Source of the DNA: Cavenderia fasciculata
Lineage: Eukaryota; Evosea; Eumycetozoa; Acytosteliales; Cavenderiaceae
Length of the DNA stretch: 64,000 bases
NCBI RefSeq assembly: GCF_000203815.1
Contig: NW_004457729.1
Coordinates: 868,674 to 932,673, forward strand
Direction: 5' to 3'
A model generated the notes under the pieces. It made no database searches. It saw nothing but the letters and a program-made list of their open reading frames with translations, and had not been told where the DNA came from. Below are positions 1 through 64,000 of this stretch, in pieces. The position numbers and the translations under genes were made by a program. Positions within the stretch are counted from its first letter, which is position 1; each line of letters opens with the position of its first letter.

Positions 1-1938
1 GTATCTTTGAGACGGCCACCGAGCGTCTCCAATCGATCGTCTACAAGTCACAACTACTCTGTCGTGTATCGACCAGCAAGAATGCACTCGAGTCATTGAC
101 ATGCTCGTGTTTCAACGATGAGTCGAATGACAGATGCTTTGATTCGATCGAGTCGTCGTCCAACACCATTCTCAACCCATGCAATGGTATCACCACAACC
201 AACTTTCTCAATAACCATGCGACTGTCCAGTTTGTCGCCGACTCTATTGCACCAGACACTTGTGTCTTGGTGGGTATTGCCGATCTCTACTCGGACCAGT
301 TTATCGCCAAACGTGTCTTTGCTCTCGCCTCTTCGTTTGTCACATATATTCCACCCGAAGATTACTCGGTCTATAACGGTGCCGGTGCCGTCGTCGGTCG
401 TGTCATATCCGACGGTGTCTCACTGCGTATCTTTGACGAGGGTGTCCAATCGATCGACATTTGTATCACACAAACCCTCAAATACGATGTCGACCAATAC
501 CCAACCATCGACTTTGCACTCATCGATCCCGACTCTGGCAGTATCACCGCGTTTGGATGTACGTTTAATGGATCTATCGTCCCACCCATAGACCCATCCG
601 AAACAACCAACCCAACCGGTGACAAAAACAATAATAACCAAAAATGTTGTCGTGTTCCCAAACCAGAATCAATTGGCACCAATGACTATATCATGATTGC
701 TCGTACCGACGATTGGGAAACAGCTCCCTTCCAACCATTCTCTGACAGCGACACTCGAATGATCCATACCCTTGCAGCACTTTTCCTCATCCTAACAGTC
801 TTTGGATTCGCTCAACTCCTTCATTTCTCTTATTGTTTCTTTATTAAAAAGGAACCTTATAAAGTAGTTTATTTATTATTTTTCTTTTTATTTTGTTTTT
901 CTCTAAGTATGTTAAAAAAAAAACAAATCAAACAAATGGAATGTATAAATATTATTAATATTAATATTAATATATTATTATTCTTTTTTTCTTTTTTTTA
1001 TCTTAATAATTATAGTTAGATGTATATATTTCTTTATATTACCAAGTAATCAATTACCAAGTGGACCAAATGTAGGAGAATATATTCTTGTAGTATTACC
1101 AACCTTTTTATACTTTACATCGTTTACTATAGTCATTACGATTTGGTATATTCTTAGTAACACCAATATCACAATGTACCAAAACGTATTCAAGGTGATC
1201 AACAAATTAATTCTAGTCTCTAATTCTGTACTCTACCTCTTCTTTGTCATCATTGTATTGGTGTTTAATTTCACCAATGAAAATGATCCACCAACTTGTG
1301 GTGGTAGAAAGGTGACTTCATTCTCAAATACTACACCTCAAAATGTAGTATCGATCTTGTATGCAGTTATTCAAGCACTATTGTCACTAGTCATTGGTAT
1401 TGCATTTATCTACTTTGGTCTAAAGATCTATCGTCAATTCTCAGCCATTCATGCCAAAGACTCACAACAAAGTACTCAAAAGGCCAAGACATTTACAATG
1501 GCTGCCATCTGTTCGATTGGCTTTGTACTACATTGTATCTTTATCATTGTACTGGTAAGTGTCAGTCCTTCCAACATTAATTTCAGTTTTGCCGGTCTCT
1601 TGATCACAGAGTTGGTTCCAGTTGCCACTCTCTTTATCACCTACAATCAAATCCCACTGTCAATGCCTAAATTCGTTTCAAAGACCATCAAGATATCAGG
1701 TACCACCTCTCAATTCACTTCTGGTGGTAGCGGTAACAGTGGTAACAGCGGTATTCATCTACGTGAAAGTGTTGCTCGTGGAAGACACCACAATTCAACA
1801 AGTACAAGAGATTATAGTGGTAGTACAAGTGGAAACAGTAGTATTAGTAGAGAAACTACAAATTCTTCAAATGGCAGTAATAATAATAATAATAGTAGTA
1901 GCAGTAATAGTCCAATTGTCTATCTTGACAAAAAATAA
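1..1938 (+). CDS. Seven-helix membrane protein, GPR137/TOM1 (THH1/TOM1/TOM3)-like, 5' partial
   Basis: The reading frame is open from base 3, so the start lies outside the window. The exons are <1-906 and 1016-1938, joined by a 109-base GTATGT...TATAG intron that keeps the frame; about 608 residues are visible. The first ~260 residues form a Cys-containing, probably luminal or extracellular domain that I do not recognise. Seven hydrophobic segments follow, beginning LAALFLILTVFG, VVYLLFFFLFC, YILVVLPTFLYF, INKLILVSNSVLY, VVSILYAVIQALL, TMAAICSIGFVLH and INFSFAGLLITEL. The RCIYF...LPTFLYFTSFT pattern across helices 2-3 resembles the plant TOM1/TOM3 and animal GPR137 group. Members of that group sit in endolysosomal or vacuolar membranes. 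The C-terminus is a Ser/Gly/Asn-rich, probably cytosolic tail. The fold call is moderate and the function is unknown. Confidence 0.6.
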
Positions 1939-2463
1939 TAATAAAACAAATAAATTATTTATAATTGTACAATCAATCAATCAATCATCATAGTGACGAA
2001 ACAAACACTAATTATAATATAATGTTATTGTTTTGTTTCATGTTCCGGAATATGATGAAAAGAAGAAGAAGAAGAATGTGTGTGCATATCGTATCGTATA
2101 CCCTCGGTAGCGGTATCGTGCTGGTGTCTTGTGAAGTGCTTGGGTTTTTTAACCGCAAAAGCAAGTTCCCGCCAAAATGAATCAATAAAATTAAATTTAA
2201 ATTTTTTTCTAATGAGTTCCCATAGCAAGGGCAGAATTCTAGTAAATCGCATTGTGGGGTAATAATAAGACAACTAATAATAATCAATAACAGTTACAAC
2301 AAACAATCATATCATAAACAACTCATCTAATCATTAGTTGTCAGTCTCAATCAAAAAAAAAAAAACAATAGACATCTTTAAGCGCAAGAAGAAGTCATTA
2401 TATATTACATTCATTTAACAAGTTTACAACATCATTAAAGTTTAATAATAATAATAATATAAT
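1939..2463. other. Intergenic region upstream of the ribonucleotide reductase gene
   Basis: This A+T-rich spacer contains no convincing reading frame. It holds the 3' flank of the membrane-protein gene and the promoter of the reductase gene. The one clear motif is a GC-rich E2F-like box at 2166-2177, listed separately. A run of A at 2352-2364 and the ATA repeats just before the start codon are typical of dictyostelid 5' flanks. Confidence 0.6.
2166..2177 (+). promoter_or_regulatory. E2F/DP-type binding site upstream of the RNR small-subunit gene
   Basis: The 12 bases TTCCCGCCAAAA are the reverse complement of TTTTGGCGGGAA, a textbook E2F/DP site. The site lies about 290 bases before the reductase start codon in otherwise A+T-rich DNA. 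Ribonucleotide reductase genes are classic E2F/Rb (or yeast MBF) S-phase targets, and dictyostelids possess Rb and E2F homologues. The match is seen directly; binding is inferred. Confidence 0.55.
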
Positions 2464-3558
2464 ATGCAAGCAATCATGGAAGAACCATTATTAAAAGAGA
2501 ACAAGGATAGATTTGTTCTATTCCCAATTAAATATACCGATATTTGGAATATGTATAAAAAGGCAGAGGCAAGCTTTTGGACAGCCGAAGAGATTGATTT
2601 GGCAAGTGATGTCAACGAATGGGAGAATAAATTGAATGACAATGAACGTCACTTTATCAAGAATGTATTGGCCTTTTTCGCTGCCTCTGATGGTATTGTC
2701 AACGAAAACCTTGCCACCAAGTTCATGTCTGAAGTTCAAATACCTGAAGCAAGATGTTTCTATGGTTTTCAAATTGCCATTGAAAATATTCATTCTGAAA
2801 CTTATAGGTAAATATAAGAATCAAAGTAGAGAGAGAAGAGGATAATATATATTAATTATTATTTATTTATTTATTTATTTCTTTTTTTTTTTAGTTTATT
2901 AATTGATACATATATTAAAAATCCAGATGAAAAAAAGGTATTATTTAATGCAATTGAAACTATTCCATGTGTAAAGAAAAAAGCTGACTGGGCTTTGAGA
3001 TGGATTACCAACTCCAAGTCGTTTGCCGAACGTTTGGTAGCTTTTGCCGCCGTTGAAGGTATCTTTTTCAGTGGTAGTTTCTGTTCGATCTTTTGGCTCA
3101 AGAAGCGTGGTCTCATGCCAGGTCTCACCTTTTCCAACGAGTTGATCAGTCGTGACGAAGGTCTCCATTGCGACTTTGCCTGTCTTCTCTATAACAAGCT
3201 CAACAATAAGCTCGACGTCAAGACCATCGAATCCATCATTCGTGACGCCGTCGAATGTGAAAAGGAATTTGTCACTGACTCGTTGCCCGTCGATCTCATT
3301 GGCATGAACAGTCGTGAAATGTCCAAATACATTGAATTCTGTGCCGATCGTCTCCTCGTCTCGCTTGGCTACAAGAAAATCTACAATTCTGCCAATCCAT
3401 TTGATTGGATGGAAATGATTTCACTCATGCGAAAGGCAAACTTTTTCGAAGGAAAGGTATCTGAATATGCAAAGGCTGGTGTTGCCAAACAAACTTCTTC
3501 ATCTTCATCAAATTCAGGAAATAATTCTAGAACTTTTGATTTAAATGCTGATTTCTAA
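2464..3558 (+). CDS. rnrB: Ribonucleoside-diphosphate reductase small subunit (R2)
   Basis: The R2 subunit houses the di-iron tyrosyl radical that drives reduction of ribonucleotides to deoxyribonucleotides, together with the large R1 subunit. Exons are 2464-2807 and 2895-3558 with an 87-base intron, giving 335 residues. Family metal ligands and the radical Tyr are in place: Asp76 ([11 protein letters not shown]), Glu107 and His110 (IENIHSETY) and Tyr114, spaced exactly as in mammalian R2. The intron falls one codon after the radical Tyr. The C-terminus FDLNADF matches the conserved tail that docks on R1. A short Ser-rich linker precedes this tail. The first ATG was used; Met5 is an alternative start. 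An E2F-like box lies upstream, consistent with S-phase expression. Confidence 0.96.
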
Positions 3559-3997
3559 ACAAAAACAAAAACAAAAAACAAAAATAATAATAATATATTA
3601 TATAATAATAATAATAATTAATTAACACTAACTGCAACAATAATAATAATAATAATATTAATTTTCTTTTTTTCTTTCTTCCAACAAACCAAACTTGATA
3701 AACAAACACAAAAGTGTAAATATATAAATTAAATAAACCAAAAAAAAAAGAAAAGAATCTTTTTCTTTTTCCTTCCAACAAGCCTTGTGCATCTAAAGGC
3801 GGATGTTTTAATTGGTGAGTAAAGGCTTTTATCACAAGAAGGGTATACCTATGATCTAACACGACAACTTTTTTTATTTATTCTTTTAAAGGCCTATTAC
3901 TATAACAACATGGTCAACTATATTCAAAGTGAAATATCATAAATAGAGACGCTTATGGTCCACTTTATTATTCATTGTTAGAATTTCTAAAGGTACA
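3559..3997. other. Intergenic region downstream of the RNR gene
   Basis: This stretch is A+T-rich with AAAAACA and AAT repeats just after the reductase stop codon and pyrimidine tracts around 3660-3775. I see no supported gene. The last 100 bases may contain the upstream part of the decayed gene that follows, but no start can be fixed there. Confidence 0.5.
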
Positions 3998-5533
3998 ATG
4001 TTAAATTTTAATGGTAAGTTCACTAGTGATTCATTCGACTCCTCAGCAATCATTCTAACCAATTCAATTTAGTTCGCCGTATCTCGATTGATGGTCTCCC
4101 AAAATTAGAACCAAAGTACAATAGTCCTTTATTATGGAACCAACCAACACCAACAAACATAAATAGTAAACTAGTAGTGAGAGATTTCACCAACATCAAT
4201 TATCCTCCTGATCAGGATACGTTGAGCACTTCAACAATCTGGATATCTTCCGAGAATGAAAGTCTAGTATGGTACAACTTTGCCTGCATTTACTATCATT
4301 TCAGGCATATCTTGATTGAGCTCATTGACAACGTGGGTCTAAGACAACATCTCTGGTGTACCAATGATTCGTCTATAACGGGACTTCAACCAGATGTATG
4401 GGTTATTGTAACAATGTCTGGGCTTCCTATTGGTGTGGTTGGAATCAAGGAGCCAAAGAATAATAATATGGCCAATGAAGAGGTTCATGATCAAATATTT
4501 AATTATATGGAGAGATTACGTAGTTACACTGGACAAAAAAATGTATTTGGAATAGTTACATGTTATGAACAGTGGAGGGTCTATTGGCTTCCAGATTCGG
4601 ATCACTCTGCTAGCTCACCATACACTCCATCCCAATTCTCACCACATCAACTAGTTGATCAAGACACTGTTCCTGTTCGATCCTCATCTCCAAAGGGATC
4701 ATCAAACATACAAGTCCAAGAGATTCCCAATACCCCCGGGATGGTCTACGGAACCAATTTAATTCGATATGATTCTAGCTCTCTAGTTCCTATTCTATGT
4801 TCCACCATTCTAAAGATGTATTACTCACCTCGTGAACCAGTCCTTTTGATCAGCCCGACTAGATCCTACATCCGAGTAACAAAGGAATCTTGGAATTGGG
4901 TCAAACTCAAAGATATGACACTCTCCTATGAAGGGGTTTGTCCAAACGAATCTTTGTCATCTGCTATATTGATCAAAGACCTTAGAAGTAGAATGGTTCA
5001 ATCACGCTGCAGATTGTGGATGGCATCAACAGAGAATGGATCGGTCTTTGTCATCAAGTATGTCAGACAGGATAAAGACATTCCAGACCCAAAAAAAGTT
5101 CTAGCTAAAGAGGCCAATATCTGGAAAATAGCCTATAACATCACTACACCTGTACGTAAAATGCAATTTTGTATGCAAAACTCTACTTTTTTCAAAAGAC
5201 AATATAATTAATTGGTTGTTGGTAATAGATAATAACTCTTATTAGGGATCCAGCATTACTAGTTCCATATTTTAGTGTGGCGGTAGACTCTGATTGGCAC
5301 AATCAGGACTTTATTGGTTTGGTTTCCAAGGAGATTGAGCGTTTCTCTAAAACTGGTTTTTATCATATTTGAGTCGCCGACATGTTGGAAAGTTCATTGA
5401 CCAAACAAAGAAGCATCCCACACTTTGTGTTGTAATCATTGATCTTGGCTATGTCAAGAAGATCCAAGAGGGCTATTTTGAATATGCAGTCTCATTAATG
5501 AAGACACTATTAAATATATTATTCCAAATTTAG
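3998..5533 (+). pseudogene. Decayed PD-(D/E)xK nuclease plus kinase-like gene (Crinkler-effector-like)
   Basis: A plausible first exon is 3998-4013 (MLNFN), followed by a 59-base intron and a long exon from 4073 that stays open to 5211. The N-terminal half resembles a restriction-endonuclease fold: QPDVW is followed by GVVGIKEPK, which fits PD...ExK, and a helix with NEEVHDQIFNYM comes next. The second half looks like a kinase N-lobe (VFVIKYV; KEANIWKIAY). Downstream, kinase C-lobe-like sequence can be read from about 5247 (DPALLVPYF) but ends at a stop after GFYHI near 5371. It resumes in another frame as LSRRHVGKF...VVIIDLGY up to a TAG at 5531. No splice pair I tried joins the 5' and 3' parts in frame. 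The nuclease plus kinase order recalls CRN-type proteins. The family call is tentative; the frame break is seen directly. Confidence 0.5.
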
Positions 5534-5613
5534 TTTAGGTTTGAAATAAAGATAGTATCTTTTTAATTGTTTTAATTATTTACATTGTTAGTATATATAT
5601 ATTTATATTTTTT

Positions 5614-5614
<1 letters not shown>

Positions 5615-5700
<86 letters not shown>
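5615..5700. repeat. (ATT)n microsatellite
   Basis: This is an uninterrupted trinucleotide ATT/TTA tract of roughly 29 units. It runs directly into the 3' end of the DeSI peptidase gene, and the TAA stop of that minus-strand gene (5701-5703) is itself one repeat unit. Confidence 0.9.
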
Positions 5701-5705
<5 letters not shown>

Positions 5706-6905
5706 GAACTAAACTTTGATTTTCAATTGTGGAGTTTGGTTCCTCTTCATCTTCATCTTCATCTTCTTCTTCCTCTTCTTTGTCATCCTTTTGTTTTTGA
5801 GATTCCATTTCCTCTTGATTGACAGAAATGATTAATCTTTTTCCAAGAGCTTCTAACATTTTTCTTCTTCTGTCACTTGCTTCTGCTGTCAGATGTTGAG
5901 ATGATAAAGATGGTGAATTTGGTTGAGAATTGTCTGAATCTGAATCCGAGGTGAGTATGAGTGGAGGTGATGACATGGTTGTGGCGTTGGATGATGACGA
6001 TGATGATATCACACCACTATTGGTAGATCCATAACTCGTAGTGGTAGGTGATTGTAAAGAATATCCATCACCTGGAAATAGTCGTGATCTATCATTATAT
6101 TCATTGTTGCTGCCATTGTTTGATTTATATGATACTGGTGAATTGATCAATTCACTTGCTCTTCCACCTCCTCTATTATTGTTATTTGATGAACCAGTTT
6201 GTTGTTGTGGTTGTCCTGTTGGAGTTGCCAAAGCACCAGTTGGTATAAAACAAGAAAACATATTTCCAATATATGCCAACCGATTGATATAGTTGGGTAT
6301 ATCAACATTTAATATTCTCTTTGCAAATGCTTGTGAGAATGAATTACAATTTCTAATACATAAATGAATAGAAATAATAAGTAAGTAATTATGTAATAGA
6401 CTATTTAATATATTTTAAAACTTACTTTTGAAGTGGATGATAAGATAAACCAGGAAACTCTTCAGCAATTTCATCAACGATTGCTTTGATTTGACTTTTT
6501 GATTTAGATGTCTCTCCAAGTAATATAGATTCTCTAAAGTTCTCTATGCTCTTTGGTTCTACTTCAAATACTCCACTAAAAGAAAATTCATGTCCTCCAA
6601 AAGAATATTCTGTTTTAATGTGATGATGAATAAATGAGTATAAAAGTAATATCATATCAGTCATCCTTTGCTTCTACACTTACCAACACCAAATATTTCA
6701 ACACCTGAATGGAATGCACCAAGTCCTATTGGATAAAAGTAGCTGTTTACTGTTGATTGAATGATAATGATGAGTTAGAATAATGTTGTTGGTTGGATCA
6801 CTTTAATCCTCCTATAATGACATTACCAGTATGAAGATCGTATACATTTAAGTATACAGGTTCTTTTTTGTTTCTGTTTGCTCCTGCTTTAAATAAACTT
6901 CCCAT
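5701..6905 (-). CDS. PPPDE/DeSI-type thiol peptidase with acidic tail
   Basis: DeSI (PPPDE) proteins are small papain-like peptidases that act on SUMO or ubiquitin conjugates or, in the DeSI2 branch, remove thioester-linked lipids. The exons on the minus strand are 6905-6827, 6749-6684, 6609-6426 and 6352-5701, giving 326 residues. The domain occupies residues ~15-135 with the family landmarks PVYLNVYDLH, the catalytic His40 in GAFHSGVEI, YSFGGHEF, GVFEVEP and the catalytic Cys112 in KNCNSFS. The C-terminal 190 residues are a low-complexity Ser/Asn-rich region ending in a long Glu/Asp run, absent from most family members. The stop codon sits in an (ATT)n repeat. The family call is firm; the substrate cannot be told. 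Confidence 0.88.
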
Positions 6906-7145
6906 TTCTTCTTTCTATCTCTTTCTCTTTCTAAAATGTTTAATTATTTATTGAATTGTTTAACAATTACTGATCAAAAGTCGGGAGATTTTTATCGCAA
7001 CAAAATGAATTAAACACATTTAATTTTGATTAATAAAACCATGGAAAGGTTGGAGATTGGCAGCTATTTGTTTTAGGGAGGTTAGATTCGTTTGTTAATT
7101 AATTTAATTTAAATATTTTTGGATTTTATTTTATTTATTTATTAT

Positions 7146-10100
7146 TTAAGCATAATAGCTAGGATAAGCTACAGTACCTCTAATCATTTCTCTCTGTTCT
7201 TCATTGAAAAGAAGTTTCTCTTCTTCCCAAGTACTCTTGTGTGTTCTCCAAAATTCTGATAACGTTGATTGAACTGTATCTCTAATGGGAGGCATAGCAC
7301 TGGAATATCCAGACAGACACTCCATAATCGGTGGGAAGTAGCTTGGGATCTGATATGGTGATGAAAGAATGATGGAACTTAGAATTAAAATGTATTGATG
7401 TTTTTGAGTAACATTTTCATTTGTAATCTTTGAATTCTTTAATCCTTTAATACTTGTTTCCTATTATTATTGAAAAAATATTATTATTATTATTAGTTAT
7501 TGCAACTAAATTATATATTATAATATAATATATTATATTATATTTAATTTATACATACAATAAACTTTGAGATTCTTGTTAGATTTGTTTTACTAGATAC
7601 CAACATGGAAGCTAAGGTATCTTTACCCAATTCTCTAACTTCGATTTGGGTGTCTCTGATGAGGGCGAGGACGAGATCGAAAAAGGCATCACTTTGTTCA
7701 GACGATAAAAAGAGTGCGTGATTAAAGTACATGATTTGAACAAATGGGAGAATGGAGCGTCTGACTCTCCAGAATGAGGATTGGGCAATGGTTTGAAGTT
7801 GTTGAATGAGCTGGGACAAGACTTGTTGGTCCAAATAAAATCCTTGTGCCATCGAAGCAATGCACATCATGGCTGATTTGGAGATGTCCTGGTTCGTGTC
7901 TGACGTAAACGAAAAGAGTGTCGGCAACATGCTTGGAGTGATTCTCATCATGATGTTGGAGAAACCCTTTGAGAATGCACTCGATACCATGGCAATAAAC
8001 GTCTCCTTGACACTGTTTCTAACTTCAGTGGTCAATGATTGGTTTGTACATTCAGCAACAATACTAGAAAACGTTTGTATTGATTCATTTGGTAGAATGG
8101 GTGGTTCCAAAATCAATACTCTTGTATTGTCTTGATTTAAAAATTTACTTTGATAAATTAATACCTAAAATAAATAATTAAATAGGTTAGGTTAGGAGTT
8201 GGTTATATTTCAAATATATATATATAGATATTGATTGATTTGATTTTCACATACATTTACAAATAATTTATATACTTCATCACGAACTTGTTTATGAGGA
8301 TTTGAAAACTCTTTGAGACAAATCTTCATAAATTTATCCAACAAATCAGTAGATTTATAGGTGATTTCAAATACCAATGCCTTAAAGAATCTAATCGATT
8401 TTGCTTGTGAAAATATATTTAATGGATTATTATATAATTTAAATAATATTTCTAGAAAAGTAGAAAGGTTATTATTAATATATAACCAAATTGTTTCAAT
8501 TATTAATATTATTATGTTAACATACCAACTAACCAATTCAAATCGGCAATTTTAGTATTATAGGAAATGAATCTAATAACCAAAATCCAAGTTTCATTTA
8601 ATTCATTTGAACAATTATTCAAACAGGTGAGTAAAAGGTCTGTCAAGTAGTTGATGGCATCTTGCTTATTGAAATGATCAGAATGTTTACCACTTGTGAC
8701 ATATCTTCCCAAGCCGGCAACCATTTCTGCCAACATTGATTGATCTTCTTTATCATTCTTTAATTTCAATGCTTCAATTTGCTTGACAAGTCTTGGATAA
8801 AATTGTTCATTCCATGCAAAGAAGCTATAAAATAATTTTGCATTTTGTAATTTAAATAATTTTGCCTAAAATATATAAAAGATAGATTAAATAAGTATGT
8901 TCTTTGATTTGTTGAAATAATATTTTAAACATACACCAACTGGATGTCTAGAGTTTGGCCATAGTAATGATAAGTTTTTAGCAGAGATGGCACAACCAAT
9001 GTTATGACTTTGACTTTCAACATCATGATCTTGTATAATGTAGGATACCAATTTATCAAGGAATTGATCGTCAAACACTGATTGAATAGATGGTACAATA
9101 ATACTTGATAGAGATTTCATGATCAAGTTATCTTCTTCATCGCATAGTAATACAGAGTATTCGTTGTTGTTGTCATCACGAGCTTGTTCCATTTCTTGAT
9201 CTCCATCATTTCCATTACGATCAATATCCATCTTTTCATCTGCAGCAACAGCTGTTTCATCATTATTCCAAAAATGTTCAAAACAAATTTCTCTAGTACC
9301 CTTTTTCTGTTCAAATAATATTTGTGATATTAAATTAATTCTATAAAATAGAAAATAGTTAATTATTTTGTTTCTAATTGTTAAAAAAAGATAATAATTA
9401 TCATTTTTTTCTACATACGATAAAATTCTGGTGATTGGATAATCACTATTCATATTTTTAAAGATACTAATAATAGAATCTTTAATCATACTAATGTTTT
9501 TAACCAAAACTTCACCAAAAACACCAATACCACCACCACCATTGTTGTTTGCTTGTTGTTGTGGAGTAATGACGATTGAACCCAACAAGGCAGATTTTAA
9601 TTGATCTTGATCAGATGATGAAATGGATTTAATAAATGTTGCAATTAAATAAATCATAAAGGTTTGAAGGAATATTAAATCTTTCCATGTTAAATTGTCC
9701 TTCTTTTCATGAACTTTTAATCTATCAATAATATTTTCAACCTAAAATAAAAAAAAGATAATTAATCACTACTCTTTTTTTTTGACTATATTATTTGTTT
9801 TGTTTATACATACAATTTGACGTAAGTATTCAATATTTGCAAGATTCTTCTTTTCAAACCAAGATTTTTGTTTGGATAGTATATCTTTTGATGGCATTGA
9901 AGAAGTTGGAGAATAATGATCCAAATCCATCATTTGATTTGATGAATGGTAAATCAATACTGGTTCATATTTTGATAAAATAAATTGATGTTTAAATTTA
10001 ACAAATGTTTCCCTAGTTGTTGTCTATAGAGAGAATAAAAAGTTAGATATATAATACTTTTTTTATCTTTTCTTTTTTTTTTTAATTTACCTTGAATTTA

Positions 10101-13100
10101 CTATCAAAACTATTAATAAAAGTATTTGATAGAGATTGAATCCATTTCCAATTTGTTTTAAGTTTCTTTAAGACATTCTTGTTACACATTAGATAGATAC
10201 TGCCTTTGATTTCCTCATCGGAACGTTGTTGTGTAAAGTTTTCAACCAATTTTGGTAGGATTGAAGAGACACCTCCGACGTGATGTTGAGCGACACGTGT
10301 CAATGCATCTTGAGCGACGGCACGAAGTTGTTTGTATCGATGAACCGACAGACCGAGAAGGTCAAACAAGGAGCTTTGGGTGGTATTGGTAAGAGGCAAT
10401 TTTTCAGAGGCAATGGTTTGACGGAGCAGATGTGCCTTGTATCCCTTAAAGATGATTGCATTTCTCGTCTTGTAACGTTTGAGATTCTTCCATTTGGAAA
10501 AGAGCGCTTCACTCGTACGATCTTGAATATCTAAGAACCCATAGTTGAGTGAGAGCAAGCATTTAGAGATACCCTTGAGTACACTAATCTCTTCGTTCTT
10601 TTGTGATTGCACAAAATCGAGTAACCGGCGAATGACACGGTAGATGTGTTGTGGTTCATTCTTTATACTTTCAATTGTGATTCTTCCATGAGATGGGACC
10701 ATTCTTGGATAGATATACTTGCAAGAGTCATCGATCTTGGCAGGTTTGAGATCGTCATCATTCATCAAAAACACGGCAGTACGAAGAATACTATGCGTCG
10801 ACTTTAAATAATTAAATGATTTCATTCTATCAAATGCTACTGGAGTATTTACAATCTCGTCAATATATTTATCCAATCTATCAACTCTTTCAATTAAATA
10901 TAATTCAATTAATCTTTTTGAAAATTCTGTTGTTTCTTTGGTCTATAAAAAAAAATTAAAAAAATATATATTAATATACATATAATTCTCTATTTAATTT
11001 GTTTTGACATACAGGTTGGAACCATTCAATAGGATAAATAATAGATTCATCAGTGATACCCCAATATTTGGTATGATTGACCTTTTCAACAAAGAGTGGA
11101 GTTGGAATCGATCGATTATTTGATGGATAGTAACGAGTAAGAGAAAAGATGGACTTTCTTACAACCTTGCTTACTTGTTTGATGATGACCTTGTTGTTGG
11201 ATTCAAACAATACATTGCAAATCTTGATAAATTCGTCTTGATGATTCAAGAGAGCAGCACCACTCTTAAAGACTGTGTATCCCATCAATTGAATGTACCA
11301 TTTGTATTCTTCGTCCGACAAGTCTCTGATTTGGTATTTGTTGCTACCCTGAGCATCCTGTTGCTTGGTAAACAGTTTGCTTATAAACACTGGCAATAGA
11401 GTGGCCAATGACTTGGTCGGGTTACGAAGTGTAGCAGCACATAAAAAGGCACTATATTGTTTGTAATAGTCTGGTTCAAATGTCTTTTTAAAGAAATGTA
11501 CCAATTTTTCCAATACCGCATTGTACACTTCATCAGACATTTGACAAAAGAATAATCCAATTGTTTCATGTAAAAATACTCCTGGTGGTGTAACTCTTTT
11601 ATGTTCTGCAAATTCTTTTTTTGTTGATGCATTTCGAATCTAAATAAAAATAAATAGAAGAATTTGTAAGTATTTGGTCAAACTTGACTTGATTATCTTT
11701 TAACTTAAATGACTTACAAAATTTAAAACAGAATCTAAAAATAATAAAGACCAATCGAGGAATGATGAAGTTGCCAAAGTTGCACTAGTATCAAATTCAT
11801 TTGAATTATTTGTATCAGTTAAATAAATCGTTTCATCATTTAATAAAACACATGAAAATATTCCTAAAAAAAAAAAAAAAAAAGAAAAGATAAATTAATA
11901 AATAAATTGACTAGTTGATATTTACATATATTTATATTTATACATACTATTAAAGAATTTAAAAGCAGCAGAAGCTTTGTTTGGATGAATAGGATCCATA
12001 TTATTCAAGGCTAGTACCATTAAATTATATACATGGGATTTCCCTTCTGGGAATAGTTCTGGTTGAACAATTAAAGGATGGAAGCAAGTTGAAATAACCT
12101 CCAATTCACTAACAATTCTATTTACTTCTTCCTTATCAATCGATCCATACAATTTTTCCAATAAATTTGGTAAAATGATTTGTGGTGCAATATCTAAAAA
12201 CAAAGTATATTTAGGTTAATAATAATGATACTTTGTACTTTTTTTTTCTAATTCTATACATACAACATAATTCTTTTACAATTTTACAAGTATTTAAAAT
12301 ATTATTTTTCTTTTTTGAATATAATGTAATTTCAACATGAGGGAATATATCTGCATAAAATCTCTTTATAATTTCTTGATTAAATGGTTCTAAAAAAAGA
12401 AAAGTAAAAAATATTAATATTAATATTGTACAATGTCAGTTTTAACAATCTATTTGCTTACGTTTAAGATGTTTTTTAGTAAAACTATGACAAGTTGAAA
12501 TAATTAATTCTAAAAGAGAGATGGACCATTCACCATGATTACTTGGATGGAAATAAGAAGAGATGGAAGAAAAGAAACGATTCACCAAATCCAATGTATC
12601 ACCTTGATAGTTGATCAACGAGGCAATGGTACGACCCATTGTAGTGAATTCAATGTTTTCATCTCTTGTAATCTTGATGGCCACTGGGATGTTGTTTTTG
12701 AGTGGTTTCAAATGAGCAAACTTTGGATTACCAATGGACAAGTCGACGACACGGATAAAGTGAGTGTAGAGACGTGGTGCCAACTCGGTCCAATTGACAT
12801 TGATCGAATGCTTGATGACACGACTCAACAACATGAGCCAACGTTCATCCCAATCGTTGTTGTTTTCAATCCACTCCCAATACGATAGAAATTCATAGGC
12901 AAATGATGGAATCGAGGTGTGACTTGCCAAATGATGTGTTGGCAACATAACAGTCATTGTAAACAATCCAACAAACACAGTATTTGAGTGTGGACAAAGT
13001 AATGGTTTAACTTGTTCCATAATCTCTTCAAATGCATTGATACTGAAAAATGGTCTACTTGCAATAATCAATGAATGAATATTTCTTTTATATTTACTAA

Positions 13101-14140
13101 ATAGAAAGAAAAAAAAGAAAGAGAAATTAGAAATAAATTAAATAAATAAATAAATAAATAAATACGAATAACATACTTTATATCATTACTAACATGTTCA
13201 TTCAACATGGTTTGAGGAACAATATTATAATTATAATATTTTCTAAACATATTAAATAAAGGTACCCAATCAATTACAATATCAATTAATTTCTTTCCAT
13301 GACTACAAACATACAAACAAACAAACAAACAAATGAATATTATTAATATAAAGTGTGATTTTAAATGATTTGTATCTTTTATATATTTGTTGTAACATAC
13401 ATTAAAAGAATAATTAAAAAAGCCATGATACTATTATCGATTGAATTAACTTTACCATCGTATAATAAATTGAATAGAGTGATGATATAGTATTCATAGT
13501 CGGCCTTTGAGAGAGGATATTTCAAGTTGATGTACTTTTTAAGTTGTTGTAATGCCAATTCGATGCCTGCACAATCTGAAATGACAATGCTCCATTCTAG
13601 ACCCTTTTTACATTGCTCGAGCAACTGAATCTGTTCTTGGCGGATGTTGTCCTTGTAGTCGGGTGGGTACAACGTATCGATTCTTTTTTGAAAGTCTCTT
13701 TCTTGTGATGCATCATCTTTGAGACATTCCTTTGGTTCGTATTGTTTATATACAGAATAACATGATATTAATCTTGAGTTATTATTATTATTATTATTAG
13801 ATGTAGTAGATGTGGTAGTAATGGTAGAGATAACACTTTCTGTCTTTGTCGTCGATTCTTCAGAAGAGATCATTTGATCATCTCCTTGTTTCATAATTCG
13901 GTAACTATGTGTCTTTATGATATCATCTTTGTGTTGTTGTTGTTGTTGCTGATTACCATTACCATTACCATTATTGTTAATATTATTATTAGTCATATTA
14001 TTATTAATATGATGACGACGATATAAATGATGATGATTATGATTTATCAATAAATTATTATTATTATTATCTATACTATTATTATCTATATTATTATTAC
14101 TACTACTAAATTCAATGTTGGGTGTGTTGTTAAATTGCAT
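7146..14140 (-). CDS. psme4: Proteasome activator PA200/BLM10 homologue
   Basis: PA200/Blm10 is a huge HEAT-repeat solenoid that caps the 20S proteasome and is linked to acetyl-histone turnover and DNA repair. I built 15 exons: 14140-13401, 13302-13177, 13096-12462, 12389-12264, 12193-11948, 11863-11718, 11639-11013, 10942-10091, 10023-9814, 9741-9419, 9340-8935, 8865-8526, 8451-8255, 8164-7559 and 7460-7146. All junctions keep frame and give 1964 residues, against about 1840 in human. The N-terminal ~110 residues are Asn/His/Gln low complexity. The rest is helical, and its C-terminal section aligns well with human PSME4 (SSPYQIPSYFPP; LSEFWRTHKSTWEEEK). The protein ends in YYA, the family's HbYX-like tail that inserts into the 20S alpha ring. 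Residues around 330-345 of exon 11 hold an acidic insert. Confidence 0.93.
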
Positions 14141-14592
14141 CTTTGTGAAGTTCTTTTTTCAATACACTGTAGGTAGGTGGGTGTCGTGAATTATTTTTAT
14201 TTAATTTTATTTATTTTTTTTAACAAATGTTTGTTTGGAATCTCATGGAGAATTTGGTTTTTAAAGGTTTGGGTTGTTTTCAAAAACAATGCCACCATCA
14301 TCTTTGCATGTCCTATGCGTGGCATGACTCACTATAACTCTTGCAAGACAACGGTCAGTTGAATTGTGCTGTTTCCATCCATCCCTATGACTCTTTTGGA
14401 TTCATCCCCTTTTGTTTTAGCATAATCATTACATTACACTCCTCTTCCAAACCAACCTCATTCTTTTAAAAAAGGTAAAATATATTTATTGTATTCCTTG
14501 ATATTATTATTAATATTAATATTATAATAATTTGGTTTGTTTGGTTTGTTTGGTTTGTTTTGTTTGTTTTTGGTTTTGTTTTTTGTTTTGAT
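14141..14592. other. Intergenic region between the PA200 and TreS genes
   Basis: This spacer holds the PA200 promoter side and the TreS 3' flank. It contains T-rich stretches and an imperfect (GGTTTGTTT)n repeat at about 14531-14588. No reading frame or RNA gene was recognised. Confidence 0.6.
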
Positions 14593-16916
14593 TTATTGAT
14601 GACAAACAATACTTTTTCTTCTTAGGTCTCTTGATGCAGTTCCACCTCCGAGGGTACTGAGTTCACCCATTGAGAACCAATAGAATTGGTATGGGTCAAG
14701 ATCGATTTTAACTACACCGTTGGTATCAATCATGCATTGATGGTCGGTCAGGATATCAACCAAATAATGGGATTGAGGATCATCGTCAATCGTTGATAAC
14801 AACTTTCTAGCTAAATCTTTTTGTGTGCTAAATGAAGCCGATGTTCCAAATACATCGTGTGCTGATAATGTTGTTGGTCCTACTATATGTGGTTGAGCTG
14901 GTTGTTGAGCTGGTTGTTGTGGTTGAGTTGGTTGTTGTTGAGCACCATCTTTTCTTCTTGTGGGAGTTGGAGTCCTCCATTGAGTTTGCATGTCTTTGTG
15001 TATCTTGAGAGTACATGATTGTGGCTCATTGGTAAGGTTATGGATAATTAACATTCGATCAATACCAAATACACGTAGGTAGGCTGTAACGTGTCGGTTG
15101 TTGGTAGGGACCCATGTAAAGGAGCCGTGACCAAACGACATGTGTTTGCGACGACGTTGGATCATCTGACGAATGATGTGGAATAGACTAGACGGATCCT
15201 TCTCAGCTTCCTTGACATTGACACGTTGGTATCCATAGATGGGATCGTCTATCACCTGTGAATAGGGGTGTCTCGACGTTGAGAACCCTCCATTAGGGTA
15301 CGAGTCATCCCACTGCATCGGTGTTCTAACTCCATGTCTATCCTCCAACCATATATTATCACCCATCCCAATCTCATCGCCATAATAAATAATAGGTGAC
15401 CCCGGCAATGTAAACAATAATGAATATGCCAATTCAATCTTTCTTTGATCATTGTCCAACTAAAATGAAAAATAAATGTAAATAAAAATAAATATAAATG
15501 TTTGTATATAGTATTGTATATGTAAATTTGTACATACAAGAGGAGCCAATCTTCTTCTAATACCAAGATTAATTTTCATTCTTGGGATGGGAGCATAATG
15601 AGCCCACATTTCCTTTCTTTCGTCGGGAGTGACCATTTCAAGGGTGAGTTCATCATGGTTACGAAGGAATGTGACCCATTGACAGGTGGCGGGGATAGGT
15701 GGTGTCAGTTCCATGATTTCTTTGAGACATTGACCATCACCTCTCATGATGGACATGTAGACACGTGGCATCACTGGGAAATGGAATCCCATGTTGAATT
15801 CGTCTCCTTCACCCTCGCCAAAATACTTTCTCACCTCGTTTGGCATTTGACAAGCTTCGGCCAAGATGACACGTCCCGGGTACTGATTGTCGATAAACTT
15901 TCTCATCTCTTTTAGGAAATCATGCGTCTCTTGTAGATTCTCGCAACTCGTTCCATCACGTTCAAACAAATATGGTACTGCATCCACTCTGAATCCATCG
16001 ATACCCAAATCCAACCAAAACTTCATAATGTTTAGCATCTCTTGCTGTACCTTTGGATTATCAAAATTTAAATCTGGTTGTTCTTTATAAAATCTATGCC
16101 AATAATATTGTCCTGCTACTGGATCAAATGTCTAAAACAAACAAACAAACAAGATTATTAATAATCTAAACATTCTTTTTCTATTTCTTTTTCTTAACTG
16201 TCTTACCCAATTTGAAGTTTCAACATCTAAAAAGATAATTCTAGCTTCTTTGTATTTTGTAGGAGTGTCACTCCAAACAAAGTAATCTCTAAAAGGTGAA
16301 TTCCTGTCTTTTCTAGCCTCTTGAAACCATTTGTGTTGTTCCGAACAATGGTTTGGAATAAAGTCGGCTATAATCTTCATATTTCTTTCGTGTACTGCTT
16401 TTACCAATACCTTGAAATCGTTCAATGTTCCATAATCTGGATGTATATCACAATAATCTGCTACATCATATCCGTCATCCTAAAAAGAGGTAGTAAAAAA
16501 AAAAAGAAAAGAAAGTAAGTATTTAATTAATTAATATGTTATATGTTATTATTTATGATTAACAAACTTTTAAAGGAGAAGGATAAATTGGTAATAACCA
16601 GATACAATCAACACCTAGGGAATGAAGATAATCAAGTTTTGCAGTGATACCTGATATACCTCCATTTCCAGTACCTTCGACATCACAAAAGGCACGTACA
16701 TAGACTTCATAAAAGATAGCCTCTTTGTACCATAGTGTATTGGATGACACTGATTCTTCAGAGTGTTCGTGTTGTGAGTAATCAAACAACTCTTCAGACG
16801 ATGATGTCAATGGACTCACTTCATAGCCATTACCTGACATATCCAATGATATAGTACTGTTACCCAATATCGATGGTGTACTACGATTCAATGCATTATT
16901 ACTACTTCCATTGAGT

Positions 16917-16948
<32 letters not shown>

Positions 16949-16984
16949 TGATCCTGCGATCAGAGGTGATATATTTGCTGCCAT
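14593..16984 (-). CDS. treS: Trehalose synthase (maltose alpha-D-glucosyltransferase), GH13
   Basis: TreS interconverts maltose and trehalose by intramolecular transglucosylation. Exons are 16984-16568, 16479-16207, 16131-15538 and 15459-14593, giving 716 residues. The N-terminal ~80 residues are Gln/Ser/Asn-rich and precede [15 protein letters not shown], the usual TreS start. The GH13 barrel carries DDGYDVADY, the nucleophile Asp280 ([10 protein letters not shown]), the acid/base Glu322 (ILAEACQ) and Asp390 ([13 protein letters not shown]). [27 protein letters not shown] and VRTPMQW are strongly characteristic of TreS rather than other GH13 amylases. A Gln/Pro/Thr insert lies near residue 580. 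No fused maltokinase domain is present. The family is mainly bacterial, so ancient transfer is possible, but the gene has host-style introns and low-complexity tracts. A role in spore trehalose is inference. Confidence 0.92.
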
Positions 16985-18648
16985 ATGTATCCCTCTATAC
17001 TATACTATTATTATTATTTGATTATAATTTCTATTTATATTATCTTTCTTCTTTTTGTTGATTTAATCTTTAAAGTTAACTTGAATGTTTGTTGTTCAAT
17101 TATTATATTATTTATTATTGTATTATTATTAAATTTGGAGAGGAGACTGGTTGAATTTCAATTGGTTTATTGAACCGATGATTATCATCATGGATGCATG
17201 CTGCTGATAATAATAATATTATTACAATCGTTCGCTGTCTATCTCAGCTCTTTTACCACGCATTTTGATAGACGGCGTGTGTGAGTGCTGATGCTGCGAT
17301 CAACCAACATGCTTGTGGAAGGGGAGGGGTATAAGAGAGAGGAGGAGTACTGTGGGTTTTCAATACTTCAACTTCATTTTTGATTATTATAATTTGCGAT
17401 GCAATATTAGTTTGAATGAACATCAAACTAGGAGTGCACGAATTTCAATTATTTTTAAAAAAATAATAATAATCTTTTATTTCTTCAAAGATTTTATTTG
17501 ATTCATGATAAAAGAAGAATCAGCAGAAACAAGGAATGAAAATAAACAAAAATAATAAATAAAAGGAAAAAAAAGTTTTGAAGTTCCAGTCTTTGATTTT
17601 CCATGCACTATTAATTAAAATCTAAATCGCTTGGATTTTCAATGTAGTAGAATGTGTAGTAGACAACTAATAGGTCTTGTTCATCAACCAGAACCTTTAT
17701 TATCATTAATAATTGTTTATCTTTTACTGACTCATAAAAAAATAGATACAAAACTTAAATTCTAAAGTTAACCAAGCAAGTAGTGATTACGAGAATTTGT
17801 TGTGAAGTTGGAAATTTATCAAACTTGAAAAGAGATTATCCATTTCCGATATTTCGTCGGAAAATATTAATAATAATAAAAATTAATAATATTATTTTTA
17901 ATAAATAAATAAATACAAATAATTGCCCTTATAATTATTATTATTATTAACCAGGCGCAAAAAAATATATTTTACGAATTGAAAAAACTGATCGATACCA
18001 GACTATGTTTAGGGCAGGTTCCGTTGATCATAGTTTTTACGAAAAACTAAAGTTTCAGACCGTCGGTACAGTACTGCAATGGTCGACGATGATGATGGTG
18101 GTGGTGGTGGGAGCCCACCCTTTAAGATTTCATACTAGACGAGGTCGTCAATGCAACCTCGCGTTTGCGGATGCTTGCCTGGCCATACACCGATCTTGTC
18201 GTATTTGGGAGGGAGCTGTTTAAAAAAAAAAACTCTTCACTAGATACTCTAGATATTTACGTTGTTGAATTACTCTGGCAACACAGCTCATATAATTTTT
18301 TAATTTCAATGGAGCAATATGAATTCTCTTTTCTCCTTGTCCTCATCCTTGGTACATGTAATTCCTGGGTTCAATTTAAATTATTTTTCGTAATTTACTC
18401 TTTTCTTTGCTCTCTCGCTCTAGAGTAGAGTAACCGACTGCTATTTAATCATGTCATTTACACCACCATCAAATCATCATCCAAACATCTATCTAATCAA
18501 CTATCTTTATATTTTATCAAAAATATTTTAGTTTAGTTTTTTTCTTTTCTTTATCCAATCCAAATCTAAATCAACTTACCTTTTTTATATATATACCTTT
18601 TGCATATTCAATTTTCACCAAATTCCAAGTGCATTAATCACAACAACA
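16985..18648. other. 1.66 kb divergent spacer between TreS and the saposin gene
   Basis: This spacer carries the promoters of TreS (left) and the saposin gene (right). It is A+T-rich with ATT and AATA repeats, plus a slightly more GC-rich patch at 18005-18220 with a short GGT repeat. A TATA-like stretch lies at 18582-18596. Short open frames here lack family resemblance or supporting composition, and I found no tRNA-like fold. Confidence 0.5.
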
Positions 18649-19392
18649 ATGAAATTCTTATTAGTTGTCTTTTTAATTTTCGCCGCTTTGTTGGCCACTG
18701 TCAGTGCCGACCGTATGGATCTCCAAGACGACATGCTCGAGAGAAAGCCACACATCAACAACCAATTGAAATGCGATGTCTGCCACTACGTAGTCAAGGC
18801 CACTGAAGACCTCGTCTCGAGAAACTACACCCAACGTCAAATCGTCAACCACTTGGAGAGCGCCTGCCACCGTCTCCCACACAAGTGGGCCAAGCAATGC
18901 GAACACATTGTCTCTGCCAACGCCGTCACCATCATCAAGAAGTTGGTCGCCCACGAAACCCCAGACAAGGTCTGCAAGCAAATTCACATGTGCAAGTCCA
19001 TGTTTGGTGAAGAGCCACTCCTCCAAGATCTCTTTGAAGTTGAATCCGACTCTGACTCTGACTCTGATGACTCTGACTATGAACTCTTCAACCTCCAAGC
19101 CGTCGAACAACTCGAAAAGAAGCACCACAAGTGGCACCCAAAGAACCCACTCAAGCACTTAAAGTGCAAGGCCTGCAAGATGATTGCCAGCAAGGCTGAA
19201 AAGTACGTTGTTGCCGGTCGTCCAGCCCATGAAATCGAAGCCGCCATGGACGGAGAATGCAACCACCTCGGTATCCACGAAGCCGTCAAGGTCTGCAAGA
19301 GCATCGTTCACTCCACCATGAACCACATCATCGACGAAATCAAGAAGCACGGTGATGCCAACCATGTTTGCAAGGCTGTCCACATGTGTTAA
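18649..19392 (+). CDS. Secreted protein with two saposin-B domains
   Basis: The gene is a single exon of 247 residues. An N-terminal signal peptide (~residues 1-20, KFLLVVFLIFAALLATVSA) targets it to the secretory or lysosomal route. Saposin-B domain 1 starts at Cys42/Cys45 (LKCDVCHYVV), continues with the middle Cys pair and ends at VCKQIHMC. Domain 2 begins at LKCKACKMI and ends with the final residue Cys. Six Cys in each domain fit the three-disulfide saposin pattern. An acidic Ser-Asp linker (residues ~130-145) separates the domains. Relatives include lipid-binding saposins and amoebapore-like proteins of amoebae; sequence alone does not tell whether this one binds lipids, aids hydrolases or permeabilises bacteria. 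The exon is rich in C-ending codons, suggesting high expression. Confidence 0.88.
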   Translation: MKFLLVVFLIFAALLATVSADRMDLQDDMLERKPHINNQLKCDVCHYVVKATEDLVSRNYTQRQIVNHLESACHRLPHKWAKQCEHIVSANAVTIIKKLVAHETPDKVCKQIHMCKSMFGEEPLLQDLFEVESDSDSDSDDSDYELFNLQAVEQLEKKHHKWHPKNPLKHLKCKACKMIASKAEKYVVAGRPAHEIEAAMDGECNHLGIHEAVKVCKSIVHSTMNHIIDEIKKHGDANHVCKAVHMC

Positions 19393-19722
19393 GTTAAGTT
19401 AACTCTAACCAATCAACCAACAACTGTAGTATACAACAACAATACAAACCAACTAGTATACAGTGTGTATATGTTTTTTTCCTCTTCTTTTACAAAAAAA
19501 AAGGTTTATAAATAAATAAATATTCTTTATAACAAATAATAATAATAATGTATAATATAGTGTATTATCTTTTAAAATATATATTTAATAACAATAATAA
19601 TAATCTTTTCAAAAATAATGAAAGATGGATGATCGTCACCCTCCCTCCCTTTTTTGGATTTTTTTTTTTGAATAAGTTCAGTTCAAGTACTCGAACGCGA
19701 CGAATACAAATAATAATAATAA
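19393..19722. other. Intergenic region between the saposin and DONSON genes
   Basis: This short A+T-rich spacer contains the saposin gene 3' flank, AAT repeats and a CCCTCCCTCCC pyrimidine tract at about 19640. Nothing else is recognisable. Confidence 0.55.
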
Positions 19723-22088
19723 ATGAGAAAAGCAACTAAACATAAATTAGTAGAGGAAGAGGAAGAAGAACAACAAGATGGTAATGGTGGTGACAAAGAT
19801 ATAGATAAAGAAAAGGATGATAATCCAATAAAGAGAAAAAAGGTTACAATTAATACTGAAATCACTATCAATTCAAATGGTAGTAGTAAGAGTAGTAGTA
19901 CTACGACTATGATGGATCAAGAGAAAGAAAAAGAGAAAGAGAAACAATCTACTACTACTACTACTACTACACCTACTATTGGTGAATTGACAAAGACACC
20001 TCAGAAACCTACATTTAGTTTTACAAAGTATACTCCTTCAAAATCAAATATCTTGGTTAATACAACTTCACCAATATCATCTACGGCTACGACGACAACA
20101 ACGAATAATAATAATGGTGTTGGAGATACTTTAAAGTTTAATATTGGTAAAATACCTCAAACACCTCATAGTGTAAAGAAGATTAGATTGCTAAAGACAT
20201 CATTGGAATCAATTACTCAAGATGCAACACAACAACAAGAAGATGCAAAATCTGGGAAAAAGAAACCACTGCTGTCAACATCTTCACCTGCAATGTCTAA
20301 TCCATTTGCAAATGACAATAATCATAGAGGTGCTAAAAAGTCAGCCTCCTCCTCTTCTTCCTCTGGCAAGAGTAACAAGTTATTATCAATGTTTTTGGAA
20401 TCATCATCTGATAATAGTAAAATGCAAGTTGATTCACCCACTTCATCAACATCATCATCGAATCAAGTAAATGATGATGGTCAAGATGAAGAAACAAAGA
20501 AAAAAGAAGAATTGGAAAAGAAACAAAAGGAATTGGAAAGATTATCAACGATTACAAGTAACCACATACCAAATGATCTTAGTCTAAAGACACAATTAAC
20601 ATTTTCAACCAATGGAGTAAGCTTTTCGTGGTGTACAGATGCTCTCAAGTGCCCATCTACACAACAACAAAAAGAATTCCGTGATGCATGTACCTATCAT
20701 TTATCACCAGCATCATCCATTCCTTGGGATGTCCAAAATGATACAGTCATCAACGATCCCCTAAAATTAAGATGGATGGAGTGTCGTTGGGAGGATTGGT
20801 ATGATATAATCAACACCATAACAAATCATACATATAAAACATTTATTAATATTAATATTTTGATTGTATTGTATTATTATAAATTTATAGGTATCAAAGT
20901 TACGAATCATTATATCGTAATTTACAATTAAATAATTTAAATTATTTCTATTTAATGCATTCTGAATGGTGTTGTATGTTTTATCGTGATGCAAATACTT
21001 CTACATCTACATCCACACCTACATCTGCTGGCATTAAAGTAGCAATTAATCCATGTAATTACAAGATTAAAACATTATTGGATGGAGAAGGAATTAAATA
21101 CACTTTTCCATTCCAATCGGTTAAAGTCGCCAAAAAGGAAGAGGTTGTCATTACGACAGAAGAGGAGAAACAAATGAAAAAAGAGTTGAAAGAGTTGGGT
21201 AAAGCGAGGAAGTCGATGGGTGGCGATTCACTACGTCCACTGAGAAAGACAATGGATGTGTCGCTCTTTCAACAACAAACTGCGTCGAGTGCGTTGGCAC
21301 TCGTCGAAGATGCCGAGAGCGTCGACAAGATGTACCACTTTTTTGTGCGTCGTCTTATCTGGATCAACCAATATCACCAGAATCGTGCCAATATTGGAGT
21401 AGCGACCATCTCCAAGAGTGCATCAGCCAACAGTAACGACGTGGCAGCGTCATCATTGTCTCGATCAAATGAAATACAGACACTGTACACTCCAAAAAAG
21501 ATTCAGTCATCTGATTACCAAAGACAGGCCAAATTGATGGATGATCTAGAGGAAGATCAGGCCACCGGTGGTAGTGGAGGAGAGTACTACAACTCGATGA
21601 TCCTGTGTCGTGATGTCCCTGTTCTCATTGCCAAGCAACCATTTACAGGTGGCACAATAAAATGCACAAGAATCATCAGCAATGCAATGGTCACCACCAA
21701 AAAGTCAATCTTTGAATCGAGCAATGGCACCAACGACAACAAAACCTATCGTCTTGAATTGGACGGACCCATCCTACCAGATAATCTGGCGGCACTGTGT
21801 CGAGGTGGACTCCTCACACCCATTACCCACCAACAAGGCTACACATGTAAAATCCATACACATGATTTCACAAATGGTTTTAATATTCTATTAAACAATA
21901 ACAATAACAATAATGCATTGAACAACAACAAAAAATCTAAAGATCATAATAATAATAATAATAATAATAATAATCAACAACAACAACAACAACAACTCGA
22001 CAGCAAAGACATTATAAAGAATATTAATTTTAGAATAGATCCATTAAATGATAATGAATTTATTTATGAATCTATGAAATCACAATAA
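19723..22088 (+). CDS. donson: DONSON/Humpty-dumpty replication-factor homologue
   Basis: DONSON helps deliver GINS to MCM during CMG helicase assembly and stabilises forks in animals. Exons are 19723-20798 and 20891-22088 with a 92-base intron; TG+G restores Trp and gives 757 residues. The first ~290 residues are low complexity (Glu, Thr, Ser, Lys) with TP-rich patches. The conserved part begins at FSWCTDALKCPS and runs through RWMECRWEDWYQSYESLYRN, YFYLMHSEWCCMFYRD and CNYKIKTLLDGEGIKYTFPF. These correspond to the EWRESLQSVYDLLR, FYVCTYQFTVLF and GLREAMRDEGIEFSLPL blocks of human DONSON. The C-terminal DGPILPDNLAALC block is also family-like. An Asn/Gln tract interrupts the end. Nuclear localisation is expected. 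Identification rests on motif order by eye. Confidence 0.78.
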
Positions 22089-22829
22089 ATAAATAAATAA
22101 ATAAATAAAATGGAATATATTAATATATGTTTATACATACCTTAAATGGGGATTGATCAAAGGATTGATCAATCAATTGTCCGGAGGAAAGAAAGATGAA
22201 GACAAACTTTCAATCGACTATATATTGCAAATCCATTGAATGGAGCTTAGCTTCATCTTTCTTCTTTGTATGGGCTGAGAGTTTTCCGTGATTCGAATTG
22301 AGAATTGTCTTGAAATAAACCTACTTATGAATTAAAAGAGTAAAAGTTGAATCTATTGAATTGTGAGTATTTGAAACTGTGAACTGATCTATAGTTTTAG
22401 TAGAGAATAAAGTGTTTGAGGTCAGAGTTGAGTTGGGTGGGATTCTCTATGTGAGAGTCTTGTTTTGAGTAAATCCGACCGGATTAGGGTCTGATAGTGA
22501 AGTGTCTTTTACCTTTTTTGATTAAACATCCTACTGCATTAATATACCTTGTACCTGTATGTCTGTGTCTTTCTCCCTCTTCACAGGAATTACGATACTC
22601 TCCCTTATTCTTGTCATTTCATTCTTTTAAACACAAAAATAATTATAATTATAAATAATAACAACAAACTTTCATCAAGTTCACCTCACACCTTTGCATT
22701 TGTCATATTTTTCAGCAAAAGAGATATTTTATATTAATTAAAGAGTTGAAGAAAAGTTCATTGAATTAAATATACATATATTTATTTATTTATTTATTTA
22801 TTTATTTTATTTATCAAGTACTTTCAAAT
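22089..22829. other. Intergenic region between the DONSON and lyase genes
   Basis: An (AATA)n tract follows the DONSON stop and a (TTTA)n tract (22779-22808) precedes the lyase start. A 13-base inverted repeat pairs 22189-22201 with 22251-22263 around a 49-base loop, and direct copies of GATTGATCAA lie at 22151-22172. No open frame is convincing. Confidence 0.5.
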
Positions 22830-24560
22830 ATGGAGAATATAAAGATAATATCAAAGATTATAAAGAATTCAGGTATTGAACAAACATTTGGAGTGGTAGG
22901 TGTACCGATCACCAATGTAGTATATCAAATGCAAAAGGATGGATTACCATTCTACGGCTTTAGAAATGAACAGGCTGCATCGTATGCAGCTAGTATCGTT
23001 GGTTATTTGACTAGAAAGCCTGCCCTCTGCTTTACAGTGTCTGGTCCGGGTCTGATTCATGCGTTGCCTGGTGCTATCAATGCACAAGCAAACAGCTTCC
23101 CATTGGTTGTGATGTCGTCGTCTCCCAACCCTGCCGACCTCAACAAGGGCAGCTTTCAAGAGTGTCCTCAGTTTGCTGCCGCCGTACCATGCTTCAAGAC
23201 ATGCTACTATCCACCAACGATCGAGCAGTTTGCAACCTACTTTATCAGAGCGGTGCGTGAGAGTGTGTCGGGTCGTCCCGGTCCTGTCTACATACAAGTG
23301 CCATCCGTGTTGATGCAAGGAACGGCTCAAATCAACGATGCAAACAAATCATTGATTGAAAACATCGATACATATGGTATCATCGAGTACGACGAGATCC
23401 CACGCCCCGTTCCACAAAGAGGTCAGATTGAAGAGGCATTGCAAATGTTGATCAGTCGTGCCAAGCGTCCTCTTATCATTGGTGGAAAGGGTGCAGCCTA
23501 CAGCGGTGCTGAGAAAGAGTTGCGCAGACTAGTCGATGCCACCAAGATCCCCTTTTTGCCATCACCGATGGGCAAGGGTATTGTGTCGGACGAAGACGAG
23601 TACAGCGTTGCCAGTGCACGTTCGGTCGCGTTGAAACGTGCCGACTATATTCTCGTGTTGGGTGCACGACTAAACTGGATGTTTGGGTATGGTGTCAATG
23701 GATTCGCGTCAGATGTCAAGTTTATTGTCGTCGATATCTTTGCAGAGCATCAGTCCCATATTCCAGCCAACTCTTTATTCCTTCTCGGTGATATCCGTGC
23801 GACACTCGAGGAAATGAACTCGGTCTGCGAGACTGCGTTCAAGGCGGCCGTCCACAATGGATCCGGTCAAGATAGACAGAGCTGGATGAAGGAGTTGACC
23901 GACAAGGCTGGCGCCAACGCATCATCACTCAAAAAGCAAATGGAAGAGCCACAACAAGACGGCCAGCAATTGACCTACCACCAAGTATACAATGTACTCG
24001 CAAGACATATTCCCAAGAACGCACCATTTGTCAATGAAGGTGCCAACACGATGGATATCGGACGTGTCTGTATCCAGCACACCGACCCTCGTTGTCGTCT
24101 AGACTGTGGTTCTCTATCGACCATGGGTGTTGGCGTAGGCTATGCTATCGCCGCATCGGCAGTCTATAACAACAAGAGAACCGTCTATGCCGTCCAAGGA
24201 GACAGTGCATTTGGATTCAGTGGCATGGAGATTGAGGTAGCCGTTCGTTATCGCCAACCCATCCTATTCATCATCATCAACAATAACGGTATCTATGAAG
24301 GATTGGACACTATCCAAGACCACTCTCCCACCGCCATCCCACCCACTGCTCTCACCCCCAAGATCAGATACGATGTCATGATGCAATCATTTGGCGGTCA
24401 AGGCCACTCTGTATCCACCACTGACCAACTCCAAGACATTCTCTCCAAACTCCCTAGAAACAAACAAACCAATGAAATCCAACTTGAAGATCCAGTCCTC
24501 ATCAATGTCTTTATTAAACCATCAAGTGTTTTACCCAAAATTTTAAATGCAGCTCATTAA
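22830..24560 (+). CDS. hacl1: 2-hydroxyacyl-CoA lyase / oxalyl-CoA decarboxylase family enzyme
   Basis: This is a thiamine-diphosphate enzyme of 576 residues in a single exon, close to the 578 of human HACL1. It keeps the catalytic Glu in FRNEQAASYAAS, the SGPGLIHALPGA loop, the KGAAYSGAEKELRRLVD and PFLPSPMGKG middle-domain blocks, GARLNWMFGYG, and the ThDP/Mg site from GDSAFGFSGMEIE to NNNGIYEG. HACL1 cleaves 2-hydroxyacyl-CoAs in phytanate and 2-hydroxy fatty-acid alpha-oxidation; bacterial oxalyl-CoA decarboxylase shares most of these motifs. The C-terminus is ...NAAH rather than a PTS1 tripeptide, and I see no PTS2, so peroxisomal import is not supported. I favour HACL1 from the SGPGLIHAL loop, but substrate assignment is uncertain. 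Confidence 0.85.
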   Translation: MENIKIISKIIKNSGIEQTFGVVGVPITNVVYQMQKDGLPFYGFRNEQAASYAASIVGYLTRKPALCFTVSGPGLIHALPGAINAQANSFPLVVMSSSPNPADLNKGSFQECPQFAAAVPCFKTCYYPPTIEQFATYFIRAVRESVSGRPGPVYIQVPSVLMQGTAQINDANKSLIENIDTYGIIEYDEIPRPVPQRGQIEEALQMLISRAKRPLIIGGKGAAYSGAEKELRRLVDATKIPFLPSPMGKGIVSDEDEYSVASARSVALKRADYILVLGARLNWMFGYGVNGFASDVKFIVVDIFAEHQSHIPANSLFLLGDIRATLEEMNSVCETAFKAAVHNGSGQDRQSWMKELTDKAGANASSLKKQMEEPQQDGQQLTYHQVYNVLARHIPKNAPFVNEGANTMDIGRVCIQHTDPRCRLDCGSLSTMGVGVGYAIAASAVYNNKRTVYAVQGDSAFGFSGMEIEVAVRYRQPILFIIINNNGIYEGLDTIQDHSPTAIPPTALTPKIRYDVMMQSFGGQGHSVSTTDQLQDILSKLPRNKQTNEIQLEDPVLINVFIKPSSVLPKILNAAH

Positions 24561-24811
24561 ATCAATATATAGGTAAGTGTCAATTATTTTAATACTATTG
24601 TACAAAAATTTACATTTAATTTTTTTATTATTACCTGTATATATTATAATATATTATATAAAATTTAGCTAGGAACCTTTACATTCCTCTCTTTCTTCTT
24701 AGAGTTTTTAGGCAAACATTATTATTAATAAATATTTTTAGAAAAGATAAATCTTTTAGATGGATTATATCTTTTGTTATTGTATGGTTTGTACATAATT
24801 ATAAATTATAA

Positions 24812-27740
24812 TTATAAATGTCCTCCACCACCATTGAAAAATATTGGAGGTGAATCATCGTTTTGATTATTATTATTATTATTGTGTTGATCATTATAAT
24901 GTTGTTTATCTGGTTGATCATTTCCATTTCCATTTCCATTTTCTTTTTCTTTTTCTTGTTGATTGGTGGATGTACTAGTACAACCATTGTCGACTGATGG
25001 TCTATGTACGAATAAACCCATATCACCTTTTCCTTTAACATCTATAACTTGTTTTTCGAAATCATATTTATCAGATACTAGGTTATAGGTGGTTTCACTG
25101 ACACTAACCCTATCAGGGATACCAAGTGATTCCATTCTACTCGCTAAATTAACTGCATCACCCCATAAATCAAAGGTGAACTTCTTTTTTCCTATTACTC
25201 CTATTACAACATCACCAGTATTTATTCCAACTCTTAAATGAAGGTCATAGCCATATTTTTGATTTACCCTAAAATTTAAATTAAATATTAATATTTATAT
25301 TCTCTAATGTATATATTTACAACCAACTGTTTCTATTATCTATTTTCTTACCTTTTAACACTTTCTAAAATATTTAAAGCAAAATTTAAAGCTTTGTTTG
25401 CATGATATACAGTTCGATCCCTCAGATAGAAATTGATTCCATCACTACTATTACTTTTTCTCATGTCTGGTGAAAAGCCTTCCACTTCGTGCCATGGAAG
25501 TCCGCAAACCACCATGTAGGAATCGCCAATTGTTTTGATTTTCTCCAAGCCCATCGATTCAGAGATATCGTCAAATGTCGAGTATAAACGATTCAACATC
25601 AATACCAAATCCTTGGGGGAATAGGTAGATGAAATCTTTGTGAAATTAACAATGTCTGCAAATATAATCGATACTCCTGAACATTCTTCTGCTACATATA
25701 ATTCTCCTTCTTTCATTTTGTTACTTATTGCTATAATTTAATATTTTAAAAGAAGAAAGTTAAGTTATGGATTAATAATTCAAGGAATGATCTATTTGAT
25801 CTAAAAGTTGGACATACGGATTGGTAAAATTGAATTTAATAATACATCTGATTTCTTTCTTTCAATATCCAATTCAGAAGCCAAAAGAATTAATTTATCT
25901 CTTATTCTTTGATTGGCAAATGAAGTGACTCCAATGATGAGAAAACAGGTAAATAGCGATAGAATGGAAACGGTTAGAGCAATGCTATCCTTGTCGTCGG
26001 CTATAATGAGTCCCTTGTCTACAAATGTGTAGCTGACTGACAACATGCCAACATAATGCATTCCACATACACCCAATCCCATAAACAATCCAGACACTAG
26101 ATGCTGAAGATGTGAAAAGGAGAATGTGGCAATGTTGAGAGACACTATTGATGATATCCATGCAATGATAAACGAGAGAAACACCAGTCCTCTGTTATAA
26201 GACATCATTGCATTCATTTGCATACCGGCCATACCCAAATAATGCATACTAAAAATACCACATGATGTAAAGAAACTTGCCAATATCAACCGTATCACTA
26301 CATTTTGGTTGTATTGTGATGGGTCCAACATCGATGACATTCGTTTCTGTGATTTTAATTCTCGTTTGAGTGTGTTGTTGTCATTGTTGTCATCTAGTTC
26401 AAACAAAGAACTTCCAATCAAAGGCGAGTATTTCCCACTCTGACTATCTTTTCTTTGCTGTTGTTGTTTAATGTCAATGAGCTCATTTATATTTACAATG
26501 TGTTGAATATCACTTTGACTTAATGGTATAATTCCTTTTTTTGGTATCTTTTTCTTATTATTTCCATTATTACCATTATTATTATTATTATTATGATTGT
26601 TATTATTATGATTATTGTTATTATGATTGTTATTATTATTGTTGTTGTTATGATTATTACCATTATTATGATTATTATTATTATTATTATTATTATGATC
26701 ATTTAAATTAATATTATTCAAATTACATTCAAACAATGGTGAGGATGAATGAAAGGGTGAATTACTATTACTATTACTACTACTATTACTATTGCTATTG
26801 GCAGTGTCACCAGACACTAACCGTCTATTGATAATTGGTGAGCTCGTGATCGATGTCGATTGATGATTCAACATTGTCATCTCTATGCAATATGATTGAT
26901 GATCTGACTGTAGTACCGTATTACCATCCAATGAAAATACATTGCCTATTTGTTGTTGTTGTTGACAGTGTTGTTGATGATTATGATCCATATCAATGAT
27001 CATTGATTCCTCTATAGTATTGTATTGTTTTGATTTTCTTCGATTGAGGTAATTCACAATGACTTGTGGTATCTCGACCGTCAACAATAGTAATCCCAAT
27101 CGACATGATAACACTGCCACTGCACCCGAAAGAAAAGTTAACCATTTATCATATGAAACAGGTACATTAAAATGACATGCCATCATTCCAATGAAATGCA
27201 TACTCCTAAAAAATGAAACAAATCCAAAATTAATATTTATATTTATATATTTGTAACAAAGTATGTATGTATTTAATAGTTTCATACCAAATAGTAACAC
27301 CACCAAGTGAAACTGAACCAATTGTTAGGAAAAGTTGTCTAAATATTTTGTTGCTGGTACTTGTCAATTGAGCAAGACATTGGAGTGATGTATAGGACCC
27401 GAGAACTGAGACCAAGTAGGATAACACGATTAATTCTTTAGACCAATATGTGTTGATCTCCATCACTCCTCCTCCAGACCCATCAGCGCTGTCTATTGAA
27501 GGTGTTGCCAAAAAAAAGTCGCCACCGGAAGAAATACTACTATCCATCGTACTAGTATCGATTTGAATTTGGCTAGCATGTTCAAAAACAACAAAAGAAG
27601 GCAGGGAATATGATTTTGTTTGATCTATTATTACCTCCTCTGCCAATCCTCTTGTTGCTACTGTTACTGAAAATGATGAACCGCTTGAAGGTGGCAAAAA
27701 TGATAATAGAATTATTATTAAACCTAATTCCATTGTAATC

Positions 27741-27742
<2 letters not shown>
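24812..27742 (-). CDS. MHYT-domain transmembrane adenylyl cyclase
   Basis: The exons are 27742-27288, 27205-25818, 25730-25352 and 25268-24812, giving 892 residues. A signal-like start is followed by a membrane region with three MHYT-type motifs: WSMHFIGMMACHF (on the first splice junction), FSMHYLGMAGMQM and CGMHYVGMLSVSY. MHYT domains are proposed copper-based gas or redox sensors, best known in bacteria. An insert of roughly 230 residues rich in Asn/His lies between motifs 1 and 2. A short helix leads to LLNSILPIPISNKMK and a class III cyclase domain. Metal ligands Asp640 (FADIVNFT) and Asp684, purine selectors Lys680 (KIKTIGDSY) and Asp774 (TFDLWGD), and Asn781/Arg785 are all present. Lys plus Asp predicts ATP, not GTP, as substrate. 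One chain has both half-sites, so a homodimer is expected. The Met at 27733 is an alternative start. Confidence 0.88.

Positions 27743-27743
<1 letters not shown>

Positions 27744-27802
<59 letters not shown>
27744..27802. repeat. (ATT)n microsatellite just upstream of the cyclase start
   Basis: About 19 ATT units immediately precede the cyclase start codon, so they would lie in its 5' untranslated region or core promoter. Confidence 0.9.
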
Positions 27803-27803
<1 letters not shown>

Positions 27804-27979
27804 ATATTGATTTATAATTGGATCACATAAATAAATAAATATATATATATATGGATAAAGTTGATTAGTTTTAAATTATACAATTGTTAATATTATATTA
27901 TTAGAGTGAGTGATATATTCTACAAAAAGTAAAAAATAACAAAAAAAAGAAGTTGATATTTTGGTATTATTATTTTTAA

Positions 27980-28046
<67 letters not shown>

Positions 28047-28091
28047 TTTGAAGTTGACAACTACAACTACTACTACTACTACTACTACTAC
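27980..28091. repeat. (ATT)n and (ACT)n microsatellites
   Basis: An ATT tract spans 27980-28047. A separate ACT tract of about eight units spans 28067-28091. Confidence 0.88.
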
Positions 28092-28882
28092 TTCTTCTAC
28101 TATAAAAACGATTAAATAAGTTTTTTTTTGATTTTAATGAAAAGATTGAAAAAAATAACAATATAGATGAAAAATGTTAATGGTATCGCGATGATGTTCA
28201 AGATAACATATTAATAAATGGCTAAATTGGTCGTATTATTGTTGTTGTTTCTGTATCCATCGAATGGAGACGATTGTTTATAGAATTGGAATTGGAATTG
28301 GAATTGGTTTTTTAAAATTGAATTGAAAAAGAGAATAAAGCTACAATTGAATTGAACTTACTCCAACAACAATTCGAATATTCTTTAAAAGGTAAAAACC
28401 AAAATTTAAAAATAACCCTTAAAGAAATATAGTTATAGTTTTTTTTACTCGAGTAAACAACAACAACAACAACAATGTACAGTACGAGTTGATGGAGGTG
28501 TAGATGTGAGTGGTTTGATAATAATATTTGGAGGACTCTTTTTTTTTCTCTCTTCTATCCAATCAACAATTCAATTTGAATAGTTTAAATACTACTTTGT
28601 ATTACCGACACCGCCCAAACTAACTCTGCCATGCCATCCATGCCACATTGCCATGCCTCATATGTTGCAATATTCACAACACACACACACAACGTAACGT
28701 ACACTACCCAACACCACCATATATTTACATATAATATATAATGCATACAATGTATATTTTTTTATCTTCTCTTTCTTTCTTGTTGGTTGCGACTGTTAAT
28801 CCTTCCTTTCCTTTCCTTCCCTCCTTGCTACACACTCTTAATATTAATAATAACGATAGATAATAACAATTAAATTAATTAA

Positions 28883-28918
28883 TACTACACATAGAAGATG
28901 AACATGCTATGTGTAGTA
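28883..28918. other. Perfect 12-base inverted repeat (hairpin)
   Basis: TACTACACATAG (28883-28894) is followed by a 12-base loop and then CTATGTGTAGTA (28907-28918), its exact reverse complement. The element lies in spacer about 1.1 kb upstream of the cyclase start. It could form a stable RNA or DNA stem; no function is known. Confidence 0.7.
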
Positions 28919-30586
28919 GCTTTCTCTCGGTTATCACTTTGTGTTGTAGATAATGTTGTGAACAGATAAGATAATGAGGTGGGAAAATGGTGATGCTTTT
29001 CTATTGAATCACACCACCTTTAAAAAGTGTTAAAACAACAACACTCCACAACCATCGCATTTTGGTCGGGTCGTGTGTGTGGAAATATTGAAAAGATTGA
29101 ATGGTGTTGGGGCAGGATGCGTGGGGGGTTCAATCTAATCTTTTTTTCTTTATGGCATCAGGTAAACGAGCAACATGTTGGCTGGCTGTGTTCCAGAACA
29201 AACAATAAATAAATTTTTTGGAAGATCTGAATAACATATTCATGCATGCAAGTCATGTGTAGACTATACTAACTAACTAACTACCTACCTATGTTGGTTG
29301 AAACGAAATTATAAGAGTCGTCTTCTTTGTTCGTTACAATGTCTTCGTCAAACTTATCTGCTTTTTTCTATTTTAAATTTGTGTGTCTGTCTCTCTTGAC
29401 AATAAGTAAATATAAATAAATAAATAAATAAATTAATTTAAAATGATGTGATCTGGAAGTTGGGATGATGAATTAATAGGTTGGTCATGTGTGTGTGTGA
29501 GTGTGGGGGGTTAGGGAGACTCCAACTAACTGTTTTTTTGGTTAAGAGAAAAAACTATACCCGAAACAACATGGAGAGTAGGAGTGTGTTAAGACAAATT
29601 CTTCTGCAATGAAATTCTGTGATCACAATGTATGTCTATATTCGACAGATACCTGGAAAGTGAACTGTGCTGCCTCTGTTTAAGTTTTATCATAGCATCG
29701 CAATTCCTCACCATAATTAATTAATTAAAAATTATTTTAAAAAAGAAAAAAAAAAAAAAATCTTGAAATTCCTCTACCAAAAAGAGTAGGAGAGTATAGT
29801 TTTGAATACCAACCCGGTTCGAGAACTTAAAATAATAGGGATAATATTGTCCATACCCGACATCTAGTACTAGCCATGGCTTGTGTTTCCTCGTCGCCAC
29901 TTTTTGTCAAGCTTCTTCTTTTTTCCCAGTTTAGTTTGAAAAAACAACAGGGTGCACAGCGGGGGTTTCACATATATTAATTAATTACAGTACTGTGTTC
30001 AAGGAATTACAAGCTTGAATAAGAGCCTACATCCCTATTGCGTTGCCTCGTGTTTTGTAAAATGATAAGTGCAATTGTGTGAAAATACATCATCATCTTG
30101 GTGAAAATGGGGTATCAACTACCCACACCAAAATATATTTCGTTTGTTCGTTTGTTCATAGAATGATTGTGTCCTCCTCCTCTACTGTCATTGTAGTTGT
30201 AGTTGTAGTTGGCAACTTGGTGGTTTGATGTTGTTGGCTAAAAAGTTGACAGATCTAATAATCCTTAAATTGTCACTGCCCACCTCCACCATGTTGACAA
30301 CGATAAACTCGTGAGTTGTATGAAATGAAATTCAAGTAAACCAAATCCCAATTCAAAGTTGACGAACTTCTAGACGCTCATTGTTCTTGGATGTTGTGTT
30401 GGTTTGAATTTGAGTAGATGTTTTTAATTGAAGGAAGTGAAGTGAATAAGAAATGATGCCATCATTGAAAGAGAGCGCACCATCCCAACTGTAATCAAAT
30501 ATATGAACTGTCACCTGACGACTTGAGTATTGAAACTGTCCTACCTTATCTATATATATATTCTTTTATACAATATTATAAGTTAT

Positions 30587-31057
30587 TTATTTAGCTGATA
30601 CAAATTCCAAAGGTTCCATCATCGTAATTGAATTGCCTCTAATAACCTATAATTAAACAAAAACAATAAATTAGTTGTCTCTCTCTATCTCTCTCCCCTG
30701 ATATATATGTATGAATGTGTACATACCACCATTCCAATGTTATGTGATTCGGTCGGTGAAATAATCTCTACTGTATCTTTTAAAACTATATTCATAAAAG
30801 TATCGAAACCTCTTAATACTCCAACAACTGTTCTATTGCCATTGAGTCTGACTATATATACGTGTATGTGAGTATGATTGTTAGTAATCTCATCCTTCTA
30901 TCCTCTTCTCACTTCTTCTTCTTATAACTTACCATTCATCTTACGATCTAACAACCTAAAAGTAATAAACAAGTTAGTCATCATAATTATCATTGTCACA
31001 TATCTATATATGTACATACTTTGTAAGATCAGGGTCTTGTGGCTTTCCGAATACCAT
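30587..31057 (-). CDS. snrpG: Small nuclear ribonucleoprotein SmG
   Basis: SmG is one of the seven Sm ring proteins that bind U-snRNAs in the spliceosome. Four small exons, 31057-31020, 30955-30933, 30851-30727 and 30646-30587, join in frame to give 81 residues (human SmG has 76). Sm1 motif residues VRLNGNRTVVGVLRGFDTFMN and Sm2 motif residues NIGMVVIRGNSITMME match the family almost throughout. Exon 2 is only 23 bases. No frame exceeds about 42 codons, so the gene is easily missed. It is convergent with nothing; its upstream neighbour, the cyclophilin, is on the same strand about 195 bases away. Confidence 0.95.
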
Positions 31058-31252
31058 AGTTTTGATATTGTATATATATAAATGAAAAAGATAGATATAA
31101 GATATAAATATAATCAAAAAAAAAAGGTTCATACGGTGATCACCATCGCATTTTCACAAAGTATAATACTTGATGACATTTTTAATAATCGAAAAGTCGT
31201 CAATCATATGACTACAGAGATAATAAGGGTACATTAGTTTATTTAATAGAGA

Positions 31253-31987
31253 TTAGTTTGATAGAGTAGCAGATTGGAGATAATCAAGACTTGGGAAGTT
31301 CTTGAGATAGGCAGCACCTTGACTGTATAGTAATCCTTGGTCGACGTTCTCGCCATAGCCAGAGTAGAATTGTAAGACATTGTTAAAGCCAGAGGTAATC
31401 ATACCAATTGGAATGAACCCTTCTGGATCCAAGAAACTATTGTCACCATAGTTGATAAAGAGTTGGGTGGTTCTGCAACATGCCAACTGTGTTATATGAA
31501 TGAATGGATAAAGGGTATTAAATTAATTTCATTCATTGTCTACTACTTCCTTCTTCTTTGCAAAACTATATATACATACACCTTGACTGTTCATTTCAGC
31601 GGCATAGGTGATTGTTGCAGCTACATTTGATATGCCGACAATCGAGTCTTCTGGGATGGTGATGTTCCACTTTTGTGATACAGCAGGGTCACTTGCAATA
31701 CCCCATTGTGCAACGAATGGTCTTGGTTGATCAATGACACGGAAGAATGCATTGTCATTGTAATAACCAGCTTGAATAAGAGTATAGAAATGATCAACTC
31801 CATAAGGAGCCCATGATCTATTAAAGGTGGCACTAAAACTACCCTTGGTAGTGGTGAATGCTACGACAAATGTATCTGGTGCTGTGAGTGGTTGGTATGA
31901 CTCGTCTACCTCGACTTGTAATGTGTCACCATTGACAACACCCAATAACAATAAAAGTAATGCTGTTATAAAGATAATGATCTTCAT
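31253..31987 (-). CDS. Secretory-pathway cyclophilin-type peptidyl-prolyl isomerase
   Basis: Exons 31987-31580 and 31486-31253 join in phase to give 213 residues. Residues 1-20 form a signal peptide (KIIIFITALLLLLLGVVNG). The cyclophilin fold shows TTKGSFSATFNRSWAPYGVDHFYTL, the active-site strand FFRVIDQPRPFVAQWG (Arg and Gln of the catalytic site kept, the usual FMxQ read as FVAQ) and CRTTQLFINYGDN. Cyclophilins catalyse proline cis-trans isomerisation; this one should act in the ER or outside the cell. The form resembles bacterial-type divergent cyclophilins more than CypA. Activity is likely but the changed residues leave some doubt. Confidence 0.87.
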
Positions 31988-32533
31988 TTTTCGTATATAT
32001 ACAATAATAATAATAAATAATCTATCGGATGATTAATGATCATTGTCAGTGAAACTAGTTAAAAAAATAAATAAAAAAGAAATAATAATAATATCTATCT
32101 ACTCAAACTCACAGACAATATCATTCATATATGAGAGAGTGTTGGTGATACTATAATATAATAATATCAATATTGAAGTTTAATTATTGGTAACCTTAAG
32201 AGTATTTAGTACAAAGTATGACTTAGTCAACAAGGACAGACCCTTCGCACCAGTGAAAGAGCAAAAGATTTTTCTTGTTCATTTTGAGGACTTTGGCTCA
32301 AAAAGCTTTTCATTCAATTTATCTATCTGTCTGTCTGTTTATATCTATCTTATCTCTATCTTTGTTCAATACAATACAATACAGATACAGAGTTATATCA
32401 ATAATATCTTCACAGTAAAGGTTAACAGAACGAGAAACAAACCGAAGATAGTTTGGAGGATAGTTGGTAGTTGATAAAATATAGTTATATAGAGTAGTTG
32501 GTAGTTAATAGTTTAGTAGACATAAAGAGAAAC
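31988..32533. other. Divergent spacer between the cyclophilin and WASHC4 genes
   Basis: This 546-base region must contain both promoters. It is A+T-rich with a CTGT/TATC repeat at 32325-32350 and AATAC repeats at 32367-32384. No gene was recognised. Confidence 0.55.
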
Positions 32534-35500
32534 ATGTCAACTTCATTTACTACAAATGATGAATACCAATTTGATGCATTCGAAGATGGTTCTTCAAGTA
32601 TGTTGTTTGTTTGTTTGTTTGTTTGTTAGAAGAGTATACTTTTAGTTCTAACTTTTCATTGATTCTATTATTACTTTTCTATTTTTATTAGAATTGGTTG
32701 GAGAACAACAATTAACAAAATTAAATCAATTTGCTGTTGATTATGCACAACAGATTTGGAAGATTGAAGAAGCATTGGATGAATCGATCAATGAATCGTC
32801 TGATTTTAATGTGGATCCCGTGTCATTGTACATTCGACCATACGAGCAACAAGACATTATAGAGTTGATCAAGACCGAGCACAAGATCTTTAACAAGGTG
32901 ATGCTCGTCTTTGCATCGTTGTGCAATCAGGTGCGTATCGTCAAGGAGACGGCTGAACTGCGTTTCTACCAGCCACTCATTGTGTTTGGCGAGATTACTG
33001 GTGAGGCAAGTGAGGGTGACGTGCAAGAAGAGGTGGCTCGTCTGCTACCATTCATGATTGATCTGTCGGCACTGGTCAACCGATGCTACAGCATTGCACG
33101 TAACTTTGTGTCACAATTGGCGTCGATCTATCAGTCGTCGCCAACCACCTACACCAAGTTCTTTAAAAACACGCATCTCCAAACTGTGTTTTATTCAATG
33201 GCCGACTTGTTTGCCGTTCTGATCACATTGGACCAGATCATTGTCAACAACCAGGCACTTGACTCTGCATGGGGACGTTACCAACGTATGGTCAAGAGTG
33301 TGCGTGCCGAGCCGGGCAAATACGGCGTTGCCGAAGAAGAGAAGCTTTGGCAGCTCGAGAAGCTCCTCCTCTCACTCAAGGGACAGTTGTTGGAAGGTTA
33401 TATCTTCCAGACTTGCGTGCAACAAGAGTTTGACTTCCCAGGTGTCGTCGATGTACGTCAAAACAAGCCGCTCAAGGCCGAGTTTGTGCACAACCTCAAG
33501 GCCATCTTTGGCATGCTCCAAGCCAAGATGATGGACCCGTCCGAACTGTACCTGCGCGAGCGTTTCCCCGGCATGATGGGTCTCTACACATTCTACGTGT
33601 CCATCTTTAAAGATATTACCGACAAGTCATTCTTTAAGCAGATCTGGGAGCTCATTAAAAAGGTGCCAATGATCTCCATCTACAACAATGTCTTTTGGTA
33701 CCCCGCTGACTTTATTTTCAAGCTTATGCCCGGTATGATGAAGATTATCGGTACCGTCGACGTTGTCGGTATTCGTCGCGAGTACCTCAAGGTTGTAGAT
33801 CGTGAGTTTGCCGGTCGTGTCAAATCCTACTATCTTCAAGTCAGTCGCTGGATGGTACGTATGGAGTCAAGCAACCTCAACCGCGGTACCACCTTTTGGG
33901 ATGCCAATCTATCACGTATCGGTCAGATTATCCAAGGTGTTCTCCTCTCCTACCACATTAGTCATCTCTTCAAGACCATGATTGGATTGCACATGAACCT
34001 TACTGCACCACTCAAACCATCAGATGTACGTCGTCTCTTCCAGTGTGCCGAGATGCTCAAAGCCATCCAAGGAACATTCCATCGTCGTTCTTCTATGATC
34101 TCTGCTCACATCTCACTCATGACTCAACACTTGACAACCATCATCAACAACAAATTGGATATCGTCCGTAATAGATATACTGGTAAATCAAGTTATTCCG
34201 ACACCGAGTTGGATGTTATCATGGCTCTCACTTTAACATCTGATTTACTTTGTGGTGTTGCAACTCCAGAACGTATCCTAATCATGAAATTATGTTTAAA
34301 TGTTATTTATCAAGCTGTATGTAACAAGATATACAAATATATATTGGATTGGGGTTCTAACCTTTATTTTATTTTATTCTAGAATTATTTAAAGGATCAA
34401 GATATTGAAGATCTTAGACTTCATATTAAAAGACTTGAATTTATTTCAGATATTCACAATCAAATTAGAAAAGTTTGTGATTGTTCATTATTATTTTGGG
34501 CTCGTGATCTTTTCCCAACTTATCTTCAATTTATTTATGAAAATCCAAATCAAGCTTCAAGTATTCAAGTATGTAAACTAAAAAACAAAAACAAAAAAGA
34601 AGATTATTATTATTTACATTTTCTTATTTTATTTTCCTCTTTTTTTAAGTATGCATTAACTGGTATGAAGGATGTTGTATCAATTTTAGAAAAAGCAATT
34701 CATGTTGAAGATCCAAACAAATTAATTGAACTTTATAGAATTGAATTGGAAGATTTAATGGAAAAGTTTATTATCCAACCATTAGGAAAAGACATTGAAA
34801 CCGATCTTCGTCTTCGTATTCATAGTTTCCTCAATGTCGCTGAAAAGGATCCATTCAAGAGTGGTATCAAAGAGTTTGGTAAATTCCTCGAACTCAAGCC
34901 ACTACGTTTCTTTGACAAGACTATCGATATCAAAGCACGTATTGCTCATTACCTCGATTCCACCTTTTACAACTTGAATACTGTAGCTCTATTTGATTGG
35001 AAGACTTACTCTGAAATGAGAAATATGGCTTTCTACAAATATGGTTTAAATCTTTTAGAAGTTCATTTACCTGGTGCTACTCTTGAACAAGTAAGAGAAA
35101 AAACAAACAAAAAAAAAACAAAAAAAAAGAGATATAACACAAATGTATATTTATATATATTAATAACTTTTTATTCTTTTTTTTTAGGGTTTAGATGTTT
35201 TAGAAATTATGAGAAATATTCATATTTTTGTAGCAAGATACAATTATAATTTAAATAATCAAATTTTCATTCAAAGATCATCGAATAGTAAAACACTCAA
35301 TACTATCAATATTACACATGTTGCCAATTCAATCCGTACTCATGGTGCTGGTATTATGGACACAACCGTCAACTTTGCTTTCCAATTTTTAAAGCAAAAG
35401 TTTTCAATCTTTTCAGAATTCTTGTTTGATGATCAAATTAAATCAAGATTATATAAAAATTTAAAGTATGTAAAAAGAAAAAGAAAAAAAAAAAGAAAGA

Positions 35501-36362
35501 AAGAAAGAAAAAGAAGAATATATATATCTAATCTCTCATTTCATTTAATTTAAATTTCTTTAGGTACTTTAGAGAAAACAAAGAAAAATTAGATAATATG
35601 TATCCATTTGATTTGGCAGTTGAATTTGAAAAGGATATTCGTCAATTGGGTCTTACTGAAGCAGGTCTCAGTTTCTTGGATCAATTTAGAATTTTAATTA
35701 CTCATATTGGTAATGCCATGGGTTACATTCGTCTTGTTAGATCTGGTGGTCAACAATACTGCAGTAATGCCATTCGATTTGTACCCGATCTCAAAAAGAT
35801 CCCCAACTTTGAAGAGTTGATCAAGATGCATCCGCTCTCTGCCGAGACAATGGAGTCGAGCAAGAACCTCGACAATGTCATCCAAAACCTCGCATCCAAC
35901 GTGTCGGATGGTACCGAGTACTTTAAGTTGCTCGTCGACGTCTTTTCGACGGCGTTGCGTAGTGTCAACAACCAACATCTCAACAACTTTTATGCCATCG
36001 TACCACCCCTCACCATCAACTACATCGACCACATCATCAACGCCAAGGACAAGCTCTTTAAAAAGAGCAAGGCAATCGGTGCCGAGAGTCTCCAGTTTAC
36101 CGACGACGGTTTTGCCATTGGTTTGGCATACATCCTCAAGCTACTCGATCAAAACAAGCAGTTTGACTCGTTGCACTGGTTCGAACGTATCCAAAAGAAG
36201 TACGAAGACGATCAAAGAAATATCTTGGCAGAGTCACAAGCCAGAGGCATGAAGGAAGATCAAAATCAATTGTCTGTTAAAAAGGTCAGATCTCTTCAAA
36301 CCGAATTTGAATTATTCAAATATTCATTCTCTGGTGCTAGAATCTTTTTCAAAGGTGATTAA
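32534..36362 (+). CDS. washc4: WASH complex subunit 4 (SWIP/KIAA1033) homologue
   Basis: SWIP is a helical scaffold of the pentameric WASH complex that drives Arp2/3 actin assembly on endosomes; in Dictyostelium, WASH retrieves V-ATPase from maturing lysosomes. Exons 32534-32597, 32692-34316, 34383-34568, 34650-35090, 35188-35465 and 35564-36362 join in frame to give 1130 residues, against about 1173 in human. The whole length aligns by eye. Diagnostic blocks are [28 protein letters not shown]-like [70 protein letters not shown] and [12 protein letters not shown], then [19 protein letters not shown]. The acidic tail of the human protein is missing. The first exon encodes a short acidic N-terminus. 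Confidence 0.96.
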
Positions 36363-37138
36363 ATATGATATGATTTGATTTGATTGGATAGGAGGATTAG
36401 ATACATACATCCCTAACCGTCACATATGATATCCTAGCCATAGTCAACTTCACCAACCTCACACACACACATCTCATCATCACCAACCCCAATCAACACA
36501 TCAAACCCAATTTTTTTTACACAATACAACATACACCTACATTACACCTAACCTATCACAATACTACTAATAAAATAATTATTATATATATTATATTAAA
36601 CAAAAAGATGGAATCGGATAGTAGTAGTATATTCATCATCTCAAACCCCCCTAAATTCTATTGAAATTCCAAATGGAATTATCGTTCATCCCCATACATA
36701 CACTCTCGATTCTTGTTGTGTAAGGAGTGTTTTCTCTCTCTCACTCTCATTGATAGCAGCAAAATTACACCACAACTCGTACAAACACACATAATTTCAT
36801 CCTAAAACAGCAAATATCGATACATTTATTACACACACTCAAGCAGATTTAATTGTAAAGGGATGAGTTATTATTCCGAAAAACACCCTCCCTCTTCCTC
36901 TATGTACGTATCCATTTACCAATGAATAACGTTCCAATTTTAGATAATGTAATATTCAATTTTGATTTCCATATTCATCCTGCGCGCTCATTTTTTGTCC
37001 GCCTACCATTGTTCAGCAACTGCACTGCACAACAGTATTTAATTAACTTGTCATCTGTTCCAATATCACAACTCATTAGTTTAGTTTATTTACTTCAATA
37101 TCAACAACAACAACTACACAAATAGTATTTATAAAAAA
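36363..37138. other. Intergenic region downstream of WASHC4
   Basis: This spacer contains CA-rich stretches (36460-36560), a (CT)n patch and A+T-rich sequence. Its right half is the promoter of the small secreted protein gene. No coding or RNA gene was recognised. Confidence 0.55.
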
Positions 37139-37651
37139 ATGGTATCTTCTATCGTTAAAATCACATTCTTATTGGCCGTTATGACCGCCGTCGTCTATGG
37201 TAAAATCAACGTTTGTTTCCATTGTGATGGAGCAAACATTGTAGAACAATGTACTGGAGATCGTAAATGTCTTGAATTCGATGGTCCTTCAACTGTATGT
37301 ATAGTTAACTATAAAAATAGATTAATCATTATTATTTTATATTATTCTTTATACTCACCAATTTCTTCTTTTGTATGTTTGAAATAGTGTTTCAATTTCA
37401 CCAATGCTTGCTCAACAGGTGTAACAATTGGATCTGGTCAAATTTCAATCACCAACAATACCTACACTTTCCGTACATACTCGGCTTCATTAAACTGCTC
37501 TGGTAACTTCACTGATGCCAGCACCACCTGTGGAACTTGTTCCCCAGGAGTCAACAGAGGTATCTATGCCGAATGTGTTTCATCTGCTGCTTCAATCGCC
37601 GCCTCAATGGTCTTTGCTATCGTTGTTGCCCTCTTTGCTGCTCTCGTATAA
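37139..37651 (+). CDS. Small secreted Cys-rich protein, probably GPI-anchored
   Basis: Exons 37139-37294 and 37388-37651 join in phase to give 139 residues. A signal peptide (MVSSIVKITFLLAVMTAVVYG) is followed by a compact domain with about ten Cys (CFHCDGA; CTGDRKC; CFNFTNAC; NCSGNF; CGTC; ECVSS). Several NxT/S sites suggest N-glycosylation. The last ~22 residues are hydrophobic (SIAASMVFAIVVALFAALV) after small residues, as in GPI-attachment signals. It is probably a cell-surface protein. I do not recognise the family. Confidence 0.72.
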
Positions 37652-37734
37652 ACACCCGATCCCAAACAAATGGCTCCCCTTTCCAATTATTATTAATTTA
37701 ATATAATAAAATATATTTATTAAAATTTACAAAA

Positions 37735-38321
37735 CTAATGTCTATAGTTTTTGATGAGTACTGTTTCCAATGATATGATTAATATTTTAACTTCTTTTTT
37801 TGTCAATGGTTTTGGACTTTGAAAAGGAAACATCATATCATCAGGGTGTTCAATAAGACTCTCTATGGTGGTGAGATATTGAGAAAACTCTGGAAATGAT
37901 TTTTCAGGATTTAAATGTGTACTAGAATTATCAAATGTAGGAGAGACAAATAAAAATTGGTAATGGTATTGATCAAATGAGATATCATTGATTTTAAATT
38001 AAATGGCTTGGTTTTCTCTATTAAATAATTCAACCAATTGGCTAATAAATGTATCGGATTGTGTTTAGATTGGTCACTTTTACATGATGCCAGATAGATG
38101 GTCCAAGCGTACTATCAACTGCAACGTAATCAATTTTTGACTGATACCCAGTGCAAACATTTAAATGATCCTAGGTACATCAAGTAAAGAATATTTGTTT
38201 CAGTTTCTTTCTTCCTCGTTGATCATTTTTTTAATTTACTTACAATTTTCAATATTTTGTGTAATTCTTCTTGATAAATCTCTTTGAGTACTATATCTTC
38301 CAATTCTTGAATATTTTTCAT
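37735..38321 (-). pseudogene. Broken gene of unknown family
   Basis: A start at 38321 gives MKNIQELEDIVLKEIYQEEL and so on up to a GTAAGT donor near 38244. A CCTAG acceptor near 38173 then leads into DHLNVCTGYQSKIDYVAVD and SIWHHVKVTNL. The frame stops soon after. Coding-like text continues in a second frame (KHNPIHLLANWLNYLIEKT) and again in a third (DISFDQYHYQFLFVSPTFDN) to ...SLETVLIKNYRH and a TAG at 37735. The pieces read as one protein interrupted by at least two frameshifts. Sequencing error is possible but less likely, since neighbouring genes are intact. I do not recognise the protein. Confidence 0.45.
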
Positions 38322-38566
38322 GATCAATAAAAATGCCCGGATCGGAGTTCAAAAAAACCATTGCTAAAAAAGCTGCATAGATATTTATTTGGTTGCACTA
38401 TTGGGCTCAAATCTTCCCCGATTCCTCATCACTCATGACGTGATGGCATCAATACCCGCAACGGAGTTTGGTTGTCCTTTATTGTAAACAACACACACGC
38501 TCTCCTTCTTCTTCTTTAATGCCATAAAAGATAAATAGATAGATAGATACAACAAACAGAGATAAT

Positions 38567-41500
38567 ATGGAGAGTGGAGATCTTGATCAACCATCATCAT
38601 CATCGCCATCATCACCGATTGTTATTGATATAAATGACAAACAAGTTTATAAAGTAGCAGTAGACAGAAAATTAAATGCAATCAAGAGATTCGATGAACT
38701 AGACAAGAATATATTCAAGTTGTACAATGCAGTCAAAGGAGACAATACCAAACGACAACTAGAACTGTCAGAGATTGAAAAGAAGCAAAGAGAGTATGGC
38801 AGTGCTATAGAAATCTCTGAAAAGTCTATGGACAGTATGTCACTGTACTATGTCAATGAAAAGGTAGACCTCATCATGATGATTGAAGAAGAAACCAAGC
38901 GACAGTCTGTCCTCCAAGACCAATTGTCCGAGGTCGCCTACAACATCAACGCAGTGTCTCCTCGAAACATCTCATCCTCTGTAAATGGTCCTCTTACAAG
39001 TCACCAACTATTAACTGAAATCAGAGACCTTCAACTAGAAATTGAAAAGGTTGAATTGGAATATCAACAATTACAATCTACTTGGGATAGTAAGCGATCT
39101 CTCCTAAATCACTTGATTCAAGAAAAAAGTGATCATATCTTATCTTTAAATGTATGTAGAAATAGAGAGACAGAAATTAGACCATACTTGATGTATTATA
39201 ATATTTATTAATAACAAAACAAAATAGAAAAAACTAGAGGAAAAGGAAAAGAATAGAAAGAATCTAAAGGATTTGGAATCAATCATTGATGGACTTTTAA
39301 TTAAAGATAACAAAAAGGGAGGATCCAGTGTTGAAACAAAAGATAAAGATAAAGATCAAGTATCTTCTGGATATTCAATTGATTCATTTATAAATTCAAT
39401 TGAAAAGGAAAAGGAAAAGGATAACAAAAGTTGTAGTAGTAATAGTGGAAGTGGTATAATTGGTAATGGAAGTGGTAGTGGAAGTGGTAGTAGTATTGGT
39501 ATTGGAGCTACTGCTGCTGCTACCGCTAATAATGGTAGTGGTACTGGTGGTAGTACACCAACACGATCAAATACACCACCAGTTGTAGGTAGAGCATTGA
39601 CTAGGGGAACTGCTACCAGTGCATCAGCATTAAACTTGAATGCATCATTGACAATACCACCACCTCCCATGTCCCCAGACGCATCCAAAACAATTAATCA
39701 GTATCCTCTTACCATCAAAACACAAAGCAATACCTTTATTAGTGGTATAACCTATACTTTGGAATTGGATACTATATCGACTTTAAAACAACGTATCTAT
39801 GACTATCTTTTAATTGAATCACCTTCATCCCTTTGGAATATGGAAATCAGCTCTCCCCATAATCTATCTTTAAAAACTCTATCCAACACATTCTTTGCAT
39901 CAGATTCAAAAGTTTATTTGTAATTAATCATTTATTCTTTATTATCATTATTATTTATTTTCGCTCCTAATCATTTCTTTTTTTTTTTTTTTAGAAAATA
40001 TATATTATACTTTTCCGATAGAGTTAAAAAAACTGGATCCAATAATAATAATAATCAAGATGATGGAAATGATCAACCAATTATTTATGTTGTCAATAGT
40101 CTTGAAGAAACTGAATTTACATCTAAATTATCTCAAATGATTGATGGGTATTTAGATTTCTACCAAAATGCAAATCAAGAATCAGTATACTTTAGAACAA
40201 AAATGATAACCTTTTTAGATAATATTCAAAAGGAAAGAAATAGATTGGATGATACTAAATGTTTAAGAAATCCACAATCAAGATTTATGCGTGTAAAATC
40301 AATGGCCTTTTCATCATCTACTACTCCATCTTCATCTCCTCCAAATCAATCATTATCATCTTCTTCCTCTTTCCTAAATAGACCATCATCACCTGTATTT
40401 TTACCTTTAATTTCAAAATCATCTGAAATCAATAATAACAATAATAATCATCTTGGTCTATCGGGCTCAACAAGTCCAAGTTCATGGAAATCATGTTCAC
40501 CTTCTAGAGGTTCACCAATAGCTGGATTTATCAATGGAAAGGATCCACAACAACAACCACAACAACAATTAGTTGTTGGTCAAAATTGTACAATTAGAGT
40601 ATTTATTACAAAAGATATAATTAAAACTTTTGTTTGTCATGGTAATTATACAAATGGAAATATAATCAATTTTAAAGAACTCTTTGTATACTAATCACTC
40701 CCTTGATTCTTTTCATTTAATTTAAATAGTACAAACATTGGTAGGAGAATTAATTGATAATTTATTTATAAAGTTTTCAAAGTTTATAAACATGTCTGAA
40801 AAGAATCAAGACAAGGGAAAACTTATGCCAATGGCTGAAATGAAATCAAAATATGTTGTTAAAATTAGAGGTTTGGAAATCTATTTGGTCAATCCTACCA
40901 TCCCACTATCATCAATCGATTTTATAAACACCAAATCAAGAAGACAGAAAAAAGTAGATTTAATTTTAATTGATAAATCAACCATTTCAAAAGAAATTCT
41001 TGATTCTTCTATTAATTTTAATCATTTTGATGTATGTACAAATATATATATAGAGAGAACTTCGATTAGATATCATATATTAACTCTTTCTTTCTTTTTT
41101 ATTTTTTGTAGGTTATAAAAAATATGAATAGTAAAATAGATAAAGAAGAAAAAGTTAATAATCTAAGTTTATCATATATGATAAACAAACCATTTAAATT
41201 AAGATTGGGAAGTTTAAAAAACTTTGATACTAGAACCTCCCCATCAAAGGATAAATCAATCTATGTTGCATGTCAAGTTTATCAATGTGGTATAAAGATT
41301 GGGGAGGAATTTTGTACTGCACCAATCGTTCTTGTTACCAATCCATCATGGCTCAAATGGATGGAAGGGCCTGCTTATAACCATATCCCTAGCAATGCCA
41401 TTTTATGTATTCAAGTTAGATACCATCCATCCAATACTACAGTTGGTTGGGTCAATTTCAAAATGTGGGACTATCGTGGAAGAATCAATTCTGGGTTCCA

Positions 41501-43429
41501 TCAACTATGCCTCTGGATGGACGATACACCCGATCATATCGGTACACTTTATGAAAACAAACAACATTTATTGTCGTCGTCAGATGGAAACGAGGCCAAT
41601 GAACCACCAGCCATTAGTTTCGAAATAGAATTGTCAAGTCCTGCAATCATCTATCAACACGAGAAATTGGAGGAAATCCCCGAAGACTCTTTTGAAGATG
41701 AGGAATTGTCATTTAGCGAGATGCAAAGATTGACAAGTATCATTGAAAAGGATCCATTAACAGGTTTGACAGTAGAAGAAAGAGAATTGTGTTGGAAACA
41801 CAGACACTATTGTAAATTTATTCCTAGGTCGACGAGCAAGGTCATTCTCTCTGTACCTTGGAACAACCCAGATAGTATCAAGGAATTGTACCAATTGTTG
41901 CACAGCAAGAGTTGGTCACCACTAGAACCAGTTGATACATTGGAATTGCTAAGCTCTAAATTTTTGGATCGGGATATTAGAAAGTTTGCCATCACAACAC
42001 TCCAAAGAATGAACGACGAGGAACTTGGTCTCTATCTCCCACAACTTGTCCAGGCACTCAAACATGAACCAAACCATTACAGCTCATTGGCCAAATTCCT
42101 TCTCCGCCGAGTACAATTGAATCGTCAACAAATGCCCTATCAATTCTTTTGGTATCTCAAAGTAGAGATTTCAAACTTGAACGTTCATTTGCACTCTCAA
42201 TGGATCGAAAGATACCAATTAATTTTAGAAGCATTCCTAAGAGGTAATCCAAAGATATCAGAACTCTCTAAACAATATGATATGTACCTAAAATTAAAAT
42301 CAGTGGCACTTGGTGTAAAGAATGTAACAAATAACAAGAGAAAGGATTATCTATTATCACAATTTTCAACTATTAAATTCCCAAACGATTTTAATTTATT
42401 ATTTAATCAAGAGTATGTAGAAAAAAATAATATATCAATATTAATTTATGTATTAATTTTTTCTTTTTAAGATATAAAGCAAAAGGAATTGATATTGAAT
42501 CATGTAAAGTAAAAGAAAGTAAAACTTTACCATTATGGTTATCATTTTATAATTATGATCCAATGGGAGATAATATATTGGCCATTTTTAAATGTGGAGA
42601 TGATCTTAGACAGGATCAATTGACACTTCAAATGATTGATTTAATGGATAGAATGTGGTTAGCTGAAGGTATTGATTTACAAACTATTAGCTATCGATGT
42701 GTTGCAACAGGACTGAATGAAGGAATGATCGAGGTGGTTGGAGAATCAAAAACAATTGCAGATATCCAAAAACTGACTGGAAAGAATGCAGCTGTTGCTG
42801 CCTTTTCAGAAACTGCCATCGCTAGTTGGCTCAAGCAGGTCAATCCATCAGAATTTGAATACAACTCTGCAGTGGAAAACTTTGTCAGAAGCTGTGCTGG
42901 ATGTTGTGTCTATACTTTTATCTTGGGTATTGGTGACAGACATAATGACAACATCATGCTTACTAAAGCCGGACACCTCTTCCACATTGATTTCGGTAGA
43001 TTCTTGGGCAACGTCCAAACATGGCAAGGAATTAAACGAGAAAGAGCACCATTTGTCTTTCCGCCATCCTTTAATCTCATCATTGGTGAACACTACAAAC
43101 ACTTTGAAGAATTATGTGGTCGTGCTTATAATATCATTAGAAAAAAGGCTCATATCTTTTTAAATTTATTCTTAATGGTAAAATAGAAAAAGAAACAAAT
43201 CACCCGAGAAATATATAAATTTACTTTTTCTTTCTATTTATTTTTTTAGATGGTGTCTACAGGTATGCCAGAATTAAATCACCAAGATGATATATTATAT
43301 CTACGAGATTCACTGGCATTGGAACTAACAAGTGACCAAGCCTATGAGAAATTTTCCCAAATGATAGAACAAAGTCTAGGATCAAAAACAACTGGAGTTA
43401 ATTTCGCTGTTCATTTATTGGCAAATTAA
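38567..43429 (+). CDS. Class I phosphatidylinositol 3-kinase catalytic subunit
   Basis: This enzyme makes PI(3,4,5)P3 at the plasma membrane and acts in chemotaxis and macropinocytosis. Exons 38567-39151, 39228-39919, 39995-40641, 40730-41031, 41112-42412, 42472-43177 and 43250-43429 join in frame to give 1470 residues. Residues ~25-240 are charged, coiled-coil-like and followed by low complexity. A Ras-binding domain starts near 625 (CTIRVFITKDIIKTFVCH), C2 near 765 (KPFKLRLGSLKNFD) and the helical PIK domain near 955 (LTGLTVEERELCWKHR). The kinase domain follows: ATP lysine in FKCGDDLRQDQ, catalytic loop GIGDRHNDNIM (Asp1331), HIDFGRFLGN, and a basic activation loop KRERAPFVF typical of class I. 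The intron at 40642 was chosen over a later GTATAC because only it preserves frame. D. discoideum has several such kinases; exact orthology was not resolved. Confidence 0.95.
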
Positions 43430-44875
43430 TCAACAATAAATTATTTAATACTGTATTTTTAATAATATCAATCAAACAAATCAGTATCGAATAATATAAT
43501 ACTATTCGTGGATATATATTTTTTGAAATTAGGGGGGTCTTTATTTTTATAATTGATTTAAAATGTATTTGATTGTTTTTTTTTTTTAGTTTTAGTTTTT
43601 TTAAAAAGATTTGTTTGTTTTAAAAAAAAAAAAAAAAAGGGAGGTGATACATTTACTTTTGACAGTTATATAAAGATAGTTCCAACGTAGTAATTTAAAG
43701 GGGGGATGGTTCATAAATTAACGGGGTTTTAGTGGATCACTTGATGCGAAATTATTGGAATCCATACTATTTTTCTGGATGGCAATAAAACACAATGTAA
43801 AGTATGAGCGTTGATTGGCGCTGCTTCCATCATCTATATCGGCTACTTGTACCAAGTTCGATCCAATTAAGCAATTCATCGTCAATCTTTGTTGACAATT
43901 AATTATTTAATGGTCGAGTAATCTCTTAATTATTATTATTATTATTGGTTGTAAAGTTATTATTATTATTTAAGTTATTATTATTTAGTTATTATTAATT
44001 GAGATTCCGCGGATAAAGTGTAAAGATTAAGCGAGTTTTCTAAACTCTGTGACAAAACAAATAGAGTCGCTGGTTGTAGTTTCGTTATAACAAAATCAAC
44101 AGAGATTCTACCAAGTGGGATATCTAACTTTTAAAGATAGATATGGCGAATTGTTTGAAAAAATATGAAAAGTATATAGGTTTGTTTGTAGGTTGTTGTA
44201 AGGTTGTTGAAAAAAAAGAGTCTGGGGGGGGTGGTGTTGTAAGGTGAGAAGAAAAAAGTTCGGGTAATTGTTGTTGTTGTTTGGTTGTTTGAGAGGGGGG
44301 GGGGGGGGGGGGTTCGTTATTTGATGATTAATATTACAAAGGGGGGTGGTGAGAGAGGAATTAATATATGGATATCTCCTTTACAGTACTATGTGGATAA
44401 TATAAACAAAATGTCATTAAAGTAAAAATGTATAGATATATATAAATAGAATGATAAAATGGGAAAAAAAAGAAAAAAGATTTTGGGGTTTTGTTTGTGG
44501 TTGGAGGTAAATTTAAAAAGTGATGTTCGTGTGGGTTGAGAGATATAAATAAATAAACAAATGATTTGTATGGTATATACGTATACCGCACAAATCTCGA
44601 CTAGGAATCAATTGAAACTATATGGCAGAATTCAGACAAATAGATCATCCATTAACCTGTTCTTCCATTGGATTCAACTTCGTCAAAGTATAACAAATGT
44701 TGCAGAGCTGATTTTCAGCGCTACAATGAGGGTGGTGTTCGAGTGGTTTGTGTGTAGTAGTAAGTTAAACACAAACTACGTACGAATAATATAGATAGAG
44801 GAAATAGAGTTATAATGCTTGTTGCAGCCGATACCAGATGGTCAACACAAGTCCCTGCGCGCAATGCGAGGGAGC
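43430..44875. other. Convergent spacer between the PI3K and RWP-RK genes
   Basis: Both flanking genes end here. The plus strand is unusually G-rich in places: G runs occur at 43638-43645, 43696-43703, 44222-44235, 44295-44312 and 44341-44350. Runs of A and T are also present. The right end (about 44580-44875) is more balanced in composition and may be the 3' untranslated region of the RWP-RK transcript. No coding or RNA gene is supported. Confidence 0.5.
44295..44312 (+). repeat. 18-base poly-G run
   Basis: An uninterrupted run of 18 G lies in DNA that is otherwise strongly A+T-rich. Other G runs within 80 bases on each side give this segment potential to form a G-quadruplex on the plus strand. 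Confidence 0.85.
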
Positions 44876-47168
44876 TTATTGACGGGCATGGTGCTTGAGC
44901 ATCTCTAACGTCTCTAGGATGTTTTCGAGTCCGTGATTGCCGTCTCCTCCAGCAGCAGAGGCAAACACAGAGTTTTTAAAGGGTTGTTGGTTCTTGATGG
45001 GTGTGTTGTCGTCTGACATGTCTTGATCATCGTCATCATCCGAGTTGATGATGCTGTGGATTTGTGACTTGACATTGGTGGTGGTGGTGGCGACGGTAGC
45101 AGTGGCAGTGGATAGACCGCCACTTGAAACAACAAGATTGGGGTGGATGTGAGAAAAGGCAGAAGAGGAGAGAGCCTTGACATAGATGGGTGAGCCCGTC
45201 TCGTCTTCCTTTTCGAGACAACCGGTGATTCTAATCTTGACGGGACGGAGACATTCTTCACGTTCGGCCATCAACTTGTCAAACTTGTCCTTTTCCTCCT
45301 TGGGGATATCGGTACCGTGTTGGTAGGTGATGATCTTGATGACCTTGTCAATCTTTCTCAAGTAACGGTATGGCCATTTACGACGAGTGCATTCCTTGAA
45401 ACGCTTGCACAACATTGACTCTGAAATACCAAGACGTGAAGCTGCCTCCTTTTGTGGAAGTACCAACAGTTCGGTAATATCAATATAGTTTGGATCATTG
45501 TTTGATGGTTGTTGTTGTTGTTGTTGTGATGGAGTAGTTGTTTCTGATAAAGAGTGTTGTAATGAGACTGATGGTTGTTGTGGAGATGGGGAGGAGGAAG
45601 AGGACGAGTTCATTTCATCGTTACTAGCCATCAATGAAAAGGATGAGGTACTTTGAGAGGCACCTGATGAACTCATTGGAGAGAGTGAGGCAAGATGGAT
45701 GGGTTGTGATGGTGATGAAGGTGACGAGGTGTGGTCGTTGCCGCCGTCAGATAGATCAGAAGAGTTGTCTTGGTCGTCCTTTTTACGCTTGTTGTTGGTA
45801 TTGTTTCTAGAGAGGACGTGGAACGAGCTTGAGGTGACCGACGATACTTCTTGGTTGGCACGACCGTCGTTAAACACCTCACACAAGGCAAAGACAAGGC
45901 AGAAGGATTGGTGGAGATGCTTGGAGCTGACTTCACTGACCTTGAGCTTGTTAAAGACGACGAGACCGGTGCGATCGACCATCAACGACTTGATGCCCTG
46001 GAGTACCTCTTGTTTGCCATCCGATTGCTTGGCACTGACTTGCTTGTAGGTAGAGTTGTAAACCAAAGATACCTGGACAACCAATGCGCTGCCAACAGTA
46101 CGATTGTTGATCAACTCTTGGTCAACCATCAATGTTGGTGATGGATGAATATATCTATGGCATACTACTGAATCTGATGGTTGATGTTGAATAGTTAATC
46201 TAAAAAGAAAAAAAAGAAAAGAAAAAAGAAATTAGAATATGTAAAAGATTAAGATTTGATTTGATTTTAACATACTTGTCTCTTGGAGTTAATAAACGGT
46301 GGTTATGGTATTCAACTTGATGGTCATCTGAACTATGGTCTTCAATAATCATATTGGTGGCAGTGGTGACAGTTGGTGATGCAGCAACAGAGGCAGTTGA
46401 GGATGATGGCGATGAAGAGGAGGAGGAGGGGGAAGAGGTAGAGTGTTGAGTAAAGTTTTTGATATTGTCAAGTAGGATGGATTCTCTTCTCTTGAGGTCA
46501 ACCAACTCTTGCATCCATTGATAGATTTGTTGCTTGTTGTTTGGTGAAGGTGACAATGATTGATGTTGTTGTTGGCTATTATCAACGACGACTGGAAGAG
46601 AGGGTGATGAACATGGCGAAGAATCGTGGCTCTTGAAGATAAAAGATGGTGAAGCAGATGATGACAATGGCGATGGTTTGGTACCGGTGGACGTGGTAGT
46701 AGACAATCGTGACTCAAATTGTTTAAAGGTTGGTAAAGAGTGGTCATTGTCAGAGTCGCTGTCATCGTCAATTAAACATTCCGATTGAACGGGATTCAAA
46801 ATATTTAATAATTGTCCATTGTATCCATCTTGTTGTTGTTGTTGTAATTGATCCTTATTGATGTTGGCGATAATCGGTAAATAGCTTTGGTATGGGTTAT
46901 TAAGTAACAATGAGGATGATGATGGTGATGAAGAGGATGATGATAATTCGATTCTTTGCTTTTTGATAATATGATTAGTAGTGCTTGCGTTGTTATTATT
47001 ATTATTGTTATTATTGTTGATTGGCACTGGAGAAGATGAAGGTGAAGTAGATTGATAGCCTATAGATATTGTTGTTGTTGATGTTGGTGGAGCCGCAAGT
47101 AATATACTATTTATGTTGTATGATGGCTTAAAGTTGGGTATCGATATGGGTTGAGATATCTTTTGCAT
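44876..47168 (-). CDS. RWP-RK domain transcription factor
   Basis: Exons 47168-46276 and 46199-44876 join in frame to give 738 residues. The first ~290 residues are low complexity (Ser, Asn, Gln), with a short Gln-Trp-Met segment (IYQWMQELVDLKRRESILLDN) that looks like a coiled coil. A probably beta-rich module of about 110 residues follows (SVVCHRYIHPSPTLMVDQ to HQSFCLVFALCEVF). A linker then leads to the RWP-RK domain near residue 540: LLVLPQKEAASRLGISES, CKRFKECTRRKWPYRYLRKID. RWP-RK proteins are DNA-binding factors of plants, green algae and amoebozoans. The signature is present as KWPYRYLRK. An acidic stretch (SDDDDDQDMSDD) near the C-terminus may be an activation region. The class is clear; targets are unknown. 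Confidence 0.88.
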
Positions 47169-48268
47169 TTTCGGCTATGTATGTATGTATATATATATAT
47201 AATGTAAATCGATGAAAAAATCTAACAAAATGATGATATGATAAGATTAATATATATAAAAGATAATAAATATTATGTACAAAAAGAGTAACCAGCCAAT
47301 GATCAAGTACTAGTTTAGTGTATGTATAAATAAATAATTAAAAATAGAGATTGTTTTTTTTTTTTTTGTATGTATGTAGTATGCTCAAAGAGCACAAGTG
47401 CTCAAGGAGAGGGAGAAGGAAAGGAGGAGATAGATGTAGTGATGAAAAGATAATACGTGTGATTATATTATCTCTTATCAAAACATGTTGTTGTTCTCTG
47501 TCTTTGTTATTATTACTAGTTACAACTACTACTATTTTACTACTACTTGTTTAAAAAAAAAAAAAAAAAAAAAAAAAGATGTGAAAAATAAAAGAAGCTA
47601 ACTAACAACAGATAAACAAAGTACTACTTATTGTTGTTATTGTTAACTGCAGTTGCGCGCAAAGATGGGGATTGATGTGATGGTAGATGTGAAAACAATG
47701 GTGAATATATGTGTGTGTGTTGTCGAAACCTTCTTCTCTTTACTTCACCATCCCATTTACCGTTAAAAAAAAAAATTAAAAAAAAAAAAAAAAAAGAAGA
47801 TAGGGCAAACGATGATGATACGAATAAGGATTTCTTTTTTAGAATGAAAAGAACGATCAAGATATTATTTGTTTAATTTTGGTATTGGGAACCCAATATT
47901 CAATAATTTAATAAATATTATCTCTATCTATCTATTTTTTTTTTTTTTTCTTTTGTTATTATTATTATTATTCTTTCTATTCTTTAATTAATTAAATATA
48001 TTGGAACTAATGATTATATAACTAAATATAAATATATCTGCTCTCTCTATAGTTTGCAAATAGAGTTGGTTGTTGACTATTATTATTTGTTTGTTTGTTT
48101 TCTACTACTCTACTACAACGATTACTCTAGCTATCAATAGGTATATCGTTGCTACTAGCTAATATAATATAATATAATATAATATAAAATATATATATTT
48201 AACAAAACAACAAAAAATAGAGAAGCAAGCTTGTTGTTTGTTGTTGATGTTGGTATCGACGATTCACT

Positions 48269-48365
48269 CTGTCTGTCTGTCTGTCTGTCTGTCTATTGTG
48301 AATTTATTATTATTATTTTTTTAATTGTACAAATAGTTGTTGTTGAAGGAATAATAATAATAATA

Positions 48366-48397
<32 letters not shown>
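48269..48397. repeat. (TGTC)n and (GA)n microsatellites
   Basis: A TGTC tetranucleotide tract spans 48269-48294. A GA dinucleotide tract spans 48370-48397 and is followed by a GC-rich patch (GAGCGCGCGGGAG). Confidence 0.88.
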
Positions 48398-48402
<5 letters not shown>

Positions 48403-48782
48403 CGCGCGGGAGAGGGGAACGATGTCGTGTGATGAATACTGTCATCTTTGCTGCTACTGCTGCTACTGCTAGTGGGTTATTCTCTCTAGAGCAAACAAGC
48501 AAGCAGGCAAGAAAGATAAATTCAACAAAAAAAATAATAATTTAAACACACCCATGAAGAACGACTCTCCTATCACCATAATATATTGTGTGGGTGTGTA
48601 TGTGGAAGGGGTGTGAATGGTGGTGGTGGTGGTGGTGAGTATAGTAGGGGGGATATCCTAGTGGTGGTGATGAGAAGAAATTAATTTATTTCAACAACCA
48701 CCCATTCTTCTCAATTCCAGAGGACTGGATAGGATATATATCATATCATCAGTACATCCCGTCACAAACAACATATGGAAAT

Positions 48783-48998
48783 AGTAGTAGTAGTAGTAGT
48801 AGTAGTAGTGGAAGCAAATATTCAACAACCAGCCTGGTTGTAGTACAACAACAACAACTCAATATCTATCAGAAGGTGATCGATGATATATGATAGGTTG
48901 GTTGGCGCCGATAATAATATGGTATGATTGGATTATTTATGGGTAGTGATGATGATGATGTTGTTGAATGATGATGGAAATATATAAATATATCTGAC

Positions 48999-49044
<46 letters not shown>
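48783..49044. repeat. (TAG)n and (TA)n microsatellites
   Basis: Nine TAG units lie at 48783-48809. About 20 TA units lie at 49003-49044. Confidence 0.85.
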
Positions 49045-49048
<4 letters not shown>

Positions 49049-50225
49049 TAAACTCAAACTAGTATATGATCACATGGATGGGGGGGATAAATCCCAAAAA
49101 TGATTTTGTTTTGTTGTACTTACCAGGAGGAGGAGTCAATCTATAATCCTAGGATATCTGTTCTTCTTGTTCTTGTGTTCTTTTTGTCAAATATATTTTA
49201 AATAGTGTACTTTTGACTTGAATATATTGAAATTTAAAATTGAATTGTTGGTGGAATTGAATGTTGAATGGAAGTGATTTCGTGCGTTGTGTGGGTGTGT
49301 TTGTTTGGCAGCCAGATATCTTTTTTCTTATCTACTATCCTGTTGTGGGGATTGGATTGGAAAACTGAACTGGTGTGCGTGTTGTGGGTTGGGATTGAAA
49401 AAGAAAAGAGGGATCAGCGGCAGCTGCTACTGCTAGCTAGTAACTGTAACGGTGTACTACGACCAGAAAAGAACAGAGAGTGTAGTGTATTGTAGTGTAG
49501 TGTAGTGTGGCACAGTGATGGAGTGGAATCTATCTCGTGCAAGGAGTGGGTTGGAATTAATTCCTTAACAGAAAAGTGGAAATTTAATATGAATGGGAAA
49601 TTGACTGGGAAATTTAAAATCAAACGTCACAACTCACTCGGTCCGTCTCAGTCAGTCGATAGATAATAATAATATATTTATTTACGATAATGTTTATTAT
49701 TATTATTATTGTTATTATTATTATACAGGCGGAACGGAATAATGAATGTGTTGTGGTTAGAGAGAGAGAAAAGAGTGTAAACTGGTAAATAACAGAAAAA
49801 GAAAATAATAGAATGCGCTGCCGTGGTGGAGGTGAAAAAGGGGGTTTGTACAAATAAGATTTGATAGTAATAATAATGGGAGATTAATTGATGGGTATTA
49901 TTATTATTCTCTTTAAGAAAAAAAAAAAAAAAAAATATGTATAATAATTATAGTATAGTATAAATCAAATGGGGATAGGATATTATTACAATCAAATTCT
50001 GCAGTAAATGAATGTAATGAATATAGTGCAATGTCTCTAGAGATAATAATAATAAATAAATAAGGGGGGTGAGGTGATAAATAAAATAAGAAAAGGAAAT
50101 CAATAATGAACGAGCTTGCTCTCTCTTTAACATGCAATCACGAGTGTGCAAAGAGAAGAGGTGAAATTGAATAATCAAAAGGACACAAAAAAAAAAAAAG
50201 GTTTTCTTCCTCCTCCTGCGAAAAC

Positions 50226-50708
50226 TCAAGCTTTGGCTCCTGCTGCATGGTTCTTTTTGAGTTGAACAATTCTGACGATGACAGCTTTTAGTTCTTTTTT
50301 AAGCAATGCAATGTCGAGTGAAAAGCCTAGGATATTTTTATTCACTTTTTATTTTCACAAAAACCAAGCCCCCCTTTCACCGTGTCCCCTCCCCAGTCTT
50401 TTTCGAGATGAGCAAGCTAATATCTTCATCCAATTGCTTGAAATTGAAACCCAAAAATTTGTCGTTCTTGCACCTTATCACGTGAGGATACCCTTTGCAC
50501 TTCGTCTTTTGTTCAATTTTAGAACCGCCCCTTCAATATCTATCTCTCCGCACAATTGACCTAAATATCTTTGCTTCTCATTGTCGAACCCATTATCCAT
50601 TAAAATAATATCATTTTTTATTCCAGAACCAAAACTATCCAAAATATATAGACAGACAGATAATATCATTTATCCCTGGGAGTGATGAACTTCTTCTTCT
50701 TTGGCCAT
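50226..50708 (-). other. Possible small gene or gene remnant
   Basis: On the minus strand, a start at 50708 reads MAKEEEVHHSQG before a stop. Further on are MDNGFDNEKQRYLGQLCGE and, in another frame, CKGYPHVIRCKNDKFLGFN. After a CCTAG acceptor comes FSLDIALLKKELKAVIV up to a TGA at 50226. The pieces have more protein-like composition than the surrounding repeats, but I could not join them with consensus introns. It may be a decayed gene, a small gene with unusual introns, or chance. Confidence 0.2.
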
Positions 50709-51038
50709 TATAATTATCATTTGATTTATGTATTAGTGGATTCACTTCTTGAATGATCATTCCATCAATCATTCCCCCAATCATTCTATTAATCAATCCG
50801 ATGATATTTCACAAATAGGGTAGACATAGACACAAAGATAATATACAATACTACTATACTTATCTACTTTGAAATATCTGTTGTCAAAAAGTGAACTTCG
50901 CTTGAGAAGATATATGTTTGGTTTTTTTTTTTTTGAAACAAACAAATTCAAGAAAAGATATTGTGTCTCTTGGGGTGAATGGATTGTTGTAATTAGATAT
51001 CTTTGTAGTAGTGTACTACTTTATTTTTAGAAAGAGGA

Positions 51039-52369
51039 ATGGCAAAAGATAATAAGAAAAAGTCAAAAGAGACTAATACTACTACATCGCCATCATCTTC
51101 AAATGATGCTGGTGTTGTTGAACAAGATCATAGCAAAGATAACAAGTCATCATCATCATCTAATGTTTCGACAAAGACTACTAAACCAATCATAGATAAG
51201 AGTACATTGATAAATCGAGCAACTTTAAAGTATCCGTTATTTAGTTGTGCAAGTGGAGGTAATACAGATTTGGTGGCAGTTGGTGGAGGTGGAGGAGTGT
51301 CCAAGACGGGCGTTCCTAACGGTGTGACGGTGTTTAGATGGGTTGAAGGTATGCTGCAACAGCTCGAGACGTTGACTGCCGACGATTGCGTATCAAACAT
51401 TGCTTTTCATCCAAGTCTCGATCAGTTTGCCTATGGCACACGATCAAACTGTCACATTGTCAACTTTAACAACAAACTCACCAGCTTTGAGGTCAAACAA
51501 ACATTCGAGTCCATTCCTCCCAAAGAATCTAAAAAGGTTGAAGAGAGCAGTGGCAAAAGAGAGGAACCACTACTCCAACAAACATGTAGATACAACAGAG
51601 ATGGTAACCGGTTGATCACAGGTGGTAGCGACAACTCGGTGCGTGTTTGGAAGATGCCTGAATGCAAGTTACTCAATACTCTTAGAGGAGAGCATAGTGA
51701 CGAGATTACAGATGTCGACATTCACCCCCACGGCTCACACATTGTCACCACTTCCAAGGACAAGACTTGTAGAGTATGGAATCTCGTGTCTGGCAAGGTG
51801 GAGCATACGTTCCGTCGCAAGCATAACGGTGTCGATCTTGGATTCAGAGGTTGTCGATTCTCTGTCGACGGACTCTCCATCTTTGTCGTCTTGTCTACAC
51901 CACGTGGCAAAAACACGGCTGGTATTGCTATTGTGTCGCAGTACAACCTGGCCACTGGCAGGGAGGAACAGACTCGCCAAGTACACACTGTTCACAACAC
52001 CTGCTTTGAGTTGTCTCCCAATGGAAAGTACTTGGCCATTGGAACAGGCGACAGCTTCATCACAGTCGTCGACACCGACTCGCTCAAACGTGTCGATCGT
52101 TGGGAACCCCACGAATTTGTCATCACAGGTATCGCCTTTTCTCCAGACAGTCAAAACGTAGTCTCTGTCTCTGCCGATTATACAATCACTGCTCATAAAA
52201 TTGGTACTGGTCCAAAAGGTAAACAAAACAAAACAATCAAAAAAAGAATAATATTAATTTGATTTCCTAATTTACTTTTTTTTTTTATTTAGATTTGGAT
52301 TACAAGTTAATTATGGTATTAACAATAATAGTTTTATTATTGGCTTTAATTTATAAATTATTCTTTTAA
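51039..52369 (+). CDS. sec12: Sec12/PREB-like Sar1 guanine-nucleotide exchange factor
   Basis: Sec12 is an ER membrane protein that loads Sar1 with GTP to start COPII vesicle budding. Exons 51039-52218 and 52293-52369 join in frame to give 418 residues, the size of human PREB (417). After a Ser/Thr/Lys-rich N-terminus (~60 residues) comes the diagnostic first blade, LKYPLFSCASG followed by VAVGGGGGVSKTGVPNGV, whose Gly-rich K-loop matches PREB/Sec12. Further WD40 repeats are visible (RLITGGSDNSVRVWKMP; HIVTTSKDKTCRVWNL; NVVSVSADYTITAHKI). The second exon encodes a C-terminal transmembrane anchor (LIMVLTIIVLLLALIYKLFF). The topology is thus a cytosolic propeller on an ER tail anchor. Confidence 0.92.
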
Positions 52370-54060
52370 ACAAGTAAAGTAAAGTAATAAATAATATTAA
52401 TAACCCAATAATAATAATAATAATAGTTAACTTTTAGAAAAAGAGGATAAAAAAAACAAAAAGTAAGGAAAACTTAACTTAACTTTAACCTTTAATCCAA
52501 CCCCACTGCAACAATTGCTATATCCATTCCCTTCCTCCCCTTCTTACTGTTTGCATGTACGATCGTACGATCGCCTGGGTCACAACAGTCATGCAAATAT
52601 TGTTGGGGTGGGTGGTAGTAATGGATAATAACGTGTGTGAGTTGTGGTGATGAATAATCAAAAATAATTTTTAAGCTAGAATGGAATGAATCTCTATTTT
52701 AATAATGATGATGGTTTGGGTGATAGTACTACTAGTACTAGTGTTCACGTTAACGTATATAAGGTGGGTGTGATCAATGCCAATCATTGTTGGATGTTGT
52801 ATTTTAGGAGAGTAAAGAAAGAATGAATGAATGAATAAAAAGGAAAGAGCATAGAGATGTAAAATGGAGGGTGTGGAGTGGACATGACAGACAAAAGATT
52901 TGTTGTTATAAATATTAAATATACATTGGATTGGATTGATGGATGGGACGGATTGATGATGGTTCATTCATTCTTTATTGCTATAACAAATAAATAATTG
53001 TAAAAATATTATTAAAAATAATAATTATTAATTTTAAATAAAATAACCAAGTCAGTATAAACAACAATTAATAGAGACAAACTTTTAGATTGGTAGATAG
53101 TTTATTTTCCATTCCATTCCATTCATACCTTTTGACTCTTGAACCAACCCAACTAGTCAAATTTAAAATTCCATTTCCATCGCTATCACCCAAAAAAATA
53201 AAACACCCAACCAAAGGGTCATTCAATTCATCACCATCATCTAAATCTACCTCTAAGCAATCGCTTACCTACAATCACCTCCCTTTCATTTCTCTTCATC
53301 CAGCCAAGTCATCATAACACTTATTTTTTCTTTCCAATTCATTCATTCATTAACTTACTCTTAACATTATTATTATTATATTTAAAGTACAATATTAGTT
53401 CATAGTCATTCATAATTTGGTTGATTGGATTGGAAACACTAACATCAAAATCCACTAACCACTATCATTTATAATATCTCGACAAACACCAATTCGCTTG
53501 GCGACCTTTCGAATCTTAAAATTCACTTTGATTATTAAATCAGTGTCACCCGTGCGACTCCTCTTTTTTGTAAAAAGGTATGTACCAAACAAGGATGGTG
53601 TTACCATCTCGAACCCCCCATCATTCCGTTTCTTTGTACATCGAGTTGTGTGATCGCTCTTCGAATCGGCCTCACCAAATATTCGAAACTTTTAAAAAAA
53701 AATCGGTTGTCTCCGAAAAATTATACAAGACCTCTCTCTTTGCAACCCCCCCTCTGACTCTGACAAGGTGCATCGCTGTTCTTCTTGATATAGCTAGAGG
53801 ATCCTTCCATTGTGTGTCGAACATACACAACAACAACAACAACAAACAATACACCATCTAGATAATAATAATAATAATAACTTAAATCAAAAGAGAGAGA
53901 GGAGAGAGATATATATCACACAAACGAACAGAAACCAGTAGTCAAGTCAACAACTCTTTTAGTTGATTGAATCAATCTTGTTTATAAAGTATAAAGTATA
54001 CTTATAAATATACCTTATTATATTTATTATTTATATATAGGAGATTGAATTTATAGATAG
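52370..54060. other. 1.69 kb spacer between Sec12 and the Roco gene
   Basis: This A+T-rich DNA has ATT, TAA and GAAT repeats and a palindromic element at 52551-52596. Short open frames around 53090-53860 show no recognisable domain. The right end contains the promoter and 5' leader of the Roco gene, with GATA/TAGA repeats from about 54050. Confidence 0.5.
52551..52596. other. Nested palindrome and inverted repeat
   Basis: CGATCGTACGATCG at 52560-52573 is a perfect 14-base palindrome. It is enclosed by the inverted pair TTGCATG (52551-52557) and CATGCAA (52590-52596). The element lies about 180 bases after the Sec12 stop. Confidence 0.65.
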
Positions 54061-57000
54061 ATGAAAAAAGACTTGAAACATCAATTACATAAAGAAGTAG
54101 GTATAGATAGTAGGTAGATAGGTAGATAAATAGTATTAATTCTGTTTTCTCAGATATTTAAAACCAAGATTATAAAGGAATTAATAGTATTGGGTAAAGA
54201 AAGAAAAGTTATAGTTCAAGTAGATAAAGCAGAAGCAGCGGCAGCAGCAGCAACAGGAGTATACATTGAAACTTGTTTTGTTGGAAGAGAAGCTGTCAGC
54301 TGGTTAATCGATCATCACAAGGAATTTAAAACAAGAGACGAGGTTAAACAATACCTATCACAATTACTTAAACAGGTAAGATTAGAGAATAGTGTAGTTT
54401 AGTTTTTGTTATTTAATAGATAGATAGATTCAAGTTGGCCGAGTACACTGGTTGGTGGAACATGGTAGGTAGTAGTATCTTGAGATTGCATTCTCAGTAC
54501 GCAACCGAGTGACAGTAGTAATGTTTGTCGTTTTGTAAGCACAGCAGTGGTTGATGGTGACCCTGATCAACCAACCCACACCACCCACAATGTTCGTTCG
54601 TCTAGACGAAACAAGAAGAGAAAGGAGAATCTTTCATTTATTCGTTTTGTGGTGGGGGGTTCTATTGTTTGATTGTTGTGTTTTAGATTTTTCGAGTGGA
54701 ACTTTATGCAAAGATCGATGAAATGTGGCTGCCCCACAATAATGGGTTCTTTGTAACAAAACAAAGGTTTGTTCGGGAGACGGGGCTTCACCTGACAGAC
54801 AGGTGCAAAGATACGCCGCTCGAGGATAAGATGAATTATGCCTGAAAAGGGAAGTCCACCACCACATCAAATGAATCATTTCGTGGGAGGGGCCAATTCT
54901 TTTCGAATAACAAGCGGCAAAGAAAAGAATGGAATTTGGCTTTTCAAACGAAAACAAAAAAAAAAAAAGTTTGTTTGGAGGAGAGTGAACATCAGCAAAG
55001 CAAATGGATTTATCAACTTTCAAGTTAACTTGGCCCAAAAAGTCTAATTTCTTTTTTTTTTTGGTTGACGGTGCAATAAGTGTTGTGGGTGGGGTGTTTT
55101 TTCGTCAAGCGGAGAGTCCTCTTCATCATCAAGTTGATCCTTCTCTATCGATACAAATTTCCTCCTCTCTACTACTTATCTGTTGGCTCACTCGCGCACT
55201 CTCTTTTTTTTATCTATCTATCTATCTGTTCAACAACACTTAAACAAAAGAGAGAGAGAGAAAAGACGATTGCTATAAACATCAAGTTGTTTATACCACC
55301 TTCACTTCACAATCAACTCACACACAACTCAGATAAATTTATCTGATCTTTAAAATCAACAACAAAAAGACGATCGTCGTTGTTATGCTTTAATTTTTTA
55401 CCACACGCAAAAGAAGATAAATCAAACCATCAACCACCACCACTTCAATCATCAATCATCATATCTGTTTGTTTGATTTTTTTTTTAAAAGCGCCTCATT
55501 TATTTATTATTAGAGAGATATCTTCATCTTCTCTTGTTGTTAATTAGTCAATCAATCGCATTTGACTAAATCCTTCATTCCTTCATTCATCCATCCATCC
55601 ATCCATCTATCCAACCAACTAACCTCTCAAAAGTTTTAATATCCATTCCAAAATAATAATAATAATAATAATATATTAATTTACTTGTTTATCTTTTAAT
55701 CAAAATTCAAAGGGTTTCATATCATATGTAGATTGTAATCAAAATCAAACTAATAATAATAATAATAATAATAATCATAATCATAATCATAATAATAGTA
55801 GTACTAATAATTTAGAAACAATAATAGAAACAACAACAACAGCAATGGATTCACCACTCAAAGCATCAGGTCATCATTTTAAGGATGATGGATCATTTTA
55901 TGCTTTTACAGATAATAATAGTAACAATAATAATAATAATACCAACAACAATCCACTTGGTGGCAGTATACCGATTGGAGCAGGCACAAATAATAATAAT
56001 AATAATAGTATGAGTAATAGTCTCGAAACTCAACTTTTAGTCACGCCAAGTAGCGTGTTTGTCAACTCTTCCTCTGCCAATCACAACAAATACTCTAAAA
56101 GAGGAGGTGCCAATTTAAACAAAGACGAGGTATGTAGTAAAATATTAAAAAGCTAGTAAAATCAAATCAATCAAATTGAAAGACACCCACAAAACAAACG
56201 TCATACTCCCACACCCACACATACTCTCTTTGCCCATTCCATAAATAACCATCATCAACCTACCCCATCTCACCCAAAGGTCGGGGGGGGAGGGAGTTGA
56301 TGATGTTCATCAAAATGAAAAAACTGACAGACAGACGGATAAAGATTTATTTTTGATAAATATCGGCCTGCATAGAACAAAGAGACGGATTGGAGGGAGG
56401 CGAGGTTTGAAAATCGTGGTGGGTAGGTGGGAGTGAAGTTTGTTTTGTGGACCAATCACATAAAAACAAAGATATATGTGAATGTGATTAATATTCTCTT
56501 GCAACAACCTTCAAAAATAATATTTGATTTGAAAATAGCAACAACAACAACTTGTCGGTTGGTTGATGGATTTTAAAATAATATTAATATACATTTTTTA
56601 AAATTTAATTTACTTTTAGTTATTTCAACTTGGACTAGATTTAATGCATAGTGAAAAAGGATTAAAATTACAAAAGAGAAAGAAGAACTTTTTAGCAGCA
56701 CCAACCAGTTGTTTTAGTGGCCAACAAATCATAGATTGGCTCTCTGAGAATTTGTGTATCTCACGAAAGGAGAGTCTAGTGGTAGCCTATAAATTGGTCA
56801 ATTTAAATATATTCTTTGAAACTGGAATCAACCCAAATAATAATATTAATAATCTGGATTCTGGTTCTGGTGGCAACAATAGTGCAGGTAGTAGTCCTAC
56901 TGGTAGTTCTACTTCAATATCTTATAGTAATAATAACACATCAACAACAACAACAACAAATATTAATATTCGAGGAGGGGGAAGCGGCAATAATATAGAT

Positions 57001-60000
57001 ACATCATCAACATCATCGTTATCAGCGTCATTTGGCGCCATGTTATCAACTACACCAAGCGCAGTCGCATTTTCACTCCCTCATCATCATCATACTCCTC
57101 AACCATCAACCTCAGCGCATAGTGGAATTAGAGGCTCAACCTCTTTAATGCCACCTCCATCATCATCAACAACATCAACATCATTATTGTCGTCGTCACT
57201 AAAGACGTCGACTTCATCTTTTATGCCACCACCATCATCTCCACTCAAATCCTCCTCATCGACATCTTTTTCCAATCCCAATAACCACAACAGTATGAGT
57301 AGCAACGGTTTTAGACTTCCGGTCGAAGACAATCCCGATGTATATTACGAGTTTCTAACCAAACCAGAGGCCATTATCAGCCACGTCTCGATGAAGCGAC
57401 TAAGTGAACTCCATCTTGCCCATAAAACTTTACAATCCATTCCAACTACTATTATCAATACTTTAAATTATCTAAAGGTAAGATAAGAAAGAGAGATAAT
57501 AATCAAATCAAAACAAAACAAACTATTCAATTTTACTTACTTATTTCTATTTCTATTTTAGGTATTAGACTTTTCATATAATGCATTACAAGATCATTCA
57601 TCATTAGAGTCAGTATCAACATTGTATGGATTGGAATCACTCAATTTATCATATAATGCATTATCAGACATACCAGCTTCACTTAGTCGACTGGAAAAAC
57701 TCACCAAACTCAACCTCAGTAACAACAATTTTGTAAATATTCCAACCTGTATCTTTCAACTCTTTTCGTTGGAGAAGCTCAACATGTCGGGCAACGTCAT
57801 CGTGTCCATCCCCGAGTCGATCCAGCACCTGTACAAGTCGCTTGCGCATCTCGACCTGCGCAACAACAAGATCACCAAGCTGCCCAAAGAGGTTGGGCTC
57901 TTGGCCAAGCTGCACACTTTGGACGTGTCGGGCTACAACAAGATTGTTGAGTTGCCCGCCTACCTCGCTACGTTGCCCATGCTCGAGAAACTCGAGTTCC
58001 CCGACAGCGTCAAGGTGCCACCTCGCTCGGTCACCTCCAAGGGCTTTAGTCATATCATGGGTCACCTGCGTGACATGATTGACGGTACCGTCCAACTGAC
58101 CGACGTCAAGCTCATCTTTCTCGGCCCGGAAAAGAGTGGCAAGACACAGTTGGTGCGTTCACTCACCAAGTCGTCGTCCAACAAGACCATCAAGATGGGT
58201 AGCATGCGTCGTCACAGCGGGTCAGTCTCGATATCATCGGCTGGCACGACTATTATAAATCCGCGTCTTGATACGCCGCAGTTGGGTGAGTCGGTCGAGC
58301 AGACCGAATGGAAGATCGAGCTGCCCGTCAGCCAGCAACAGCAGCAACAGCCACAACAGACGTTGTCCGTGCCCGTCCAGACTATGCCTGACGCGTCTCC
58401 CAAGACAATGCGCAGCTCCAAGTTGTCCAAACGTGCGGTCAAGTTGATGGCACTCGACTTTAAGTTTATCGGTAGTGCTGTCTACACGAGTACGCATTCG
58501 TTCTTTTTGTCAGAGCGTGCATTCTATTTGATCACGGTTGATATTACCAAAGAGCCGCTGTCACAGCTTGACCTGTGGGTCAACTCGGTCAAGGCCAAGG
58601 CGCCGACGGCACCCATCTACATTGTCGCCACCCACATTGACCACTATGCCGGCGACATTATGAAGGCACTACATCAGATCGAAGGGTTCCTCAACGAACG
58701 TATGCTTGAGGTGACAGGTGTCATTGGAGTCGCCACCAACACGTCGCGCAATATTGACCTCTTGCGCCAAGAGATCATCACGACGCTGGCCAACCAATGC
58801 AACCACTGGTTCTCAGAGCAGACGCCCGCCGTTTACGTACAGCTCGAGAAGCAGCTCGAGGAGGAAGCACGTCGTCGCTCACCGCCCGTCATTGCATGGG
58901 ACGAGTATGTAAATATCGCCAAATTGGCCAACATCACGACACACGAGAAGCTGGTGCGTGCAACCAACACCCTACATCGATGGGGGTCGATCATGTGGTT
59001 TGACGAGGAGAAGCACGGGCTCAACGACCTGGTCATCCTGTCGCCGCAGTGGTTGAGCGACTGCTTTGCCGCCATTGTCATGTCGAAAAACACGCATATC
59101 CAATCCGACTCAATCCTGTCGCTCAAAAAGCTACACCACATTTGGAAGGACCCTGCGATCCCCGGCTTCCTCCACATGAAACTCATCCGTATGCTTGAGC
59201 GTTTCAACATCCTCTTTACACTCAAGAGCAACGGCCAAAACACGTCACTGCAGGATTTGTCGCTGCCATTGTCCGAGGCCAACCGGTCCGTGTCGTCGCC
59301 GCTCCCCACTCTGTCACCTGAGCCCGTTCTCACATCCAGTTCGTTCATTTCAACGTCGTCTACGTCCTCGTTTATGACGTCGATTGTCAATAGCTCGCCG
59401 TCGATGTTGCGCAGCTCCATGAAGCTGCTCAAGCCGGCCACCACCGCCGCTGCAGCCGCCGCGGGCATGTCGTCGGGCGGCAGCTCAGCCAGCACGTCGG
59501 GCAACATCTCGTCATCGTCATCACATGAAAACATTGCGCAGTTTATCCAGGGCACCAAGATCATCGTCCCCTGTCTACTGCCAGCTGCCAAACCATCACA
59601 TCTTGCATCCATGTGGGACACTTGGGGTGGCGAAGACATGCACCAAGTCGGTCGTTACTACACCTTCCTCAACGCTCCCAAGAGTTGTTTTGACCGTCTC
59701 ATGGTTCGTTTCCTCTACACCATGGAACCAATCGTCTACTATGGTTCGGGTATTCTCTTCCGTAAACCTCAAAACATGAAAGACTCGGTCAAGAGTAGTA
59801 TGTCGTCTTGCGGAACACTCGTCGAGTTTGATCACCAAGCTCAACAAATCCAAGTGCGTGTGCGTGGTCACGACTACGAGTCCACGTCCAAGATGTTCCA
59901 GCTCGTGCTCGAAAATGTCGACACTCTTCTCAAGGATCTCGGCATCACACCCTCCAAGACACTGGTGACATGCTCGTGTTCGTTGGATTGCCAGCTCGAC

Positions 60001-61143
60001 AAGCAGACACCCACCTACCCCATTGAAATGGTTGAGTCTGCCTTTGGCAAGGGTGAGGCCTACATCAAGTGCCCCAAGTCGCAAAAGCTCGTGTCGATCG
60101 AGACGCTCTCGCCAGATATTGCCCTCGCATGTCCGTCGACCACCAAGATTGGCACTGAGGAGCTGGCCGGTTTTGTCGAGATTGGCCACGGCGCGTCAGC
60201 CAAGGTGTTTAGAGCGACCCTGCGTGGCGCACAAACCGTCGCCGTCAAGCAGTTTAGTTTGGACCGTATGGACTTGCCCGACGCACACCCTTTGGTCGGC
60301 GGGTCAGGCTCACCCACTCCCAACTCATCGGGACACCACTTTACCCGTGCACCATCCAGCAGCTCGCTATCATCGGCATCATCAGCCGACGAAGCCAACC
60401 AGTTGCAAGGCAAGCTGACAGCCATCAACGAGTTTAGAAGAGAGGTTTGGCTCATGTCAGATCTCGTTCACCAAAATATTGTTCACATGAAGGGATACAG
60501 TTTGGACCCTTACTCGATCGTCATGGAGTATATGGATCTCGGATCATTGTCATCGTATCTCCGTCAAAAGCGAGAGTTGGGCGAGACACTACCATGGGAA
60601 ATTATCCTCAAGATTGCCAAAGACATTGCCAAGGGCATGGCCTTTTTACACAACATTTCACCTCCACTTGTACATAGAGACCTCAAGTCGCCAAACATCT
60701 TGTTGGCCACCACTCCCACCGAACCATTCATCGTTGCCAAGATATCAGACTTTGGCCTCTCTAGAACGGTCGTCCAAAGTTTTGTTTCAAAGGTTGTCGA
60801 CAATCCAACGTGGCTCGCCCCCGAGGTGATCAGCCAACGAGAATACAACGAAAAGGGAGATATTTACAGTTTGGGTATCATCCTCTGGGAGTTGTACCAC
60901 ATGCAGCTACCATTTGAAGAGTTTGGCATTAAATTTATGTCTACCCTCGAAGACAGTATCATCTCTGGTCTCCGTCCAACCATCAACCCTCAATGCAACG
61001 CAATGTATTCTTCATTGATTACAAAATGTTGGAATGAAAACCCTCAATCCCGTCCTTCTTTCCCTACCATTGTCAAGGCTTTAGAAGAAATTCATGATAA
61101 CATCAAGAAAACTTCTTCTTCTTCTTCTTTACAAAATAAATAA
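54061..61143 (+). CDS. Roco protein kinase: DEP-DEP-LRR-Roc-COR-TKL kinase
   Basis: Exons 54061-54096, 54154-54375, 55713-56129, 56620-57477 and 57562-61143 join in phase to give 1704 residues. Two DEP domains lie at ~13-155 (CFVGREAVSWLIDHH; GFISYVD; HHFKDDGSFYAFTD) and ~226-470 (SCFSGQQIIDWLSEN; DVYYEFLT), each split by low-complexity inserts. Leucine-rich repeats follow (~485-680). Roc has an intact P-loop GPEKSGKT (699-706) and ATHIDHY, but its G3 motif reads LDFKFIG instead of DFAGQ. COR occupies about 900-1370 with a Ser/Ala-rich insert. The TKL kinase has GHGASAKV, Lys1407, HRDLKSPN (Asp1551) and DFG Asp1574; a Ser-rich insert follows Lys1407. It belongs to the Dictyostelium QkgA/Roco8-like group and to the family of human LRRK2; exact orthology is unproven. 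Intron 2 is exceptionally long. Confidence 0.9.
54376..55712 (+). other. 1337-base intron within the first DEP domain of the Roco gene
   Basis: The donor GTAAGATT follows ...LLKQ and the acceptor ...TTCAAAG precedes GFISYVD, so both exon edges fit a DEP domain in phase 0. The other introns in the window are about 55-110 bases apart from one of 490 bases in this same gene. The intron is not simple repeat: it has mixed composition at 54420-54960, then pyrimidine-rich and CA-rich DNA resembling promoter or leader sequence at 55140-55640. No coding frame in it is convincing. Confidence 0.6.
56130..56619 (+). other. 490-base intron between the DEP domains of the Roco gene
   Basis: The donor GTATGTAG after ...NKDE and the acceptor TTTTAG before LFQLGLD keep phase 0. 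The intron contains a G-rich patch (GGGGGGGGAGGGAG, about 56283-56296) and no convincing reading frame. Confidence 0.7.
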
Positions 61144-61295
61144 TAAAACAAAAGGAAGAAAAAAGGATATTTTTTTATAGAAATTAATAATAACATAATA
61201 GTAGTAGCAGTAGTAGTTTTGTTTATTATTCTTTTATATATATTTTCTTTATAAATCAAGAAAGTTTCTTATTCTTTCTTTCTTTTTATCATTTT

Positions 61296-62799
61296 CTATC
61301 GATAGGTAGCCATATTTAAATTTGGAGTGATGTTACTAACACCAACTATATTTGGCTGTTGTTGTTGCTGTTGTTGTTGTAAATTGAAATTATTGACAAA
61401 CATTTGGTTATTCAACTGTTGCTTTTGCTGAAGGAGTAAAGCATTGGTTGCGGCTGTAGATAGGGGTGGTGATTGTTGAGCTTTACCCAATTGTTGTTGT
61501 TGTTGTTGGAGATGGAATTGTTGAGACACCGAGTTAAATAATTGTTGTTGTTGTGGATTGATCATATTTTGGTATTGTACACCATTAAATTGATTTGGTT
61601 GTGCAAAATTACCAGCATTGGCATTTTGTTGAGGTTGTTGTTGTTGTTGTTGTTGTTGTTGAAGATTATATACATATTGTTGTTGTTGTTGTTGTTGTTG
61701 TTTCAAAAGTTGTTGTTGTTGATTGTACAATTGTTGTTGCTGTTGTTGCTGTTGTTGTTGTTGGTAAAAGTTTTGTAATTGTTGTTGTTGTTGGAATAAT
61801 TGTTGTTGCTGGAACAATTGTTGTTGTTGTAACAATGCTGCATTTTGTTGTTGTTGTTGTGGTTGAATACCCAATGGATTAGGTTGCGTCAAGTTTGGTG
61901 CGGCAGTATTGGATGTGGTGGTAATGGGAGTTGGAACAACAATTGTTGTTGCATTAGTTTGTGGAGTTTGATTCGCGATCGCTGGTTGTACTGGTTGAAG
62001 TTGTGAGGATATTGGCTGTACAAGGGGTGGTGGTGCATGAAGATTAAGTGGTGATGCCGCTGTTGTCAAAGTACTTGTTGGCGTCGTGGTGGCCGCAGTA
62101 CTCTTTGCCAATGAAGACGACGAAGATGATTTCTTTGCAGTCGATTTCTTTGTTGTTGTTGGTTTTTCTTTCGGTTCTTTTTTGGTAGTTGTTGATTTTT
62201 TCTTGGATGTTTTGGTTGTTGTGGTTGTTGCAGTAGAGTCTGTGGAAGTTGTGAGCGTGGTGGTGTCTATAGAGTCAGATGATTCGGTGGTTGATGGTTC
62301 TGGTTCTGATAATTTCTTGGCGGTTGATTTTTTCTTGCTCGACGATGATTTCTTTTTACTAGTGGTGGTAGTAGTAGAGGTCGAGGTGGTTGAAGAGGAG
62401 AGTGATAGTGATGGTGAGGTGGGGTTGGAGGTGGATGCCACAGATGGTGTGGATGGTGCAGTGTTGATGGTGGTGGTTGGAGGATGTTGTTCGGCAATGG
62501 CCGAGGTCATGGAGGTGGCAAGGGCTGGCACCGATTGAGGGGCAATTGGTTGGGCTGGGATGGATTGGCGAGCTGCAATATTGGGATGGAGCAGTGGCGT
62601 TGTTGAAGCTGTGCCTGTTGTCGACGATGTTGCCGGTACGATTTGTGGCGATGAATGAATGGAATGTTGTTGTTGAGGTGATAGTAATGGTGTTGGTGGA
62701 TTGGCAGTGCCCATAATAGTCATATTATTACTAATGACCATGGGCGATGTAATGTGTTGTTGTTGAATATTCATATTATTCATATGTTGTTGTTGTTGC

Positions 62800-62832
<33 letters not shown>

Positions 62833-64000
62833 GCCTGTTGTTGTTGGTGTTGATGCAATGTTGATAGAGTCTGATTATACAACGCAGGTGTTGGAATACT
62901 TGAAGAAGGTTTGAATGAAACGCCACCAACTATGTTATTGGTTGGAGCAGCACCACCTCCCAATGACGATGAGGATGCAGATGCTGTATTTGATATATGT
63001 GCGGGATTGCCTAAACCAGAGGCCCCACCACCATTATGATAATGAAGATTGAGTTTCATCGATGATGCAGGGTCTAGTAATTCGTTGTTATGTTTGTTGT
63101 TGCTGCTGCTTTGGATCTGTCCAATACTATTCGCCGAGTAGTGTAGATTAATCGAGTTTGACGACATGAGGATGTCCTCTTCTTCATCACTGCTTTGCGA
63201 ATACTCATCCTCGTTTGTAAAAACAGGTTGGTGATGATTGGATGCCGACGATGCGTTTTTGAATGGGTCAAGACTAATAATGATTCTTCTGAGCTTGTTG
63301 CAACGTAGATAGTTTCTCGTCGCAATCGGGATCAAAGTAGAGGCAGAGGATGATGATGAAGAAGAAGAGGAAGAAGAGGAGGGAGGATTGTTATTGTTGG
63401 ATGTGGATGCGTGCTCTGCACCTCCACCTGCTTCTGAACCGTTTCCATTTACATGGATACCATTACTGCTATCTACCAGTGTCGTCTTATCGACTTGTGA
63501 ACCATTGGCTACTTGTTGATCGTCCAATTGTTCCTCTTCGTCATCGTCTGTAGATTTGTGTGTTTTATTATTACCTAGATTAGGAATAAACGAATATTAA
63601 TATCAATGGATTACAAATATTTATCTAGTGTATCGATTCACATCATACCATCATTGGTTCTCTTTCGTGAAGATAGAGAGAATTTCTTTGAAAGATTAGC
63701 GGCGGCCGTGGCGGCAGCAGCAGCAGCGGCAGCCGATGTAGTAGCCAAAGTGGTGTTGGCGGGAGGAGCAGCTGATCCTGCAGTTGGTACGACACTGTCT
63801 TGTGTGGTAGTAGGAACAGGATCAACCTTTTTCTTTGGTCTTCCCCTTCCTTGGTGATGGTGAGATTGTTGTTGGTTTGTTGTCGTAGTATTAGCAGCTG
63901 ACGCATTTGCTGCATTTACAACGGCAGTACCATTATTATTATTATTAGTATTATTATTTCCATTTCCACCAGTACCATTTAATTTTAATTCATTTGCCTT
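61296..64000 (-). CDS. Gln-rich AT-hook nuclear protein, 5' partial
   Basis: The gene enters from the right edge. Visible exons are >64000-63649 and 63574-61296, joined by a 74-base intron (GTATGATG...TCTAG) that keeps frame; about 877 residues are visible. The first exon has an AT-hook core, GRGRPKKK, near the visible N-terminus and a run of Ala. The second exon has an acidic DDDEEEQ patch and a short conserved-looking block, NYLRCNKLRRIIISLDPF. Very long Gln, Ser, Thr and Lys/Ser tracts follow, including about 16 consecutive Gln. The stop is at 61296-61298, only 152 bases from the convergent Roco stop. It is probably a chromatin or transcription co-factor. No catalytic domain is visible and the family is not recognised. 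Confidence 0.65.

Follow-up and report, generated by a model that had tools for sequence, protein, structure and literature searches.

An MHYT membrane domain joined to a predicted adenylyl cyclase in a single gene of Cavenderia fasciculata

MHYT domains have been reported from bacteria and several fungi, with histidine kinase, GGDEF, EAL, PAS and DNA-binding domains as their partners (excerpt of PMC11347149). Fungal MHYT proteins have also been published separately (partial texts of PMC3576715 and PMC4007546), and the statement in a first-pass annotation of the DNA described here that the domain is known mainly from bacteria holds alongside them. In CoxC of the bacterium Afipia carboxidovorans, compared here by its published description, an MHYT domain of seven helices, carrying three motifs, precedes an output domain in the cytosol, which is a DNA-binding repressor (LytTR). 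The MHYT domain is required for the response of CoxC to CO; copper supports this response and is needed for it, Zn, Ni and Co do not support it, and O2 reverses or competes with it (2024; excerpt of PMC11347149). These properties, the copper-dependent CO response and its reversal by O2, have since given experimental backing to the premise of the annotation that MHYT acts as a gas sensor. Deletion of MHYT from MucR and NbdA abolishes biofilm dispersion (excerpt of PMC11347149), and for YkoW of Bacillus it could not be established whether MHYT takes part in perceiving a signal (excerpt of PMC9683572). Together with CdgB, these MHYT-GGDEF-EAL proteins resemble the amoebal protein in tying an MHYT input to the synthesis or breakdown of a cyclic nucleotide messenger, but the messenger is c-di-GMP and the output domains come from other families. 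By a simple motif count, GGDEF and EAL are present in 48 of the 80 best bacterial MHYT relatives of the amoebal protein (47, plus one that also has an H-box-like motif).

Animal soluble guanylyl cyclase, the NO receptor, is a soluble, GTP-using enzyme with a haem H-NOX sensor. It is similar to the amoebal protein in joining a gas receptor, a role that is putative in the amoeba, to a class III cyclase; it differs in its H-NOX domain, which Pfam does not find in the amoebal protein, and in the purine site, where the latter has Lys680 and not Glu. Among the adenylyl cyclases of dictyostelids, ACG is, like the amoebal protein, a membrane receptor of one chain that carries a single class III cyclase domain, but its input is CHASE, and ACR (ACB) has six to seven transmembrane (TM) helices, HATPase and receivers (excerpt of PMC4399386). 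CHASE, HATPase and receivers are all absent from the Pfam matches of the amoebal protein. ACA and ACR, although adenylyl cyclases of the same organism, are built differently, ACA with two cyclase domains as in the ACA-like gene of this genome. The earlier claim that the characterised ACG, ACR and ACA lack an MHYT input is in agreement with these architectures. In the open literature no paper linking MHYT to an amoebal cyclase was found; those dealing with MHYT and adenylate or adenylyl cyclase concern bacteria, judging by titles and the opening lines of abstracts. Acanthamoeba has 67 adenylate cyclases (excerpt of PMC5055082). The fusion described below may already be visible in the automatic annotation of protein databases.

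The window, i.e., the whole 64,000-nucleotide stretch of DNA analysed, corresponds to C5:868674-932673 of the 31.0-Mb C. fasciculata genome of 21 contigs, and the coordinates given below are those of the window. The MHYT-cyclase gene lies on the minus strand, with its ATG at 27742 and its stop codon ending at 24812, so that the interval singled out in the first-pass annotation is exactly one gene; the single intron-containing gene proposed there was recovered with exact coordinates and strand. Its four exons join to encode a protein of 892 aa that opens with a hydrophobic start and the MHYT membrane domain and continues through a cyclase transducer helix into a complete class III cyclase domain. 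Exon 1 (27288..27742) carries the start codon, the hydrophobic signal-like start, a non-membrane N-terminal region of about 80 aa, TM1, and the first half of TM2; its SYT(A/S)L and G...W agree with bacterial MHYT in the alignment. Intron 1 (27206..27287, 82 nt, GTATGA...TTTTAG) is followed by exon 2 (25818..27205), encoding MHYT motif 1, TM3, an Asn-rich loop, TM4-TM7 with motifs 2 and 3, and, in its C-terminal part, the transducer helix and LLNSILP, the entry motif of the cyclase; the Met codons of the three motifs are at 27201, 26247, and 26061. Beyond intron 2 (25731..25817, 87 nt), exon 3 (25352..25730) encodes the first half of the cyclase domain with D640 and D684 (metal) and K680 (purine), and beyond intron 3 (25269..25351, 83 nt), exon 4 (24812..25268) encodes the second half with D774 (purine), N781, and R785 (transition state), ending in an Asn-rich tail and the stop codon. 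All three introns are of the GT-AG type, with a GC content of 16-22% versus 32-37% in the exons, and contain 6, 9, and 11 stop trinucleotides, respectively. As many as 24 splice combinations yield more than 850 aa, and the chosen model is not the longest of them; it restores ...GVTIW|SMHFIGM, i.e., the IWSMHFIGM of bacterial MHYT proteins, across the same 27288/27205 junction that had been proposed earlier.

The MHYT part is recognised by Pfam (PF03707) in two stretches at 118 bits against a cut-off of 21 (E 1.8e-34); MHYT and Guanylate_cyc are the only families matching the protein at E <= 0.001. The three motifs predicted earlier (MHF, MHY, and MHY) were found as WSMHFIGM, FSMHYLGM, and CGMHYVGM, starting at residues 154, 472, and 534, and Gly-Met follows in all three. 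For comparison, a scan of GTDB gave at least 598 pattern matches and at least 587 relatives, of which the best 80 were kept; three spaced motifs are present in 77 of these, a set that shrank to 53 once near-duplicates were removed. All 15 columns invariant in these 53 bacterial domains are kept in the amoebal protein, a part of the Met and His invariance being automatic since the rows were picked by the MH..[M/A] pattern. Among columns with one residue in at least 90% of the rows, 27 of 35 are kept, the remaining eight holding small or similar residues, and overall identity to the 53 domains is 27-37%. The main difference is the TM3-TM4 loop, short in the bacterial rows shown (every second row of the alignment) and extended in the amoeba by an insertion of about 245 aa with 25.5% Asn (residues 201-447, approximately 26320..27060, minus strand). 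The hydropathy threshold is passed by six of the seven TM helices, TM2 being placed by alignment alone. Hydropathy and the published MHYT model (excerpt of PMC11347149) suggest a cytosolic position for this loop and one close to the outer face for the motifs, the C terminus being placed in the cytosol. In NCBIfam a histidine kinase model, whose cut-off is 450 bits, matches at 82.5 bits, with its best stretch within the MHYT part. A search by sequence for a solved MHYT structure returned one chance match (E 1.1).

The output part, residues 628-827, matches Pfam Guanylate_cyc at 180.5 bits against a cut-off of 21.9 (E 3.2e-53). It is one cyclase domain, not two, and the complete class III cyclase announced by the annotation was confirmed; residues of the metal, purine, and transition-state classes are all present. 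The single chain carries D640, D684, K680, D774, N781, and R785, positions being read from the sequence; we take D640 and D684 to be the metal residues and N781 and R785 the transition-state residues. Among cyclases of solved structure, adenylate cyclases of types 9, 5, and 8 score highest by sequence. Lys680 and Asp774 are found where they had been placed earlier and form the ATP-type pair: this Lys and Asp are conserved in class III adenylyl cyclases, with Glu replacing Lys in guanylyl cyclases (excerpt of PMC4215837). The enzyme is therefore predicted to produce cAMP.

The best explanation of this architecture, held with middling confidence, is a membrane receptor adenylyl cyclase encoded by a single gene, in which cAMP synthesis is gated by a gas. 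The chain would have its N terminus outside the cell and its cyclase in the cytosol; the Met-His-Tyr/Phe clusters of TM2, TM4, and TM6 would bind copper near the outer face, and O2 or CO, possibly NO, at the copper would shift TM6 and TM7. The shift could then travel along the ELDIERKKSDVLLNSILP transducer helix and alter the pairing of two cyclase domains, switching the conversion of ATP to cAMP. Every chain holds all catalytic residues, so two identical chains would be expected to pair and form two active sites. In a dictyostelid the likely target of cAMP would be PKA, hence encystment or spore formation; in Polysphondylium, encystation is blocked by the loss of PKA or the joint loss of AcrA and AcgA (excerpt of PMC4399386). 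The proposed role would be to couple the air supply to the control of encystment or sporulation by cAMP and PKA. The domains and residues are seen in the sequence itself, whereas we infer the copper, gas, gating, its direction, expression, and biological role, the mechanism by homology. Counted against the gas-gated reading are the loop of about 245 aa interrupting the sensor, the eight of 35 well-conserved MHYT columns that differ, the placing of TM2 by alignment, and the published finding on YkoW. Tentatively, then, the protein can be put forward as a eukaryotic copper-based membrane receptor converting surface O2, CO, or NO into cAMP and PKA-driven encystment or sporulation. No example of a eukaryotic copper-based gas receptor with cAMP output was found in the open literature or in the sequence searches. 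If true, MHYT sensing would extend into a eukaryotic second-messenger receptor, gas sensing at the surface would tie the air supply directly to the messenger governing dictyostelid development, and the protein could serve as a basis for a cAMP tool switched by gas.

Alternatively, MHYT could serve solely to anchor the protein in the membrane and to dimerise it, while the cyclase would be constitutive or regulated otherwise, with the Asn-rich loop, the N-terminal segment, or phosphorylation as candidate regulators. The membrane location of CdgB has been attributed to its MHYT domain (excerpt of PMC11347149), and in the bacterial class III cyclases recovered by the searches the same position is taken by other modules, in many cases by different membrane helices; the cyclase therefore tolerates many inputs. 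Such a role is nevertheless rather unlikely, because three intact Met-His-Tyr/Phe clusters are not needed for anchoring and all the invariant MHYT columns are kept.

A copper-binding MHYT domain might instead report the state of copper or redox at the outer membrane face, with copper loading controlling the cyclase. The conserved residues are of the copper-ligand type and copper is the required ion for CoxC, but copper without CO left DNA binding by CoxC unchanged (excerpt of PMC11347149), and we regard this version as improbable. As to the product, residual guanylyl activity has been recorded at alkaline pH for a class III adenylyl cyclase that shares this Lys and Asp (excerpt of PMC4215837), so cGMP instead of cAMP, or both, has to be weighed; with an ATP-type pair at the purine site and, in the same genome, further genes that resemble guanylyl cyclases by their architecture, this is very improbable.

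That the sensor and the cyclase belong together does not depend on splice prediction, since the three motifs, the last membrane helix, and LLNSILP share one exon. Exon 2 alone (462 aa, 27204-25819) encodes them all, with SELDIERKKSDVLLNSILP at its end, which agrees with the entry region of bacterial cyclases in both its helix and its LL..ILP motif. Against an entry HMM built from 41 bacterial cyclases, exon 2 scored 12.1 bits for the whole sequence and 11.0 bits for the stretch, compared with 2.7 bits for the best of 1,000 shuffled versions and at most 0.9 bits for bacterial MHYT proteins without a cyclase (three of the four listed). The exon 2-3 and 3-4 junctions merely extend the cyclase. 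The content of exon 2 and the Pfam matches uphold the central claim of the first-pass annotation, an MHYT input and a complete class III cyclase in one gene, and the sequence argues strongly for their joining. Two adjacent genes wrongly fused in the model, or a decaying gene, can hardly be credited, with the three motifs and the cyclase entry motif in one open exon and both domains intact down to the catalytic residues.

A ready-made bacterial fusion was sought as a source. Tblastn against plasmids gave 493 records; the sole record covering at least 80% of the query reads as MHYT-GGDEF-EAL and not as a cyclase fusion. The cyclase HMM matched none of the best 80 of at least 587 bacterial MHYT relatives; several of these 80 alignments extend into the query's cyclase half, reaching residue 430/500 at most, at 24-30% identity. 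Queries spanning both parts were run on 1,488 sampled bacterial genomes: 194 of the Cyanobacteriota group, 385 of the alphaproteobacterial class, 369 of the gammaproteobacterial class, 199 of the Acidobacteriota group, 246 of the Actinomycetota group, and 95 of the Methylomirabilota group, the groups being named after the titles of the centre loci. No fusion was found among the best matches inspected; rare or weak ones could escape, as scoring was limited to the top candidates of each genome and the E limits were strict (1e-40 or 1e-45 in all but the Cyanobacteriota group). All eight matches starting before query residue 100 (seven and one among those listed) are without MHYT motifs. In 82 scanned loci, some of which overlap and whose ends may clip long frames, a cyclase-signature frame was present in 78 (33/34, 29/32, and 16/16) and MHYT motifs in none, a single stray MHF occurring in one locus (L160). 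Viral contigs gave no match to six patterns. A ready-made bacterial fusion was not found in the plasmid and genome searches, and one may still exist.

In its own genome, MHYT was found in this gene only (two matches from four candidates). Ten exon-level cyclase matches correspond to the MHYT-cyclase gene and five other genes, defined by frame reading and Pfam on ten frames, whose labels we assign by architecture: ACG-like (L104), with one cyclase domain preceded by a membrane region and no Pfam match to CHASE in its separate frames; GCA-like (L105, C19:488500-497500), a membrane cyclase of two domains whose residues are of the guanylyl type, distinct from the next gene; ACA-like (L106), with two cyclase domains and the sole gene of its kind in the genome; ACR-like (L107), with HATPase, receiver, and cyclase; and one like the D. 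discoideum sGC (L108), with two cyclase domains, AAA, and TPR. Since these five resemble ACA, ACG, ACR, and two guanylyl cyclases, the MHYT-cyclase is predicted to be the fourth adenylyl cyclase of the genome, with an input not described for ACA, ACG, or ACR. Its cyclase domain shares 45-48% identity with the seven top-scoring domains of the cyanobacterial group versus 37% with the ACG-like domain, the former figure being biased upward because the rows were picked as best matches to the MHYT-cyclase protein. In a tree without the first ACA domain (split over exons), the ACR and sGC-like domains, and a broken bacterial row (L124), grouping with the other cyclases of the genome was not rejected (p-AU 0.32), nor was grouping with ACG alone (p-AU 0.25). 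The tree does not settle the origin of the domain, and long branches are in play.

The locus is genuinely amoebal, with introns, Asn-rich tracts, and eukaryotic neighbours (WASH-complex, PI3K, and Roco genes); AAT repeats and Asn tracts are present in the genome. A thiamine-pyrophosphate enzyme at 22770-24560 (+), which presumably resembles 2-hydroxyacyl-CoA lyase, is convergent with the MHYT-cyclase gene at a distance of about 250 bases. The gene for WASH complex subunit 4/7 lies at 32652-35246 (+), and a Roco-family protein with LRR, Roc, COR, and protein kinase domains is encoded at 57562-61140 (+). The bin 58001-60000 has the highest GC content of 32 bins, 54%, the others ranging from 27 to 44%. 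A weak RWP-RK domain match at 44879-46231 (-) is slightly below the Pfam cut-off, and a THH1/TOM1/TOM3 domain match at 949-1935 (+) is slightly above it.
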